From: Actinomycetes bacterium | GTDB lineage: Bacteria > Actinomycetota > Acidimicrobiia > Acidimicrobiales > Acidimicrobiaceae | NCBI GenBank assembly: GCA_021850605.1 | Contig: JAJZLQ010000036.1 | Coordinates: 1 to 63,163 of the forward strand | Length of the DNA stretch: 63,163 nucleotides | Direction: 5' to 3' | Shown here: in pieces, positions 1-63,163 of the stretch | How the letters are laid out: each line of letters opens with the position of its first letter | Numbering within the stretch: position 1 is the first letter of the stretch | Made by a program: the position numbers and the translations under genes | Notes under the pieces: generated by a model | Database searches by the model: none | Seen by the model: only the letters and a program-made list of their open reading frames with translations | Told to the model about the DNA's origin: nothing

Positions 1-51
1 TTCTACAACAGTACCCTCCAGCACGATCGCATCCTCTTTTGGCTTTGTCAG
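1..51 (-). CDS. infA: Translation initiation factor IF-1, 5' end only (cut by window edge)
   Basis: The reverse strand reads (start)-TKPKEDAIVLEGTVVE and then leaves the window, which is the IF-1 N-terminus just ahead of its OB fold. IF-1 occupies the ribosomal A site during initiation. The frame upstream is open for 15 codons back to a TGA and holds no ATG, GTG or TTG. The only usable start is CTG at 51-49, six bases after a strong AAGGAG Shine-Dalgarno (63-58). A GTG eight codons in would remove conserved residues. It lies downstream of map, the usual position. The identity is secure; the CTG start is an inference from the Shine-Dalgarno and the lack of alternatives. Confidence 0.85.
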   Translation of the reverse strand, partial: MTKPKEDAIVLEGTVVE

Positions 52-121
52 ATCCGGCTCCTTGGACTTACAACCAGCTCCGCGCTCCCACCCTTTTCAG
101 GGCAGCTCGGTCTAGGCCACG

Positions 122-152
122 ACTGTGCCCAGACTTTCGCACAGAGTGTCAA
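122..152 (-). promoter_or_regulatory. Candidate promoter for infA
   Basis: In the 156-base map-infA spacer the minus strand has a perfect TTGACA (152-147). A weak -10 (CACAGT, 127-122) follows after 19 bases. The -35 is good and the -10 is poor, so this is tentative. The spacing to the infA Shine-Dalgarno would give a leader of roughly 50 bases. Confidence 0.3.
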
Positions 153-207
153 GTCTATACGCTTAAATGCTCCACGCTGCAACTCCGCTCCGGCCACAAG
201 TCAGCCC

Positions 208-981
208 TCAGTCATCGGCTGTAAGTACTTCTGGGCCGTCCGGCGTGACCACGATGGTCTCCTCAAAATGGGCGGAAAGAGACCCGTCCAGGGTCACCAC
301 GCTCCAGCCGTCATCCAGCAGTCTGGTCTCGGGCCCCCCGAGGTTCACCATGGGCTCAACCGCGAATACGTTGCCCGACTTGAGCCTCGGTCCCGGGCTC
401 CCGGGCCAATAGTTGGGGACGTTGGGCGGCTCGTGCATTGCCGTTCCGATGCCATGGCCGACGTACTCCCGCACCACCGACATACCGGCGGCTTCCACCA
501 CCTGCTGGACGGCCCGACCTATGTCATGGAGGTGATTCCCTTCCTCCATCTCGGCGATGCCTGCCCACAAGCTGCGCCTGGTCACCTCCAAGAGACGTTC
601 CGCCTCCTTGGAGATCCGTCCCACACCGACGGTGTAGGCGGAGTCACCGTGGTATCCCTGCCATATCGCTCCACAGTCAATGGAAATTACATCGCCCTCC
701 TTGAGGCGGTAGTTCCCGGGGATGCCATGGACGATCATCGAGTTGGGCGAGGTGCAGATGACCGCAGGAAAGCCGTGGTAGTTGAGGAAGTTCGAGCGAG
801 CGCCACGCTTCTCGATGACCTCACGGGCCACCTTGTCCAACTCGGCGGTGGTCAAACCCTCGCGCACCACCTCACGGGTGCGTGCCTTTATCTCGGCAAC
901 GATCTTGCCGGCCCTGCGCATCTTGTCGAGTTCCGCCGCCGACCGGCGCACCGTTGCGTTCCACTTCAGGGGTTGCACCAT
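208..981 (-). CDS. map: Methionine aminopeptidase, type I
   Basis: Removes the initiator methionine from nascent proteins in the cytosol using two divalent metal ions. The 257-residue length and pita-bread fold match type I enzymes. The five metal ligands are visible: Asp102 (SIDCG), Asp113 (HGDSA), His176 (GHGIG), Glu209 (VEPM) and Glu240 (FEETI); His85 in HGIPG is the substrate-binding histidine. There is no N-terminal zinc-finger or SH3-binding extension. It follows adk after 13 bases and precedes infA, the standard spc-operon tail, so it is probably cotranscribed from secY. Confidence 0.96.
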   Translation of the reverse strand: MVQPLKWNATVRRSAAELDKMRRAGKIVAEIKARTREVVREGLTTAELDKVAREVIEKRGARSNFLNYHGFPAVICTSPNSMIVHGIPGNYRLKEGDVISIDCGAIWQGYHGDSAYTVGVGRISKEAERLLEVTRRSLWAGIAEMEEGNHLHDIGRAVQQVVEAAGMSVVREYVGHGIGTAMHEPPNVPNYWPGSPGPRLKSGNVFAVEPMVNLGGPETRLLDDGWSVVTLDGSLSAHFEETIVVTPDGPEVLTADD

Positions 982-994
982 CGACTACGCCTCT

Positions 995-1648
995 CTAGAA
1001 ACGCTCCACGGTCGCGAGGATCTCTTCGAAGATGGCATCGAAGTCGCCCTCGCCCGAGACCGTGACGAAGCATCCCTTGGCCTGGTACCAGGCAATCAAG
1101 GGCGCCGTTGCCTCCTCGTAGATGGCCAGCCTCCGCCCGATCGCTTCGGGGGTGTCGTCAGCCCGCTGAACCACCTCGCTGCCACAGTCATCGCAGGTCC
1201 AGTTGGAGGCGGGCGGATGATGCACGGAATACGTGCGCCCACACCCGGTACATACCCGCCGCGAAGAGAGCCTGTCCATCACCACCTCGGTGGAAACGTC
1301 AAGGTTTATCACCAGCTTTATGCCCTCGGGCTCGAGCATCTTGTCCAGCGCCTCCGCCTGGGCAAGGTTGCGCGGGAAGCCGTCCAGGACGAAGCCGTCC
1401 TCAGCGCAGTCGCGGCGCGAAAGGCGCTCTTCCACGGCCCCGAGAATCACGCTGTCGGGTACAAGTTCGCCCTTGTCCATATAGCCCTGGGCCAGCTTGC
1501 CGAACTCCGTGCCCTCGCGCGCGGCGGCACGCAGCATGTCTCCCGTGGAAATGTGGGCAATACCCAGTGTGGCCGCAAGCTTGGAGGACTGGGTCCCCTT
1601 GCCGGCGCCCTGCTTACCGAGCATGACGATGCGGTATGGCTTGTTCAA
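995..1648 (-). CDS. adk: Adenylate kinase (zinc-LID form)
   Basis: Catalyses ATP + AMP = 2 ADP. The P-loop is at residues 11-19 (GKQGAGKGT), the NMP-binding domain follows, and DGFPR sits at 89-93. The LID carries four cysteines (C133, C136, C152, C155), so it is a zinc-stabilised long-form enzyme; many actinobacterial Adks are short-LID forms without zinc. 217 residues. The start is TTG, preceded by GGGGA at seven bases; the only later in-frame ATG falls just before the P-loop and would delete the first strand. It lies between secY and map. Confidence 0.96.
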   Translation of the reverse strand: MNKPYRIVMLGKQGAGKGTQSSKLAATLGIAHISTGDMLRAAAREGTEFGKLAQGYMDKGELVPDSVILGAVEERLSRRDCAEDGFVLDGFPRNLAQAEALDKMLEPEGIKLVINLDVSTEVVMDRLSSRRVCTGCGRTYSVHHPPASNWTCDDCGSEVVQRADDTPEAIGRRLAIYEEATAPLIAWYQAKGCFVTVSGEGDFDAIFEEILATVERF

Positions 1649-1687
1649 TGTACATCCCCTTTTCCGCGCCGCCGAGGCGCAGAAGGT

Positions 1688-2983
1688 CTACTTGAGGAAT
1701 CCCTGGTAGTTGCGCATCGAGAGCTGCGAGTCGATCTGCTTCATCGTCTCCAGGCTCACGCCTACCGCGATGAGCAGAGTTATGCCGGCAAACGGATATC
1801 CGGTCACGTGCCAAAGCGCCAGTACCACCGCCGGGAGCACCGCCACCAGCGCCAGGAAAAGCGAGCCGGGCAGCGTAATGCGGTTCAGGATCTTCGAGAG
1901 ATAGCGCTCGGTGGGAGGCCCCGGGCGAATGCCGGGAATGAAGCCGCTTTGCTTACGAATGATGTCGGCCTGCTGGTAGGGATCGAAGGCCACCTGCACG
2001 TAGAAGAAGGTGAACATGATGATGAGCACGCCATAGATCACGATGTAGTAGAAGCTGGTCGGCGAGACCAGGTGGTTGTTCACGAAGGTACGGAACGACT
2101 GCCAGGGAATGATATTGGAGAGCAGCACCGGGAAGTAGAGGATCGACGAGGCGAAAATGATCGGGATAACCCCCGCCTGGTTCACTTTCAGGGGGATATG
2201 GGTGCTCTCACCACCGTACATCTTGCGTCCCACCACCCTCTTGGCGAAGGTGACAGGAATTCGCCGCTGCCCTTGCTCGAAAGCAACGATCGCCACGAGA
2301 ATCGCGAGGGCGAGCAGCACGATCACTGCGAATTTGAACGGGCCCGCCTGGGCCAGGATCGCATGTCCGCCGGTCGGTATGCCCGCCACCACGTTGGCAA
2401 AGATGATGATGGACATGCCCTGCCCGATGCCTCGCTGGGTGATCAGCTCGCCCAGCCACATGACCATTGCGGTACCCGCGGTGAAGGTCAGTACGATCAA
2501 CCCGACACGGGGCACCGTGAAATGGGGGATCAGGTCGACGGCCTTGCCGTTGGGAAGCAGTCCTGCGCCACCGTTGTGAAAGGCGAAGGAGAGCCCGGTC
2601 CCCTGGAGGAGCGCAAGGACGACGGTGAGGTACCGGGTGGTCTGAGTCAGCTTCTTCTCGCCCACTGCTCCCTGATCACGCCACTCCTCGAACTTGGGAA
2701 TGACCGTGGTGAGGAGCTGAATGATGATCGAGGAGGTGATGTAGGGCATGATGCCCAGCCCGAAGATGGCGAAGTGGGTCAGCGCGCCACCGGAGAAAAG
2801 GTTGAGGAAGCCGAGCACCCCGCCCGCACCGGCAGCGCTTTCCACCTGCTTGAGCGCGTTGAAGTCAATCCCAGGAACGGGCAGGTTTGCACCGAACTGG
2901 TAGACCATGATGATGAAGATGGTGAAGAGGACCTTGTTGCGCAGGTCCGCAACTTTGAAGATGTTCTTCAGGCTTCCAAGCAT
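1688..2983 (-). CDS. secY: Preprotein translocase channel subunit SecY
   Basis: Forms the protein-conducting channel in the cytoplasmic membrane with SecE (encoded at 28730-29023) and SecG. At 431 residues it has ten predicted hydrophobic segments, an N-terminal plug region after the first, and the conserved cytoplasmic loops. The stretch around AKRVVGRKMYGG is a basic cytosolic loop, and PGIRPG lies in the ribosome/SecA contact loop. It is separated from rplO by 165 bases containing a strong hairpin, and is followed by adk and map. Confidence 0.96.
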   Translation of the reverse strand: MLGSLKNIFKVADLRNKVLFTIFIIMVYQFGANLPVPGIDFNALKQVESAAGAGGVLGFLNLFSGGALTHFAIFGLGIMPYITSSIIIQLLTTVIPKFEEWRDQGAVGEKKLTQTTRYLTVVLALLQGTGLSFAFHNGGAGLLPNGKAVDLIPHFTVPRVGLIVLTFTAGTAMVMWLGELITQRGIGQGMSIIIFANVVAGIPTGGHAILAQAGPFKFAVIVLLALAILVAIVAFEQGQRRIPVTFAKRVVGRKMYGGESTHIPLKVNQAGVIPIIFASSILYFPVLLSNIIPWQSFRTFVNNHLVSPTSFYYIVIYGVLIIMFTFFYVQVAFDPYQQADIIRKQSGFIPGIRPGPPTERYLSKILNRITLPGSLFLALVAVLPAVVLALWHVTGYPFAGITLLIAVGVSLETMKQIDSQLSMRNYQGFLK

Positions 2984-3091
2984 CCAAACCCCGTCGATTC
3001 CGCAGCGGTTACGCCGCGCCGCCTACCCAAGACTACAGCCGCGGCAGGCCGAGCCAAATCCCGCCCCAATGTCATCGGCTCCAAATAGAGA

Positions 3092-3119
3092 GGAGCCGGG
3101 GCGCTCCGCGCCCGGCTCC
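3092..3119 (-). terminator. Hairpin between rplO and secY (attenuator or partial terminator)
   Basis: A 12-bp GC-rich stem (GGAGCCGGGCGC pairing with its complement, one bulged G, three-base loop) sits in the rplO-secY spacer. On the minus strand it is followed by a pyrimidine-rich run (TCCTCTCTATTT) rather than a pure T tract. It could lower secY-adk-map expression relative to the ribosomal genes or stabilise mRNA ends. Confidence 0.5.
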
Positions 3120-3148
3120 GAGACCACACACCTCGCCGGAGTCCCGCG

Positions 3149-3649
3149 TCAGCGGTTGGCGTGGGCATTTCCCTTTACCGGTGGGCGGCCGCCCGGATAG
3201 GGCAAGGGGAGCACCACGGCGGAACCGCCGGCGGCGCGGATGGCGAACTCCGCCGCACGCGAGAACTTGTGAGCGGTGACAGTCACCCCGGTACGGATCT
3301 CACCATCGGCAAGGACCTTGACCAGCGAGCGGCGCTTGACGACGTTGTTGTTGGCCAGCACGGTCGGATCGATAACCACGATCCCTTCGTTGGCAAGCTC
3401 CTGGATCCGGTCCAGGTTGACGATCTCGTATTCCACGCGGAATGGGTTGTTGAAGCCCTTCAGCTTGGGGGTGCGCTGGGTCAAGGGCAGCTGGCCACCC
3501 TCGAAACCAACCGGAATCGTGTCGCGAGCGCCTTGGCCCTTGGTGCCGCGGCCGGCGGTCTTGCCGCCCTTGCCGGCGATACCTCGGCCGACGCGCTTGC
3601 GCTTCTTCTTGGCGCCCTCGGCGGGAGCCAGATCATGCACTTTCAGCAA
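3149..3649 (-). CDS. rplO: 50S ribosomal protein L15
   Basis: An early-to-mid assembly protein of the large subunit that binds 23S rRNA. The N-terminal third is glycine- and lysine-rich (GRGIAGKGGKTAGRGTKGQG), as in all bacterial L15; the C-terminal globular domain ends GGSAVVLPLPYPGG with a short basic tail. 166 residues, slightly longer than the usual ~145-150. The start is TTG, preceded by TAGGAG at a seven-base spacing. It is the last ribosomal gene of the spc operon here, 12 bases after rpmD. Confidence 0.96.
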   Translation of the reverse strand: MLKVHDLAPAEGAKKKRKRVGRGIAGKGGKTAGRGTKGQGARDTIPVGFEGGQLPLTQRTPKLKGFNNPFRVEYEIVNLDRIQELANEGIVVIDPTVLANNNVVKRRSLVKVLADGEIRTGVTVTAHKFSRAAEFAIRAAGGSAVVLPLPYPGGRPPVKGNAHANR

Positions 3650-3661
3650 CGGATGCTCCTA

Positions 3662-3853
3662 TCAGACTTCTTCGGTGACTTCGACCAGGTGGGAAACCCT
3701 GGCCACCATCCCTCGTATCTCGGGGCGGTCGGCGAACTCGTTCTTCGAGCCGATCTTTCCAAGGCCGAGCGCCCGCAGGGTCCCACGGTGCTTCGGCTTG
3801 GTGCCGATGGCGGACTTGACCTGAGTGACGATCAGCTTCTTCTCAGCGGACAC
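3662..3853 (-). CDS. rpmD: 50S ribosomal protein L30
   Basis: A small large-subunit protein (63 residues) of the bacterial short L30 type. The core reads VTQVKSAIGTKPKHRGTLRALGLGK, in two parts the beta-strand with IGTKPKHR and the helix TLRALGLGKIGS. GTG start. It lies eight bases after rpsE and 12 before rplO, the standard spc-operon order. Confidence 0.94.
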   Translation of the reverse strand: MSAEKKLIVTQVKSAIGTKPKHRGTLRALGLGKIGSKNEFADRPEIRGMVARVSHLVEVTEEV

Positions 3854-3861
3854 CTTCGCTC

Positions 3862-4398
3862 CTAAACCTGCTCGACTTGCTTCTGCTTCTCCTGGTAGGC
3901 CTCAAAGATCGGCCTCGGGATCACCTCGTCGGCGTACTTGCCACGCAGCTTGGCAACCTCGTCGGGGCGCTTCAGATCGCGAAGTCCGGCGATGGTGGCA
4001 TGGGCCACGTTGATCGAGTTGGAGGAGCCCAGCGACTTGGAGACCACGTCATGCACGCCGGCCATCTCGAGAATGGCCCGCACCGCGCCACCGGCGATGA
4101 CGCCGGTGCCGGGAGCAGCGGGCTTCAGAAGCACACGACCCGCACCGGCCTCGCCGATAACGGGATGGACGATGGTGTTGCCGGCAAGCGGCACCTGGAA
4201 GAGGTTCTTCTTGGCCTCCTCGATGCCCTTCTGGACGGCAATCCCGGCTTCCTTCGCCTTGCCGTATCCCAGCCCGACGCGTCCGTTCTTGTCGCCGATC
4301 ACCATCAAAGCGGTGAAGGAGAAGCGGCGGCCGCCTTTGACGACCTTGGCAACCCTGTTGACCTTGATGGTCCTCTCTTCAAACTCGGTATCCGCCAC
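3862..4398 (-). CDS. rpsE: 30S ribosomal protein S5
   Basis: Binds 16S rRNA near the decoding centre and mRNA entry, and shapes fidelity. Its double-stranded RNA-binding N-domain contains [17 protein letters not shown] and [12 protein letters not shown]; the C-terminal domain has [15 protein letters not shown]. At 178 residues it is slightly longer than E. coli S5 (167). GTG start. It is three bases downstream of rplR. No spectinomycin-resistance deletion is evident in the GGRRFSF loop. Confidence 0.96.
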
Positions 4399-4401
4399 TT
4401 G

Positions 4402-4767
4402 TCAGAACTCCAATCCCTTGTTACGGGCCGCATCGGCCAGCGCCGCGATCCGGCCGTGGTACTTGAAGCCCCCACGGTCGAAGACGACCTTGGTCACGCC
4501 CTTCTCCGCAGCACGCTCGGCCAGGAGCTCGCCCACCTTGGCGGACGCCTCGGCATTGCCGGTCGCCTGCGAGCGAAGCGCGGCCTCCACGGTGGAGGCT
4601 GCGGCAATGGTGCGCCCGGCCGCATCGTCGACGATCTGTGCGACGATGTGACGATTCGAGCGGAAGACGGCCAGGCGGGGGCGCTCCGCGGTCCCCACGA
4701 CCGTCTTACGCACCCGGCGATGCCTCTTCTTGCGCAGCGCCTGGCTGTTCACAGTGTTTTTAGACAT
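4402..4767 (-). CDS. rplR: 50S ribosomal protein L18
   Basis: Binds 5S rRNA and anchors it on the large subunit with L5. 121 residues. The N-terminus is basic ([20 protein letters not shown]), followed by the typical [14 protein letters not shown] strand and a C-terminal [20 protein letters not shown] block. It lies between rplF and rpsE. Confidence 0.96.
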
Positions 4768-4792
4768 TCACAGCTCTCCAAGTGCTCCGGCG

Positions 4793-5335
4793 CTACTTGC
4801 CGGTCTTGCCAGCCTTGCGCTGGACCTTCTCACCGAGATACCGGACACCCTTGCCCTTGTAGGGCTCAGGCTTGCGTATCTTCCTAATGTTGGCGGCCAC
4901 CTGGCCAACCACTTCCTTGTCGATTCCCCGAACCACAACCCTGGTCGGGGTCGGCACCTCGAAGGTCACGCCCTCAGGGGCGACCACGGGAACCGTGTGG
5001 GAAAAACCAAGCGACAGCTCGATCTCTCCGGGGCCCTTGGCAACGGCGCGGTAACCGACGCCGATAATCTCGAGCTCCTTGGTGAAACCGTTGGTCACGC
5101 CCGTGACCATGTTCGCCACCAGGGTGCGCGAAAGGCCATGCATCGCCCTGGACAGACGCTCGTCGTTGGGACGCTCCACCAGGAGCGTTCCCTCCTCCTG
5201 CCGGACGGTGATCTCACCGGGCAGCGTACGAGAAAGCTTGCCCTTGGGCCCGGAGACGATCAGCTCGTTGGCGCCGGAAATCTCAACGCTCACTCCTGCC
5301 GGCACTCCGACCGGAACCTTACCGATTCGAGACAT
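4793..5335 (-). CDS. rplF: 50S ribosomal protein L6
   Basis: A 180-residue large-subunit protein near the factor-binding site. It has two L6 repeats, with the C-terminal signature [11 protein letters not shown] typical of L6. The N-terminus [15 protein letters not shown] and the internal RALMHGL-like segment ([10 protein letters not shown]) fit the family. It lies 27 bases after rpsH. Confidence 0.96.
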
Positions 5336-5362
5336 ACAAAGTTCCTTCGTTACTACGTGCCG

Positions 5363-5764
5363 CTACCAGACGTAGCAGATGATCTCGCCGCCCATGTTCT
5401 GCTTGCGCGCCTCACGGTCGGTCATCAGACCCTTCGAGGTCGAGAGCACAGCGACTCCAAGGCCACCCAGCACGCGCGGCACCGCATCGGCCCGGCTGTA
5501 AACCCGCAGGCCCGGCTTGGAAACACGCTGGATACCCGAGATCACCCTCTTACGGTCAGGCGAGTACTTCAGCCTGATCTCAAGGGAGTCGCCGGGCTTC
5601 CCCTCGGCCGGCTTCACCGAGAAGCTCTCGATGTAGCCCTCCTTCTGGAGGATCTCCGCCAGGGCGCCCTTGAGCTTGGAGCCGGGCATTACCACGGTGT
5701 CGTGCATGGCCACATTCGCGTTGCGGATGCGCGTAAGCATGTCCGCGATGGGATCCGTCATCAT
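5363..5764 (-). CDS. rpsH: 30S ribosomal protein S8
   Basis: Binds 16S rRNA helix 21 and is the classical translational autoregulator of the spc operon in E. coli. 133 residues. It starts [17 protein letters not shown], and the C-terminal signature [18 protein letters not shown] is intact. It lies 15 bases after the S14 gene. Two adjacent ATGs are possible starts; the first is used here. Confidence 0.96.
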
Positions 5765-5779
5765 GGCTGTCCCTCCTTC

Positions 5780-5965
5780 CTACCAGCTCGCCTTGGTGAG
5801 ACCGGGGATCTCGCCAGCATGGGCCATCGTCCGCAGGCAGATCCTGCAAAGGCCGAACTTCCTGTAAACCGAGTGGGGCCTGCCGCAGCGGCCGCAGCGC
5901 GAGTATGCCCGCACCTTGTACTTGGCGGCACGCCTCTGCTTCTCAATAAGCGCCTTCTTGGCCAT
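5780..5965 (-). CDS. rpsN: 30S ribosomal protein S14, zinc (type Z) form
   Basis: A short 61-residue S14 of the small-subunit head. The zinc-binding pairs are visible as RCGRC and LCRIC, separated by 12 residues, which defines the cysteine-containing (C+) type Z form (also called rpsZ). Zinc-free paralogues induced by zinc starvation are longer; none is in this window. It lies between rplE and rpsH, as expected. Confidence 0.96.
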
Positions 5966-5973
5966 CTTTTGAA

Positions 5974-6540
5974 CTAACCCTCTCTCTTGAAGGGGAAACC
6001 GAACGCCGCCAGGAGGGCACGCCCCTGATCGTCAGTCTCGGCGGTGGTCACGATGGAAATGTCCATCCCCCGGATGGAATCGACCTTGTCGTAGTCCACC
6101 TCGGGGAAGATGAGCTGCTCGACTACGCCAAATGTGTAGTTCCCGTGCCCATCGAACGAGTTCGGGTCAAGCCCGCGAAAGTCACGGATCCTAGGAATTG
6201 CCAAGGAGACCAGCCGATCGAAGAACTCCCACATGCGGTCGCCACGCAAGGTCACCTTGGCGCCGATCGCGTTACCGGCGCGCAGCTTGAAGCTTGCCAC
6301 CGACTTACGAGCCCTGGTCACCACCGGCTTCTGGCCGGTAATCGTCTCGAGATCACGCAGCGCGCCCTCGAGCAAGGAGGCCTGCTGGGTTGCACGGCCG
6401 ACTCCCATGTTGATGACAATCTTCTCCATGCGCGGGACCTGCATTACATTGGGCAGACCCAGGCTCTCCTTGAGCTGCTGGCGCAGCACGCTGTTGTAAC
6501 GCTCCTTGAGGCGCGGAATCTCGGGTGCCTCGACGCTCAC
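5974..6540 (-). CDS. rplE: 50S ribosomal protein L5
   Basis: Binds 5S rRNA and contacts P-site tRNA through its beta-hairpin loop. 188 residues. Conserved blocks include [26 protein letters not shown], and [12 protein letters not shown] near the middle. The GTG start overlaps the rplX stop by four bases (GTGA), so the two are translationally coupled. Confidence 0.96.
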
Positions 6541-6842
6541 AGCTCACCTCCACACTTCTTGCAGACGCGCACCTTGACGCCGTCGGAGTTGAACTTGTAA
6601 CCGACGCGGGTGGGTCCGTCCGCAGAGCAGATGATCTGGACGTTGGATGCCGAAATGGGCATGTCCTTGTCGATGATCCCGCCCTGGGTCACTTTGTTGT
6701 TCGGCTTGAGGTGCTTCTTGGCGACGTTCACCCGCTCGATGATCAAGCGATTCTCACCTGGCAGCACACGCGTCACGGTGCCTTCACGGCCCCGTTCCTT
6801 GCCTGCCAGCACCTTCACCTTGTCGCCCTTGCGGATCTTCAC
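6537..6842 (-). CDS. rplX: 50S ribosomal protein L24
   Basis: An assembly-initiator protein of the large subunit. It begins (V)[17 protein letters not shown], the KOW motif; HLKPNNKV and [13 protein letters not shown] follow. 101 residues. A longer open frame upstream is not used: the start is GTG at 6842, which shares one base with the rplN stop (TAGTG). The C-terminal [10 protein letters not shown] carries one CxxC pair. Confidence 0.95.
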
Positions 6843-7210
6843 TAGAGCACCTCCGGTGCAAGCGAGATGATTCTCATGAACTTCTTGTCGCGGAGCTCCC
6901 TGCCAACCGGACCGAAGATGCGGGTGCCACGCGGCTGCATGGCATCGTTGATAATCACCGCGGCGTTCTCGTCGAAGCGGATATAGCTGCCGTCCGCACG
7001 CCGCTTCTCCTTCTTGGTGCGCACCACCACGCACTTGACCACGTCACCGCGCTTCACGGCCGCCCCGGGAATGGCGTCCTTCACGGTCGCGACGAAGATG
7101 TCGCCGATACTGGCGTAGCGCCTGCGCGAACCGCCGAGCACCTTGATGACCAGAACTTCCTTGGCGCCGGAGTTGTCGGCAACCTTGAGGCGGGTTTCCT
7201 GCTGTATCAC
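6842..7210 (-). CDS. rplN: 50S ribosomal protein L14
   Basis: A 122-residue protein at the subunit interface that helps form bridges with 16S rRNA. The N-terminus [19 protein letters not shown] and the block [15 protein letters not shown] are almost invariant L14 features. It is coupled to both neighbours: four bases overlap with rpsQ upstream and one base with rplX downstream. Confidence 0.97.
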
Positions 7211-7482
7211 CTTGCACGCTCCACGATCTCGATGACCCTCCAGCGCTTGAGCTTGGAGAGCGGACGGGTCTCCTCAACCCGCACGGTGTCGCCGACGTGG
7301 GCGTCAAACGTCGAGTCGTGCGCGTAGAGCTTCTTGGTCCGCTGCACCGTCTTGCGATAGCGGGGATGGCGCACGCGCTCGATGATCGCCACCACGACGG
7401 TGTCGGTCATGCTGTCGGAGATCACCGTGCCCTCGCGCACCTTCTGTCTTGCCTCTTCCACGGCCTTACCCTCTTCGGTCAT
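7207..7482 (-). CDS. rpsQ: 30S ribosomal protein S17
   Basis: A primary 16S rRNA-binding OB-fold protein, 91 residues. The core reads [19 protein letters not shown], then [18 protein letters not shown] and [14 protein letters not shown]. The true start is the ATG at 7482, which overlaps the rpmC stop by four bases (ATGA). The open frame extends further upstream only as an overlap with rpmC. Confidence 0.96.
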
Positions 7483-7697
7483 CGGGCCACCTGCCCGCCT
7501 TGAGCGCTCTTGGCGCGCTCGTTCTGGATGGTACGCAATCGGGCGAGGTCCCTTTTCAAGGAGCCGACCCGGGCGGTGTTGGCCACTTGCGAGGTGGCCA
7601 GGTCGAAACGGAGGTTGAACAGCTCCTTGGTTATCTCGTCGATGCGCTCGGCAAGCTCTGCGTCTGCAAGAGCTCTCAACTCTGACGGCTTGGTCAT
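7479..7697 (-). CDS. rpmC: 50S ribosomal protein L29
   Basis: A two-helix protein near the peptide exit tunnel, where trigger factor and SRP dock. 72 residues. Family marks are the [13 protein letters not shown] start, [18 protein letters not shown], and the [10 protein letters not shown] end. It lies two bases after rplP and is coupled to rpsQ. Confidence 0.95.
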
Positions 7698-7699
7698 AT

Positions 7700-8131
7700 C
7701 TACGCACCCACCCTCTCGGAAAGGTTGTCGCGAACCACGATACGGGCCTTCATCGGCAGCTTCTGGATCGCACGCTCGAGCGCGCCCCTAGCCAGTTCTT
7801 CGGAAACGCCATCGAGCTCGAAGAGAATTCGGCCCGGCTTGATCACGGCCACCCAAAACTCCGGATTACCCTTGCCGGATCCCATGCGGGTCTCGGCAGG
7901 CTTCTTGGTCACCGGCTTGTCCGGGAAGACTCGAATCCACACCTTGCCACCACGACGGACGTGGCGGGTCATGGCGACACGGGCAGCCTCTATCTGGCGA
8001 GCGGACAACCAGCCGGCCTCGAGGGCCTGAATACCGAACTGTCCAAAATTGAGTTCGGTACCTCCCTTGGCGACGCCGGTACGGCGGCCACGCTGCACCT
8101 TGCGGTGCTTGACCTTCCTAGGCATCAACAT
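7700..8131 (-). CDS. rplP: 50S ribosomal protein L16
   Basis: A late-assembling protein that helps position A-site tRNA. 143 residues. It starts [16 protein letters not shown]; the [19 protein letters not shown] block is the L16 signature. The conserved arginine in this loop that 2-oxoglutarate oxygenases hydroxylate in E. coli is present in the TRMGSGKG context. It lies two bases after rpsC. Confidence 0.97.
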
Positions 8132-8133
8132 GA

Positions 8134-9036
8134 CTAATCACTCTCCCGCTTGAAGTGGGTGGTCTCGTGAGAATCCGGACGAACTCGCTTCTCGAGCTCC
8201 TCGCTGCGATCCAGAATCTTCTCGAGGTTCTCATCGGGTGCAGCCGCGGGTGCGGCGGCAACCGCTGCGGCTGGAGTAGCGGCCGGCGCCGCCTGAGCCG
8301 CGGCACGGCCACGGGTCTCTCCTGTGCGACGACCACCGCCGGCCGAAACGATCCTGCGCGGACGCGCGGGGGCCTCAGGCGCAGGCTCAGTCTGGCTGGG
8401 AACCTTGTAGGGCACGATGTCACCCTTGTATATCCACACCTTCACGCCAATTCGGCCGAAGGTGGTGCGAGCCTCGCGGAAGCCGTAATCGATGTCGGCG
8501 CGCAGCGTATGCAGCGGCACCCGACCTTCGCGGTAGGACTCCTTGCGGGCCATTTCGGCGCCGCCAAGGCGCCCGGAGCACTGGATGCGCACACCCTGTC
8601 CACCCGAACGCTCCACCAGCTGAAGCGCGCGCTTCATCGCACGACGGAAGCTGACGCGGCGCGAGAGCTGATCGGCGATGCTCTGGGCAACCAGGGAGGC
8701 GTCCAGCTCCGGCTGGGAAACTTCCTTAACGTTGAGCTGGACCTTCTCGTTCTCGATCAGCTGGCCGAGGTCGTGACGAAGCTCCTCGATCTTCTTGCCC
8801 TGGTGCCCAACGATCGGGCCGACTTTGGAGGAATAGATATCGACACGAATATCGCCCCGCTTGCGCTCGATCTCCACACGGGAGAGCTGCAGAGTCTCGA
8901 GGCGCTTGGTCAGGAAGTTGCGAATCTTCCAGTCCTCCAGCACCGTCTCGCGATAATTCTTGTCCTCGTACCAGGTCGACTTCCACTTGGTGGTGACCCC
9001 GAGACGGAAGCCGTACGGATTGACCTTCTGACCCAT
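8134..9036 (-). CDS. rpsC: 30S ribosomal protein S3 with Ala/Pro-rich C-terminal tail
   Basis: A head protein at the mRNA entry channel with helicase-like activity. It begins [18 protein letters not shown]; the KH domain holds [17 protein letters not shown], and the C-domain has [16 protein letters not shown]. Homology ends near residue 215. The remaining ~85 residues are an Ala/Pro/Arg-rich, low-complexity tail ([16 protein letters not shown] and poly-Ala runs). Such tails occur in actinobacterial S3, but this one is long (300 residues in total). The start overlaps the rplV stop (TGATG). Confidence 0.96.
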
Positions 9037-9716
9037 CAGTTCTTCTCGCTTCCCTCAGAATCCTCGACGGCTGGCTCGGCCGCTACCTCGGCCTCGGCCA
9101 CGGGGGCTTCGGTTGCTTCGGCCTCGACCACTTCAGCGGTCTCAGCCGTCTCGACTACCTCGGCGGCCTCGACGGTCTCGACTACCTCGGTCGGCTCCAC
9201 CTGGGGCGCTTCCAGGACATCCACCTCGACCGGCTCGGCCTCGACGGGTGCAACCTCTGCGGCCTCATCGCCCAACGAGCGGCGAACGCGGGCGGCACGG
9301 CGGGCGGCACGGCGCGAGTCATCGGCGGAGCGCTTGCGAGCCACCTCGACCAGGCGCTCGGGCTCCATGCGCGAGACCACGATGGTGATATGGCTGGTGC
9401 GCTTACGAATAGCCCCGGCGCGCCCACGGGCGCGTGGACGGAAACGCTTCATCGTGACGCCCTCGTCCGCCCAGCACGCCGAGACGTAAAGCTCGTCTGC
9501 GGGGATCGAATCGTTGTTCTCGGCATTGGCCACGGCCGAGGCCAGCAACTTCAGGACCGGCTTGCCGGCCCCGCGCTCGGTGTACACCAGGATGTCGCGG
9601 GCCGTGATGATGTCCTTGCCGCGGATCAAACCAAGCACCTCGCGGACCTTGGATGCGGACGCGTGATGATTCTTGAGCACCGCACGGGTGCCAGGGATGG
9701 TTGCCACGCTACTCAT
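9036..9716 (-). CDS. rplV: 50S ribosomal protein L22 with acidic C-terminal extension
   Basis: Lines the peptide exit tunnel with L4. The L22 core is residues ~9-120, including [20 protein letters not shown] and [20 protein letters not shown]. After it comes a ~100-residue tail that turns strongly acidic: repeats of Glu with Val/Ala/Thr (for example [20 protein letters not shown]). 226 residues against ~110-130 for a plain L22. The tail is low-complexity and probably solvent-exposed. The 3' end couples to rpsC and the start overlaps rpsS by four bases. Confidence 0.95.
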
Positions 9717-9994
9717 CTCCTCTTGCCGGCCTTCTCCTGCCCGGCGTGGTAACGGAAGGTCCGCGTCGGGCTGAACTCACCCAGCTTGTGGCCGACCATC
9801 GCCTCGGTGATGTAAACGGGAACGTGCTTACGCCCGTCATGCACCGCGATAGTGTGGCCCACCATGTCAGGAATGATGGTGGAACGCCGCGACCATGTCT
9901 TGATCACGCGCTTCTCACCCTTGGCGTTCTGCTCGTCCACCTTCTTCAGGAGGTGGGAGTCCACGAACGGACCCTTCTTCAGGCTCCTCGCCAT
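9713..9994 (-). CDS. rpsS: 30S ribosomal protein S19
   Basis: A head protein contacting S13 and the A-site finger. 93 residues. [19 protein letters not shown] and the C-terminal [17 protein letters not shown] are near-invariant. Four-base overlap with rplV; 13 bases after rplB. Confidence 0.97.
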
Positions 9995-10007
9995 CTGCTA
10001 AACCCCT

Positions 10008-10844
10008 CTATCGCCTGGCGCCGCGGGTACGGCGGCGGCGGATGATCAACTTGTCACTGTCCTTACGCTTGGCGCGGGTGCGGCCTTCGGGCTGGCCCCA
10101 AGGCGAAACCGGGTGGCGGCCACCTGAGGTCTTGCCCTCACCACCACCGAGCGGGTGGTCCACCGGGTTCATGGCCACGCCACGAGTCTGAGGACGGACG
10201 CCCTTCCAGCGGTTGCGGCCGGCCTTGCCGATGGAGATCAGCTCGGCCTCTGCGTTGCCGACCTCGCCCACGGTCGCTCGGCAGTCGATGGGCACGCGGC
10301 GCATCTCGGTGGAGGGAAGGCGCAGGGTGGCAAAGTCACCCTCCTTGGCCACCAGCTGGATGGACATGCCGGCGCCGCGCGCCAGCTTGCCACCCTGGCC
10401 AGGACGGAGCTCCACGTTGTGGACGGTGGTACCGACCGGGATGTTGCGCAGCGGCAGTGCGTTGCCGATTCGGATGTCGGCCTCGGCCCCGGACTCCACC
10501 ATCGCGCCCACCGCCAGGCGGGCGGGGGCCAGGATGTAGGCCTTCTCGCCGTCCAGGTAGTGCAGGAGGGCGATTCGAGCATTGCGGTTGGGATCGTATT
10601 CAATAGCTGCGACCTTGGCGGGAACCCCGTCCTTGCGCCGCTTGAAGTCGATGATGCGGTACTGACGCTTGTGGCCGCCACCACGGTGACGCGACGTCTT
10701 GCGGCCGTAGCTGTTGCGCCCTCCCGAGGAACGCTGGGGGGCCAGCAGGCTCTTCTCCGGGTAGTCCTTGGTTATCTCCGCGAAATCGGAACTGGACTGG
10801 AAACGACGCCCCGCGCTGGTCGGCTTTCTCTTCCTGATTGCCAT
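10008..10844 (-). CDS. rplB: 50S ribosomal protein L2
   Basis: The largest protein near the peptidyl-transferase centre, needed for subunit association. 278 residues. It has the N-terminal [20 protein letters not shown] block, the SH3-like core, and the C-terminal signature [20 protein letters not shown] with the histidine equivalent to E. coli His229. Ten bases after rplW. Confidence 0.97.
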
Positions 10845-10854
10845 CTACCGCTAC

Positions 10855-11148
10855 CTATCTCTGCTGCTGGAACAACTCGATGGTGCCCTCTTTGAGGGTC
10901 ACCATGGCGTGCTTCGTGGAGGGGAGCTGGGTGAAGACGCCCGTCTTGCGCGAGCGGCGACGCTTCCCTTTGCGATTAAGGGTGTTGACCTTGTCGACCT
11001 TGACGGAGAAGATCTCCTCGATGGCCTTGCCGATCTCGACCTTGTTGGCTCGGCGGTCCACTACGAAGGTGTAGGTGCCGACATCGGAGAGGCCGTAGGA
11101 CTTCTCGGAGACCACCGGGCTGATGATGATCGAATAGGGGCTCTTCAT
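10855..11148 (-). CDS. rplW: 50S ribosomal protein L23
   Basis: The docking protein at the tunnel exit for trigger factor and SRP. 97 residues. Conserved parts: IIISPVVSEKSYGL at the start and YTFVVDRRANKVEIGKAI in the middle. The following loop is the rRNA-contacting NTLNRKGKRRRS segment. Two bases after rplD. Confidence 0.95.
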   Translation of the reverse strand: MKSPYSIIISPVVSEKSYGLSDVGTYTFVVDRRANKVEIGKAIEEIFSVKVDKVNTLNRKGKRRRSRKTGVFTQLPSTKHAMVTLKEGTIELFQQQR

Positions 11149-11150
11149 CT

Positions 11151-11843
11151 TTACTCCTGGCCCTCCGCGACTTCGCCGGCTTCCTCTTCTTCGCTCGCAC
11201 CCAGCAGCGTCGAGCGCTCGAAGACGACCACGTCGGAGCAGAGAATGTCGTAAGGGTTCAGTTCGGCCTCATCGATGAGATGAACGTTGGGGATATTGGA
11301 GAAGGTGCGGACGAGGTTGTAATCGTAGGGATCCACGACCAAAAGCACACGCTTGTCCGACAGGCCGGCGCCGGCCAGGAAGGCCAGGCCCGCCTTGGTC
11401 TTGGGGGTGTCGTAGGCGAAGGCGTCGACCACGATCACCGCCTCGGAGGCGGCACGATCCGAAAGGGACTGGTAAAGCGCGGCCCTCTTCATCTTCTTGG
11501 GGGTGCGCTGCTCGTAGCTGCGCGGCTTCGGGCCGAGGGCAACACCGCCACCCACCCAGTGAGGGGCGCGGATGGAACCCTGGCGGGCCCGGCCGGTGCC
11601 CTTCTGGCGGAACGGCTTGCGCCCGCCTCCGGAGACCTCGGCGCGAGTCTTGGTGGACTGGGTGCCACGGCGCGCCGCCGCAAGCTGGGCGGTCACAACC
11701 TGGTGCAGCAAGGCGATGTTGGGGGTAAGCCCAAAGACGGATGGCTCCAGCGCCACTTCGCCGATGCGCTCCCCTTCGCGATTCACGAGCGGCGCCTGGT
11801 GGCTGGCCAGTTCGCGAACCGGCTTCTCGATCACGTTGGCCAT
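11151..11843 (-). CDS. rplD: 50S ribosomal protein L4
   Basis: A tunnel-lining protein; in E. coli it also regulates the S10 operon. 230 residues. The extended loop is recognisable as KTRAEVSGGGRKPFRQKGTG followed by RARQGSIRAPHWVGGGVALGP. The C-terminus ends with an acidic run (ASEEEEAGEVAEGQE) beyond the usual fold. Three bases after rplC. Confidence 0.96.
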   Translation of the reverse strand: MANVIEKPVRELASHQAPLVNREGERIGEVALEPSVFGLTPNIALLHQVVTAQLAAARRGTQSTKTRAEVSGGGRKPFRQKGTGRARQGSIRAPHWVGGGVALGPKPRSYEQRTPKKMKRAALYQSLSDRAASEAVIVVDAFAYDTPKTKAGLAFLAGAGLSDKRVLLVVDPYDYNLVRTFSNIPNVHLIDEAELNPYDILCSDVVVFERSTLLGASEEEEAGEVAEGQE

Positions 11844-11846
11844 GGC

Positions 11847-12488
11847 TTACTTCCCGCCTTTCACAGCGTCACGAACCACGACGCGGGAGCCCTTGGCACC
11901 AGGAACAGCGCCCTTGATAAGCAACAGTCCGCGCTCCGCATCCGCTTTCACGACCTGCAGGTTCAACGTGGTCACCTTGTCCGAGCCGTACTGGCCGGCC
12001 ATGCGCGTGCCCTTGAAGACACGGGCCGGGGTGGCGCAGGCACCAATCGAGCCCGGCGCGCGGTGCTTCTTGTGGTTACCGTGCGCAGCACCTTGGCCGC
12101 GAAAATTATGCCTCTTCATTCCTCCGGAGAAGCCATGCCCCTTGGAGGTGCCGGTGACATCCACATAGTCACCGGGCGAAAGAATCTCGACGCCGTACTG
12201 CGAGCCGGCACTAAAGCCGGTGACGTCGTCGAGCCGAAACTCGAGAACCTCCACACCTGGATCCACACCGGCCGCCCGGAAGACGCCGGCCTCGGGCTTG
12301 TTAACGCGCCGAGGATCCTTGTTCCCGTAGGTGACGCACAGCGCCGAATATCCGTCAGTGGAGGGCTGCTTAACCCTCATGACCCTGATTGGGTCAACCT
12401 TGACAACAGTCACCGGGATCACGCGGTTCTGGTCATCCCAGACCTGCGTCATGCCCAGCTTCCTGCCTATTAGAGCCTTGGTTGCCAT
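11847..12488 (-). CDS. rplC: 50S ribosomal protein L3
   Basis: Binds near the 3' end of 23S rRNA and starts large-subunit assembly. With the ATG at 12488 it is 213 residues and begins [19 protein letters not shown], the expected L3 start. The loop reaching the peptidyl-transferase centre contains [18 protein letters not shown]-type sequence ([16 protein letters not shown]). A TTG eight codons upstream is in frame but adds non-homologous residues. A 214-base structured spacer separates it from rpsJ. Confidence 0.95.
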
Positions 12489-12702
12489 TTCACATGAACT
12501 TTCCACAAACAACGAAGCTCACGCTTCATCCGGTTCGCGGGCCATACGGCCCGCTAAGGCAGACACAAAAACTCCGCCTTGTTCGGGCGGAGCCTTGCCA
12601 TCTGTTTGCCAGGAGGTCCTTGCACAAGAGTGCAAGCCTTCCCAGACGTCAAGACACGAAACTCTTCTAGCCTAAACGGGTTGGGGCCAAAGGCCGCCCC
12701 GC
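12489..12702 (-). promoter_or_regulatory. Structured rpsJ-rplC spacer (candidate leader/attenuator)
   Basis: This is the longest spacer inside the S10 cluster. Reading on the minus strand it holds four hairpins: GGGGCGGCC-TTT-GGCCCC just after rpsJ (12700-12683), CTTGCAC-TCTT-GTGCAAG (~12634-12617), a terminator-like hairpin (12592-12567), and CGGGCC-GTAT-GGCCCG (~12557-12540). A TTGACG with a poor -10 lies near 12655. The arrangement suggests transcription of rplC onward is set separately from rpsJ. Confidence 0.5.
12567..12592 (-). terminator. Intrinsic terminator between rpsJ and rplC
   Basis: CTCCGCC (12592-12586), a seven-base loop, GGCGGAG (12578-12572), then TTTTTGTG on the minus strand: a good rho-independent terminator about 110 bases past the rpsJ stop and 79 bases before rplC. 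Confidence 0.75.
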
Positions 12703-13029
12703 TTAGACGTTCTGGATCTTGATCTCGATGTCGACGCCCGCCGGGACGTCGAGGCGCTGGAGTGAGTCCACCGTTTTGGGGGTGTGTTCGACTATGTCCA
12801 GCAAACGCTTATGCACGCGCATCTCGAAATGCTCGCGCGAATCCTTGTGCTTGTGCGGCGAACGGATAACGGTATACCGGGAGGTCTCCGTGGGTAGCGG
12901 CACAGGCCCCTTCACCTTCGCATCGGTACGAAGCACCGTGTCGACGATCTTCTTGGTGGAGGAGTCGAGAATCGCCGCATCGTAGGCCTTCAGGCGGATC
13001 CTGATCCGCTGCCTGGAAGTGTCTGCCAT
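12703..13029 (-). CDS. rpsJ: 30S ribosomal protein S10 / NusE
   Basis: A small-subunit head protein that also joins NusB and NusG in antitermination and transcription-translation coupling. 108 residues. Conserved blocks: [40 protein letters not shown] and [20 protein letters not shown]. It is preceded by the tuf terminator and followed by a structured spacer, so it may be transcribed as a short unit. Confidence 0.97.
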
Positions 13030-13082
13030 CGCAATTCCCTTAATTCAGTTCAAACTCAGCCCTAACATCATAGGACCTACAA

Positions 13083-13116
13083 CCAAAGGACCGGCTCCAT
13101 CAGCTGGAGCCGGTCC
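13083..13116 (-). terminator. Terminator downstream of tuf
   Basis: A perfect 12-bp stem, GGACCGGCTCCA with its complement around a five-base loop (13116-13088), followed by TTTGGTTG on the minus strand. It lies 31 bases after the tuf stop and before rpsJ, so it separates the str operon from the S10 cluster. Confidence 0.75.
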
Positions 13117-13146
13117 CAGTACCTTGGCGGGCCGAAGCTGGCTCGG

Positions 13147-14334
13147 CTACTTGATGATCTTGGTAACCGCGCCCGCGCCGACGGTCCGGCCGCCCTCGCG
13201 GATGGCGAAGCGCAGCCCCTCGTCCATGGCGATTGGCTTCTGCAGCTCGACCTTCATGGTCACGTTGTCACCCGGAACGACCATCTCCTTGCCCTCGGGG
13301 AGGGTGATGGTGCCGGTGACGTCCGTGGTGCGGAAGTAGAACTGCGGACGGTAGTTGTTGAAGAACGGCTTGTGACGGCCGCCTTCCTCCTTCGTCAGGA
13401 CGTAGACGTTGGCCTCGAACTCGACGTGCGGCGTGATCGAACCCGGCTTGCACAGCACCTGGCCGCGCTCCACCTCGTTCTTCTTGGTGCCGCGGAGAAG
13501 GGCGCCAATGTTGTCACCGGCCTGGCCCTCGTCCAGCAGCTTGTTGAACATCTCGACGCCGGTGCAGACCGTCTTCTGGGTCGCGCGCAGGCCGACGATC
13601 TCGACCTCGTCGCCAACCTTGACGATTCCGCGCTCCACCTTTCCGGTGACCACGGTGCCGCGGCCCTGGATGGTGAAGACATCCTCGATCGGCATCAGGA
13701 ACGGCTTCTCCACCGCACGCACGGGCTCGGGGATGTAGCTGTCCACCGCCTCCATCAGCTCGATGATCTTCTCCTGCCACGCCGGGTCACCCTCGAGGGC
13801 CTTGAGGGCCGAAACGCGGATCACCGGGGTGTCGTCACCCGGGAAGTCGTACTCGCTGAGGAGCTCACGCACCTCGAGCTCCACCAGGTCGAGGAGCTCC
13901 TCATCATCCACCATGTCCGCCTTGTTGAGGGCGACCACGATGTAGGGCACGCCCACCTGGCGGGCAAGCAGCACGTGCTCACGAGTCTGAGGCATAGGGC
14001 CGTCAGCCGCGGAGACCACGAGGATGGCGCCGTCAACCTGGGCGGCACCCGTGATCATGTTCTTGATGTAGTCCGCGTGGCCCGGCATATCGACGTGGGC
14101 GTAGTGCCGGTTGGGCGTCTCGTACTCGACGTGGGCGATCGAGATGGTTATACCACGGGCCCTCTCTTCAGGGGCCTTATCGATCTGGTCGAAGGGGGTG
14201 AACTTCACCCCGGGGTTCCTGTCTGCGAGCGTCTTGGTGATCGCAGCAGTCAGGGTGGTCTTGCCATGGTCAATATGCCCCATGGTGCCTATGTTCACGT
14301 GCGGCTTTGACCGCTCGAACTTCTGCTTTGCCAT
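13147..14334 (-). CDS. tuf: Elongation factor Tu
   Basis: The GTPase that delivers aminoacyl-tRNA to the ribosome. 395 residues in three domains. G1 GHIDHGKT is at residues 19-26, switch I has [17 protein letters not shown]3 is DMPGHADY and G4 is NKADMVDD. The C-terminal domain ends [15 protein letters not shown]. Domain 2 and the domain 1-3 interface, where kirromycin-type resistance arises, look ordinary. It follows fusA by 79 bases; this is the only tuf copy in the window. Confidence 0.97.
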
Positions 14335-14413
14335 TGTGCTTAGATTGCTCCGTTACTCCGCACCGGCGCCATGAAGAGACGGCGACGGCTCCTTACAAGG
14401 TACCGATACTAGG

Positions 14414-16498
<2,085 letters not shown>

Positions 16499-16636
16499 TT
16501 CGTTCCTCAAAGGTCCACTCGGCCGGGCTGATCGCCTTGGGCCACAGGCGAGCACGTACACTCGCCTTTGACGCCATCGGTGCCGCAAGCGGCCAGTGGC
16601 GCCTTTTGCAATCGGCGCGCCCTCAGTGCGCGCAAA

Positions 16637-16666
16637 GAGCCGCGCCCGCTTCCGCGGGCCCGGCTC
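16637..16666 (-). terminator. Hairpin between rpsG and fusA
   Basis: A 13-bp stem with one mismatch (GAGCCGGGCCCGC against GCGGGCGCGGCTC, tetraloop GGAA) followed by TTTG on the minus strand, 22 bases after the rpsG stop. The T run is short, so it is more likely a partial terminator or an mRNA processing/stability element. Confidence 0.5.
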
Positions 16667-16687
16667 CGAGTCCAGGAAAGTCTGCTA

Positions 16688-17158
16688 TTACCAGCGGTAG
16701 TGCGCGAACGCCTTATTCGACTCCGCCATCTTGTGCAAGTCCTCGCGGCGCTTTACCGAAGCCCCGATGCCGTTTGAGGCATCCAGGATTTCGTTGGCAA
16801 GGCGGAGCACCATCGACTTCTCGCGGCGCTTGCGAGAGAAGCCGACGATCCAGCGGATGGAGAGGGTGTGGGCGCGGCGGCTCTTCACCTCCACAGGCAC
16901 CTGATAAGTTGCACCGCCAACTCGGCGGGAGCGAACCTCGAGCTCGGGCTTGGTGTTCTCGATCGCCTTCTTCAAAATGGTGAGGGGGTCGCCGCCGGTA
17001 CGCTCCTTGATGTTGTCAAGAGCGCCGTAGACAATGCTCTCGGCCAAGGTCTTCTTACCCCTGGAGAGGATCTTGTTGATCAACTGGGTGACAAGGGTCG
17101 AGTGGTAAACCGGGTCGGGAACGATTTCACGGCGTGGTGCTGGGCCTTTGCGCGGCAT
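16688..17158 (-). CDS. rpsG: 30S ribosomal protein S7
   Basis: A primary assembly protein of the small-subunit head that contacts E-site tRNA. 156 residues. It begins [20 protein letters not shown]; conserved parts are [29 protein letters not shown] and FAHYRW at the C-terminus. Four bases after rpsL. Confidence 0.97.
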
Positions 17159-17162
17159 CTGC

Positions 17163-17534
17163 CTACTTCTCCTTCTTCGCGCCGTAGCGGCTGCGCGCCT
17201 GCTTGCGGTTCTTTACGCCGGAGGTATCCAGCGCGCCGCGGATGATCTTGTAACGCACACCAGGGAGGTCCTTTACGCGGCCGCCCCTGACCAGGACGAT
17301 GGAGTGCTCCTGGAGGTTGTGCCCGACCCCGGGGATATACGCTGTGACCTCGACGCCTGAGGTGAGGCGAACGCGAGCCACCTTCCGCAGGGCCGAGTTC
17401 GGCTTCTTCGGAGTGGTGGTGTAGACGCGCGTGCACACCCCACGGCGCTGAGGCGCACCCTTCAGGGCCGGGGTCTTGGTCTTGGACCTCTTCGACTCCC
17501 TGCCGGTGCGAACCAGCTGAGCTATCGTTGGCAT
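17163..17534 (-). CDS. rpsL: 30S ribosomal protein S12
   Basis: A decoding-centre protein. The real start is the ATG at 17534 ([13 protein letters not shown]), giving 123 residues; the open frame upstream is non-homologous. Key blocks are [19 protein letters not shown] and [17 protein letters not shown]. Lys43 and Lys88 (mycobacterial numbering) are both lysine, the streptomycin-sensitive state. The conserved Asp of KDLPG (residue 89) is the RimO methylthiolation site in other bacteria. Confidence 0.97.
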
Positions 17535-17640
17535 CGGTAAATCTCCATCCAGCTTCCGCCAAGCGCTGCGGGAACCTCCCGCCGCGCGGCTTTCCAAAAA
17601 AGGCCGCCCCGTCTCGCCGAGGCCCTGCCCAAACTCTCTC

Positions 17641-17663
17641 CCATCGGCCAGCCGGGCCGATGG
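17641..17663 (-). other. Hairpin in the rpsL leader
   Basis: A perfect nine-bp stem (CCATCGGCC with GGCCGATGG, five-base loop) in the leader between the rpoC terminator-like hairpin and rpsL. On the minus strand the bases just before it are T-rich (ATTTTTCG). Function unknown; mRNA structure or a leader element is possible. Confidence 0.4.
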
Positions 17664-17694
17664 CGAAAAATTGCCAAAATTACACTATAGGGTC

Positions 17695-17728
17695 CGGGAT
17701 GGGGCCGACCTGCATCGGCCCCATCCCG
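17695..17728 (-). terminator. Strong hairpin after rpoC
   Basis: A perfect 14-bp stem (CGGGATGGGGCCGA with its complement, six-base loop) 15 bases past the rpoC stop. The minus-strand bases after it are GACCCTATAG with no T tract, so it is either a non-canonical (L-shaped) actinobacterial terminator or an mRNA 3' stabiliser. A TATAGT sits directly after it and could be a -10 for rpsL, but no -35 is seen. Confidence 0.55.
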
Positions 17729-17742
17729 ATCGCTGATCGCGC

Positions 17743-20700
17743 TCAGGCGCCCTGGGTGAACCCACCCTCGTCGTCGAGGCCCTCCAGGAACGACCCCTCC
17801 ATTCCCCCGAGCTCCTCGGCCTCAGCCTCCATAGTGGCGAGTTCCTCGGCGCCAGGCTCGGCGTACTCCTCGAAGTCCTCCGAGGACCAGTAGGTCATCT
17901 GCCTGGCGTGGGGAGTTGCCACCTGGACGCTGCGGTATTGACCCATGCCGGTCCCGGCGGGGATCAGCTTGCCGATGATGATGTTCTCCTTCAGACCGAG
18001 CAGCCCATCCGAACGGCCCTCTATGGCCGCCTCGGTCAGCACTCGGGTGGTCTCCTGGAAGGAGGCCGCCGAGAGCCAGGACTCCGTGGCCAAGCTGGCC
18101 TTGGTGATACCCATCAGCTCGGGACGCCCCAGGGCCGGCTGCTGATCCTTGGAAGTCAGTTCGAGGTTGACGTCGTGGTAGACACGGGCATCGACCCTCT
18201 CACCGGGCAGGAAGTTCGAATCCCCCGGCTCGGCCACCGTGACCTTCTTCAGCATCTGGCGCACGATCAGCTCGATGTGCTTGTCGTGGATGGAGACGCC
18301 CTGGTCGCGATAGACCTTCTGCACCTCCTCGACCAGGTACTGCTGAACCTCGCGGATACCCTTGATCTCGAGCAGTTCCTTGGGATCCTTAGGTCCGTCT
18401 ACCAGCACATCGCCGGCTTCGACCCTCTGGCCTTCGGAGACCTCGAGACGCTGCTTGGCGGTAAGGTCGTGCTCCTCCCGCAGGCCCTCATCGTCCACGA
18501 TGACCACGCGCCGGTGGGCGTCGGTCTCGTCGATGTGTACGGTACCCGTGGTGTGGGTCAACACCGCGGCGCCCTTGGGGGTACGAGCCTCGAAAAGCTC
18601 GACCACGCGGGGCAGCCCGTGGGTGATGTCCGCACCTGCGACACCTCCCTGGTGGAAGGTACGCATTGTCAGCTGGGTTCCGGGCTCACCGATCGACTGT
18701 GCGGCGATGACGCCGACCGCCTCGCCCATGTCGATCAGGCGTCCCGCCGCCAGCGACTGGCCGTAGCAGACCCGGCAGACACCGTGCGGGGTGTCGCAGG
18801 TCACTACGGAGCGAACACGGATGCGGTTGACACCCGGATCGTCGCGCAAGGTGCTTAGCACCGCGTCGTCGATGAGCGTCCCCACTGGAAGCTCGGTTCC
18901 GTCCACCAGCGTCACACCGTCAGCCAACACACGTCCGTAGATGCGGGTCTCCAGATAGGAGCTTCGCTTGCCGTCATCGGGGATGATGTAGTCCATCCAG
19001 ATGCCACGGGTGGTCTGGCAATCCTCCTCGCGGACAATGATCTCCTGCGCCACATCCACAAGACGGCGGGTGAGATACCCGGAGTCCGCGGTACGAAGGG
19101 CGGTATCCGCCAAACCCTTGCGCGCGCCGTGGGTGGAGATGAAGTATTCCAGAACCGACAGGCCCTCGCGGAAGGAGGACTTGATCGGCCTGGGGATCAT
19201 CTCGCCTCGCGGGTTGGAGACCAATCCCTTCATGCCGGAGATCTGGCGGATCTGCTGCGCGTTACCGCGCGCGCCGGAGTCCACCATCATATCCAGCGGG
19301 TTGAACTCGAAGGAGGAGAGCATCGACTCCATGGCACGGCCGATTTCGGAGTTGGCCGAGGTCCAAATCTCGACCTCCTTCTGGCGCCGCTCATCGTCGG
19401 TTATGATGCCCCTCTTGAACTGCTGCTCGGCCTTCTCGGCCTCCTTCTCGTAACGGTCGAGTATCTCCTGCTTGACAGCCGGGGTCTTGACGTCGTCGAT
19501 GGAGATGGTCAGACCGGAGCGCGTGGCGAAGCGGAAGCCCAGGGACTTGATGGCGTCCAGGGCCGCGGCCACCTCCTGCTTGGAGTAGGTGTTGGCGATC
19601 TCCTCCACGATCGAGCCGATCGGGGTGGCCTTCTTGCCTATCAAGGTGTTCACGAAGCGGAAGCCCTCGGGCAGCGCCTCATTGAAGAAAACGCGTCCTG
19701 CGGTCGTGCGGACCTGCGTCACCTCGCCCTCGGCATCACGCCTGCGCATTTCGATGGGCGCGTGCAGTCCTATCTCGCCCGCCTCATAGGCCATCTGGAC
19801 CTCGTAGGAGTGGCGGAAGATACGGCCGGCGCCCTTCTCGCTCTCCACCTCCATGGTCAGGTAGTAGGCACCGAAGACCATGTCCTGGCTGGGCACGGTG
19901 ATCGGCCGGCCGGTGGCAGGAGAGAGGATGTTGTTTGCCGAGAGCATGAGGATCCGCGCCTCTGCCTGCGCCTCGGCCGAAAGCGGAAGGTGCACTGCCA
20001 TCTGGTCGCCGTCGAAGTCGGCATTGAAGGCTGCACAGACCAGCGGGTGGATCTGGATCGCCTTGCCGTCCACGAGAACCGGCTCGAAGGCCTGGATTCC
20101 CAGGCGGTGCAGAGTCGGAGCGCGGTTGAGGAGCACCGGGTGCTCCTTCACAACCTCCTCCAGCACGCGCCACACCTCATTGCGCCGGCGCTCAACCATG
20201 CGCTTGGCGGATTTGATGTTCTGGGCGTACTCCAGGTCGACCAGGCGCTTCATGACGAAGGGCTTGAAGAGCTCGAGAGCCATCTGCTTGGGCAGACCGC
20301 ACTGGTGCAGCTGCAGGGTCGGGCCGACAACGATGACCGAACGGCCGGAGTAGTCGACGCGCTTTCCCAGCAGGTTCTGGCGGAAACGCCCCTGCTTGCC
20401 CTTGAGCATGTCGGAGAGGCTCTTCAGCGGACGGTTGCCGGGGCCCACGACGGGACGGCCGCGACGGCCGTTGTCGAAGAGGGCGTCGACCGCCTCCTGA
20501 AGCATGCGCTTCTCGTTGTTGACGATGATCTCCGGCGCAGCCAGGTCCAACAGCCGCTTTAGGCGGTTGTTCCGGTTGATCACGCGGCGGTACAAATCGT
20601 TCAGGTCGGAGGTCGCAAAGCGGCCACCATCCAGCTGCACCATGGGCCGCAAGTCCGGCGGGATCACCGGGATCACGTCCATGATCATCGACTTGGGGTC

Positions 20701-21678
20701 GTTCATCCTATGACCATGCTCGTCACGGGCGTTGAAGGCGGAGACGATCTTCAGACGCTTGATGGCCTTCTGGCGACGCTGGGCCGACAGCGGCTTACGG
20801 CCGTCGCCCGGGTCGATCATTTCGCGAAGCTTGCGCTCCTCCTCCTCGAGATCAAGGCGGCTGATCAGCTTGCCGATGGCCTCGGCACCCATACCACCCT
20901 CGAAATACTCGCCGAAGCGGTCACGCAGCTCGCGCCAGAGCATCTCGTCCTCGATGATGAGGCGGGCGTGCAGGCTCTTGAACGCATCGAAGGCGCGCTC
21001 GGCCAGCTCGGCCTCGCGCTCGTAACGGGCGCGGGTGGTCTCCAATCGCTGCTCGCCACGCTTGGTGGCGGCACGAATCTCGGCCTCCTTGGCTCCACGG
21101 GACTCCAGCTCGGCCAGCTCGGCCTCGTTCTCCTTGAAGACCGAGTCCAACTCCAGGTTCTTCTTGTTCTCGATGAGCTTGAGCTCCTCGGCATGCTCGA
21201 TCTCCAAGTTGGGCAGATCGGCATGGCGGCGCTCGTCGTCAATCCAGGTGACGAGGTTGGCCGCGAAGTAAATGACCTTCTCCAGCTGCTTGGCCTTCAG
21301 CTCCTCCTTGAGGGAGGTCCCCATCAGCAGGTAGGCAAGCCAGGAACGCGTCCCGCGCAAGTACCAGATGTGCACGACCGGAGCGGCCAGCTCGATGTGG
21401 CCCATCCGCTCGCGGCGCACCTTGTTGTGAGTTACCTCGACACCGCAGCGCTCGCAGATGATCCCCTTGAAGCGGATCCTCTTGTACTTGCCACAGGCGC
21501 ACTCCCAGTCCTTGGTGGGACCGAAGATCCTCTCGCAGAAGAGGCCGTCGCGCTCCGGGCGAAGGGTGCGGTAGTTGATGGTCTCGGGCTTCTTCACCTC
21601 GCCGTGGGACCAAAGGCGGATTGCGTCCGCACTGGCGATTCCGATCCTCAGGCTGTCAAATTCGTTAACGTCAATCAT
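17743..21678 (-). CDS. rpoC: RNA polymerase subunit beta'
   Basis: The catalytic clamp subunit of RNA polymerase, 1311 residues. The N-terminal zinc-binding domain has C60/C62 and C75/C78 (ECACG and CERCG). The active-site NADFDGD motif binding catalytic Mg2+ is near residue 550. The second zinc site reads [16 protein letters not shown], and the bridge helix and trigger loop are recognisable ([16 protein letters not shown]). An inserted coiled region rich in Glu/Ala/Arg lies around residues 150-250, typical of actinobacterial beta'. The ATG follows the rpoB stop directly. Confidence 0.98.
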
Positions 21679-25242
<3,564 letters not shown>

Positions 25243-25360
25243 CGAATCTCTCCCAGCTAGAGGTGACCATGAACATGGCGCGACTCACCGCACGGCGCTT
25301 TCGAGCTCGAAAGGCGAGAGCAGAGGGGGGTAAGTCTTAGTAATTGCACGGCAAAAGGAC

Positions 25361-25392
25361 AGTCTACACCTAGAGACGCCAAAATGAGTCAA
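25361..25392 (-). promoter_or_regulatory. Weak second promoter candidate upstream of rpoB
   Basis: TTGACT (25392-25387) and TAGACT (25366-25361) with a 20-base spacer on the minus strand, nearer rpoB than the main promoter. The spacer is too long for a normal sigma-70 type site, so confidence is low. The remaining ~120 bases to rpoB hold no obvious structure beyond a short palindrome around TTTCGAGCTCGAAAG. Confidence 0.25.
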
Positions 25393-25449
25393 TCCATTGT
25401 AGGACTGACCCCTGCACTTCCGGCCGTTTGCGGCCTCGCTGTTTGCTGA

Positions 25450-25479
25450 ACTATACCATCGGCGCTGACAGCGCGTCAA
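25450..25479 (-). promoter_or_regulatory. rpoB promoter with extended -10
   Basis: TTGACG (25479-25474), 18-base spacer, TATAGT (25455-25450) on the minus strand, with TGG directly ahead of the -10 (TGGTATAGT). It lies in the 300-base rplL-rpoB spacer, where actinobacteria commonly keep a promoter dedicated to rpoBC. It would give a leader of about 200 bases. Confidence 0.7.
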
Positions 25480-25500
25480 TGGTGTCTGCAGCAGCGCGTC

Positions 25501-25522
25501 CCCCGGGCGGCGAAGCCCGGGG
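25501..25522 (-). terminator. Hairpin after rplL (partial terminator)
   Basis: CCCCGGGC and its exact complement around a six-base loop, 20 bases after the rplL stop. No T tract follows, so read-through into rpoB is likely, as with the rplL-rpoB attenuator of E. coli. Confidence 0.5.
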
Positions 25523-25542
25523 GCGCTTGAACGCTGGCTGAA

Positions 25543-25926
25543 CTACTTGAGCTCGACGCCGGCGCCGGCAGCCTCGAGCTGAGCCTTGGCCTTCTCGGCG
25601 TCTTCCTTGGATACCTTCTCGAGCACGGCCTTGGGAGCGCCGTCGACCAGGTCCTTAGCTTCCTTCAGGCCCAGGTTGGTCAGCGTGCGCACTTCCTTGA
25701 TCACTTGGATCTTCTTGTCGCCCGCACTGGTGAGGATAACGTCGAACTCGTCCTGCTCCTCGGCAGCGGGAGCGGCCTCGCCTGCTCCACCGGCAGCCGG
25801 AGCAGCCACCGCGACAGGAGCGGCGGCGGTAACGCCGAACTTGTCTTCGAAAGCCTTCAACAGCTCAGAGAGCTCGAGGACGGTCATCGAAGCGATCGCG
25901 TCGAGAATCTCTTCCTGGGTTGCCAT
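25543..25926 (-). CDS. rplL: 50S ribosomal protein L7/L12
   Basis: The multi-copy stalk protein that recruits translation GTPases. 127 residues: N-terminal dimerisation helix ([20 protein letters not shown]), an Ala/Pro/Gly hinge ([19 protein letters not shown]) and the C-terminal domain ([20 protein letters not shown] then [19 protein letters not shown]). It follows rplJ by 114 bases. Confidence 0.97.
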
Positions 25927-26040
25927 CTTTTCTGTTTCCTTTCCTTTACTTAAAAGGTGTTACGGTCGGCCCGAGGGCCTCCCACTCTCGCCCGCCAGCG
26001 CGGGCGAAACCATGGCTCCTGGACGGAGCCGGCCCCCGTC

Positions 26041-26577
26041 TCAGGCGGCCTCTTCGCTATTCCTCTTGTCGACAAGCGCCGACAGGGCGTAGGCGAAATT
26101 CTGCGGCAGCGCATTCAAGAGCGACGCGAAGTTGCGCATCGGAGCCGCCATGAGACCGGCCAACTGAGCGAGGAGTACCTCGCGCGACGGCAGGTCGGCC
26201 AAGGCGAGAGCCTCGGCGCCGGAGATAACCGAATCCCCGAGCACTCCACCCTTGATCACCAAGGCCGGATTGGCCCTGGCGAACTCCTTGAGCACCTTGG
26301 CCACCTCGACCACATCGGTCTCGGCGAAGGCGAGCGCAGTCGGCCCCTCCAGCTGGGGGACCATGCCTTCCAGACCGGCATTACGCGCCGCGAACTGGAC
26401 CAGGGTGTTCTTATAGACCTTGAAGGATCCGCCCGCGGATCCGAGCGCACGGCGCAGGGCCTCAAGGTCGGAGACCTTGAGTCCCCGGTACTCGGTCAGC
26501 ACAACGGCCGCGGAGTTGGCAAGACGCTCGTCAAGCTCCTCGACTATCGCCACCTTCTCCGGACGGGGGTTTTCCAT
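26041..26577 (-). CDS. rplJ: 50S ribosomal protein L10
   Basis: The stalk base protein that carries L7/L12 dimers. From the ATG at 26577 it is 178 residues (MENPRPEKVAIVEELDERL). It has the AAVVLTEYRGLKVSDLEALR block, then YKNTLVQFAARNAGL, and a C-terminal helix for L12 binding. The open frame extends 11 codons upstream without homology. The gene is preceded by an L10-type leader with an attenuator. Confidence 0.96.
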   Translation of the reverse strand: MENPRPEKVAIVEELDERLANSAAVVLTEYRGLKVSDLEALRRALGSAGGSFKVYKNTLVQFAARNAGLEGMVPQLEGPTALAFAETDVVEVAKVLKEFARANPALVIKGGVLGDSVISGAEALALADLPSREVLLAQLAGLMAAPMRNFASLLNALPQNFAYALSALVDKRNSEEAA

Positions 26578-26731
26578 ATCGCTCCGTTCAAAACAATTGC
26601 CGCACTCCAAACGGAATGCGGCAGCACCAAAGACCTTCTAGTCACCTGCCCTGGCGGTTTCCCATTGAGCTTTCGCACCTAGGGGTCTTCGGCGACTGCC
26701 ATATCAAAATTTTGTTCGCAGGCAAGCCAGC
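26578..26731 (-). ncRNA. L10 leader (autoregulatory r-protein leader) with attenuator
   Basis: The 154-base rplA-rplJ spacer has the features of the bacterial L10 leader: CGAAGACC with a matching GGTC, an AGGTG segment, GGGAAACCGCC and GGTGACTAGAAGGTC, consistent with the kink-turn region bound by L10-L12. It ends in an intrinsic terminator (26623-26589). Excess L10(L12)4 would favour termination before rplJ. The assignment comes from motif and position; no covariance model was run. Confidence 0.75.
26589..26623 (-). terminator. Attenuator terminator of the L10 leader
   Basis: TGCCGCATTCC (26623-26613), loop GTTT, GGAGTGCGGCA (26608-26598), then ATTGTTTTG on the minus strand. This is an 11-bp stem with one G-T pair, ending about 12 bases before the rplJ start. 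Confidence 0.8.
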
Positions 26732-27451
26732 TTAGCCTGCAAGCTCCTCGTCCGCGACACGCAAGCGGTTGGTGTCGACCTTCACCCCGGGGCCCATAGT
26801 GGAGGCGACCGTCACCGAGCGGAAGTAGCGGCCCTTGGCGGCGGCAGGCTTGGCCCGGCTCAGCTCGTCGATGACGGCGCGGAAGTTGTCGAGGAGCGCC
26901 TCGCTCGCGAAGGATGCCTTCCCAATCGGCACGTGAACGTTGCCGACGCGATCCGTGCGGTACTCGACACGCCCGCTCTTGAACTCGGACACCGCCTTGG
27001 CGACGTCGGTGGTCACAGTCCCGGTCTTGGGGTTGGGCATAAGGCCACGGGGGCCGAGCAGTCGACCGAGCTTACCGACCTGGGCCATCTGGTCCGGGGT
27101 GGCAATGGCCACGTCGAAGTCGAGGAAGTTCTCGTTCTGGATGCGGTTCACGAGGTCGTCGGCGCCAACCACATCGGCTCCCGCTTCGCGGGCGGCGATA
27201 GCGGCCTCGCCGGCGGCGAACACCGCCACACGCACGGCCCGGCCGGTGCCGGCGGGAAGCGAGACGGTGCCGCGCACAATCTGATCCGCCTTGCGAGGAT
27301 CGACGCCTAGCCTCACGGCCAGCTCAATGGTCTCGTCGAACTTGGCCGTGGCCAGCCGCTTTGCGGCCTCGACCGCCTCAACTGCACTATGCAGCCGTGT
27401 CCGGTCGTATGTTCCCTGAAGCGCCTTTACGCGCTTGGCAGTCTTGGTCAT
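26732..27451 (-). CDS. rplA: 50S ribosomal protein L1
   Basis: Forms the mobile L1 stalk that moves deacylated tRNA out of the E site. From the ATG at 27451 it is 239 residues ([20 protein letters not shown]). The central block [20 protein letters not shown] is the L1 signature. The upstream extension of the open frame overlaps the rplK end and is not homologous. 37 bases after rplK. Confidence 0.96.
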
Positions 27452-27488
27452 GTTTTCAATCTCCCAAGTATGAAAATGCCCGCCAGGG

Positions 27489-27917
27489 TCAGTCGACCAC
27501 CGCAATGCCCATCGACTTGGCGGTCCCAGCGATCTGGCGCTTGGCCGCCTCCAAGTCATTGGCATTGAGGTCGGGCATCTTGGTCTTAGCGATTTCGGCG
27601 AGTTGGGCATCCGAGATGGTGCCGACGCTCACCTTGGTGTTGGTAGCTGAACCCTTCTCAACCCCGGCCGCCTGGCGAAGCAGAACCGGCGTGGGAGGGG
27701 TCTTTAGCACGAAGCTGAAGGAGCGGTCGTCGAAGATGGTCACCTCGACGGGGATCACCGTCCCACGCTGCGCCTCGGTGGCTGCGTTGTACTGCTTGCA
27801 GAACTCCATGGTCTGAATGCCATGGGGGCCGAGAGCCGTACCGACGGGGGGAGCCGGGGTGGCGGAACCCGCTGGCAGCTGGATCTTGACTATTGCGGTT
27901 ACACGACGCTTTGCCAT
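27489..27917 (-). CDS. rplK: 50S ribosomal protein L11
   Basis: Base of the GTPase-associated centre; binds 23S rRNA with thiostrepton in sensitive species and is needed for RelA activation. From the ATG at 27917 it is 142 residues ([19 protein letters not shown]). The proline-rich [20 protein letters not shown] block and the C-terminal [20 protein letters not shown] are typical. 102 bases after nusG. Confidence 0.97.
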
Positions 27918-28019
27918 CTTTATTGTTCCACTCTTGGATAACTCACAGCGGCACGCAGGGGCCGCAGAACTCATACATCATAGGGACTTGGCGCCCGGCC
28001 TCCGGCCAAGGGCGGCGCG

Positions 28020-28706
28020 TCAGGCCTTGGCGACCTGAGCGAATTCCAGTTCCACGGGCGTCTCGCGGCCGAAGATGTTCACCAGGACCTTGAGCTTCAA
28101 GTGGTCCTCGTTGATCTCCGATATCACGCCCGTAAGACCCTCGAAGGCTCCGTCCTTGACGATGACCGGATCGCCCACCTGGTACTCGAGCTGTGGCCGC
28201 GACTTGCGTGGACTCTCAGCCGCCTCCTCCGAGTAGCCGAGCAGCGACTCAACCTCCCGCCGGGAGAGCGGCGTCGGCTTGGAGCCCATGCCCACGAAGC
28301 CTGTGACGCCAGGAGTGTGACGAATGACGTCCCAGGTACTGTCGTCGAGTTCGGCCCGCACCAGGATATAGCCGGGGAAGACCTTCTTCTGGGAGACTAC
28401 GCGCTTGCCGTTCTTGATCTCGGTCACGTCCTCCATCAGGATGCGGATCTCGTAGATCTTGTCCTCCACCTGCATGGAGTGCATGCGGGTGATGAGATTG
28501 GAGCGCACCTTGTTCTCGTAACCCGAGTAGGAGTGGATCACGTACCACTCGCCAGGCATGTCGTAGGGGCTGACCCGCTCGGGGACCTCCTCCTCCTCGT
28601 GCACCTCTTCCTCGCGGACATACTCCAGCTTGCCCGGCTCCGCCTTCTTGGTCTTGGTGGCAACCGACTCGCCGTGCTCGTCGGCCTCTTCAAAAAAATC
28701 GCTCAT
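28020..28706 (-). CDS. nusG: Transcription termination/antitermination factor NusG
   Basis: Binds the polymerase clamp and links it to Rho or to S10 on the ribosome. From the ATG at 28706 it is 228 residues: a ~45-residue acidic N-terminal extension ([17 protein letters not shown]), an NGN domain ([18 protein letters not shown], then [11 protein letters not shown]) and a C-terminal KOW domain ([19 protein letters not shown]). Acidic extensions are common in actinobacterial NusG. It is 23 bases after secE. Confidence 0.97.
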
Positions 28707-28729
28707 CGTATGTCTTCCAGATCGAGGCC

Positions 28730-29023
28730 TCAGCCGAACAGGAACAGGACTGCCCGGGAAAAGGCCAGGTTCAAGAGAAAGATCAAACCTATCAGGATAA
28801 CGAGGGTCACCAGCACGACCATCGAATAGTTGACCACCGTCTGGCGGTTTGGCCAATTGACTTTCCCAAGTTCATCGCGCACTTCGCCCAAGTACCCGCG
28901 TAGCGTCGTGCGCTTGGACTCCGGCACGTTCTTCTGCGCCTGCACCCTCTTTTGGGTAGAGCCGCGCTCAGCCTCGGCTTGCCCCTGCTGGCGGGACATC
29001 AGGCGCCTGGTCTGACGATTCAC
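28730..29023 (-). CDS. secE: Preprotein translocase subunit SecE
   Basis: A small clamp subunit of the SecYEG channel, 97 residues. A basic, glutamine-rich N-terminus is followed by the amphipathic helix [20 protein letters not shown] and one transmembrane segment ([20 protein letters not shown]). The single-TM form is the normal actinobacterial type. It precedes nusG and follows tRNA-Trp, the conserved order. Confidence 0.95.
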
Positions 29024-29048
29024 TGGGTACCTCGCTGGTAGTTCTTCG

Positions 29049-29121
29049 CAGGGCAGGAGGGACTCGAACCCCCAACCCCCGGTTTTGGAGACCGGTGCTC
29101 TACCAATTGAGCTACTACCCT
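29049..29121 (-). tRNA. trnW: tRNA-Trp (anticodon CCA)
   Basis: A 73-base cloverleaf. The acceptor AGGGTAG pairs with CTGCCCT, discriminator G. The anticodon loop CTCCAAA gives CCA, and the T-loop TTCGAGT is intact. CCA is not encoded. It lies 25 bases ahead of secE and is probably cotranscribed with secE-nusG. Confidence 0.95.
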
Positions 29122-29133
29122 AGGGCCACATCG

Positions 29134-29142
29134 AGCATACCA
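29134..29142 (-). promoter_or_regulatory. Extended -10 promoter for tRNA-Trp-secE-nusG
   Basis: TGGTATGCT on the minus strand; the -10 hexamer (TATGCT, 29139-29134) lies 12 bases ahead of the mature tRNA 5' end, the right distance for a short tRNA leader. No good -35 is seen. It matches the TGGTATAGT elements ahead of rpoB and rho. Confidence 0.5.
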
Positions 29143-29313
29143 GCATTGCCCGCGTAGCCGGTGTTGGCAACCGCGGGGCGTCGGCGCTCTTCGGAACTCT
29201 CCAGTTTACCGCCAGCCCCGGCCATGGCATCACTTGATGGCCTGACCGCCGTCCCATCTGGCTCCCGCGACGGTAGAGTCTTATTGTCCGCCCCGGCCGA
29301 CGCTGGAGATGCG

Positions 29314-29880
29314 ATGGAATCCCCCACTGTAAAGAACCTCGTGGAAGAGGCCAAAACCGGTAGCCGGGAGGCCTTCGACGAACTCGTCCGGATTACCTAT
29401 CCACGCCTGCTCAAGCGGGCGGTAACGGTAACGGGAAATCTCGAGGACGCCCGCGACGCAGTACAGGACGCCTATGTGCGTGCCTTTAGGTCGCTGGCCA
29501 CCTTCCGAGGGGACTCTTCCTTCAGCCAGTGGATGCACACCATCGTCAACAACGCCTCCGCAACCCTGGCGGCCAAGGCGCGCCGGCGACGCTTCGAGCT
29601 GATCACCAGCTCCCGGCTTAATCATCGCGCCAATTTAGAGGCCGAAGAGGCGCGGGACCGGGACCCGGGATTGCTGGTTGAGATACAGAGGGCTGTCGAG
29701 CAATTGCCCGAGCAATTGCGGAAAGTCTTCGTGCTGAAGAGCTATGGCCTCGAACACCGCGAGATCGCGGCTCGCCTGGGCATATCGGAGTCGAACGCCA
29801 AGGTAAGGCTTCACCGCGCCCGCGTGATGCTGCGCGCCAGGCTCGGCGCGCTCGTAGACGGTCACTCCGAGGCCGGCTGA
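29314..29880 (+). CDS. ECF-type RNA polymerase sigma factor
   Basis: An RpoE-like sigma factor with only regions 2 and 4, 188 residues from the ATG at 29314 (GGAG at a good distance; the frame is open further upstream to 29161). Region 2 runs from EAFDELVRITYPRLLKRAV to TFRGDSSFSQWMHTIVNNA, with the DARDAVQDAYVRAFRS core-binding stretch. Region 4 holds LPEQLRKVFVLKSYGLEHRE and the recognition helix GISESNAKVRLHRARVMLR. No anti-sigma gene is adjacent and there is no C-terminal extension. It stands alone on the plus strand among minus-strand translation genes. Confidence 0.9.
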   Translation: MESPTVKNLVEEAKTGSREAFDELVRITYPRLLKRAVTVTGNLEDARDAVQDAYVRAFRSLATFRGDSSFSQWMHTIVNNASATLAAKARRRRFELITSSRLNHRANLEAEEARDRDPGLLVEIQRAVEQLPEQLRKVFVLKSYGLEHREIAARLGISESNAKVRLHRARVMLRARLGALVDGHSEAG

Positions 29881-29915
29881 GCCCCGGGAGCGAGCCAAGC
29901 CGTTAAACACCGGAA

Positions 29916-29932
29916 GGCGGCCGTAGGCCGCC
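29916..29932. terminator. Bidirectional hairpin between sigma factor gene and rpmG
   Basis: GGCGGCC-GTA-GGCCGCC, a perfect seven-bp stem midway between two convergent stops (29880 and 29972). There is no T tract on either strand. It may act on both transcripts. Confidence 0.4.
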
Positions 29933-29971
29933 CTCACCCGGATCTCCACTGCAGCCTTCAAGGGCGAGAGG

Positions 29972-30136
29972 CTATCGAGTCTCTTTATGGGTGGTGTGGG
30001 TCCGCTCCCAACGGCAGTACTTCTTCATCTCGATCCGCTCACGGTCGTTCTGCCGGTTCTTGGTGGTTATGTAGTTGCGGCGCTTGCAGCTCTCGCAAGC
30101 GAGGGTCACCTGTACACGCTTCTCGTTCTTTGCCAC
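29972..30136 (-). CDS. rpmG: 50S ribosomal protein L33 (second zinc pair incomplete)
   Basis: 54 residues, GTG start with GGAG six bases ahead. It reads [20 protein letters not shown] and continues [34 protein letters not shown]. The first CxxC (C14, C17) is present, but where zinc L33 has a second CxxC this protein has C41-R-W-E44, so one cysteine is lost. It lies just downstream of tRNA-Met, the usual actinobacterial tRNA-rpmG arrangement ahead of secE. Confidence 0.93.
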
Positions 30137-30188
30137 TTCTCACTCCATCTGGACATGCGCTGCCGGCGCTCCACGCCTCCGGCACGAC

Positions 30189-30265
30189 TGGTAGCGGCGG
30201 TCGGACTCGAACCGACGACCCCACGATTATGAGCCGTGTGCTCTAACCTGCTGAGCTACGCCGCC
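30189..30265 (-). tRNA. trnM: tRNA-Met (anticodon CAT, elongator type)
   Basis: A 77-base gene including an encoded 3' CCA. The acceptor GGCGGCG pairs with CGCCGCT (one G-T at the end), discriminator A. Anticodon loop CTCATAA in the stem CACGG/TCGTG. The first acceptor pair is present, so this looks like the elongator rather than the initiator. Confidence 0.92.
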
Positions 30266-30269
30266 CCGG

Positions 30270-30342
30270 AGCCCCCTGTCGGAATCGAACCGACGACCCC
30301 AGCCTTACCATGGCTGTGCTCTGCCGTCTGAGCTAAGGGGGC
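30270..30342 (-). tRNA. trnT: tRNA-Thr (anticodon GGT)
   Basis: A 73-base cloverleaf: GCCCCCT pairs with AGGGGGC, anticodon loop ATGGTAA in the stem CAGCC/GGCTG, T-loop TTCGATT. CCA is not encoded. Four bases separate it from tRNA-Met, so the two are cotranscribed with rpmG. A TAAACT at 30371-30366 is a candidate -10. Confidence 0.94.
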
Positions 30343-30452
30343 AGCCTTCAAAATTTGGCCTTTTTAGTTTACATGCCTCGACCATCTTGCTGCCTGCCGA
30401 CGTGGCAATTGCGAATTCGCTCCTCCGGCCAAGTATTCTCGAAACAACCGAG

Positions 30453-30962
30453 ATGCCAGAAAGCCCTGAAATCAGCTTCCGACCCGTCGTGCGCGCCGAC
30501 GCAGAAGCGATCATGGAAATATACAACCGAGAGGTGCTCGGTTCGCGCATCACCCTCGATCTGGTGCCTCGCTCCTACTCCGAGCAGCTCGCCTGGATTG
30601 ATGAGCACTCGGGCGGGTATCCGGCCATTGTCGCGGTCAGGGACGCCACGGTGATCGGCTTCGCTTCGGTATCCGCCTATCGGATACGGCCGGGCTACTC
30701 CACCACCGTGGAGGACTCGATCTACATTGATGCCGATCATCGCGGCATGGGGGTTGGCAAAGCGCTTCTCTCCAGGATCGTAGACGCCGCCGCCAGGCAC
30801 GGGTTCCACGCCTGCATGGCCCGGGTGGCGGCCGGCCACCAGGCCTCCCTGCGGCTGCACTACTCGGCCGGCTTTTTCGAGGTCGGCATCGAGCGCGAAG
30901 TCGGCCGCAAGTACGGCAAGTGGATCGACATGGTGCTCCTGGAGCGGCTCCTCAACCCCTAG
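30453..30962 (+). CDS. GNAT N-acetyltransferase, phosphinothricin acetyltransferase-like
   Basis: About 169 residues from the ATG at 30453 (an in-frame start at 30387 is possible). The order and motifs match the Pat/Bar/YncA group: VRADAEAIMEIYNREVLGSR at the start, acetyl-CoA motif A DADHRGMGVGKALLSRIVDA, and motif B SLRLHYSAGFFEVGI. Such enzymes acetylate amino groups of methionine sulfone/sulfoximine-like compounds or toxins; the substrate here is unknown. Its stop overlaps the convergent glycosylase stop (shared CTAG). Confidence 0.85.
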   Translation: MPESPEISFRPVVRADAEAIMEIYNREVLGSRITLDLVPRSYSEQLAWIDEHSGGYPAIVAVRDATVIGFASVSAYRIRPGYSTTVEDSIYIDADHRGMGVGKALLSRIVDAAARHGFHACMARVAAGHQASLRLHYSAGFFEVGIEREVGRKYGKWIDMVLLERLLNP

Positions 30963-31600
30963 ATCTCGAGCACCCTCCACAGATACCAGGTGGCGATGGA
31001 GGCGTTGGGGCTGTAGTACTCTTTCAGGTCCGCAAGCTCGCGTGCACTGGGCAGCTCCGGCAAGCCGTACAGCTTGGCGTACCCTTTGCGCACCCCCAGA
31101 TCGGCGGGCGCCCATACGTCCATCCTCCCCAGGGTGAAGAGAAGGAACATGTGCGCCGACCAAGGGCCAAAGCCCCATAGCTCGCAGAGCCGGGAGGTGA
31201 CTGCCTCGTCGTCCATCTCCACCAGGGACTCTAGAGCGAGCCTCCCGGAAGCGACCTCTTCGGACAGGCCGAGCAACGCACGCGCCTTGGAGGCCGAGAG
31301 TCCCAACGAGCGCAAGCGGTCGACTCCGAGGGACAACAGCGTCTGGGGCGAAAGCTCTCCCCCACTCGCGTCCGCAAGGCGCGTCTCCAGCACTCGCGCC
31401 ACGTTGCCGGATAGCTGCTGATGCAAGATCGGCACGGCCAAGCCTTCGAAGAGGCGGGCTCGCTTCCTGTCGACGTCGAGCTTGAGCGTGCCCGCACCCG
31501 CGGCGATGAACTCGGGCTCTCCCACTGACGCGTGTACTTCCCGGAATTCAGGGTGTCTGAGCAGGAAAGCCGCGAGCGCCGCGGCGCCGCCAGCAGCCAT
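30959..31600 (-). CDS. DNA-3-methyladenine glycosylase II (AlkA/HhH-GPD family)
   Basis: Excises alkylated purines in base-excision repair. 213 residues, so it lacks the N-terminal TBP-like domain of E. coli AlkA (282). The helix-hairpin-helix is LCELWGFGPWSAHMFLLF, followed by the catalytic loop DVWAPADLGVRKGY with Asp167 as the likely nucleophile-activating residue. VPILHQQLSGNVAR is the usual helix ahead. It is 12 bases downstream of the mannosyltransferase gene and convergent with the acetyltransferase. Confidence 0.88.
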   Translation of the reverse strand: MAAGGAAALAAFLLRHPEFREVHASVGEPEFIAAGAGTLKLDVDRKRARLFEGLAVPILHQQLSGNVARVLETRLADASGGELSPQTLLSLGVDRLRSLGLSASKARALLGLSEEVASGRLALESLVEMDDEAVTSRLCELWGFGPWSAHMFLLFTLGRMDVWAPADLGVRKGYAKLYGLPELPSARELADLKEYYSPNASIATWYLWRVLEI

Positions 31601-31612
31601 AACCGCGGGCGC

Positions 31613-33139
31613 CTATTCCGAGTCCGCGAAGCGCGCCGCAACCACCGAAAGACGGCCGAAGGCAGCGTTCACCGGTGTCCAGGAGAAGCGAGCGGCAACC
31701 GCCCAAAGGGCCGCGGCGACAATCAGCCCGTAGGCGGTCCAGGCCACGATCGGGCCGCCGTAGGGACCGCCGAAAACCATACCCAGCACCGACACGCCGA
31801 CCACGCCATAGGCCACTCTCTTGGTCGGCATGGTGGCGAGCACGATCACGCCCCAGGCAATGTACCAGGATTGGATCACCGGGCCAAAAAAGACCAGGGC
31901 CAGCAACGAGTACCCGATTGCCTTCTCCAGGCCGAAGTGGCGGAATCGCACGACGAAGTAGAGGCCCATGGCGCCCGCAGCCGCCAAGCCAAGAGCACGG
32001 AAAACCGTGAGCCAAGTGGCGTGACCGAGGGATAGACCGACGACAGAAGTGATGCGGTCGACCCATCCGGTGAGGGCGGTGGTCGGCACTGCAGGATTAA
32101 GGACCAGGCCAGGGGTCCCCAAGTTGTGGATCCACCCCCATCCAAGCCCGGTGGCGGTCGAGACCACCGCGATGGTCGCCAGCGCCACGGCTCCATAGGT
32201 GAGCGCAGGCCGGATCTTGGTGCGGAGGTCGTTGCCTGGAGTGGCCCCCCACGCAATAAAGGCCAGCGCCACAACCGCAGGAACCTTCACGGCAGTGGCC
32301 AAGGCCACCAGGACAACCGCCACCATCGGATGCCGGCGCGCATAGGCAAGGAGGCCCGCCAGGAGGAAGAGCATCATGTAGACGTCATTGTGCGCCGACG
32401 ACGCCAGATGGAAAACCACCAGCGGATTCAGGCCGACCAGCACCAGGGTCAGGCGGCCGTCATAGCCCAGTTCACGCGCAAGCTGGGTGGCGAGCCAGGC
32501 AACCGCAACCGTAGCCACAATGGCCAGGGCGCGTATGACAAGCATCGTCGCGAAGGGATCATGGAAGGTGACCTGGGCTATGAGCCCCGACAGCCACAGG
32601 AAGATGGGACCATAAGGCGCCGGCGCATTCCCCCAGACTGGGTCGACCGTGTTCAGGTAAGGCGTAGCTCCCAGAATGTTCGGCCCGTATTGGTAAGGCG
32701 ATATGTGCCGCGAGACCATCTCGCCAATCGCCGAGTAGGCGTAAACGTCGCGCGAGTAGAGCGGGCCGGCGAGCAGCAGCGGCGAGTACCAGGCCACCGC
32801 CATCCAAACGAGATCCCTCAGGGTGTAGTGTCCCTCGCGCACCGCTCGGACCAGCTCCCACCAGGCAAAGAGGCCGAGAAGGAAGCCCACAACAAAGATC
32901 ACGTACTCGGGTACCCCGGCAATGGCGGAGATACTAAGGGGCCCGTTCGGCATGCCGAAAAACCAGGAGCCCAGAATCTTAGAGGTGAGCGGCGAGTCGG
33001 GAGCCAGGGAGGAGATGAGGATGAGGATCGAGCTGAGAGTCCCCGCGGCGAAGAGTAGGCGACGAGAAGGAAGGCCGCCTCGCAGCACTCCCTTAACCTC
33101 TTCCTGCAGCATGCGCATCTCTTTGACCGAGGTGCCCAA
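31613..33139 (-). CDS. GT-C mannosyltransferase, MptA/MptB-like, polyprenyl-phosphomannose dependent
   Basis: A 508-residue integral membrane protein with about 12-13 hydrophobic segments. The first external loop contains SRDVYAYSAIGEMVSRHISP followed by YQYGPN; the DVYAY acidic motif and the later PYGPIFLW match the actinobacterial alpha-1,6-mannosyltransferase (MptB) family, which extends lipomannan-type cores from polyprenyl-phosphomannose outside the membrane. A second hallmark is HLASSAHNDVYMMLFLLAG. It suggests a mannan or glycolipid envelope. A neighbour in the same pathway is not present. Confidence 0.78.
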   Translation of the reverse strand: MGTSVKEMRMLQEEVKGVLRGGLPSRRLLFAAGTLSSILILISSLAPDSPLTSKILGSWFFGMPNGPLSISAIAGVPEYVIFVVGFLLGLFAWWELVRAVREGHYTLRDLVWMAVAWYSPLLLAGPLYSRDVYAYSAIGEMVSRHISPYQYGPNILGATPYLNTVDPVWGNAPAPYGPIFLWLSGLIAQVTFHDPFATMLVIRALAIVATVAVAWLATQLARELGYDGRLTLVLVGLNPLVVFHLASSAHNDVYMMLFLLAGLLAYARRHPMVAVVLVALATAVKVPAVVALAFIAWGATPGNDLRTKIRPALTYGAVALATIAVVSTATGLGWGWIHNLGTPGLVLNPAVPTTALTGWVDRITSVVGLSLGHATWLTVFRALGLAAAGAMGLYFVVRFRHFGLEKAIGYSLLALVFFGPVIQSWYIAWGVIVLATMPTKRVAYGVVGVSVLGMVFGGPYGGPIVAWTAYGLIVAAALWAVAARFSWTPVNAAFGRLSVVAARFADSE

Positions 33140-33395
33140 TCAGCCTCTCCAGATCCGGCGGACACGCCTTGAAACCGCGCCGCGTCTGCATAGAGATTAG
33201 CCCTCGCGGAACAAATTTGGAGTAGGTCTCAGCAGCTACTCAGGCAATCCGGAGCATGGACCCGGAAGGAGAGCCGCGGCGTGGCGCGCCCTGGGCCCTC
33301 GGGCCACGTACCGCTGGTTGATATCCGATCGCGGGGGCTTGGTGCCGCCTGCACCTCCCCGGCGACGTGCCTGCGCCAGCCGGGTTGAAGGAGAG
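33140..33395. other. Intergenic region, mannosyltransferase to tRNA-Tyr
   Basis: About 255 bases with no supported gene. Both flanking genes run leftward, so it should hold the mannosyltransferase promoter; no convincing -35/-10 pair is visible. A small ORF inside is the antisense extension of the tRNA. Confidence 0.5.
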
Positions 33396-33477
33396 TGGGC
33401 CGGGTAGGATTCGAACCTACGTAGGCTGAGCCGGCAGATTTACAGTCTGCTCCCTTTGGCCGCTCGGGCACCGACCC
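33396..33477 (-). tRNA. trnY: tRNA-Tyr (anticodon GTA)
   Basis: An 82-base class II tRNA with a long variable arm. The acceptor GGGTCGG pairs with CCGGCCC (one T-G), discriminator A, no encoded CCA. The anticodon stem GCAGA/TCTGC with loop CTGTAAA gives GTA. T-loop TTCGAAT. It is divergent from yajQ, 27 bases apart. Confidence 0.93.
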
Positions 33478-33504
33478 TTGGTGTGCGGAATATCCTATAT
33501 CAGC

Positions 33505-33993
33505 GTGCCTACTTTCGATGTCGTCTCAGAGGTCAACCTCCAGGAAGTTCGGAACGCCGTTGACCAGGCAAACCGCGAAGCTTCGACCCGCTTCGACTTC
33601 AAGGACACCGACTCCAAGATCGAGTTCACCGATAAGGAGCTCCACCTCTCCTCAGCCTCGGAGGACCGGCTGCGGGCCCTGGTGTTGGTCCTGGAAGAGA
33701 AGCTGGTCAAGCGAGGTGTATCACTCAAGTCGCTCGAGCGCGGCCAGGTGGTCGAAGGCTCGCGCGGCTCGGCCCGCCAGACCATCAAGCTCGTTGCCGG
33801 CATCTCCACCGAGAAGGGCAAGGCGATCAACAAGTTGATCAAGGAGCTGAACCTGAAGGGTGTCACCGGGTCGATCCAGGGCGACGCTGTGCGGGTCTCG
33901 GGCAAGAAGCGCGACGACCTGCAGACAGCGATCCAGAAGCTCAAAGAAGCCGACTTCGGCATCCCTCTTCAGTTCAACAACTTCCGGGACTGA
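33505..33993 (+). CDS. YajQ-family nucleotide (cyclic-di-GMP)-binding protein
   Basis: 162 residues from the GTG at 33505 (PTFDVVSEVNLQEVRNAVDQ), the family length. Conserved segments are TRFDFKDTDSKIEFTDKELH, AGISTEKGKAINKLIKEL and VRVSGKKRDDLQTAIQKLK, forming the two ferredoxin-like folds. Xanthomonas and Pseudomonas YajQ bind cyclic-di-GMP; in other bacteria tRNA, nucleotide or phage-factor roles are proposed. A TATCCT at 33491-33496 would place transcription start at or next to the GTG, so the mRNA may be leaderless. Confidence 0.93.
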   Translation: MPTFDVVSEVNLQEVRNAVDQANREASTRFDFKDTDSKIEFTDKELHLSSASEDRLRALVLVLEEKLVKRGVSLKSLERGQVVEGSRGSARQTIKLVAGISTEKGKAINKLIKELNLKGVTGSIQGDAVRVSGKKRDDLQTAIQKLKEADFGIPLQFNNFRD

Positions 33994-34304
33994 GCGAACC
34001 GCGCGACTTGCGGGGTGGAGGCGGCCACTTCGGCCTCCACCCCGCAAGTCGGCAGGCGCAGCATTACCTCTGGGCTTCCACTGCAGCCTGCGATGGCTGA
34101 ACATGGCCGTCATCGTGCGCCCAAGGAAGGGCATGCGCCGGAGTGACAGCACCAACGCGGCCCATTGCGCGATCCTCCACTCAGGTCGGTCGGCGTCGGC
34201 GGCCGCACGGTCTTGGGTGGGCAGAATTCATCGAGAGTCTTTTTCAGTCGCTCCCTGAAAACAGGAGAAACTGGACACCCGGCCCGGGACAGACGCCTCT
34301 GCGC
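33994..34304. other. yajQ-HAD phosphatase intergenic region with strong hairpin
   Basis: A perfect 18-bp inverted repeat (34005-34022 and 34033-34050, ten-base spacer) follows the yajQ stop by 11 bases and probably ends both convergent transcripts, although no T tract is present. The other ~250 bases show no gene, tRNA or further structure that I can support. Confidence 0.55.
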
Positions 34305-34871
34305 TCAGTAATAGCCGGAGTGCATGTACACGCAAGGAATCCCTTCGGCCTGGAACATCTCCACGTTACGCACGTCGTCCTCGAAGGCGAGTACGGGGCT
34401 GAGGCCCGCCTGGCGCATCCTCGCGGTCTCACGTGCCTTGAAGTGTCGCGCAGCCGCGTAGTCACCGTAGTCACGCATTATCAGCAGATCCCAGCGCAGC
34501 TGGTAACGATTCAGCCAGCCGATGGTCAGCTCCATCACCGAAACGGGCCGCCCGGTCAGCAGAACTACCGGGTAGCGACGGTCGATCACCTGGAGCAGCC
34601 TGGCAGCCTCCTCGATAAGCGGATCCTCGTGGCATTTCTCAAAGAAGGCATCCCAATCCGGGCGCACGCCTTTCAGGAAATGCTGCCGTGCGGAAGCGTC
34701 GGCAAGGACGCCGTCGATGTCAAAGATCACCACTTCGCCCCGTGGTACCCCGCCCTCACGGCTCGCCCAGTTGGAGTGGGAAGCTCTCAGCCTTTCAGCC
34801 AATTCGCCCTTCTCTCGCCACCACGAGCCCCGCCCGGGGCCCCGGCCTTCGATTAGCTTATAGGTGGGCAT
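34305..34871 (-). CDS. HAD-superfamily phosphatase, PNKP 3'-phosphatase-like
   Basis: A cytosolic HAD hydrolase: motif I FDIDGVLAD (Asp nucleophile plus acid/base), motif II LLTGRP and motif IV FEDDVRNVEMF. The order and the segment LLIMRDYGDYAAARHFK resemble the 3'-phosphatase half of T4 polynucleotide kinase-phosphatase and its stand-alone relatives. No kinase half is present. The start is uncertain: ATG at 34871 gives 188 residues; GTG at 34733 begins right at VVIFDIDG and would leave room for divergent promoters. The substrate is unknown. Confidence 0.8.
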   Translation of the reverse strand: MPTYKLIEGRGPGRGSWWREKGELAERLRASHSNWASREGGVPRGEVVIFDIDGVLADASARQHFLKGVRPDWDAFFEKCHEDPLIEEAARLLQVIDRRYPVVLLTGRPVSVMELTIGWLNRYQLRWDLLIMRDYGDYAAARHFKARETARMRQAGLSPVLAFEDDVRNVEMFQAEGIPCVYMHSGYY

Positions 34872-34908
34872 CACCGGGGCAAGTGATCGGAAAGGCAGCC
34901 TGAGCGGA

Positions 34909-37900
34909 ATGGTAGAGCCGGGTCCGGCCACAAACGGGCGGATGGTGCCGGTGGATCCTGTCAACTTCGACGACCAGCCGGCCTGCCCCCACGAGGCATC
35001 GATCGAAGTACCCATAGGCCACCGGGTCATCGTGGCGTCGGAGCTCTTCATCGGCCGCTTCTCGGGAGCGCCGCGACCGGAGCTCGAGCGCTTTGCCGCC
35101 TATTTGCGCACCATCGAGGGACCCGGTTTGTTGATTGTGGCCGGCAACCTGCTGGACCTGCTCTACCCACGCAGGCGGTCTTCCATATCCGACCTTGTCA
35201 CGGAGCACAAGTACTTCTTCGACGAGCTAAGGCACCTGGTGGAGGAACGGGGTTTCCACCTTTGCGTGATACCCGGGAGCCGCGATGCAGCTCTGGCATG
35301 GGACAGCGAGCTACGGCGCAGCGTGGCCGAAGCCACCGGCGCTCGCTTCGCCCTGAAGTTCCGTCTGCGAGTCACGACAACTACCGGCCATCGGGATGTC
35401 ATGGTCACCTGCGGCCGCGAGCTGGATGAGCGCAGCGCGCCGATCGACCCATACTCACCCTCCGACACCCCCTTCGTCCACCACCTGGTGGGCGAGATAA
35501 TCCCGAACATCGCCTCCAAGGCGCCATGGCTCGAGGGAATCGACCTGGCAATCGACTCCGGAGCCATATCCCGCTTCGTCGGCTCGCGCCTCTTTTACCG
35601 CCGCGCTATGCGCTACCTTCCACTGGTGATCGTGCCGCTGCTGGCCGCGTTCCTGGTGAAGCTGCCATTCATCCTGGCCTTGCCCCCGCTCTCCCGGCTG
35701 AGGGCGGGCGTCTTCCACGTCGCCCCCCTGTTGCAGATAGCGGGGATAGCGACGGTGGTCGACGCGCTCGTAATCCTGATACTGGCCACTTGGGTGGCGC
35801 GACGCATCTACGCCGGCCTGGTCGAGGACTTGAAGCCGAGCGTCGGGGGTGCGGCAGGCATCAACATTGCCGCGCGGGTGGCAGCCATGGAGGAGTTGGA
35901 AAACGGCTGCGTAGGGGTGATCACCGGCAACAGCCCGCTCGCTGAGCTCGCCGACATGGCCAACGGCTTCTTCGCCGTCTGCGGTTCCATCAGCAGCGGC
36001 TACCGGGAGAAGGTCGCACGGCTGGGACTGCCCAGCGTCTTCGTTCCCGTACGCCAGTGCACCTGGGTCGAGCTGCAGCCCGGAGCAAAGATGCGGGTGC
36101 GCCTCTACTCGCACAGCGAGGAACGCTCGGCCGAAACCCTCGTCGAGCGAGCCTTCACGCTAGGAACCATCGATCGTACGCATGGTTTGCGCATCCTCGC
36201 CTCCTACCCGGACGGGCAGGATTTCTCCGAGCCCGACGACCGGCCCGGGCGCTACCAGAGAGCAAGACGTGTGGCCGCCGCGGCGGTGTTCATGGTTGGC
36301 TTCATCGACCTGGTCTCCGCGCTCACACCACCTTTGCGCGGACGCTTGGTCTTCCTGCAGGAATTCCTGCCCATCTCCGTGAGCGAGACGGCCAACGCAC
36401 TCACGGCCATGGGGGCGGTCGGACTGCTCGCACTCGCAAGCGGCCTCCGGCGTGGCCAGCGCATCGCCTACCTTCTCACCGTGGTGCTAACCGGAGTCTC
36501 GGTGGCAACGAACCTGCTCAAGGGTGGCGATATCGAAGAGTCAACACTGCTCGTAATCGTACTCATCTACCTGATCGCCAATCGAACCGCCTTCACTGCG
36601 CCCACCGACCGCACTCCCTTTGCGCGCGGCCTGCTGCGCATTCCCATTGGATGGGTGCTGATCCTCATCGCCGGGACCATCACCCTCCAGCTCGACCTGC
36701 TCATCTTTGAGCGCAACAGCGGCGTGAGCCTGGGCACGAGCTTCATGGCGGTCCTGGAGCGGATGGTCGGCATAAGCAGCATCACACTTCCCTCGGTCAT
36801 CGACGACTTCCTCACCCCGGCACTGGGGTACTCCTCGCTATTGCTCTTCGCGCTGCTGATCTTCCGAGCATTCCGCCCGGTTGTGGAGGCGGGAATCGGC
36901 AGGATCCACCTACCCGGCCGGACGAGCCTCTCCCCGGCAGAGGTGGTCAGGCGCTACTCCTCCTCAACCCTGGACTACTTCGCTCTCCGTGATGACAAGA
37001 GCTTCTACGTCGCCTACGACACCGTCATCGCCTATGCGGTCATCGGCAGTGTCGCGCTGGTCTCGCCGGACCCAATCGGCCCGGAGGCCACTGCGCGCCA
37101 GGCCTGGAAGGAGTTCATGAACTTCGCCTCCTCCAAGGGCTGGGCGTTGAGCGTGCTGGGCGCGGGCGAGAAGTGGCTCCCGGTGTATGCGGCCGACGGC
37201 CTGCACTCCATGTACATCGGGGACGAGGCGGTGGTGGAGGTGGCCGGCTTCCGGCTGGACGGCAAGCGCAACAAGAGCCTGCGCCAGGCCGTGAATCGTA
37301 TGCGCAACTACGGCTACAGCATCCAGTTTCTGGATCCCACCACGGTGGAAGAGCCGCTGCGCTCCGAGCTGCTCGAGGTGCTGGGCCGCAGCCGACGCGG
37401 TGGCGTGGAGCGCGGCTTTTCCATGACGCTCGGCCGCTTTCTCGACCCTAAGGACACCGGGTTGATGCTGACGGTCTGCTACGGGCCCGACGGCCACGTG
37501 GTGGGCTTTTGCCAGTGGGTACCGGCCCCGGGCATCAAAGGCTTCTCGCTGGACCTCATGCGCCGCGACATGGGGGATCACCCCAACGGCATGACGGACC
37601 TAATGGTGGTTGCAACCATCGACCACCTTCGCGAGACCGGCTACTCCGCGCTCAGCCTCAACTTTGCGACCATGCGCGCAGTGATCGCCGGCGAGGCTGA
37701 GGAGAACGTACAGGCCCGGCTCGAGCGCTGGTTCCTCCGCCGGCTCTCCGACACCATGCAGATCGAGAGCCTGTGGCGCTTCAACTCCAAGTTCAATCCG
37801 ACCTGGCTTCCCCGCTACCTGGTCTTCGACACGCCGGAGAACCTGGCGCAGGTCGCCATGGCCATCGCCCGCGCCGAGTCATTCTGGGAGCTTCCGGTGA

Positions 37901-37929
37901 TCGGCAAGTTCCTGGTGCCAAAGAGCTGA
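34909..37929 (+). CDS. Degenerate metallophosphoesterase fused to MprF/LysX-type phosphatidylglycerol aminoacyltransferase
   Basis: About 1006 residues from this ATG (the frame is open from a GTG at 34864; numbering here is from that GTG). Residues ~52-400 follow a calcineurin-type phosphoesterase pattern, but the metal ligands are altered: VIVASELFIG at 55-64 (normally SDLHLG), VAGNLLD at 92-98 (normally AGDxxD), IPGSRD at 136-141 (normally GNHD) and ITGNSP at 353-358 (normally GHTH). Membrane segments lie within this part (~251-312) and at ~470-670. Residues ~690-1015 are an MprF-type DUF2156 synthase domain (RYSSSTLDYFALRDDKSFYV, GFRLDGKRNKSLRQAVNRM). It probably makes aminoacyl-lipids; the N-part is likely a pseudo-enzyme. 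Confidence 0.8.
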   Translation: MVEPGPATNGRMVPVDPVNFDDQPACPHEASIEVPIGHRVIVASELFIGRFSGAPRPELERFAAYLRTIEGPGLLIVAGNLLDLLYPRRRSSISDLVTEHKYFFDELRHLVEERGFHLCVIPGSRDAALAWDSELRRSVAEATGARFALKFRLRVTTTTGHRDVMVTCGRELDERSAPIDPYSPSDTPFVHHLVGEIIPNIASKAPWLEGIDLAIDSGAISRFVGSRLFYRRAMRYLPLVIVPLLAAFLVKLPFILALPPLSRLRAGVFHVAPLLQIAGIATVVDALVILILATWVARRIYAGLVEDLKPSVGGAAGINIAARVAAMEELENGCVGVITGNSPLAELADMANGFFAVCGSISSGYREKVARLGLPSVFVPVRQCTWVELQPGAKMRVRLYSHSEERSAETLVERAFTLGTIDRTHGLRILASYPDGQDFSEPDDRPGRYQRARRVAAAAVFMVGFIDLVSALTPPLRGRLVFLQEFLPISVSETANALTAMGAVGLLALASGLRRGQRIAYLLTVVLTGVSVATNLLKGGDIEESTLLVIVLIYLIANRTAFTAPTDRTPFARGLLRIPIGWVLILIAGTITLQLDLLIFERNSGVSLGTSFMAVLERMVGISSITLPSVIDDFLTPALGYSSLLLFALLIFRAFRPVVEAGIGRIHLPGRTSLSPAEVVRRYSSSTLDYFALRDDKSFYVAYDTVIAYAVIGSVALVSPDPIGPEATARQAWKEFMNFASSKGWALSVLGAGEKWLPVYAADGLHSMYIGDEAVVEVAGFRLDGKRNKSLRQAVNRMRNYGYSIQFLDPTTVEEPLRSELLEVLGRSRRGGVERGFSMTLGRFLDPKDTGLMLTVCYGPDGHVVGFCQWVPAPGIKGFSLDLMRRDMGDHPNGMTDLMVVATIDHLRETGYSALSLNFATMRAVIAGEAEENVQARLERWFLRRLSDTMQIESLWRFNSKFNPTWLPRYLVFDTPENLAQVAMAIARAESFWELPVIGKFLVPKS

Positions 37930-37952
37930 GAGGCGACTTCGGCCACTTTGGT

Positions 37953-39539
37953 TCAGCCTGCCGCCTTCCTCGCGGATTCAAGCGCGGCAAAGAGCGGCTT
38001 CTGCCGCGAATATATCTTTGAGAACACCCGGTAGTTCGCCGTGTACACCCTCGACAGCGAGGCATTGGGCACAAATGTTTTCCCCACCTCTACCGCTCGG
38101 CGCGCCACCTCGGCGCCGATCATCCCAGTGCCGACCATTGCCACCAGCGCCGCCCCCCTCAGGTTGGCGAAGATGGGCTCCTCCACCCTCTCCACGGTGA
38201 GGTCGAGGACGTCGGCATGTATCTGACACCAGAGGTCGGAGGTGGCTCCCCCGCCCAGGATCCGCAGGGAGGTCGGCTCGGCGCGGAGGAACCGGCGCAC
38301 GGACTCGTAGAGCCAGCGGTTCGAATAGGCCACCCCCTCGAGCACCGAGCGCACCATCTCGGCACGTGTGGTGGCCAGAGAGATCCCCAGGAAGCCGGCC
38401 CGGGCGTTTCGATCGTCGACCGGCGAGCGCTCCCCGGCCAGCCAGGGGGTGAAGATCACCCCGCCGCAGCCGGGAACCGCGGTCGCCGCAAGTTGGTCAA
38501 GCTCCGCAAACGACGGCGAGAAGCCACCTGGACCGAGCATGTCGCCTGGGGCCACCAAGGAGCTGCGCAGCCAGTCGAGGCATTCCCCCGCGGTCTCGTG
38601 ATTGTCGGCTATGAAGTACTCTCCTGCGGCGATACCGGGTACCGTGGCGACCGAGTGGAGCACATCGGTCTTCTTCCTTGCCACGGGCGCCGAGATCCAC
38701 GAGGTGGTGGAGAGGCACAGGTGCACCTCGCCGATCCGGGTCGCACCGGAGCCCATCACTGCGGTGTGCAGATCCGGAAGCCCGGTAACCACCCGGGCTT
38801 CGCCCGAGATGCCCATTGCCACGGCGACCTCCGGTCGGATGGTGCCCACCATTGATCCCGCGGGGACCAGCGGCGGAAGCTTTGCGGCGGGGATGCCGGC
38901 CATCCCGATCAATTCGGCGTCATACTCCAGTGCTCCCGGGACACGGTTGTCGGTGAGCCAGGCCGCGGTCATGGAGGCCGCCGTTGCCGTCACCTTGCCG
39001 GTGATGCGCATGGTCAGAAAGTCCACTGGTTCCAAGTACCAGCGCGCCTTGCTCGCGACACCGGGCTCCTCCGACTCGAGGTAGAGGATGTGGCCGATTG
39101 GGTCCGCCCCGTAGCGCGAGGGTGCGCCGCCGCTCTTTCTTATGAAGCGCAGCGCCCTGGCGGCGTTGTAGCCGGCGGCCCTTCCGCCGATACGGGCGGC
39201 GGAGAGGGCGCCGCCACGCGTATCCATCCAAAGGAGGCATTCCCCCACCACGTTCCCGTCCGCGTCCACCGGAACGGTGGAGGCCCACTGGCCGGTACAT
39301 GCGATTGCCCGGACCTCCGGGCCGAGCCCGGTCTGCTGGGTCAGCGAAGCGGCCATGGAGACGACGGCCTTCCACCAACCCTCCGCATCCTGGGTTGCCG
39401 CACCTCCTGGGCCGTAGGCGCTTGGGACCTCGGCGGTGGCGGAGCGGACGAGGCGACCACCGCTGTCGAAGATCCCCACCTTCAGCCCACCCGTGCCCAG
39501 GTCGATGGCGAGTGCCGCGCCTCCTTGGGCGATCGTCAT
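37953..39539 (-). CDS. FGGY-family carbohydrate kinase (xylulokinase-like)
   Basis: 528 residues from the ATG at 39539 (MTIAQGGAALAIDLGTGGLK); the frame extends upstream without homology. Two actin-like domains: the phosphate-1 loop DLGTGGLK with Asp13, the domain junction around VVTGLPDLHTAVMGSGATR, and the adenosine motif RILGGGATSDLWCQIHAD. The xylulokinase MHG substrate motif is replaced by CTGQWAST, and the catalytic-loop region differs (GLPDLH instead of GxxDN), so the substrate is probably not xylulose. Its start overlaps the upstream lyase stop by four bases (ATGA), so the pair is translationally coupled. Confidence 0.85.
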   Translation of the reverse strand: MTIAQGGAALAIDLGTGGLKVGIFDSGGRLVRSATAEVPSAYGPGGAATQDAEGWWKAVVSMAASLTQQTGLGPEVRAIACTGQWASTVPVDADGNVVGECLLWMDTRGGALSAARIGGRAAGYNAARALRFIRKSGGAPSRYGADPIGHILYLESEEPGVASKARWYLEPVDFLTMRITGKVTATAASMTAAWLTDNRVPGALEYDAELIGMAGIPAAKLPPLVPAGSMVGTIRPEVAVAMGISGEARVVTGLPDLHTAVMGSGATRIGEVHLCLSTTSWISAPVARKKTDVLHSVATVPGIAAGEYFIADNHETAGECLDWLRSSLVAPGDMLGPGGFSPSFAELDQLAATAVPGCGGVIFTPWLAGERSPVDDRNARAGFLGISLATTRAEMVRSVLEGVAYSNRWLYESVRRFLRAEPTSLRILGGGATSDLWCQIHADVLDLTVERVEEPIFANLRGAALVAMVGTGMIGAEVARRAVEVGKTFVPNASLSRVYTANYRVFSKIYSRQKPLFAALESARKAAG

Positions 39540-40957
39540 GCGTCTCCTCCGGGGCTCGGCTCGTAGTAGGCGTCCAGCGCACCGGAGAGGAGGCCGTCCA
39601 CCGCCTGGTTTCCCTCGGCTGTGCCGGCCAGGCCGTAGAGTGCTCCACTCGATGCCGCGCCGTGCCCTGGCTCGCGCGCATAGTCCACCGCGTGGAACAG
39701 GTCGTCGAGGAACGATTCGACGACCCCCGGATAGGTGTTCGGCCGGGTTACGCAGAAGTGCAGGCCGGGCGGGAGCTGCAGGCCGTTCATTCGCCAACCT
39801 TGGGCGGCAAGGTAATCATTGGCCAGGAAGATGTCGAACTCGTCGGAACCGAAGGCGGCAAGGAAGGTCGGCTCCCCGTAGAGCCGCAGGCCATCCTGGG
39901 AGCGAATCCCGGCGATGAGCTTGTCGGCGGTGGAGAAGATCGCGTCCGCAATTCGGGTGTACCCCTCTGCCCCCAGCGAGACCATCGCCGCCCAGGTGGC
40001 GGCGATCAGACCTCCGGAGCGCGAGCCGGCCATGCCCGGGGAGAGGTAGAGGCCGCCCGGCCAGTCGGGATAGGTGAAGTACTGGCGCCGTCGCAGGTCG
40101 CGGCTGGCGTACATCAGCACCGAGGTTCCTTTGAGGGCGTACCCGTACTTGTGGGTGTCGGCGGAGATGGAGGTCACCCCGTCGACGGTGAAGTCGAAGG
40201 CGGGGATGTCCCGGCCGAGCATTCGTCCAAAGGGTAGAAGAAAGCCGCCCAGGCAGCCGTCTACGTGCAATCCGATCTCGTGGCGCAGCGCCATCTGCCC
40301 AAGCTCGGCTATGGGATCCACCAGCCCGTAGGGATAGCTCCCAGCCGATCCGAAGAGGGCGATGGTATTGGCGGTGATGTGGCTCTTGACCCAGTCCAGG
40401 TCCACCAGGAAGTCCGGGCCGAGCGGCGCGCGCAGGACCTTGACGCCGAAGTAGTGTCCGCCCTTGTCGATGGCTACATGCGCGGAGTTGGGGATGATCA
40501 CCTCCGGCTCGGTGATCCCCTTCTCGTCCCGCGCCCACTCGCGATAGGCGAAGAGCGCCGACATCAGGGACTCGCTGCCGCCCGAGGTGAGGACACCGCA
40601 CGCCTCGCCGTTCTTGCTCGAGCCTCCCATCAGGCCGAGCGTCATGGAGACGATCTCCCCCTCGAGCTTGGTGGCGCTGGGATACATGTCCCGCTGGAGC
40701 ACGTTGGCATGGGCAAACTGCTCGAAGACGCGCGAGAGGAACCGATAGTGCTCGTGGTCGCCGGAGTAGATCGACCCCGAGCACTTGCCTTCGTCGCCGA
40801 TCTTGTCCTCCGACCGGGCCATCTCGGAGATCACCGAGATGATCTCTTCGCGTGCCACCCCCTGATAAGGAATGGATCGGTAGGTCTCGTAGCGATTGCG
40901 GTAGGGGTAGAAATAGTCCTCCAGCGAACCCGCGCCCTGACTCTCTGAATCAGCCAC
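39536..40957 (-). CDS. PLP-dependent group II decarboxylase-fold enzyme, sphingosine-1-phosphate lyase-like
   Basis: 473 residues, fold-type I. The Schiff-base lysine is K270 in SISADTHKYGYALKGTS, the arrangement seen in sphingosine-1-phosphate lyases (SADTHKYGYAPKG). Supporting segments are GKCSGSIYSGD near residue 58, ANVLQRDMYPSATKLEGEIV near 84, the cofactor segments LTSGGSESLMSA and LHVDGCLGGFLLPF. There is no membrane anchor, unlike the eukaryotic lyase. Known relatives split phosphorylated amino-alcohols or decarboxylate amino acids. It sits between an APC permease and a sugar-type kinase, which suggests substrate import, phosphorylation and cleavage. The exact substrate is unknown. 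Confidence 0.85.
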   Translation of the reverse strand: MADSESQGAGSLEDYFYPYRNRYETYRSIPYQGVAREEIISVISEMARSEDKIGDEGKCSGSIYSGDHEHYRFLSRVFEQFAHANVLQRDMYPSATKLEGEIVSMTLGLMGGSSKNGEACGVLTSGGSESLMSALFAYREWARDEKGITEPEVIIPNSAHVAIDKGGHYFGVKVLRAPLGPDFLVDLDWVKSHITANTIALFGSAGSYPYGLVDPIAELGQMALRHEIGLHVDGCLGGFLLPFGRMLGRDIPAFDFTVDGVTSISADTHKYGYALKGTSVLMYASRDLRRRQYFTYPDWPGGLYLSPGMAGSRSGGLIAATWAAMVSLGAEGYTRIADAIFSTADKLIAGIRSQDGLRLYGEPTFLAAFGSDEFDIFLANDYLAAQGWRMNGLQLPPGLHFCVTRPNTYPGVVESFLDDLFHAVDYAREPGHGAASSGALYGLAGTAEGNQAVDGLLSGALDAYYEPSPGGDA

Positions 40958-41038
40958 TTGTACAAGCCTCCTTGTGCGTCGCCCTCCGCGGGCTCGATGC
41001 CTCGCTCCATCCTCTGCCAGACGGGTGCCCGGCGCCGG

Positions 41039-42520
41039 TCAATCCTCCGCGTAGCTCTCGATCGACGCCACGCCGGCGGCACCGGATGCGAGGCGGCGGC
41101 GCAAGGCGAGGAAGTACCACAGAGAGGCGAGCACCAGGCTGACCAGAACGATCCCGTCCGAGAGGCGGAAGGCGGAGGGAAGGGAGAGGGAAAGGATCGC
41201 CGCCGCGGACCAGGCCAGGACCAGGCCGATCACCGGCTTTGCAAAGCGGCCGAGCGTGAACGCACCCGGAATGGCGTCAAGCGCCCCTCGCTTGAATGCG
41301 TAGGCCACCGTTATCAGGAAGTAGATGATGAAGGGGATGATCGCCGTGGCGCCGACCAGGGTGTCAAAGCTATTGGACTGCAGATACCCGAAGATGGTGA
41401 AGAGGATGTCGATCACGCCGAAGACAACCAGCGCGACCACCGGCGTCCTGGTGGCCGAATGGACTCGCGAGAAGAAGCGGGAGAAGGGAAGCATGTTATC
41501 CCGCGCCAGGGCGAAGACCAGTCGCCCTTGCGCCGCGGCACCCACCACGCCGATCGAGAACATCGAGAAGACCACGAAGGCGATGAATATCTTCACCAAC
41601 CAGCTCGGCAACCAGTACTTGGCTATGACCAGGAGTGGCAGGTTGGTTGATTCGACCGAACGGATCGAGGGGATGGCCACCGTGAAACCAATGAGGGCCA
41701 CGAAGCCCAGCACCACAGAGCCGCCTACGGCGAAGAGTACCGCCCGCGGCACGTTGCGCCTTGCGTCCAGCGCCTCCTCCGCCAAGTCAGCGGCCAGCTC
41801 GAAGCCGACCAGAGTGTACATCCCCAGGATGCCGGCCAGCACCATCGAGTACCAGACCGGGTTGTGGGCGGTACCGGAAGTATTGAGCAGTATCCCCGCG
41901 CCATAGGTGGAGGGCTTGCTGTGCGCACCCCAAAGAACCAGCAGAAGGAGACCGAAGACCACGGTTCCCACGATCTCGGTGACCACGGCAGTCGTGTTGA
42001 CCCTCGCCGCCAGTTGGACGGAGACGACGTTCAGGATGATCGGCACCAGCATGATCACCAGGGTCACCGCCAGCACAAGGTGGCCGGAGGGGTTGTCGAT
42101 CCCGAACTCGGAAAGCAGCAGTGGTGTGCCCACCAGCAGGAATATCGCGCCGCCACCCACGGTCATGTAGAGGAGGCCGAAAAACCCGACGTACCAGCCG
42201 TAGGTAGGCCCCACCAGACGCGCGCTCCACTGGTAGGCGTAACCGGCCAGCGGGATACGGGTACCAAGCTCCGCCACCACCAGCGCGACCAGCAGCTGTC
42301 CAACGCCCACCGCCAGCCATTCCCAGATACTTGCCGGTCCGAAGTTGGCCAGCGCCACCCGGTAGCTCAGGAAAATGCCTGTGGTTATCGAGATGACCGA
42401 GAAGGAGATGCCGAAGAGCGCGAAAAAGCGCAGTGTCCGCCGCAGATCCTGCTTGTAGCCAAAGTGCGTGAGGACTGCGCTTTCCGTCTCGCCGGTCGCC
42501 GACCGCTCCTGCTGATCCAT
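41039..42520 (-). CDS. APC-superfamily amino acid/amine permease
   Basis: A 493-residue permease with 12 predicted membrane segments. The N-terminal LRRTLRFFALFGISFSVISI and TTGIFLSYRVAL, and ELGTRIPLAGYAYQWSARLV, match the amino acid-choline-GABA (ACT) subfamily of proton-coupled transporters. A cytosolic loop contains LAEEALDARRNVPRAVLFAV. It is 81 bases upstream of the lyase-like gene and in the same direction, the likely first gene of the operon. The substrate would be a cationic or neutral amine or amino acid. Confidence 0.9.
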   Translation of the reverse strand: MDQQERSATGETESAVLTHFGYKQDLRRTLRFFALFGISFSVISITTGIFLSYRVALANFGPASIWEWLAVGVGQLLVALVVAELGTRIPLAGYAYQWSARLVGPTYGWYVGFFGLLYMTVGGGAIFLLVGTPLLLSEFGIDNPSGHLVLAVTLVIMLVPIILNVVSVQLAARVNTTAVVTEIVGTVVFGLLLLVLWGAHSKPSTYGAGILLNTSGTAHNPVWYSMVLAGILGMYTLVGFELAADLAEEALDARRNVPRAVLFAVGGSVVLGFVALIGFTVAIPSIRSVESTNLPLLVIAKYWLPSWLVKIFIAFVVFSMFSIGVVGAAAQGRLVFALARDNMLPFSRFFSRVHSATRTPVVALVVFGVIDILFTIFGYLQSNSFDTLVGATAIIPFIIYFLITVAYAFKRGALDAIPGAFTLGRFAKPVIGLVLAWSAAAILSLSLPSAFRLSDGIVLVSLVLASLWYFLALRRRLASGAAGVASIESYAED

Positions 42521-42658
42521 ATGGACTCCGCTCCTACCCGCCGGCTGCGCCGCGAATATGCATCCATATAAGCGCCGTGTGCGCCGCGTTGTCGGCGGAT
42601 AATCAATCCCCGACTGCGGACCCAGCTCAATAACGGCCAGGAATGACCACCTGCAGCC

Positions 42659-43126
42659 TCAAGCGAACGTGTAAACCCCGTCGGAGTTCCGGCGCAAGTC
42701 ATGGGAGAGGGCATCCGAGCGGCTCACTACTCGGACATAAAGGCCGCGCTCCCGGGCCTGGGAGGCAACCTCGGCGAAGGCGTGGTCCCCGGAGGCGATC
42801 TGGAGGACGTCGCAACTGCGCGCCACGGCATCGATATCGAACACGGCGATGAGGGCACGATCGGCGCCATCGGCACCCTTGCCGATGCGCACGGAGTACT
42901 GCTCCCAATCCATCAGGGTCTCGAGCAACAACGAGGCGTCGCAGCCCACGTAGACCAGGTCGCCCGGATGCACCCACTTGAGGCGGTAGGAGCCTGAGAC
43001 CTCGTGCGCCCGCCTGGAAAACACCGCCGGCGTATAGCGCGGGCCGGATTCGGGCTGCCCAACCAGGTTTTCGATGTCAACCAGATGGCAGGTACGGCCA
43101 AACCGGAGTGGGGATTTCGAATGCAT
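42659..43126 (-). CDS. NYN/PIN-like nuclease-fold protein
   Basis: About 155 residues from the ATG at 43126 (frame open to 43201). The acidic positions of the NYN (Nedd4-BP1, YacP) nuclease fold are seen: LVDIENL at 15-21 near the N-terminus, GADGADRALIAVFDIDAV in the middle and ASGDHAFAEVASQARERGL near the end, then VVSRSDALSHDLR. The family cleaves RNA in a metal-dependent way; activity here is inferred. It stands alone, 138 bases from the permease gene. Confidence 0.75.
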   Translation of the reverse strand: MHSKSPLRFGRTCHLVDIENLVGQPESGPRYTPAVFSRRAHEVSGSYRLKWVHPGDLVYVGCDASLLLETLMDWEQYSVRIGKGADGADRALIAVFDIDAVARSCDVLQIASGDHAFAEVASQARERGLYVRVVSRSDALSHDLRRNSDGVYTFA

Positions 43127-43307
43127 CGAACCCGCTCGCCAAGCCGCGGCCGCCGCCCGCGGGCGGGGTGTTATCGAGCCGGTTCGGATCAAGGTCTGCA
43201 TAACCGCGCATCCTACTGAGCGGCTGTGACGGCTTCCACGTCCCCAGCCACCCGCCTATAGGTTGCAACGCCTGCAGTGGTTGGAAAATGCCCACTTCCC
43301 GGCCCGG
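43127..43307. other. Short intergenic region, prmC side
   Basis: 181 bases between the prmC stop (43308) and the NYN gene start. No gene, tRNA or clear terminator is seen. A small minus-strand frame here has no recognisable product. Confidence 0.5.
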
Positions 43308-44147
43308 TCAGCCCATCCAGCGAGCGGTAAAGAAGCGGAGCCGCCCGGCCTGGTCACATCGCACGGCAACCTGCTCGTATCCGAAGGATGAGGCGACCTC
43401 GGCCAACACCTCGCCCTGATCCTCGCCCATCTCCAGCACCACGGATCCGCCTCGGCGGAGATAGTCGGCAGCGCCCGAGAGGATCTGGAACAGGCAGTTC
43501 ATCCCCGAAGGTCCACCGTCGAGGGCGGAGCGCGGCTCGTACAACACACGCTCGTCGAGACTGGCAATGGCGGCACTCGGGATATACGGGGGGTTTGAGG
43601 CAACGAGGTCGAGACTTCCCTTGGCGGAGTCGGGAAGCGCCGCGAACCAGGACCCACGGCTCATGAACACCGCACCCTTGACCTTGCGGATATTGCGCTG
43701 CAGATTTTGGGACGCGAGCGAGAGCGCCTCTGCGGAAACGTCGGTCATGTACACCAGCGAGAAGCGCCCACTCGCCGCCAGCGAGATACCTATGGCTCCG
43801 GTCCCGGTGCCGAGATCCGCCGCCACGGCGCCTGCTCCATCTCCCACCAACTCGAGCGCTACGTCCACCAGAACCTCGGTCTCGGGGCGGGGGATTAGCG
43901 CACGTACATCGGTGACGAGGTCAAGATCGCGAAATGCCCAATGGCCGAGCAGGTATTGGAGGGGCTCCCCCTGTTGATAGCGCTTGGCAAGTTCGGCGGC
44001 TCTGGCCACGACATCGCGCGATGCGTCCTGCGATCCGGCAACAACTCGCTCGTAACTCGTCTCGGCCAACTCGGCGACCGCCCAAACAGCCTGGGTAATT
44101 CCGCCGAAGCTCTTGGCGTGGCGGCGAGCCAGATCGATGAGCTTCAT
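43308..44147 (-). CDS. prmC: Release factor glutamine N5-methyltransferase
   Basis: Methylates the glutamine of the GGQ motif in RF1 and RF2. 279 residues: a helical N-domain, SAM motif I AADLGTGTGAIGISLA at ~109-124, and the catalytic NPPY at residues 185-188. RYQQGEPLQYLLGHWAFRDL and IPRPETEVLVDVAL are typical PrmC segments. It follows prfA by 28 bases, the conserved prfA-prmC pair. Confidence 0.95.
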   Translation of the reverse strand: MKLIDLARRHAKSFGGITQAVWAVAELAETSYERVVAGSQDASRDVVARAAELAKRYQQGEPLQYLLGHWAFRDLDLVTDVRALIPRPETEVLVDVALELVGDGAGAVAADLGTGTGAIGISLAASGRFSLVYMTDVSAEALSLASQNLQRNIRKVKGAVFMSRGSWFAALPDSAKGSLDLVASNPPYIPSAAIASLDERVLYEPRSALDGGPSGMNCLFQILSGAADYLRRGGSVVLEMGEDQGEVLAEVASSFGYEQVAVRCDQAGRLRFFTARWMG

Positions 44148-44175
44148 GCGCCCGCCCTGACACCGCCCGGATTCA

Positions 44176-45246
44176 TCAGGATTCGGCGGCGAGTTGGCGT
44201 GCGCGCTCGTCGAGCACCAGGGCGTCGGACACCTCGTCGAGCTCCCCCATCAGGATGCGGTCGAGCTTGTACAGCGTAAGCCCGATCCGATGGTCGGTGA
44301 CCCGGTTCTCCTTGAAGTTGTAGGTGCGGATCTTCTCGCTGCGGCCGCCGCCCCCAACCTGGCTGCGCCGCGTGGTGGAGAGCGCCTCGGCCTGCCGGTC
44401 CTGCTCCATCTTCAATAGCCGGGCGCGCAACACCTGCAGCGCCTTGGCCCGGTTTTGGATCTGGCTCTTCTCGTCCTGCATGGCGACCACCAGCCCGGTG
44501 GGGATGTGGGTAATGCGTACCGCGGAGTCCGTGGTATTGACGGACTGGCCTCCAGGGCCGGTTGACCGATAGACGTCGATGCGCAGATCGTTGGGTTCGA
44601 TCACCACGTCGACCTCATCGGCCTCAGGCAGAACCGTCACCGTCGCCGACGAAGTGTGGATACGCCCCTGCGACTCTGTCACCGGAACCCTTTGTACCCG
44701 GTGCGGTCCTGCCTCGTGCTTGAGGCGCCTCCAGGCATCCTCACCTTTCACAAGCAGGGTCACCTCGTTGAATCCGCCTCGCTCGGATGGGTCCGAGCCG
44801 ATGATCTCCCACTTCCAGCCCATGCGATCCGCAAAGCGCACGTACATGTCGAAGAGGTCCTTGGCGAACAGGTTCGCCTCCTCACCTCCTTCGGCGCCAC
44901 GGATCTCCACGATCACGTTCTTGCCGTCGTTGGCGTCACGAGGCAGGAGAGCAACTTCCATCTGCTCCTCTAGCTGCGCCTGGCGCTGGCGCAGAGATGC
45001 GATCTCGGCTTCGATCGACTCGAGCTCGTCGGAGTCCGCATACTCCGCGAGCTCCGCGGCCGCCTGCAGGTCCGCCGCCACCGCTTTCAGTTCCCTGCTG
45101 GTGGTGACGATCGCCTCCAGCTCTTTGTGGCGGCGCGAGAGATCCTTGAACCTCTTTTGGTCCGCGTATACCGAAGGATCGGCGAGCTCGTCCACGACCC
45201 GCGTGTACTCGTTCTCCAGACTCGCAACCCTGTCTTCAATGTCCAT
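44176..45246 (-). CDS. prfA: Peptide chain release factor 1
   Basis: Terminates translation at UAA and UAG. 356 residues from the ATG at 45246 (MDIEDRVASLENEYTRV). The codon-recognition tripeptide is PVT at 188-190 (PxT is the RF1 type), and the hydrolysis GGQ lies at 232-234 in RSTGPGGQSVNTTDSAVR. The switch and C-terminal helix are intact. Its start overlaps the end of the upstream unknown gene by 11 bases. Confidence 0.97.
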   Translation of the reverse strand: MDIEDRVASLENEYTRVVDELADPSVYADQKRFKDLSRRHKELEAIVTTSRELKAVAADLQAAAELAEYADSDELESIEAEIASLRQRQAQLEEQMEVALLPRDANDGKNVIVEIRGAEGGEEANLFAKDLFDMYVRFADRMGWKWEIIGSDPSERGGFNEVTLLVKGEDAWRRLKHEAGPHRVQRVPVTESQGRIHTSSATVTVLPEADEVDVVIEPNDLRIDVYRSTGPGGQSVNTTDSAVRITHIPTGLVVAMQDEKSQIQNRAKALQVLRARLLKMEQDRQAEALSTTRRSQVGGGGRSEKIRTYNFKENRVTDHRIGLTLYKLDRILMGELDEVSDALVLDERARQLAAES

Positions 45247-46357
45247 TGCGCACCACTTCAGCGACGAGGGCTGCTGCACCCGGCTCGGAAACCACGACCA
45301 TGTCGGCCCCGCCCCGGACAAGCCCGGTCAGATCAGCCAGGTATGGAATTGCGAGTCCCTTGGTCGAAATGGCCAAACCGAGTCCAAGGTCCGGCTCCGC
45401 GGTTCGCAGCGTCGCGGCGACTTCTGCGGCTCTGACAACCACGCCCGGGTCCATGGACGCGGCCACCCCCCAGAGGACGGCTCGGCCATTTCCTCGCGCG
45501 AGCAGAAAGTCCTCGGCGTCGCGGGACATCCCCCAGAATCCGCCCTTGGTCCGGGTCATGTCACCAAACGGGTAAACGCCGCGCGCCCCGAAGCGCACGA
45601 CGTCGACCAGCTGCAACGACCCGGCCCCGAGTACCTCCGGTTGGGATAGCAGCCGTTCGGCAAGCCAGCGCGAGCGCAGACCGGCCGCAATGGGCCCGAA
45701 GCCGCCCCTCGCCCGCTCCTGGTGGATTACCGCCCGCACCTCCTCCAGCGTGGAGCCGAGTCTCTCCGAGGCCGGATCGGCAGCCTCGAGAAGCTCGTTC
45801 TCGGCCTCGGAAACTCCGGGACGAACCCTGGGCGGCTGGCCTTCCAGCTTTGCGAAGGGAATGCCCAGGTACTCAAGGAAGGTCTCCCCATATCGGCTTA
45901 CCGGCGCACCGCCGTTGGTCCACGCGGGATCCACGCCCCTGGGGGTGGGAAGGCCGATGGTGGCCTGGAGGCCGGAGGCCGATGAGACGGGGATCGACTC
46001 GGAGGAGGAGAGCACCAATTCGACCGAATAGTCAAGGTTGAAGCAGGAGAGTTGGTGCGCGAGCACGCCGGCCAGAGCCTCGGCCTGGGCTCGCAGACGT
46101 GAGCCCGGCTGCAGCGCGAGGACCGAGACATCGGCACGCGTTGCGCGAGAGCGAACGGCGTGCATGAGGATCCCGGTGGCGTCCAGCGGCTGGGTGGCGG
46201 AGAGCACGGCGTGGAGGCCGGAGGCGTTTGCGAACACCGCATACCCGTCACGGCCGGGCGCGACGGCGACCTTGCGAGCCCCGTCGCCCCCCCGTGCCGT
46301 GACGATTGCCGCGGCCACCCGGTCGAAGGCTTCGCTCGTGGAGTTGGCTGCGGTCAT
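45236..46357 (-). CDS. Unknown protein between rpmE and prfA
   Basis: 373 residues from the ATG at 46357 (MTAANSTSEAFDRVAAAIVT). I do not recognise a family. It is rich in Ala, Val and Gly, has no signal peptide or clear membrane segment, and looks soluble. Segments that might be conserved are FNLDYSVELVLSSSESIP, the aromatic-rich RFGARGVYPFGDMTRTKGGF and DMVVVSEPGAAALVAEVV at the end. It overlaps prfA by 11 bases and follows rpmE by 40, so it is cotranscribed with the rho-rpmE-prfA block. Many actinobacteria carry a DUF1385 gene at this spot; this protein does not look like that family. Confidence 0.75.
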   Translation of the reverse strand: MTAANSTSEAFDRVAAAIVTARGGDGARKVAVAPGRDGYAVFANASGLHAVLSATQPLDATGILMHAVRSRATRADVSVLALQPGSRLRAQAEALAGVLAHQLSCFNLDYSVELVLSSSESIPVSSASGLQATIGLPTPRGVDPAWTNGGAPVSRYGETFLEYLGIPFAKLEGQPPRVRPGVSEAENELLEAADPASERLGSTLEEVRAVIHQERARGGFGPIAAGLRSRWLAERLLSQPEVLGAGSLQLVDVVRFGARGVYPFGDMTRTKGGFWGMSRDAEDFLLARGNGRAVLWGVAASMDPGVVVRAAEVAATLRTAEPDLGLGLAISTKGLAIPYLADLTGLVRGGADMVVVSEPGAAALVAEVVRNGH

Positions 46358-46397
46358 AATCAGAGGTTTCCCCTCAACGGGGAAGGAATGGGTTCGG

Positions 46398-46622
46398 CTA
46401 GTTAGAGGTAGAGGCGTTGGTTCGGCGAACGCCATAGCGGCGCTGGAAACGCTCCACGCGGCCGCCCGTATCGACCAGCTTCTGCTTGCCGGTGTAGAAA
46501 GGGTGGCACTCGTTGCAAAGCTCGACGTGGAGCTCGGCCTTGGTGGAACGGGTGACGAACGTGTTGCCGCATGAGCAGACGACGCGCGTCTCAATGTAAT
46601 TGGGGTGAATGTCCGGTTTCAT
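46398..46622 (-). CDS. rpmE: 50S ribosomal protein L31, zinc (C+) form
   Basis: 74 residues from the ATG at 46622 ([15 protein letters not shown]). Four cysteines (C16, C18, C36, C39 in VVCSCG and LCNECH) mark the zinc-binding type, and [19 protein letters not shown] follows. The frame runs on upstream without homology and overlaps the rho end. It lies directly downstream of rho, the normal order. Confidence 0.96.
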
Positions 46623-46666
46623 AGCCTTAGTGAGTATAGACGGGTGCCCTGCCGCTGCCGGAAGAC

Positions 46667-48424
46667 CTAGATGTTGGGGCTTTTGGCGATCTCGGCGAGG
46701 AAGTCCCCGTTGGATCTGGTCTGACGGATCTTGTCGATAAGGAGCTCCAGCCCCGGGGCGCTCGATCCCTCCTGGGTGAGAGCACTGAGGACCCGGCGCA
46801 GCTTCCAAATCAGGCTCAGCTGGTCCCGCTGGAAGAGCAGCTCCTCGTGGCGGGTGGAGGAGGCGTTGACATCGATGGCCGGATAGAGGCGCCTCTCAGC
46901 GAGGCGTCGGTCCAGGCGCAGCTCCATGTTGCCGGTGCCCTTGAACTCCTCGAAGATGACCTCGTCCATGCGGGACCCCGTCTCCACCAGTGCGGTGGCG
47001 AGGATGGTGAGCGAGCCACCCTCCTCGACATTGCGCGCGGCACCGAAAAACTTCTTGGGTGGATAGATCGCACCGGAATCGACGCCGCCGGACATGATAC
47101 GCCCGGTAGGCGGTAGCGCAAGGTTGTAGGCACGGGTGAGCCTGGTAATGCCGTCCAGGATTATCACCACGTCACGACCCACCTCGACCATTCGCTTGGC
47201 CCGCTCGATGGCAAGTTCCGCTACCGCGACGTGCTCTTCGGACGGACGGTCGAAGGTGGAGGCGACCACCTCGCCCCGCACGGAACGACGGATGTCGGTG
47301 ACTTCCTCGGGCCGCTCGTCGACGAGCAGCATCATGAGGTACACCTCGGGGTTGTTCGCCTCGATGCAGCGGGCGATCTCCTTCATGACCGTGGTCTTGC
47401 CCGCCTTGGGCGGGGAGACGATCAGGCCGCGCTGCCCTTTGCCGATCGGAGACACCAGGTCGATGATGCGCGCCGTGACGCTCAGCTCACCAGGGACTTC
47501 GAGGCGCAGGTTTTCGTCCGGGAAAAGGGGTGTCAGCTCCTCGAACTTGGGGCGAAGCTTGGCCTCCTCGGGCTCCATCCCGTTGACCTTGTCGAGCCTC
47601 TGCAGGGCCGGATATTTCTCGGATCCCGAAGCGGAACGCGCGGCACCCTCGACGGAGTCCCCCTTGCGCAGGCCAAAGCGGCGCACAACGTTCACCGAGA
47701 CATAAATGTCTTTGGGGGAGGGCAGATAGCCATTGGAGCGCACGAACCCGAAGCCCTCGTCGCGCAAGTCGAGGAGCCCAGCGAAGGGAATCATCTCAGC
47801 CGGGCCCTGCTCAGGCTGATGCCTGCCTTCGATTTCCCGGCCGTCGCCGCGTCCCCGACGCTTCTTGTCGCGACGCCTGGAATTCTGGCCTTCCCCCATC
47901 TCGCGCTCTGTGCGCTGCTCGGGCTCAGCCCTGCCGGCTTCGGATGGCTCACGCTGGGTGCGCTGCCCCCCGTCACCATTGTTTTCGTGGCGGCGGGAAG
48001 TCCCGTTACTGGAGGATTCGCGCCCCTCGGGCTTGGCTCCTGCGACCTCTACGACGATCGGAGGCGGGAGGATGGCGGTCGGCTCGAAGCGGGTTAGCGG
48101 GGAAACCGGCGGGCGCGATGTCCCACCCTCCCAGGTGGGGGCGGCCTCGGCTGCGGCCTCCGTCACCCTTTGGGAGCGAATGAGACGGCGCTGCGGCGCC
48201 TGCTCCCCTTTGCTACCGGCGGCCTCGGCCGGAGCCGGCTTCGCGGCGGGTGGCTTTTCTGCGTCGGATGTGGTGGTTCCCCGCCCACTCATGATCAGCT
48301 CCACCAGGTCCGCCTTCTTGGCGCGCGCAGGGGGCGTAAGACCAAGCGCTGTCGCGATAACCACGAGCTCGTCGTTGCGCTTCTTTTCGAGAACGCCCCT
48401 GTCGGAACCTGTATCTACGGTCAT
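46667..48424 (-). CDS. rho: Transcription termination factor Rho
   Basis: A hexameric RNA helicase. From the ATG at 48424 (preceded by GAGGAAG) it is 585 residues: an N-terminal Rho-N helix ([18 protein letters not shown]), a ~150-residue low-complexity insert rich in Arg/Glu/Gly ([18 protein letters not shown]), the cold-shock RNA-binding domain ([17 protein letters not shown]) and the RecA-type ATPase with Walker [17 protein letters not shown]. The extended N-terminal insert is typical of high-GC actinobacterial Rho. Confidence 0.97.
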
Positions 48425-48686
48425 CAAAACTTCCTCGAATTGTTCCTGGCCGCCGGGCAGGAGATGCACACATCCTTCTCCAGGCGACCCTCGTAAAAAA
48501 TTGCCGATCCGCGGCAGCCGGAAGACTTTGAGCGGAAAGAAGGAGCAGAATCTTCAGGCCGGATTGCTTTTTCCTGGAGAGCGGAAACCCGCCCGCGAGC
48601 GCACTCCGTGGCCGCAAGACTTACTGATCTCTAACTATACCATCCTGCATGGCAAAACGCATATTCGCGCGCGGGAGCCCCGGGAA
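48425..48686 (-). promoter_or_regulatory. rho leader with extended -10 promoter
   Basis: A 262-base gap upstream of rho. On the minus strand TGGTATAGT (48642-48634) is identical to the rpoB -10 element; no good -35 is seen. It would give a ~200-base rho leader, consistent with Rho autoregulation by attenuation in other bacteria. A GCCGATCCGCGGC palindrome lies near 48503-48515. No gene is seen. Confidence 0.5.
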
Positions 48687-49754
48687 TCAGAGCCCGATCG
48701 CGGCCGAGATTGATTCGAGATCGGCATCCACGGCCGTCGGCACCTCGATCTGGGAGATCGCCGTGTCCGGGTCCTTGAGTCCATTACCGGTCAGCACGCA
48801 GACCACGGTCGATCCCGGCTCCACACCCTTCTTCAGCAGTCCTGCCACGGAGGCGGCCGACGCAGGCTCACAAAAGACCGACTCCTGCCTGGCAACAAAA
48901 CGGTACGCCTCGAGGATCTCAGCGTCGGTCACGGCAAAGATGTCGCCGCCCGATGCCTCCTTGGCGTCGACGGCCCCGGCCCACGACGCAGGATTGCCAA
49001 TGCGAATGGCCGTGGCAATGGTATCCGGTTCCAATATCGGGTGGCCCGCCACGATCGGTGCTGCGCCGGCGGCCTGGGCCCCCATCATCCTCGGCAGCTG
49101 GCTCGATAGACCCGCCTTGAAGTACTCGTTGTAGCCCCGCCAGTAGGCGGTGATGTTGCCGGCATTGCCCACCGGTATGAAGTGGTAGTCGGGCGCGTCC
49201 CCGAGTTGGTCGACGACCTCGAAGGCGCCGGTCTTCTGCCCCTCGATCCGGAAGGGATTGATGGAGTTCACCACCGTGACCGGCTTGTGCTCACCTAGCT
49301 CGCGGACGATCTCGAGCGCCCGGTCGAAATTACCGCGGATCTGGATCACCTTGGCACCGTAGATCAGCGCCTGGGCCAGCTTGCCGAGCGCGATATAGCC
49401 GGCCGGGATTAGCACAATGCAGGCGATTCCGGCCTTGGCCGCATAGGCCGCGGCCGATGCGGAGGTGTTGCCGGTTGAGGCGCACACCACGGCCTGGGAG
49501 CCGCTCTCGACTGCTTTGGTTATGGCCAGGGTCATACCCCGGTCCTTGAAGGAGCCGGTTGGATTCGCACCCTCGAACTTGAGGTAGACCTTGGCCCCGG
49601 TCACGCCGCTGAGCGACTCGGCGTAGATGAGTGGAGTCGCGCCCTCACCCAGGGTCACCACCGGACTCTCGGGGTCGACCGGGAGAAAGTCGCCGTATTC
49701 GCGTATAAGGCCCCCCCATCGGAGCTTTCCGCCACGCTCGCCCGCTGTCGACAT
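48687..49754 (-). CDS. thrC: Threonine synthase
   Basis: Converts O-phosphohomoserine to threonine with PLP. 355 residues. The PLP lysine is K70 in [11 protein letters not shown]; the phosphate-binding loop is [19 protein letters not shown], and [14 protein letters not shown] is the C-terminal signature. Short class II-type size, as usual in actinobacteria. 22 bases after hom. The expected homoserine kinase gene thrB does not follow; rho is next. Confidence 0.96.
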
Positions 49755-49776
49755 CTTTGAACCCTCCCGTGCCGTA

Positions 49777-51078
49777 CTAAGACGGGTCGAAAACCCGGAT
49801 GAAGCCGGCCACTCGCCGTACCGCCGGCAAGCTCCGCAGCCCTTCCAGGGTCCTGGTGACCGAGGATTCCGGAGCGGGATGGGTTATGAAAACCAGCCGT
49901 GCCTGATCGTCTATGCCGGTCTGCTCCATCGACCTGATAGAGACCATGTTGGAGCCGAATACCTGAGCGACCGACGCCAGCACGCCCGGCTTGTCGTTGA
50001 CGTCGATGGCGATGTAGAAGCGGTTCTCCATCTCCTCCACCGGAACGATGCTGGCCACCTCCCGCTCCAGCTGCCGCTCAGTGACGCCGTATCGCAGGTT
50101 GTGCGCCGCATCGATGACGTCGCCCAGTACCGCGCTGGCGGTGGGAAGACCACCCGCGCCGCGCCCGTAGAACATCAGCTCACCCACCGCCTCGCCGGTG
50201 ACGAAAATCGCATTGAAAGAGTCCCGCACCAAGGCGAGCGGATGATCTTCGGCGACCAGGGCGGGGTGCACGCGCACCGCTATCCGGTCTCGCCCGCTGG
50301 CATCCTGGCCCGACTCGCAGAGCGCGAGGAGCTTGATGACGAAGCCGTGCCGCTTCGCGAAGTCGATGTCCTCCGCGCTTATCCCGGTTATGCCCTCGCG
50401 GTAGACGTCCTGTGAGCGCACCATGCGACCGAAGGCGACCGTGGCGAGTATTGCGGCCTTGGCGCGCGCATCCTCACCCTCGACGTCGGCGCTGGGATCC
50501 GCCTCGGCGTAACCCAGCTCGGTCGCCAAGGCAAGGGCCTCCTCGTAGCTGGAGCCGTTTTCGGTCATCGAGGAGAGAATGAAATTGGTGGTGCCGTTAA
50601 CGATTCCGGCAACGCTCCTCACTCTCTCGCCGGCCAGGGAGACGCGCAGAGAACGGATGAGCGGAATGCCCCCTGCCACGGCGGCCTCAAAAAAGATGTC
50701 GCGTCCGACGCTGCGGGCGAGCTGGGTGAGCTCGGCACCCGCCACGGCGAGCAGGGCCTTGTTGGCGGTCACAACCGACTTGCCGTTGGCCAGCGCCTTT
50801 TCGATTAGTTCACGGGTGGGGGTAATCCCCCCCATGACCTCTACCACGATGTCCACGTCGGGGGCGGAGACCACTTCGAAGGGATCCGCGGTGAGAAGGG
50901 ACCTGTCGACCCACGCGGGGCGCTCGCGCTCGAGTGAGCGCACGGCAACCGAGGCGATCTCGAAACGCTCGCCGGTTTGCGAGTCGATGAGGTCGGCATC
51001 CCTGGTCAGAAGTTTGACCAGCTCTGCTCCTACATTGCCACAACCGAGTATCCCAACTCGAACCGGATTGTCAGTCAT
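49777..51078 (-). CDS. hom: Homoserine dehydrogenase
   Basis: Reduces aspartate-semialdehyde to homoserine. 433 residues: the Rossmann motif [17 protein letters not shown] at 8-24, the catalytic domain ([18 protein letters not shown], then [17 protein letters not shown]), and a C-terminal ACT domain ([18 protein letters not shown]) for threonine feedback control. It is a plain dehydrogenase without an aspartokinase fusion. Confidence 0.97.
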
Positions 51079-51210
51079 CGCCTTGCTCGCAGCCTTGGCC
51101 CCGGGATGCCCAGGACCGGAGATCTTGTTCGGTCAAGCCTAATAGCCGCCTTGCCGCCAACGATTGGAGCGCAAGGCCGCACGGCTGTGCAGGCCGCGAT
51201 TAGGCCCAGA
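51079..51210. other. hom upstream region
   Basis: 132 bases between the tetR stop and the hom start. It probably carries the hom promoter after the insertion of the MFS-tetR pair. I see no strong promoter or terminator. Confidence 0.4.
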
Positions 51211-51840
51211 CTAGTGCCGCGGGATGATCCCCAGGACGACGGACCTGGCCATACGTTCGGCCTCATCCGGCTCGAACGCGCGTCCGAGCACCGCCACGCT
51301 GAAGAGACCGGCCGCAACGCCGATCCGGCATAATTCGTCCGGGTCGGCATCGGCGACCAGCCTACCCTCGGCGCGCGCACGCTCCAGAAGCTTGACGTAG
51401 GGTGCATAAGCGATCTCGTAGAAGCGGCTGCGCAGCTTTGCTGCCAGCTCCCGCTCGCCTTCTTCCAGAAGGACCCGCAGCATCGCCCGGCCCACCTCAT
51501 GGCGGGTGACCCGGGAGACCATAGCGTACGCACCAAGCAGGATCTCCAATGGGTCGGACGGCGTGATAGCGGGGGCACTCGCGAGTTCGGCATAGGCCTC
51601 CTCCAGGGCCCGCTCCAGGAGTGCGTAGCGGTCCCCGAAAGCCCGGTATATGGTGGCCCGTGAGGCGCCTGCCCGTTTGGCCACCAGATCCAGGGAAAAG
51701 TCCTTTGGCCCCACCTCCGCACAGAGTGCCACGGCGGCTTCCATCACCCGGGCGCGCAGCTCTTCCGACGGAGGCCTTCCGCGTGCCCGCGCCGTTTCAT
51801 TTTTTAGCCCCTCAACCACGGGCGACACCCTTTCCCGCAT
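51211..51840 (-). CDS. TetR-family transcriptional regulator
   Basis: 209 residues. The N-terminal DNA-binding domain reads MEAAVALCAEVGPKDFSLDL then VAKRAGASRATIYRAFGDRY, the TetR helix-turn-helix; the C-terminal ligand domain is Ala/Leu-rich. It overlaps the upstream transporter gene by 29 bases on the same strand, so it is cotranscribed and is probably its repressor. Later in-frame starts inside the overlap are possible. Confidence 0.92.
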   Translation of the reverse strand: MRERVSPVVEGLKNETARARGRPPSEELRARVMEAAVALCAEVGPKDFSLDLVAKRAGASRATIYRAFGDRYALLERALEEAYAELASAPAITPSDPLEILLGAYAMVSRVTRHEVGRAMLRVLLEEGERELAAKLRSRFYEIAYAPYVKLLERARAEGRLVADADPDELCRIGVAAGLFSVAVLGRAFEPDEAERMARSVVLGIIPRH

Positions 51841-53419
51841 CTGTCGCCGGGTCGAGCCGGGAAGCGAGGTCGAAGTCCGGGTCTGCCTTCGCGCGAGCCG
51901 GCAAGGCGATAAGGGCGATCAGGGCACCGGCGAAGGCGGTTCCGACCGAGACCCACATGGTGGTGCCGAAGCCCGACATGAAGCTGGACTTGGCGGCTTG
52001 CGCCAAGGCGGAGCCGTAGACCGCGGGCAGCCTGGTGGCCACTTGCAGTGCCGTGCCCAGCGATGACTTCGCCGCGGCCGCGAGCGGCGCAGGAAGGAGG
52101 GAAAACCCTTGCGCTGCAACCAGATGGCTGCGGTAGGCGGTGTTGAGCACGCTTCCCATCACAGCCACGCCCATTGCTCCACCCACCTGGATGAGTGTGC
52201 CGTTGGTGGCGGAGCCCACCCCGGCCTGGGCGCGCGGAACCGATCCCATGACCGACTCGGCGGCGGGAGGCATGGTGAAGGCAAGGCCGATTCCGACCAG
52301 GGCCAGAGGCACCTCGATGGCCAGTAGCGAAGTATTGGTGTGGTAGTGGCCCAGGAAGACCGCCCCCACCGCCGCGAGCGCCAGGCCGAAGGCCACGGTG
52401 ATCTTGGTGCCTATGCGGTGGGCGACGATGGCACTGAGCGGCGCGAAGACCAATAGGGCGCCGGCCAGCCCGAGAAGCAGCTCGCCCGAGCGCAGGGGGG
52501 AGTAGCCGCGCACGAACTGAAGGTATTGGGTAAGAAGGAACGAGGCGCCCATGAGGGAGAAAAAGACAATGGCGATGGAGGTGGCCGCCACCGAGAAGCG
52601 CCGGTTCTCGAAAAAGGCGAGACGCAGCATGGGGTGGCTGCTCTTGGACTCCACGACGAGGAAGGCCACCAGCAGAACGATGCCAGCCGCGAATGCCCCC
52701 AGGGTGGAGGTCGAGGTCCATCCCTTGTTCGGGGCTTCGATAATGGCCCAGATGATGGTGCCCAGAGCTCCGATCGACAGGATCGATCCGAGTGGGTCGG
52801 GCTTGGTGATACCCGGGTCGACCGAATTGGGGACCAGGAAGAAGGCTGCGATCAGCCCAAGTGCCACCACTGGTGCGTTGACCAGGAAGACCGAGCCCCA
52901 CCAGTAGTGATCGAGAAGCCAGCCGCCGGCGATCGGCCCAAGTGCCACACCAAGCCCGGATGATCCCGACCAGATGGCGATGGCCCGTGCACGCTCGCGC
53001 GGGACAATGAAGACGTTCGTAATGATGGAGAGCGTCGCGGGCATGGCCATTGCGCCACCGATGCCCATGAAGGCCCTGGTGGCAATGAGCATGTTGGAAC
53101 TGCCGGAGAATGCCGATGCCACCGAGCCGGCACCGAAGACGGCCAGACCGGCCATGAAGACCCACTTGCGTCCCAGGCGGTCGCCGAGGCTGCCGCCGGT
53201 CAGCAGCAGGCCGGCAAAGACGAGGATGTAGGAGTCCACGATCCACTGCAGCTGAGAGGAGCTGGAGTGAAGGTCGCGTACCAAGGTTGGCAGCGCGACG
53301 TTCAGGATCGTGTTGTCAAGGTTCAACATGATGATACTGATGGAGAGGACGGCGAGCGTTCCCCACCGAAGGCGGCTGGAGCGCGCGTCCCCGACGGGCA
53401 TCTCAGGGAAATCTGTCAT
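51812..53419 (-). CDS. MFS drug efflux transporter, DHA2 (14-TM EmrB/QacA) family
   Basis: 535 residues from the ATG at 53419 (frame open to 53482). Fourteen predicted membrane segments. The family marks are LDNTILNVALPTLVRDL, with the membrane-embedded Asp of QacA-type pumps, WIVDSYILVFAGLLLTGGSL, and the motif A-like GSLGDRLGRKWVF. Motif C-like glycine/proline-rich GLGVALGPIAGG follows. It exports hydrophobic or cationic toxicants by proton antiport. It is inserted between lysA and hom and paired with a tetR gene. Confidence 0.92.
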   Translation of the reverse strand: MTDFPEMPVGDARSSRLRWGTLAVLSISIIMLNLDNTILNVALPTLVRDLHSSSSQLQWIVDSYILVFAGLLLTGGSLGDRLGRKWVFMAGLAVFGAGSVASAFSGSSNMLIATRAFMGIGGAMAMPATLSIITNVFIVPRERARAIAIWSGSSGLGVALGPIAGGWLLDHYWWGSVFLVNAPVVALGLIAAFFLVPNSVDPGITKPDPLGSILSIGALGTIIWAIIEAPNKGWTSTSTLGAFAAGIVLLVAFLVVESKSSHPMLRLAFFENRRFSVAATSIAIVFFSLMGASFLLTQYLQFVRGYSPLRSGELLLGLAGALLVFAPLSAIVAHRIGTKITVAFGLALAAVGAVFLGHYHTNTSLLAIEVPLALVGIGLAFTMPPAAESVMGSVPRAQAGVGSATNGTLIQVGGAMGVAVMGSVLNTAYRSHLVAAQGFSLLPAPLAAAAKSSLGTALQVATRLPAVYGSALAQAAKSSFMSGFGTTMWVSVGTAFAGALIALIALPARAKADPDFDLASRLDPATDAGKGVARG

Positions 53420-53421
53420 AG

Positions 53422-53451
53422 TATTTATGCTACATACCTGTCCCATAAATA
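53422..53451 (-). promoter_or_regulatory. Candidate TetR operator ahead of the MFS gene
   Basis: TATTTATG (53422-53429) and its exact complement CATAAATA (53444-53451) form an inverted repeat with a 14-base spacer, directly upstream of the transporter start. It is AT-rich in a GC-rich genome and sits where the promoter should be, which fits autoregulation by the linked TetR. Confidence 0.5.
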
Positions 53452-53491
53452 AAGGGCCAGGCTCAGGCGTGACATGGGTCACAGGCGATCC

Positions 53492-54772
53492 TCAGAGGTC
53501 GAGACGCACCATGTCCTCGAAGCTCTCTCCCCGCACGGCCAAACGGGCACCCTCCCGGTCCACAAACACCACGGGGGGTCGCGGAACGCGGTTGTAGTTG
53601 GACGCCATCGAATAGCCGTATGCTCCGGTCACCGGGGTCGCCAGGAGATCCCCCTCGGCAAGGGAGGAAGGCAGCCAGGCATCGCGGATGAGCACGTCAC
53701 CGCTCTCGCAATGCTTGCCCACCACCGTGGCAATCTGATCACGCTCGGCATCCGCCGCCTCTGGCATGAAGGCCTCGTAGCCGCTGCCATACAGAACCGG
53801 GCGCGGGTTGTCACTCATACCTCCGTCGACTGAAACGTAGGTCCGCAACCCTTCGAGCCTTTTAATGGTCCCCACCCGGTAGACGGTCATCGCCGACTGG
53901 GCAACGAGCGAGCGGCCGGGTTCAACCATAACCCGGACCTCCCTGTCGATCCCGTTTCGCTCGAGCGCTGCGAAGAGCTGGGTGGCCCATGCGTCGAAGC
54001 CCGGGTTCTCCTCACCTGCCACGTAAGCCACGCCCAAGCCTCCTCCGAGGTTCAAGATCCGCGGCGAATGTTCCTGCACCAGCACCGCCAGCGCATCCAC
54101 CTCCTTGGCGTAGGAGTCAAGCAGGAAGATCTGGGACCCGATGTGGGCATGAATTCCCTGAAAATCGAGCCACGACGAAGATCGAACTGCTCGCAGCGCC
54201 TCCTCGGCGGCACCCGATGTCACCGAGAAGCCGAACTTGGAATCCTCCTGCCCGGTCATGATGTACTCGTGTGTATGCGCCTCGACTCCCGGGGTGACCC
54301 TGACCAGGACCGGCTGCCGCCTGCCGGCTGCCTTGGCGGCGCGCTCGAGCCGGGCAATCTCAGCCAGGGAATCGATGACGAACAGCCCCACGCCGGCCGC
54401 AACACCGTATTCAATCTCCGCCTCGGACTTGTTGTTGCCGTGAAAGACGATCCGCGCAGGGTCGAAGCCTGCGGAGAGGGCGACATGGAGCTCGCCTCCC
54501 GAGGCGACGTCCATGTGCACGCCGAGCGAGTCCATCATACGTGCCAGCTCGCGGCAGAGGAAGGCCTTGGAGGCGTACGCCACCTGCCACTCTGTTGCCT
54601 GGACAGCAGCGGTCACCTCGGCACGGATGTGTTCGGCGTCATAGACGAAGAGCGGCGTTCCGAATTCCTCAGCCAGCTCCGCAACCGCAATGCGGTGAAT
54701 AAACGCCCTGCCGTCACGAATGGAGACCCCCCGCGAGAGCAGCCTCGGGCTTATGGGAGATCGGGTGCTCAT
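53492..54772 (-). CDS. lysA: Diaminopimelate decarboxylase
   Basis: The last step of lysine synthesis, from meso-diaminopimelate. 426 residues from the ATG at 54772. An alanine-racemase-type PLP barrel: K69 in VAYASKAFLCREL binds PLP, HIGSQI is the substrate loop, GGGLGVAYVAGEEN the phosphate loop, and CESGD carries the partner-subunit cysteine. Directly after argS (28-base gap), as in most actinobacteria. Confidence 0.96.
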   Translation of the reverse strand: MSTRSPISPRLLSRGVSIRDGRAFIHRIAVAELAEEFGTPLFVYDAEHIRAEVTAAVQATEWQVAYASKAFLCRELARMMDSLGVHMDVASGGELHVALSAGFDPARIVFHGNNKSEAEIEYGVAAGVGLFVIDSLAEIARLERAAKAAGRRQPVLVRVTPGVEAHTHEYIMTGQEDSKFGFSVTSGAAEEALRAVRSSSWLDFQGIHAHIGSQIFLLDSYAKEVDALAVLVQEHSPRILNLGGGLGVAYVAGEENPGFDAWATQLFAALERNGIDREVRVMVEPGRSLVAQSAMTVYRVGTIKRLEGLRTYVSVDGGMSDNPRPVLYGSGYEAFMPEAADAERDQIATVVGKHCESGDVLIRDAWLPSSLAEGDLLATPVTGAYGYSMASNYNRVPRPPVVFVDREGARLAVRGESFEDMVRLDL

Positions 54773-54800
54773 CGGCGGCGCCTCGAGGAGCTGAATGGGT

Positions 54801-56420
54801 TCACATCTGCTCCGGGGCGTGAACCCCCAGTAAGCCCAGCACCACCTGGATGGAGACGCGCGAAGAGTCCACCAGGAGAAGGCGTGCGGCGGTAATCTCG
54901 GGGCCCTCTCCAAGGATGGAGCAGTCGTGGTAGAAGCCGTGGAAGGCGCTGGCGAACTCCTTGAGCCAACCCACCAGCTTGTGCGGGGCTCGCTCCATGG
55001 CCGCATTGGCAATTAGTTCATCCAGGCGCGCCTGCACCCTGAGCAGCTCGATTTCCCGCGGATGCACCAGCAAGGTCAGGTCAGCCTCGGCAAGATTGGG
55101 CTCGGGAATCTTGCGCTCCCTGCGCATCCGCTCGATAGCAGCCATGCGGGCGTGCGCGTACTGGATGTAATACACGGGATTGTCCATCGACTTGGCGGTC
55201 ACCTGCTCTATGTCGATAGTGCTCGCGCGGTCGATGGAGCTCTGTAGCGAGAGAAGACGCACCGCGGACGCCCCGATCATCTCGACCAATTCGGCCAGGT
55301 CGACCACGTTCCCCTTGCGCTTGGAGAACTTGACCCGCTCACCACCCTGCTGGAGCGAGACCATCTGGCCGAGCAGTATCTCCAGACGAGAACGATCGCA
55401 CCCCAGGGCCTCCACTGCCGCAAACAGGCTTGGCACCTGGCCCTGGTGGTCCGCGCCGAAGATGTCAATCACGTGTTCGAAGCCACGCACGACGAGCTTG
55501 TCGTAGTGATACGCGATGTCCCCGGCCAGGTAGGTGAAGTCACCGTTGGGCTTGGTCAGGTAGCGGTCGCGGGAATCGCCGAATCGTGTCGCCATGAACA
55601 GCTTCTGCCCCTCCACCTCCTCGATAACACCTCGCCGGTCCAGCACCGAGATCACATGGTCGACGGCTCCTGACTCCTCGATGGAGGCCTGCGAGTACCA
55701 GTTGTCGAATTCGATGCCCAGCTCTTCCAAGGAGAGGCGAATCACCTTGATGATCTCGTCCGCCGCGAACCTGCCGATTGCGGTGACGTTCTTCTCGCCG
55801 TGGTATCGGGCTGCCAGCGCCTGCACGTACTCTCCGCGATAGCCCCCCTCGGGAACCTCACGTCCCTCCATCACCGCCAGAAGCGACTCGCCCAGCTGGC
55901 GTATCTGGCCTCCGGTGTCGTTCACGTAATACTCGGTGGAAACTTCGTAGCCCACGAAGCGCAGGAGCCTGCCGAGGGCGTCACCATAGGATGCCCACCA
56001 ACCGTTTCCGACGTGAAGTGGCCCGGTTGGGTTGGCCGATACGTACTCCAGAAGCAGCGACTGCCCCTTGCCGACGTCGGTGCGTGCATAGGTGGCGACT
56101 CCCATGGTCACCGCAAGGCGAATCTCCTCGTACAGCCACTCACGGCTGCAGCGGAAGTTGAGGAAGCCGGGACCCGCGACCTCGACATCGTCCACATAGC
56201 GGGAGGTGAGGCCGGAGATGGCACCTGCCAGGTCTGTGGCGATCTGGCGCGGCGACAGCCCGAGGCTCTTTGAGGCGACCATAGCGAAGTTGGTGGTGAA
56301 ATCCCCGAATTCCGGGCGCACCGCTTCGGTGAGCTGGTACCCGGCTCCGGCATCATCCCAGCCGAGCTGCCGCACCGCTTCGGCAATCAATTGCGAAATA
56401 TGTTCCTTGACGTTGATCAC
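54801..56420 (-). CDS. argS: Arginyl-tRNA synthetase
   Basis: A class I synthetase, 539 residues. The N-terminal Add1 tRNA-binding domain is followed by the HIGH-type motif NPTGPLHVGNG, and the KMSKS equivalent is KFSKRKGN. The C-terminal anticodon-binding domain ends PEQM. The first gene of the argS-lysA block, divergent from the methyltransferase gene with a 117-base gap. Confidence 0.96.
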   Translation of the reverse strand: MINVKEHISQLIAEAVRQLGWDDAGAGYQLTEAVRPEFGDFTTNFAMVASKSLGLSPRQIATDLAGAISGLTSRYVDDVEVAGPGFLNFRCSREWLYEEIRLAVTMGVATYARTDVGKGQSLLLEYVSANPTGPLHVGNGWWASYGDALGRLLRFVGYEVSTEYYVNDTGGQIRQLGESLLAVMEGREVPEGGYRGEYVQALAARYHGEKNVTAIGRFAADEIIKVIRLSLEELGIEFDNWYSQASIEESGAVDHVISVLDRRGVIEEVEGQKLFMATRFGDSRDRYLTKPNGDFTYLAGDIAYHYDKLVVRGFEHVIDIFGADHQGQVPSLFAAVEALGCDRSRLEILLGQMVSLQQGGERVKFSKRKGNVVDLAELVEMIGASAVRLLSLQSSIDRASTIDIEQVTAKSMDNPVYYIQYAHARMAAIERMRRERKIPEPNLAEADLTLLVHPREIELLRVQARLDELIANAAMERAPHKLVGWLKEFASAFHGFYHDCSILGEGPEITAARLLLVDSSRVSIQVVLGLLGVHAPEQM

Positions 56421-56537
56421 ACCGGGAAACTCCTGCGGACTGGTTTAGGGAAATCATCCTAACTGATGCCGCCGCTAGCAGGGAATCCTCCTGTGGTCGA
56501 CTACAAGCTTGGCGTCGGTACTTGGTAGCCTTTTGCC
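56421..56537. other. Divergent promoter region argS / methyltransferase
   Basis: 117 bases between divergent starts. It must hold promoters for both genes. A CCTAACTGATGCC stretch and an AT-rich TAGGGAAATCATCC lie near argS, but no clear hexamer pairs are seen. Confidence 0.35.
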
Positions 56538-57287
56538 ATGGCCCACTCCTGGCAAGCAACCAAGTACGATGAGATTTTCCTGCCCCACCAGTCCTGGGGG
56601 AACGAGCTCATCGCACAGCTGCGGTTGACGGGGGGAGAGACGGTACTGGACGCGGGCGCGGGAACCGGACGCGATGCGCTCAAGCTGGCCTCCCGATTGC
56701 CCCAGGGGCGGGTGCTGGCACTCGAGGCCTCGCCAACCATGCTGGACCGGCTGCACGAGAAAGTCGCCGCCTCCGGACTGCCGGTGAGCGTAGTCGAGGC
56801 CGACCTCCTCCAGCCACTTCCAATCAAGACGCCAGTCGACGCCACGATCAGCGTTGCGACGTTCCACTGGCTCCACGACCATAAGGCGGCCTTCTCCAAC
56901 ATCGCCAACGTCATGAAGGAGGGAGCGCCGCTGTTGGCGGACTGCGGAGGAAGGGGCAACGTAGAACGGGTTAAGAGCGCGTTCCGCGCCGCCACAGGGC
57001 GCGATCCTGATGGTGGACTCCCCTGGAACTTCGCCGGCCCCGAGGAGACGGCGGAGAACCTCGCCGCGGCAGGCTTCGAAGTCATCGACGTCCGGCTGGT
57101 CCGCGACACCATTATCTTCCATGACCAGGAGGAGCATGCGGCATTCCTCTACACCATCGTGCTCGGGCCCCAGCTCGAAGGGTTTCCCCCCGAGGATCGA
57201 GGCGAGGTGGCCGCGATGGTCTCCGGGGCGATGGGTGAGTGGGTGGTCGATTACGTTCGTCTAAAGATCAGTGCGCGCAAGGCTTAG
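56538..57287 (+). CDS. SAM-dependent methyltransferase, class I
   Basis: 249 residues. Motif I is VLDAGAGTGRDALKLA, followed by LALEASPTMLDRLHEKVAA, the acidic end of strand 2, and VDATISVATFHWLHDH near motif IV. The HWLHD region resembles trans-aconitate 2-methyltransferase and related small-molecule methyltransferases. The substrate is not indicated; no pathway neighbour is present. Confidence 0.85.
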   Translation: MAHSWQATKYDEIFLPHQSWGNELIAQLRLTGGETVLDAGAGTGRDALKLASRLPQGRVLALEASPTMLDRLHEKVAASGLPVSVVEADLLQPLPIKTPVDATISVATFHWLHDHKAAFSNIANVMKEGAPLLADCGGRGNVERVKSAFRAATGRDPDGGLPWNFAGPEETAENLAAAGFEVIDVRLVRDTIIFHDQEEHAAFLYTIVLGPQLEGFPPEDRGEVAAMVSGAMGEWVVDYVRLKISARKA

Positions 57288-57354
57288 CCGCCCATAGTCC
57301 CGAAGGCGCTGAGCCGCTTAGACTGGCGTAACGTCGCCAGACCAGGGCGGAATC

Positions 57355-57426
57355 GCCCCCGTAGCTCAGGGGATAGAGCACCGGCCTCCGGAGCCGGGTG
57401 CGCAGGTTCGAATCCTGCCGGGGGCG
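57355..57426 (+). tRNA. trnR: tRNA-Arg (anticodon CCG)
   Basis: GCCCCCG pairs with CGGGGGC; D-arm GCTC/GAGC; anticodon stem CCGGC/GCCGG with loop CTCCGGA; T-arm GCAGG-TTCGAAT-CCTGC. The discriminator is G and the next bases are CCC, so CCA is not encoded. The 3' end abuts a decayed serine recombinase gene, so it probably served as an attachment site. Confidence 0.95.
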
Positions 57427-57430
57427 CCCA

Positions 57431-57939
57431 ACCAGCCAGGGCGCGAACATTCAGGTCCGCGCCGCCTGGCACGCGGAACCACGGCACAACGCGGTCACGA
57501 CCCTCGACGCGGATCTCGTGGATCAGCACGTGAAGGAGCACCTTACAGGCCGGCACGGCACCGCGTTCGATGTGGTGCAGCATCAAGGCGATATCGCAGG
57601 AGTCGGCGGATCTAGCCCCGGCGCATTCCATGGCGGCGACTAGTCGCCAATTCCAGGAACGGTGGTCGCGCAACTTGGTCCCGGGGGGGCCGAGACGGCC
57701 TTGTCGAACAAGTCTGTGTGCACGCAGGTTTGGAAGAGCACGTCAGGGTTCTTTTGCCGATAGGCGTTCGGCACCGCAGTACCTCGTGCTGTAGCGCTGG
57801 CAGGTGAAGCACATGTAATACCGATACCGGTTGCCGACGACCGAGGTCACGACGTAGTTCTTGCTGCAGCGGGCACAGACGACACGAGGCCGCCCAGGAG
57901 TAAAGGGACGTCGCCGCGGTGCTTGGCGTGGCCCGGCTT
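57431..57939 (-). pseudogene. Large serine recombinase (integrase) remnant, C-terminal part, frameshifted
   Basis: Two segments on the minus strand in different frames. The first (about 57740-57920) reads RVVCARCSKNYVVTSVVGNR then YRYYMCFTCQRYSTRYC, the recombinase zinc-ribbon with its four cysteines, and ends at a stop. After a frame change DVLFQTCVHTDLFDKAVS follows. A third segment reads VLLHVLIHEIRVEGRDRVV and PWFRVPGG down to NVRALAG, which ends at 57431, one codon from the tRNA-Arg 3' end. The catalytic serine domain is missing. It marks an integrative element that once sat in tRNA-Arg. Confidence 0.7.
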
Positions 57940-58456
57940 GCGAGCGGACTTCTCGAAGGCGGGCCCCATGTCCATCGAGATCGCCGTGATCGCCGCCGAA
58001 CGCTCTTCGCCCAGCTCGTCAAAGAAGCAGTCCAGGGTGGCGGTGTCCTTTCCCTCCTTGCCCCAGACGAACTTGCCGGTTTGGTTGTTCGACACCAGGG
58101 TGAGGTAGGAGTGGCCCTTGCGCCAGGAGACCTCATCGGCGCCGCAGACGAAAAGGTTGTCGAGGCGCGCGGGGTCAAGCCCGGTTGCCGTCACCCGCTC
58201 GATGATCCGTCCGGTCGTGTCCCAGTCGATGCGTACCAGCCAGCAGAGCGCGGTCTTGTCCATGGCTGTCGCCAACCACCCGACCAGGTCCTCGAAGTCC
58301 CGGGTGAAGTGCGATCCCGCACGGGCGAATGGCACCCCCTCGGTGCGGATCCCGTGAGTGGGACACTCGATCCGGCGCAGGTCGGCTCGCACCTCCAAGC
58401 GCCACCGGCCGAGATCGAGGTGGCGCCAGGACGAGGAGACCGGGCGGGAGCGAGTC
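57940..58456 (-). pseudogene. ISL3-family transposase fragment
   Basis: The reading frame (from about 58450, no proper start) gives RPVSSSWRHLDLGRWRLEV, IECPTHGIRTEGVPFARAG, CGADEVSWRKGHSYLTLVSN and ITAISMDMGPAFEKSAR, matching ISL3 (IS204/IS1001/IS1096/IS1165) transposases around their first two catalytic acidic residues. The N-terminal zinc finger, third acidic residue and C-terminal half are missing. It is joined at its 3' end directly to the recombinase remnant and bounded on the other side by an intact acetyltransferase stop. Confidence 0.72.
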
Positions 58457-59035
58457 TCAGCGCGACGGAACCGGCCCGGACGTCGGCCGCCACTCTCGCC
58501 TGATCAGCCCGTAGACCCACGAGTCAGAAAACTCGCCATTCACGATGCAGTCTTCGCGCAAGGTGCCTTCACGTACGAATCCGAGCTTCTCCAGTACGCG
58601 CGCGGATGCCAGGTTGCGCGTATCGGTCTCAGCCTGCACCCGATTCAGGTCAATCGCATCGAACGCCCACTGCAGCAAAGCGCGTGCGGCCTCGGTGGCG
58701 TAGCCCTGGCCCCAAGCAGCATCCCCGTAGCAGTAACCCAGGGACGCGCTGAGGAAGTCCGGATTCCACCGGGACAGACTGCACCAGCCAATGAATTTCC
58801 CGTCACCGACACGATCCACGGCCAGCCGTGCCCCGGTGCCATCCTGGGCCATCTGCTTGCAAGCCAGGATGAACCGCTGGGCACGCTCGATATCGCTCCA
58901 TGGTGGAGCGTCCCAGTAGCGCAGCACGTAAGCGTTGGTGTGAAGCGCGAAGAGGTCGTTCGCATCATCCTCTTCGAAGGGACGCAGACGAAGGCGAGCC
59001 GTGTGCAGCGTGGGAGTTGGCAGCGAATCGGGCAT
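58457..59035 (-). CDS. RimJ/RimL-type GNAT N-acetyltransferase
   Basis: 192 residues from the second of two adjacent ATGs (59035), with AGGAGA five bases ahead. It has TARLRLRPFEEDDANDLFAL at the start, acetyl-CoA motif YCYGDAAWGQGYATEAARAL and NLASARVLEKLGFVREGTLR with the C-terminal arrangement of RimJ/L and YdaF-type enzymes. The acceptor may be a protein N-terminus or small amine. It is intact and next to the mobile-element remnants. Confidence 0.88.
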   Translation of the reverse strand: MPDSLPTPTLHTARLRLRPFEEDDANDLFALHTNAYVLRYWDAPPWSDIERAQRFILACKQMAQDGTGARLAVDRVGDGKFIGWCSLSRWNPDFLSASLGYCYGDAAWGQGYATEAARALLQWAFDAIDLNRVQAETDTRNLASARVLEKLGFVREGTLREDCIVNGEFSDSWVYGLIRREWRPTSGPVPSR

Positions 59036-59068
59036 CATGGTCTCCTGCGTGGTTGCCGGCGTCAACAA

Positions 59069-59381
59069 GCCGCCGGAGCCGGTCTTTCCAGTGGCTCCTC
59101 TCGCCGAACGGGTACAGCCACCTACCCGCTCATCGGCCGGACGAGGGCGCTTCAGCCAAATTGGTTAAACACCCAGTTTAGGTGAATAGTAGGTCCACCA
59201 CCAGGTTGAACAGCGCTCGCACCGTTGGGACTTGTCCGGCGCCACGCTTCTTCGCGCGGTTACGCACCCCTCGCCGGAGGAATTGGCATCGGGGTGCGCG
59301 CTTCACCGAGCAGCAGGAGCTCCTGGGGCTAGAGGCGTCATCGCCAACCCTTGATCGAAGAACCCGGAACGGCGAAGCCCC
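59069..59381. other. Intergenic region, acetyltransferase to LLM oxidoreductase
   Basis: About 310 bases with no supported gene; small frames on both strands look like noise. A TTGGTTAAACACCCAGTTTAGGTGAA stretch near 59160-59184 is AT-rich (in part AAACACCCAGTTTAGGTG) and could be an acetyltransferase promoter, but no clear hexamer pair is visible. Confidence 0.4.
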
Positions 59382-60203
59382 TCAGATCAGGTGGGCCAAT
59401 GCTCGCGCCCCGGGGAGGATGTCGTCGTCGCCCGAAAGCAGCTGAATTGCCACCTGGTCCGCGCCGGCCGCGAGATGGGCGCGCAACCCGTCCGCAACCG
59501 TCTCGGGTTCGCCATGGATGGCCAATGCGTCGATGAGTCGTTCGCTACCAGGGAAAGCGACGTCGTCCGAGTCGAACCCGATCCGGCGCAGGTTCGCCAC
59601 GTAGTTCGAGAGTCGCAGATAGGGGGCGACTCGCTCCCGGCCGAGTTGGCGCGCCCGGTCTGGGCGGGCGTCGATGACGACTTTCTGCTCGGTCACGAGC
59701 AGCGGGCCGGATCCCAGCCGGGCGCGGGCGCTGCGGGTGTGCTCGGGGGTGACGAGGTATGGTAGCGCGCCGGCGCTGCGGGTGCGAGCCAGGTCCAAGA
59801 CACGCGGTCCGAGCGCGGCCAGCACTCTGCGCTGCATCGGCACGCCCGCCCGGTCCAGCTCGTCAAGGTAGCCGACCAGCGCCTCGTAGGGTTTGCGATA
59901 GTCCGCATTGCTCTCCCGGTGTCCAGCACCGACCCCGAGAACGAACCGCCCTGGGTACTTCGCCTCCAGGCGGTGAAATGATTCTGCCACCGAGGCGGGG
60001 GGCGCGGTCCAGATATTTACGATGCTGGTGCCCACGACGAGTGTGTCGGTCGCCTCGAGCAGGGGATCGACCACGTCGAGCCCGGCCGAAGGAGATCCTC
60101 CGAGCCACAGCGTCGAATAGCCGAGTCGTTCCAGCTCCCGCGCGGCCTCCTGGCCGACGTTGCCATGGCGCACCCAGATCCCGGTTCTACCCAGCTTCTC
60201 CAT
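59382..60203 (-). CDS. LLM-class (luciferase-like) oxidoreductase, probably F420-dependent
   Basis: 273 residues, a TIM-barrel flavin-type protein. It has LGYSTLWLGGSPSAGLDVVD at the start, then VVGTSIVNIWTAPPASVAES and the segment RFVLGVGAGHRESNADYRKP, the hallmark of actinobacterial F420-dependent TIGR03620-like members. The C-terminus ends DQVAIQLLSGDDDILPG. The substrate is unknown. F420 use is inferred from family and lineage. Confidence 0.85.
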   Translation of the reverse strand: MEKLGRTGIWVRHGNVGQEAARELERLGYSTLWLGGSPSAGLDVVDPLLEATDTLVVGTSIVNIWTAPPASVAESFHRLEAKYPGRFVLGVGAGHRESNADYRKPYEALVGYLDELDRAGVPMQRRVLAALGPRVLDLARTRSAGALPYLVTPEHTRSARARLGSGPLLVTEQKVVIDARPDRARQLGRERVAPYLRLSNYVANLRRIGFDSDDVAFPGSERLIDALAIHGEPETVADGLRAHLAAGADQVAIQLLSGDDDILPGARALAHLI

Positions 60204-60519
60204 GATCCCTTCGAACTAATCAGGCAGCTCAGCTATTCCCGGTACTTGACCGAGGTGCCGAATCATACCGGTTCCCGGAGATCCCCAAGGCAACTTTGAG
60301 GGAGTACGGACCTGGTCCCTAAAACCTGCCGGCCCGTGGATTGCGCGGCGGGTCCGTCCCCTGCGCTCATTTCCTATGGCGCAGGCCTATTGGCTTGGAC
60401 CTGGAATGCAGGCACTCATGTATGGGTGACCGCCTTCCACCAGCATCCGTGCCCGACTCGCCGGGTTTCGTATTGGGACCGCTGGACGCAAAGCTAATGG
60501 TACCAGTATCATTAGTTCC
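60204..60519. other. Intergenic region upstream of gntR-like gene
   Basis: 316 bases between divergent genes. The last ~30 bases hold an inverted repeat described separately. The rest has no gene I can support and no clear promoter hexamers. Confidence 0.4.
60494..60515 (+). promoter_or_regulatory. Candidate GntR operator
   Basis: CTAATG (60494-60499) and CATTAG (60510-60515), an exact inverted repeat with a ten-base spacer containing GGTACC, four bases before the ATG of the gntR-like gene. Its position suggests autorepression of the two-gene operon. Confidence 0.5.
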
Positions 60520-60864
60520 ATGGAGTACCGCCTGGACCGATCCAGTCCCATGCCTCTGCACGAGCAGGCGGCGGCGGCCATTCGCCGAGCGATCGCCGAC
60601 GGGGAGGCCGGTCCCGGCGAGCGACTGCCATTGGCCAAGGACCTCGCGGCAATTATGGGCATCAACAAGAACACCGTCATCCGTGCCCTGCACCTCTTGC
60701 GAGACGAGGGGCTGCTCGAGTTCCGCCGCGGCCACGGGATCACCGTTGCCGGCACGCCCGAGAAAGGCGCTCTCCTGGCTCAGGTAAGAGACCTGGTGCG
60801 CGACGCGCGCCGGAAGGGCTACAAGAAGAGCGAGCTCATCGCCATGATCGAGGCCATACCCTGA
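60520..60864 (+). CDS. GntR-family regulator, YtrA-like
   Basis: 114 residues. The winged helix-turn-helix reads PLHEQAAAAIRRAIADGEAG, LPLAKDLAAIMGINKNTVIR and LHLLRDEGLLEFRRGHGITV; the ~35-residue C-terminal helix (VRDLVRDARRKGYKKSELIA) is the short dimerisation tail of the YtrA group. YtrA regulators usually precede ABC transporter genes; here the partner is a propeller protein whose ATG overlaps this stop (TGATG). Confidence 0.9.
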   Translation: MEYRLDRSSPMPLHEQAAAAIRRAIADGEAGPGERLPLAKDLAAIMGINKNTVIRALHLLRDEGLLEFRRGHGITVAGTPEKGALLAQVRDLVRDARRKGYKKSELIAMIEAIP

Positions 60865-62609
60865 TGGCGATCGTTGCGCCTCCACCGCAACCCGAGACGA
60901 AAGGGATGCCGGACCCGCCGGAGGTGCTGTTCCCCGAGGCTCGACGCCGCAGACGGCGGCGATGGATGATCGCAGCCGCAATCGCGGCGCTCTGCGCAGC
61001 AATCGTCGGCGTTGGCCTCACTGCGGCTGGGGGCGGTACCGGGCACGGTGGTGCACTCCCGGTTGCCGCCGACCGGTTCGGCAGCACTGCGCCAGGATCA
61101 GCCGGCAACCTTGTGGGCGGACGGTGGTCGACGATGGCTCCACCGCGCCCTGGATCAGAAAAGACCTGGCAGCTGGCGGCATGGACAGGCAAATGGGTGA
61201 TCGCTTGGGGAAGTGCTAACCCGTGTTGTACGACAGCCGCTGCGGGCAGCTCGGAACATGGTGGCGCGTTCGACCCGGCCAGCAACTCCTGGCGGCCGAT
61301 ACCACCGGCGCCGGTCAACTTCAGGGTCGAATCGACCATCTGGACCGGGCGCCAGGTCCTCGTGTGGGGGTTTGCGCACGGCCAGGCGGCGGGATACGCC
61401 CACAACGTCTTGTGGGGCTTCGATCCGGCGACTTGGCGCTGGACGCGTCTCGCTCCACCGCTCATCGGCCCAAGATCAAATGCCAGCCTGCTTTGGAGCG
61501 GGACGAGGCTCATCGTCATCGGGGGCCAAGCGCCCTCGGCACCCGTCGAATTACTGAGCGGCGCCACCTACGACCCGAAAACCAATAAGTGGAGCCTGCT
61601 CCCGGCAATACCCCGCTTCGTCTCCGGGCCCTCGAGCAAAGAGGAGGCGGTCGCCTTGACGCCGGCCTGGGCGGCCGACACCCTCTACGTCTGGGTAACC
61701 CGCCAGATATCGCAGCCTTGCGGGGCGGACTGCAGGGAGCTCTCCGCCAGAGTCCAGGCGCTCCGGTGGAGCCTGGGATCCTCCCGATGGACTACGGGGC
61801 CGACGCCGCCTGATGGAACCCCGGTCTTCAACTCGACGCCTGTGACGATGGGGGCCTCCGTGGCATTGTTCGGAGGATCTTCGTGCCTGCCCGAGATGAG
61901 CTGCCCAGCGCGGCTTGGCGGAACCTCCTCGCTCTTGCGGACAACGACCGGCACGTGGTCTTCGATCTCCTCCAACGTCGTCCTGGGCAACCCGGCAACG
62001 TTTACCTGGACCGGGCGCAGGCTGGTGGCCGTCAACCCATACCTGACCTCCAGCGGTTACATCGTCGGCGGATACGCTTCGTCATTCGACCCGGCCGAAG
62101 GCTCGTGGCAAACGCTGCCCACGCTGCCGGTCCCGACCGCACCGCCCTCCGGACCGGTCATCACCGGAACGGTGTGGGCAGGCACTGAGCTGATCGATTC
62201 GGGTCTCATACTCATGCCGGGACATCGGCCACCCGCCGCGGGGACGAGAACCGCGTCCCCAGTGCCGGTCTGCCCTCCGATCAAGTTCCCCGAATGGGTC
62301 GGCGGGACCTTCTGCGGCCCGCCCCCCGGACCGGGCAATGGCAACGGTCTGGACGGGTCCTGCCTGGGTTCCGAGACGGCGCCGCCCTGCGGTCCCGGCA
62401 TGGTCGCTGGGAGGTACTATGCCTACACTCTCATCAACTCGTGCACAAACGATTACATCGACGGCCGGTGGTGGTCCTCGGGGCTCCAGGGCGGATCGGG
62501 TTCGCTGAACGTATGGATATCGGTAGACTCCGCCGGTAACGGCGCCGGCTGGATCGGGCCAAATGGAGCGGTCGGATTCAAGCCCTCGACTGCGGCGAGC
62601 TGCTCCTGA
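60864..62609 (+). CDS. Membrane-anchored beta-propeller (Kelch/galactose-oxidase-like) protein
   Basis: 581 residues. A basic N-terminus (ARRRRRRRW) and one membrane segment at ~35-56 (MIAAAIAALCAAIVGVGLT) suggest a type II anchor with the rest outside the cell. The body has repeated Kelch-like blades: GGAFDPASNSWRPIPPAPV, WGFDPATWRWTRLAPPLI, ATYDPKTNKWSLLPAIPRF and SSFDPAEGSWQTLPTLPVP. A Cys/Gly/Pro-rich C-terminal region (from ~470) follows with eight or so cysteines. It is coupled to the GntR regulator. Function unknown; binding rather than catalysis is likely because no oxidase active site is recognised. Confidence 0.8.
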   Translation: MAIVAPPPQPETKGMPDPPEVLFPEARRRRRRRWMIAAAIAALCAAIVGVGLTAAGGGTGHGGALPVAADRFGSTAPGSAGNLVGGRWSTMAPPRPGSEKTWQLAAWTGKWVIAWGSANPCCTTAAAGSSEHGGAFDPASNSWRPIPPAPVNFRVESTIWTGRQVLVWGFAHGQAAGYAHNVLWGFDPATWRWTRLAPPLIGPRSNASLLWSGTRLIVIGGQAPSAPVELLSGATYDPKTNKWSLLPAIPRFVSGPSSKEEAVALTPAWAADTLYVWVTRQISQPCGADCRELSARVQALRWSLGSSRWTTGPTPPDGTPVFNSTPVTMGASVALFGGSSCLPEMSCPARLGGTSSLLRTTTGTWSSISSNVVLGNPATFTWTGRRLVAVNPYLTSSGYIVGGYASSFDPAEGSWQTLPTLPVPTAPPSGPVITGTVWAGTELIDSGLILMPGHRPPAAGTRTASPVPVCPPIKFPEWVGGTFCGPPPGPGNGNGLDGSCLGSETAPPCGPGMVAGRYYAYTLINSCTNDYIDGRWWSSGLQGGSGSLNVWISVDSAGNGAGWIGPNGAVGFKPSTAASCS

Positions 62610-63163
62610 CAGGGCCTTCTACGCCTCCACCCGCACCCCGGGCCGCTTGCCTCATCGCCACTTCTTGCACACAGCGTTTCGAGCGCTGGATGCAACCCCG
62701 GCTTGGCCAGTTACGACTGGCACCGGGCCTTGAAAGTCGCAGAATCGGGAAGTGCCACCTTGGACATGGCCCGGACAGGTGCTCCGGTGCTTCGCCGTGG
62801 TGCCAACGTGCCCTAGCTGAGCTTGGCGGCACAGCCGTATCGTTGCGCGGCACGAGATTGGCCAGCCGCGGGCACAGTGCGGAAAGGCCCGCTGATCCGG
62901 GCCCGCATTCGCGGGCTTACAAGGTGCCGAATAGAGCAACCAGAAATGAACAAGCGCCCCCCTTGACATGGAAGAGCACCGGCATTGCGTGGCTGAGTTC
63001 GGCCGCCTGCACTCCCAGCACATGCGCCACCGGCCCCTACTGGAGAACCGGCCCTGGGTGCTCGACGAGGTGGACCGATGGCAAAGGTGGGGACAGCCGT
63101 AGAGTGTTCGGCCTGCGATGCCGGCGAGATCCCCGATGGGCTGGTCCGTCTCGACATCCTTGG
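62610..63163. other. Right end of window, no supported gene
   Basis: About 550 bases with short frames on both strands that lack recognisable similarity. A GCCCGC-ATTC-GCGGGC hairpin lies near 62919-62934. A plus-strand ATG at 63079 opens a frame (MAKVGTAVECSACDAGEIPD) that runs off the end and may be the start of a gene; evidence is too thin to call it. Confidence 0.4.

Follow-up and report, generated by a model that had tools for sequence, protein, structure and literature searches.

The window analyzed here is the whole 63,163-nucleotide stretch of contig JAJZLQ010000036.1 (one of 154 contigs in the draft assembly GCA_021850605.1 of an Acidimicrobiaceae actinomycete), and its left end, read on the minus strand, harbors the 5' part of infA, which encodes translation initiation factor IF1. 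The upstream gene (208–981, minus strand), read from its sequence alone as map (methionine aminopeptidase), is followed by a leader of 156 bases, within which the Shine-Dalgarno (SD) sequence AAGGAG lies at 63–58 and CCGGAT at 57–52. The reading frame of infA then begins with CTG at 51–49, six bases after AAGGAG, and its first 17 codons, the CTG included, run over 51–1 to the contig end, the CTG being followed by ACA AAG CCA AAA GAG GAT GCG ATC GTG CTG GAG GGT ACT GTT GTA GAA. The upstream in-frame stop is TGA at 99–97, and no ATG, GTG or TTG lies between it and the CTG; the only canonical codon in the readable part is GTG at 24–22 (codon 10), inside the conserved N-terminus. The remainder of infA is found at the start of another contig of the same genome (C8, positions 3–188), where it matches the TIGR00008 infA profile with 114.7 bits over profile positions 8–69. 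The 20 overlapping bases of the two contig ends (window 1–20 and C8 1–20) differ at 3 sites, which suggests that the bin may mix strains, so that this copy was not relied on alone. However, the CTG does not depend on that contig end, as a related genome (G004, locus L036; loci read here are numbered with L and genomes with G), 96.7% identical over 539 bases, has the same SD and CTG inside a 46-kb contig, and its full-length protein matches TIGR00008 with 122.9 bits against a cut-off of 61.15, over positions 1–69 of 69. Therefore, the sequence-only reading, which had noticed an infA with CTG at 51–49 behind a perfect AAGGAG and no canonical start after the in-frame TGA, is confirmed in its observation.

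Between map and infA, a possible σ70 promoter (TTGCAG, a 17-nt spacer and TATAGA; 154–182, minus strand) can be read by eye, although a consensus promoter scan found none at its threshold. In an alignment of 11 sequences of the genus, a block TATA(G/A)ACTTGA...CTGTG (125–182, minus strand) is largely conserved and may represent the infA promoter and transcript start, whereas AAGGAG and CTG are invariant in 11 of 11 while the leader varies. RNAalifold on 10 of these leaders (that of G009 was left out) gave only 7 pairs in all, comprising a 4-pair hairpin with some covariation and an unvarying 3-pair stem, and a search of four loci against Rfam returned a single hit, Alpha_RBS in L061, below its gathering score.

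Comparison with relatives, which had been proposed as a check of the CTG, shows that it reaches far beyond this window. Searches for infA matched 57 of 60 relatives, 142 of 148 genomes of the class and 147 of 149 of the phylum, these sets overlapping, and starts were read in 85 loci of 84 genomes of the same order (Acidimicrobiales-like Actinomycetota), 66 loci of 62 genomes from other orders of the class, and 83 loci of 81 genomes elsewhere in the phylum; not every match was fetched, and near-identical genomes are included. In the order, CTG stands at codon −11 before the E-G motif in 77 of 85 loci, and four more have CTG at −9 (L058), −13 (L052 and L060) and −16 (L224), so that 81 of 85 start with CTG by direct reading. 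The other four are ATC in L012 and L013, GTG in L054 and TTG in L059. A scripted rule that lets a nearby canonical codon win gives 78 CTG, 1 ATC, 4 canonical and 2 unclear of 85. In a named scan, of which the best 80 of 584 were kept, the nearest records are mostly labeled Acidimicrobiales, Acidimicrobiaceae or simply Actinomycetes, and among the 48 named loci L061–L108, partly from the same genomes, 45 read as CTG, 2 as ATC (L073, L077) and 1 as TTG (L087). The CTG is also found in two genomes assembled as one contig each, G017 (2,158,157 bases; L027) and G084 (4,830,181 bases; L149), inferred to be those of Acidimicrobium ferrooxidans ICPT (PMC3035218) and Ilumatobacter coccineum YM16-304 (PMC3910706).

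Several features indicate that this CTG is the start codon and not an internal leucine. An in-frame stop lies within six codons upstream of it in 31 of the 77 loci with CTG at −11, and touches it in L030; in 49 of 77 an upstream in-frame stop was found with no ATG, GTG or TTG between it and codon −7, whereas in the other 28 such a codon, or no stop, lies upstream. The −11 column in the order contains no CTC, CTT, CTA or TTA and a single TTG, that of L059 (four loci added after this tally are CTG), while an inner leucine of the same genes is encoded by CTC in 26, CTT in 23, TTG in 17, CTG in 13 and CTA in 5 of 84, and another one by CTT in 31, CTG in 24, CTC in 22, TTG in 7 and TTA in 1 of 85. 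In the other orders of the class CTC (4) and CTT (1) do occur in that column, but those that were looked up have another start codon next to it. The neighboring genes, which served as controls, start with CTG in none of the order loci that could be read: rpmJ has ATG in 66, GTG in 8 and TTG in 5 (0 of 79 with CTG, 6 unread), and rpsM has ATG in 77 and GTG in 3 (0 of 80, 5 unread). No CTG was found either among the readable loci of these two genes in the class or in the named set. The SD is strong, since of the 100 CTG calls in order and class 97 have an SD run of 5 or more bases, and 72 have a spacing of 5 or 6 by the script's measure. By comparison, CUG accounts for 0.024% of bacterial initiation codons (PMC11497404).

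ATG, GTG and TTG are stronger than CTG and each is one mutation away from it. In the 66 class loci outside the order, the scripted rule gives CTG in 22, GTA in 5, GTT, GTC and ATC in 1 each, canonical codons in 35 and 1 unclear; 24 of the 35 canonical loci have a more divergent IF1, scoring below 130 bits against the profile built for this analysis. A FastTree tree of IF1 plus rpmJ (170 rows, 99 columns, 78 of 151 inner branches open) requires a minimum of 15 codon changes and 6 changes of the canonical/non-canonical label. In its supported clade (SH-like 96) of 95 rows, which holds most of the order and part of the class, 83 rows are CTG, 9 are other weak codons (GTA 5, ATC 2, GTT 1, GTC 1) and 3 are canonical (L208, L229, L366). 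The tree leaves out 14 of the 85 order loci, namely 8 same-genus loci by choice and 6 (L023, L029, L043, L054, L059, L060) in which the script read no rpmJ, so that the two canonical order loci L054 and L059 lie outside that clade count; the ATC locus L012 also lies outside it. Its labels include hand corrections of the scripted calls: L028 (TTG upstream of the SD), L361 (ATG touching the SD) and L159 (GTG within the SD stretch) were read as CTG, L204 (CTG) and L013 (ATC) were accepted with a weak SD, L353 and L354 were read as ATT, and L259 as GTT. For L107, where the profile anchor fell at the wrong place, the reading made among the named loci was used. Replacements by weak codons are thus at least as common as replacements by strong ones (in the order, 2 ATC against 1 GTG and 1 TTG), which would support selection for weakness but rests on few events and on a poorly resolved tree.

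Elsewhere in the phylum, 57 of 83 loci are canonical by the rule, 16 non-canonical and 10 unclear. A family designated f58 reads ATT in 11 of 11 loci (L171, L172, L194 and L348–L355; 9 by the rule and 2 by reading), an apparent separate use of a weak start on infA, and family f76 has ATT and ATC in 2 of 2. Family f68 has ACG in 3, CTG in 1, GTG in 1 and an unclear start in 1 of 6; in four of its loci (L289, L357, L358, L292) there is no canonical start near the N-terminus, and ACG (three loci) or CTG (one) stands behind an SD-like stretch. L259 (family f74), called canonical by the rule, may start with GTT at −10, whereas the GTC call of L270 (family f92) is doubtful, since an ATG lies further upstream. 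The NC10 locus L139 looked like an ATC start but has an in-frame ATG at codon −17, and was rejected. Some class genomes (G130, G071 and G110; L244/L245, L248/L249 and L252/L253) have two IF1 matches of low score.

The gene for IF3, infC, also shows non-canonical starts in this class. A match to infC was obtained in 88 of 90 genomes, and in 50 loci read with a profile the start is ATA in 23, ATC in 22, CTG in 1 (L304, genome G139), ATT in 1 and ATG in 1, with 2 uncalled. In the genome of the window, infC (L328, contig C18, 34290–35390) starts with ATA directly after an in-frame TAA and behind AGGGAG. Weak infC starts also occur in genomes whose infA is canonical (for example G062, G068 and G073), so that the infA feature is an addition to the infC one. 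On the other hand, the initiator tRNA appears to be unaltered: the anticodon arm GGGCTCATAACCC is present in the own genome and in 15 of 21 genomes, the other 6 having none of this exact stem, and in a search limited to this stem the version with anticodon CAG, GGGCTCAGAACCC, was found in 0 of 21, so that an initiator tRNA matching CUG was rejected.

The closest known system is infC itself, the textbook case of a non-canonical start, in which AUU, AUC or AUA behind an SD is coupled to autoregulation by IF3; here, however, the gene is infA, the product IF1 and the codon mainly CUG, and autoregulation is only inferred. In Streptomyces, sigR has a GTC start for which repression by IF3 is shown (PMC5472188), but this is a sigma factor gene and not an initiation factor gene. 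Chloroplast infA reportedly starts with UUG (Hirose 1999, as cited in PMC9845219), which is a canonical bacterial start that IF3 does not reject, and in a different organism. Conserved weak starts with a strong SD are also found in ccpN (AUA; Staphylococcus aureus and Bacillus subtilis) and cvfC1 (AUU; staphylococci), which are other genes in another phylum (PMC13009471). No report of a CUG or AUU start of bacterial infA was found in the open-licence papers searched.

The model favored here, with moderate confidence, proposes that infA of this organism and of its order is translated from CUG by the ordinary initiator fMet-tRNA (anticodon CAU), held in place by the strong SD, and that the weak codon would be kept by selection because it makes IF1 synthesis sensitive to initiation stringency. 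CUG yields 0.86% of AUG in E. coli and makes less stable initiation complexes (PMC11497404), IF3 represses starts other than ATG, GTG and TTG (PMC5472188), and IF1 acts with IF3 in fidelity, mainly at 50S docking (PMC4611024; similar statements in the preprint PMC13345285). In this view, complexes on CUG would be rejected by IF3, supported by IF1, so that infA translation would be held down when IF1 and IF3 activity is ample, while CUG would be accepted more often, replenishing IF1, when it falls; as infC in the same class uses AUA or AUC, IF1 and IF3 would be set by the same sensor. What the sequence comparisons establish is the CTG start, strongly supported, its conservation, its replacement by other weak codons, the SD, the unaltered initiator anticodon arm and the non-canonical infC start, whereas the repression by IF3 and IF1 and the resulting feedback are inferred from sequence and from the known fidelity roles of these factors. 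In the papers searched, no measurement of IF3 or IF1 acting on CUG itself was found, and a review of IF3-discriminated triplets lists AUU, AUC and AUA, so that rejection of CUG by IF3 rests on the general statement in PMC5472188 and on general background. Moreover, a start of 0.86% of AUG strength looks too weak for an abundant factor unless other features compensate, and the canonical starts in 35 of 66 class loci outside the order, and in L054 and L059, indicate that the feature is not needed for IF1 in general. The interpretation offered by the sequence-only reading, a control of IF1 analogous to that of infC, is thus supported only in part: the analogy is apt, but autoregulation remains a reasonable inference.

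The main rival, which is considered unlikely, is that the CUG only sets a fixed low translation rate of infA, tuned against its operon neighbors, without feedback from IF1 or IF3. Weak starts do lower expression in general (PMC11497404; cvfC1 and ccpN of S. aureus, PMC13009471), and infA is followed by rpmJ and rpsM with canonical starts. Nevertheless, a weak ribosome-binding site could achieve the same, whereas here the SD is strong and the weakness lies in the codon, and infC shares the device in the same class. A relaxed start-codon selection in this clade, making CUG an ordinary start, is very unlikely though not excluded without a genome-wide count of CTG starts; one infC of the class also reads CTG (L304), but the absence of CTG from the readable rpmJ and rpsM starts and the standard initiator anticodon arm argue against it, as does the retention of ATA or ATC by infC, which makes most sense if such codons are discriminated. 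It is highly improbable that IF1 starts at the GTG (24–22) or at an unrecognized upstream codon, the CTG being an internal leucine or a leader base: although a purine-rich stretch precedes this GTG, the codon is GTG in only 25 of the 77 loci, starting there would delete the conserved KEDAI stretch, stops lie directly or shortly upstream of the CTG in 31 of 77, and synonymous CTC, CTT, CTA and TTA are absent from the column in the order. A sequencing or assembly error, which the sequence-only reading had named as a possible refutation, is excluded by the same CTG in contig interiors of relatives and in the single-contig genomes G017 and G084, despite the closeness of the contig end and the 3 mismatches in the overlap.

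A more far-reaching and tentative reading, somewhat less likely than not, is that IF1 controls its own synthesis through start-codon discrimination: in Acidimicrobiia (CUG), and separately in other Actinomycetota lineages (AUU in f58, possibly ACG or CUG in f68), infA would carry a codon that IF1 itself helps the 30S subunit to reject, giving paired IF1 and IF3 feedback loops read by the same fidelity checkpoint. It can also be inferred that gene finders allowing only ATG, GTG and TTG will truncate or miss IF1 in these genomes. Weak start codons on infC and a few other genes are already known, and what differs here is a conserved CUG on infA, suggesting that the cell limits how much IF1 it makes by keeping a weak start signal. 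A weak start kept across an order on a second initiation factor, with apparent separate uses elsewhere in the phylum, would extend start-codon control to IF1 and give a natural test of whether IF1 itself polices start codons in the cell.

Follow-up and report, generated by a model that had tools for sequence, protein, structure and literature searches.

A 63,163-nucleotide contig from an Acidimicrobiaceae actinomycete, analysed over its whole length (the window), encodes a protein that joins a degenerate phosphoesterase region to a membrane-bound probable synthase of aminoacylated lipids. The question raised by this locus is what a phosphoesterase domain stripped of its metal ligands does on such an enzyme, and how it came to be there. 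By sequence comparison with copies from other genomes (given L numbers below), the fusion is real and clade-wide. The protein is arranged as follows (MPE, metallophosphoesterase; TM, transmembrane).

34909..37929, + strand: whole gene, pseudo-phosphoesterase/aminoacyl-lipid synthase fusion; open frame, 1006 aa from ATG
34996..35604, + strand: pseudo-MPE part a, residues 30-232, motifs I-IV degenerate; profile A1, relatives L031 and L094-L098
35605..35826, + strand: TM hairpin within the MPE region, residues 233-306 (TM 239-257 and 274-298); hydropathy
35827..36183, + strand: pseudo-MPE part b, residues 307-425, motif V GHTH changed to GNSP; ligand alignment
36271..36864, + strand: six-TM block, residues 455-652, counterpart of the second (synthase-side) TM subdomain of MprF; hydropathy, phmmer to MprF structures
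36949..37824, + strand: LPG_synthase_C double-GNAT domain, residues 681-972, motifs intact; PF09924, E 3e-64

Both MPE pieces and the GNAT domain are predicted, in our own reading of hydropathy and positive-inside loops (RRGQR and PTDRTPFARG), to lie on the cytosolic side. Hydrophobic stretches are present at the hairpin position in unfused intact relatives as well. An in-frame GTG at 34864 offers an alternative start that would add 15 residues. The first 29 residues (34909-34995) show a dN/dS near 1 against both L003 and L004, which leaves the true start or the function of this tail unsure.

We first consider the synthase half, which the original prediction had assigned to the MprF/LysX type. 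PF09924 covers residues 681-972 with 217 bits against a cut-off of 27.5, and the assignment stands; so does the predicted lack of a fused lysyl-tRNA synthetase (LysRS), since no tRNA synthetase domain follows the GNAT domain and the protein stops at residue 1006. The synthase motifs DPIGP, LRQAVNR, GFSMTLGR, SLDLMRR and W-F/Y-N-KF/Y-P-W-PRY are all present. From residue 447 onward the nearest NCBIfam model is LysX (NF002821; 277 bits vs an equivalog cut-off of 742), and NCBIfam MprF scores 237 vs a cut-off of 600. PF16995, the LysX TM model, matches residues 450-587 weakly and below its cut-off (23.8 bits vs 26.8, E 4e-5), and PF03706 was not found in the protein by Pfam search. The PDB matches are MprF-type proteins, the best of which span query residues 454-974 (9goe, 7f47 and 6lvf). 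The window fusion is the one PF09924 protein in its genome, which encodes three PF03706 proteins elsewhere and one other PF00149 protein; a missing gene is possible, as the assembly is 91% complete.

Residues 1-430 gave no direct match to Pfam or NCBIfam. The phosphoesterase ancestry claimed for this part was instead established through relatives, its own sequence matching no model. In the search for relatives, the unfused L031 (genome G026) aligned with query residues 10-454 at 30% identity (E 8.5e-33). This protein carries the motifs SDLHL, GDCFE, GNHD, EHGH and GHTH and passes the cut-offs of both PF00149 and PF12850; L096, and also L098, pass PF00149 and PF09924 within a single protein. 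The calcineurin identity of the N-part thus follows from homology to relatives above the PF00149/PF12850 cut-offs, and its resemblance to MPEs is, at the sequence level, far beyond chance. AlphaFold, run on an alignment of 4 sequences that was too shallow, yielded pLDDT values of 45 (N-domain) and 31 (full protein). Foldseek with this low-pLDDT N-domain model returned nothing at E <= 0.001 (E > 0.04). A PDB profile search with the intact relatives gave weak matches only, with LpxH at the top (5b49, E 0.0037, positions 276-333).

The eight canonical metal-ligand positions were read off a sequence alignment of 99 N-domains. In the window protein they fall at the following sites.

35041..35049, + strand: former motif I ligands E45 (was D) and F47 (was H); N-domain alignment
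35146..35148, + strand: former motif II ligand N80 (was D); N-domain alignment
35278..35283, + strand: former motif III ligands S124 and R125 (were N and H); N-domain alignment
35410..35412, + strand: former motif IV ligand C168 (was H); N-domain alignment
35929..35937, + strand: former motif V ligands N341 and P343 (were H and H); N-domain alignment

The four motifs originally named as altered, S44-E-L-F47 (SELFIG), A78-G-N80-LLD, P122-G-S124-R125-D and T339-G-N341-S-P343, are all there in that form. A fifth, which had been overlooked, is gone as well: the HG motif, EHGH in intact relatives, reads TCGR and contains C168. The aligned ligand row of the protein is E F N S R C N P, that is, 0/8 canonical ligands, and by this count the N-part is predicted to be catalytically dead, as had been proposed. 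Across the sample, 8/8 ligands were found in all 16 unfused copies and in 5 of the 80 fused ones (L095, L096, L097, L098 and L104, the last counted as fused because the start of its synthase runs to the contig end). One further fused copy has 7/8 (L094), three have 4-5 and 71 have 0-3, so that 74/80 fused copies keep five or fewer. These counts describe one sample of related, non-independent copies and leave out L016, L053 and L087, which are truncated at contig ends or miss alignment columns. Of five fused copies added later and judged by motif pattern alone, L139 and L140 appear intact and L145-L147 degenerate.

Matches to the N-part extend well beyond the window. A seven-row N-part profile matches 86 of 298 genomes of the order and 70 of 396 phylum genomes, the latter with a mixture of frames of roughly 950-1300 aa and 450-500 aa; the weak matches in either search may include other phosphoesterases. 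A class-wide search with an intact-copy profile found matches in other orders too. The close relatives that carry a name are metagenome-assembled genomes labelled 'Actinomycetes bacterium'. Two loci differ in their frames: in L057 the fusion is split into frames of 646 and 333 aa by a frameshift or assembly error, and L107 (G068:C28) has a 2221-aa open frame around the fusion, far longer than the others.

An N-domain tree was built by a quick method with the motif columns removed and was rooted on the unfused copies. In this tree 69 fused degenerate rows form one clade (SH-aLRT 96) and the intact fused copies branch at its base; L100/L105, L099 and L056 represent separate ligand losses. In the synthase tree the intact copies fall into a single set of 10 rows, which also contains rows of intermediate ligand number, rows that have lost the ligands and rows without an N-domain. 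Because one large clade supplies most rows, the contrast between 6/80 and 16/16 does not amount to a set of independent events. An explanation by chance loss confined to fused copies, scored as a count of such events, was rejected, since by the trees few separate losses suffice. Fused homologues with intact metal ligands, which the original prediction would have taken as a sign of local decay, do exist (8/8 in L095-L098 and L104; L139 and L140 by motif). The local-decay conclusion does not follow, because the intact fusions are rare and basal and the loss is common to the 69-row clade. Local decay or sequencing damage is also ruled out by the recurrence of an open frame with degenerate motifs in the genus and family of the window.

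The dead domain is under purifying selection. Nei-Gojobori comparison of the window with L003 (86% identical) gave dN/dS values of 0.147 for MPE part a, 0.186 for the hairpin, 0.130 for MPE part b, 0.087 for the TM block, 0.056 for the GNAT domain and 1.3 for the first 29 residues; with dS near 0.9 these values are approximate. L004 gave similar values where it covers the gene. Conservation in the pseudo clade is focused on scaffold positions and on the S226-R227-x-x-Y230-R231 stretch before the hairpin. G79, G123, D126, S226, R227, Y230, P243, G359, E388 and L399 are near-invariant, with the ligand positions variable. In part b, most fused copies, intact or dead, have W-x-E-L where most unfused ones have T-H-x-x-V, and W-x-E-L may mark a contact with the synthase.

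The two halves are separable in evolution, as indicated by copies with an altered synthase, without a synthase or without a detected N-domain. In L097 (1300-4377, - strand) and L098 (2821-5796, - strand) the phosphoesterase is intact, TLDQVRR stands for SLDLMRR, and RPWRVDEMFEPEW or HPWEPDEAYEPAW takes the place of SLWRFNxKFxPxW. Pseudo copies that cover the synthase motif positions keep the main motifs with few changes. L031 retains the phosphoesterase without a synthase, and its neighbours match those of L096; this unfused intact copy (L031/L101, G026) is nested beside the fused L096 in the N-tree, and it looks as if its synthase half was lost. In L030 (G034:C43) the synthase frame is 613 aa long; the contig extends roughly 790 bases upstream of it, and no N-domain was detected there. 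If this locus is read correctly, the N-module would have been dispensable at least once.

Two neighbouring genes recur beside the fusion.

34305..34790, - strand: HAD phosphatase (PF25109), divergent neighbour, no functional link to the fusion implied; Pfam, locus comparison
33478..33993, + strand: YajQ (DUF520), upstream neighbour, context only; Pfam, locus comparison

They lie upstream in the same order in many pseudo-clade loci, and the pair was not found beside the intact fusions examined. In L024-L028, no more than about 40 bases separate YajQ from the N-domain match. A tRNA-Tyr gene (33395-33478, - strand) abuts the TTG listed as the start of the YajQ frame, its end falling at the base before that start; the true start of YajQ is therefore probably further in. 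Directly upstream of the phosphoesterase gene, two relatives belonging to one family, L096 (5648-6691, - strand) and L101 (11200-12369, - strand), carry an alpha/beta hydrolase (BD-FAE). In Agrobacterium a lysyl-PG hydrolase gene shares an operon with lpiA, the gene of the synthase (PMC13197417), and the role of BD-FAE may be similar by analogy.

A history can be fitted to the computed architecture, descent, ligand loss, clade-wide sharing, selection and intact synthase motifs. We give an even chance to the reading that a two-activity lipid-enzyme ancestor became an aminoacyl-lipid synthase whose retained pseudo-phosphoesterase anchors or positions the synthase. In the ancestor, a calcineurin-like phosphoesterase anchored in the membrane and facing the cytosol would have been joined to a tRNA-dependent aminoacyl-lipid synthase, both activities presumably working on one lipid pool and the phosphoesterase acting on a membrane lipid. 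The synthase would take its amino acid from aminoacyl-tRNA and load it onto a glycerolipid, either phosphatidylglycerol or diacylglycerol; in most descendants this reaction alone would be left. To judge from anatomy only, the dead half and its hairpin would be a non-catalytic module in the place of the MprF flippase subdomain, holding the GNAT domain at the membrane or orienting it there. In RtMprF the catalytic domain is positioned by the membrane part (PMC8131360).

The rare relatives with both halves intact suggest that the fusion may originally have been a lipid enzyme of two steps. The reciprocal decay seen in two copies with a phosphoesterase and altered synthase motifs, and in one without a synthase, points to separable activities. 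A fuller version is doubtful in our estimate: the intact fusions would still be two-step lipid enzymes, the phosphoesterase half making the acceptor and the synthase half aminoacylating it, and across the window clade the first enzyme would have turned into a structural or regulatory component of the second. Acceptor routes might run, for example, from phosphatidic acid to diacylglycerol, or to phosphatidylglycerol from its phosphate.

The retention of the domain under purifying selection would also be expected of a ligand sensor, in which, along the lines of the original prediction, a nucleotide or lipid phosphate in the old cleft switches the synthase allosterically; the conservation of former-site neighbours in the pseudo clade (D126 91%, G79 100%) fits such a role. 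The ligand positions, however, vary freely across that clade, so that no shared new binding site is visible, and conservation is highest elsewhere, in a cluster next to the hairpin (S226-R231) and in part b. Sequence conservation provided no evidence for a specific nucleotide or lipid-phosphate ligand, and we consider a sensor possible but unlikely. The domain could alternatively be a vestige, eroding slowly in all lineages, of which the hairpin and a folding role alone matter. Erosion is indeed graded, from 5 ligands to 0, with deletions in some rows (L023, L088 and L091) and no N-domain detected in L030, and the N-part dN/dS is about 2-3 times the GNAT value. Nevertheless, full-length domains persist across dozens of genera, and a dN/dS of 0.13-0.15 is far under neutrality and under the value of the N-terminal tail; we regard a mere vestige as improbable.

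Two further explanations would keep the phosphoesterase step. An N-part that still hydrolyses or transfers by means of other residues or another metal would account for its retention under selection, and some fused relatives keep a subset of the ligands (e.g., DHDDRHHL in L099). The 0/8 count in the window protein, together with the lack of any alternative histidine cluster conserved across the clade, makes this very unlikely. It is also conceivable that the neighbouring divergent HAD phosphatase took over the lost step, the pathway staying unchanged and only the site of the reaction moving. The HAD gene, with a DxD-type start (FDIDGVLAD), is divergently upstream in many pseudo loci; next to intact fusions for which 4.2-4.9 kb was available on the upstream side, no such gene was found. 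Several pseudo loci, however, have no HAD gene nearby, and PF25109 is a family of polynucleotide, not lipid, phosphatases. As the intact fusions are few and belong to different lineages, the pattern can be plain shared synteny, and we hold such a takeover to be highly improbable.

With this fusion the MprF/LysX family gains an architecture with a phosphoesterase in the place of the flippase. The open-access literature searched yielded no publication linking a metallophosphoesterase to DUF2156, phosphatidylglycerol lysyltransferase or MprF/LysX, an absence that is weak evidence given this coverage. The copies form a natural series on one scaffold, in which the phosphoesterase passes from intact to dead beside an intact partner enzyme. 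Two questions become testable with this series: the lipid substrate of the intact phosphoesterase, which would hint at the acceptor of the synthase, and the contribution of a bacterial pseudo-phosphoesterase to the domain it is fused to. Aminoacylated lipids influence resistance to acid and cationic peptides, so it is of interest which amino acid and which lipid these bacteria use.

Among known systems, the calcineurin-like and LpxH-like MPEs (PF00149/PF12850) share a homologous scaffold with the window protein, which differs from them in having 0/8 ligands and a domain split by a TM hairpin; the likeness to LpxH is one weak profile match and implies no LpxH membership. Vps29, the metal-binding-deficient MPE fold of retromer, is a precedent for an MPE fold serving as a scaffold. 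It appeared among the weak PDB profile matches, as a resemblance only, and unlike the window protein it is eukaryotic, soluble and without a transferase fusion. On the synthase side, the flippase-less Clostridium perfringens MprF1, Corynebacterium AlaDAGS and Mtb LysX2 are, like the window protein, synthases with TM segments. Excerpts of their published descriptions report that CpMprF1 has six TM helices but no flippase domain (PMC11980842), that LysX2 has four predicted TM segments (PMC8974105), and that AlaDAGS is an actinobacterial MprF homologue, diacylglycerol being aminoacylated by actinobacterial LysX and AlaDAGS (PMC10580965); these excerpts mention no phosphoesterase domain. LysX of Mycobacterium and Corynebacterium, a lysyl-DAG or lysyl-PG synthase, has the TM block and GNAT domain in common with the window protein but carries a C-terminal LysRS, whereas the window protein has none and bears the extra N-terminal pseudo-MPE. 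MprF itself (PF03706 + PF09924) aligns end to end with the window protein over its six-TM synthase subdomain and double GNAT domain, and the flippase subdomain that precedes these in MprF is replaced by a pseudo-MPE with its TM hairpin.
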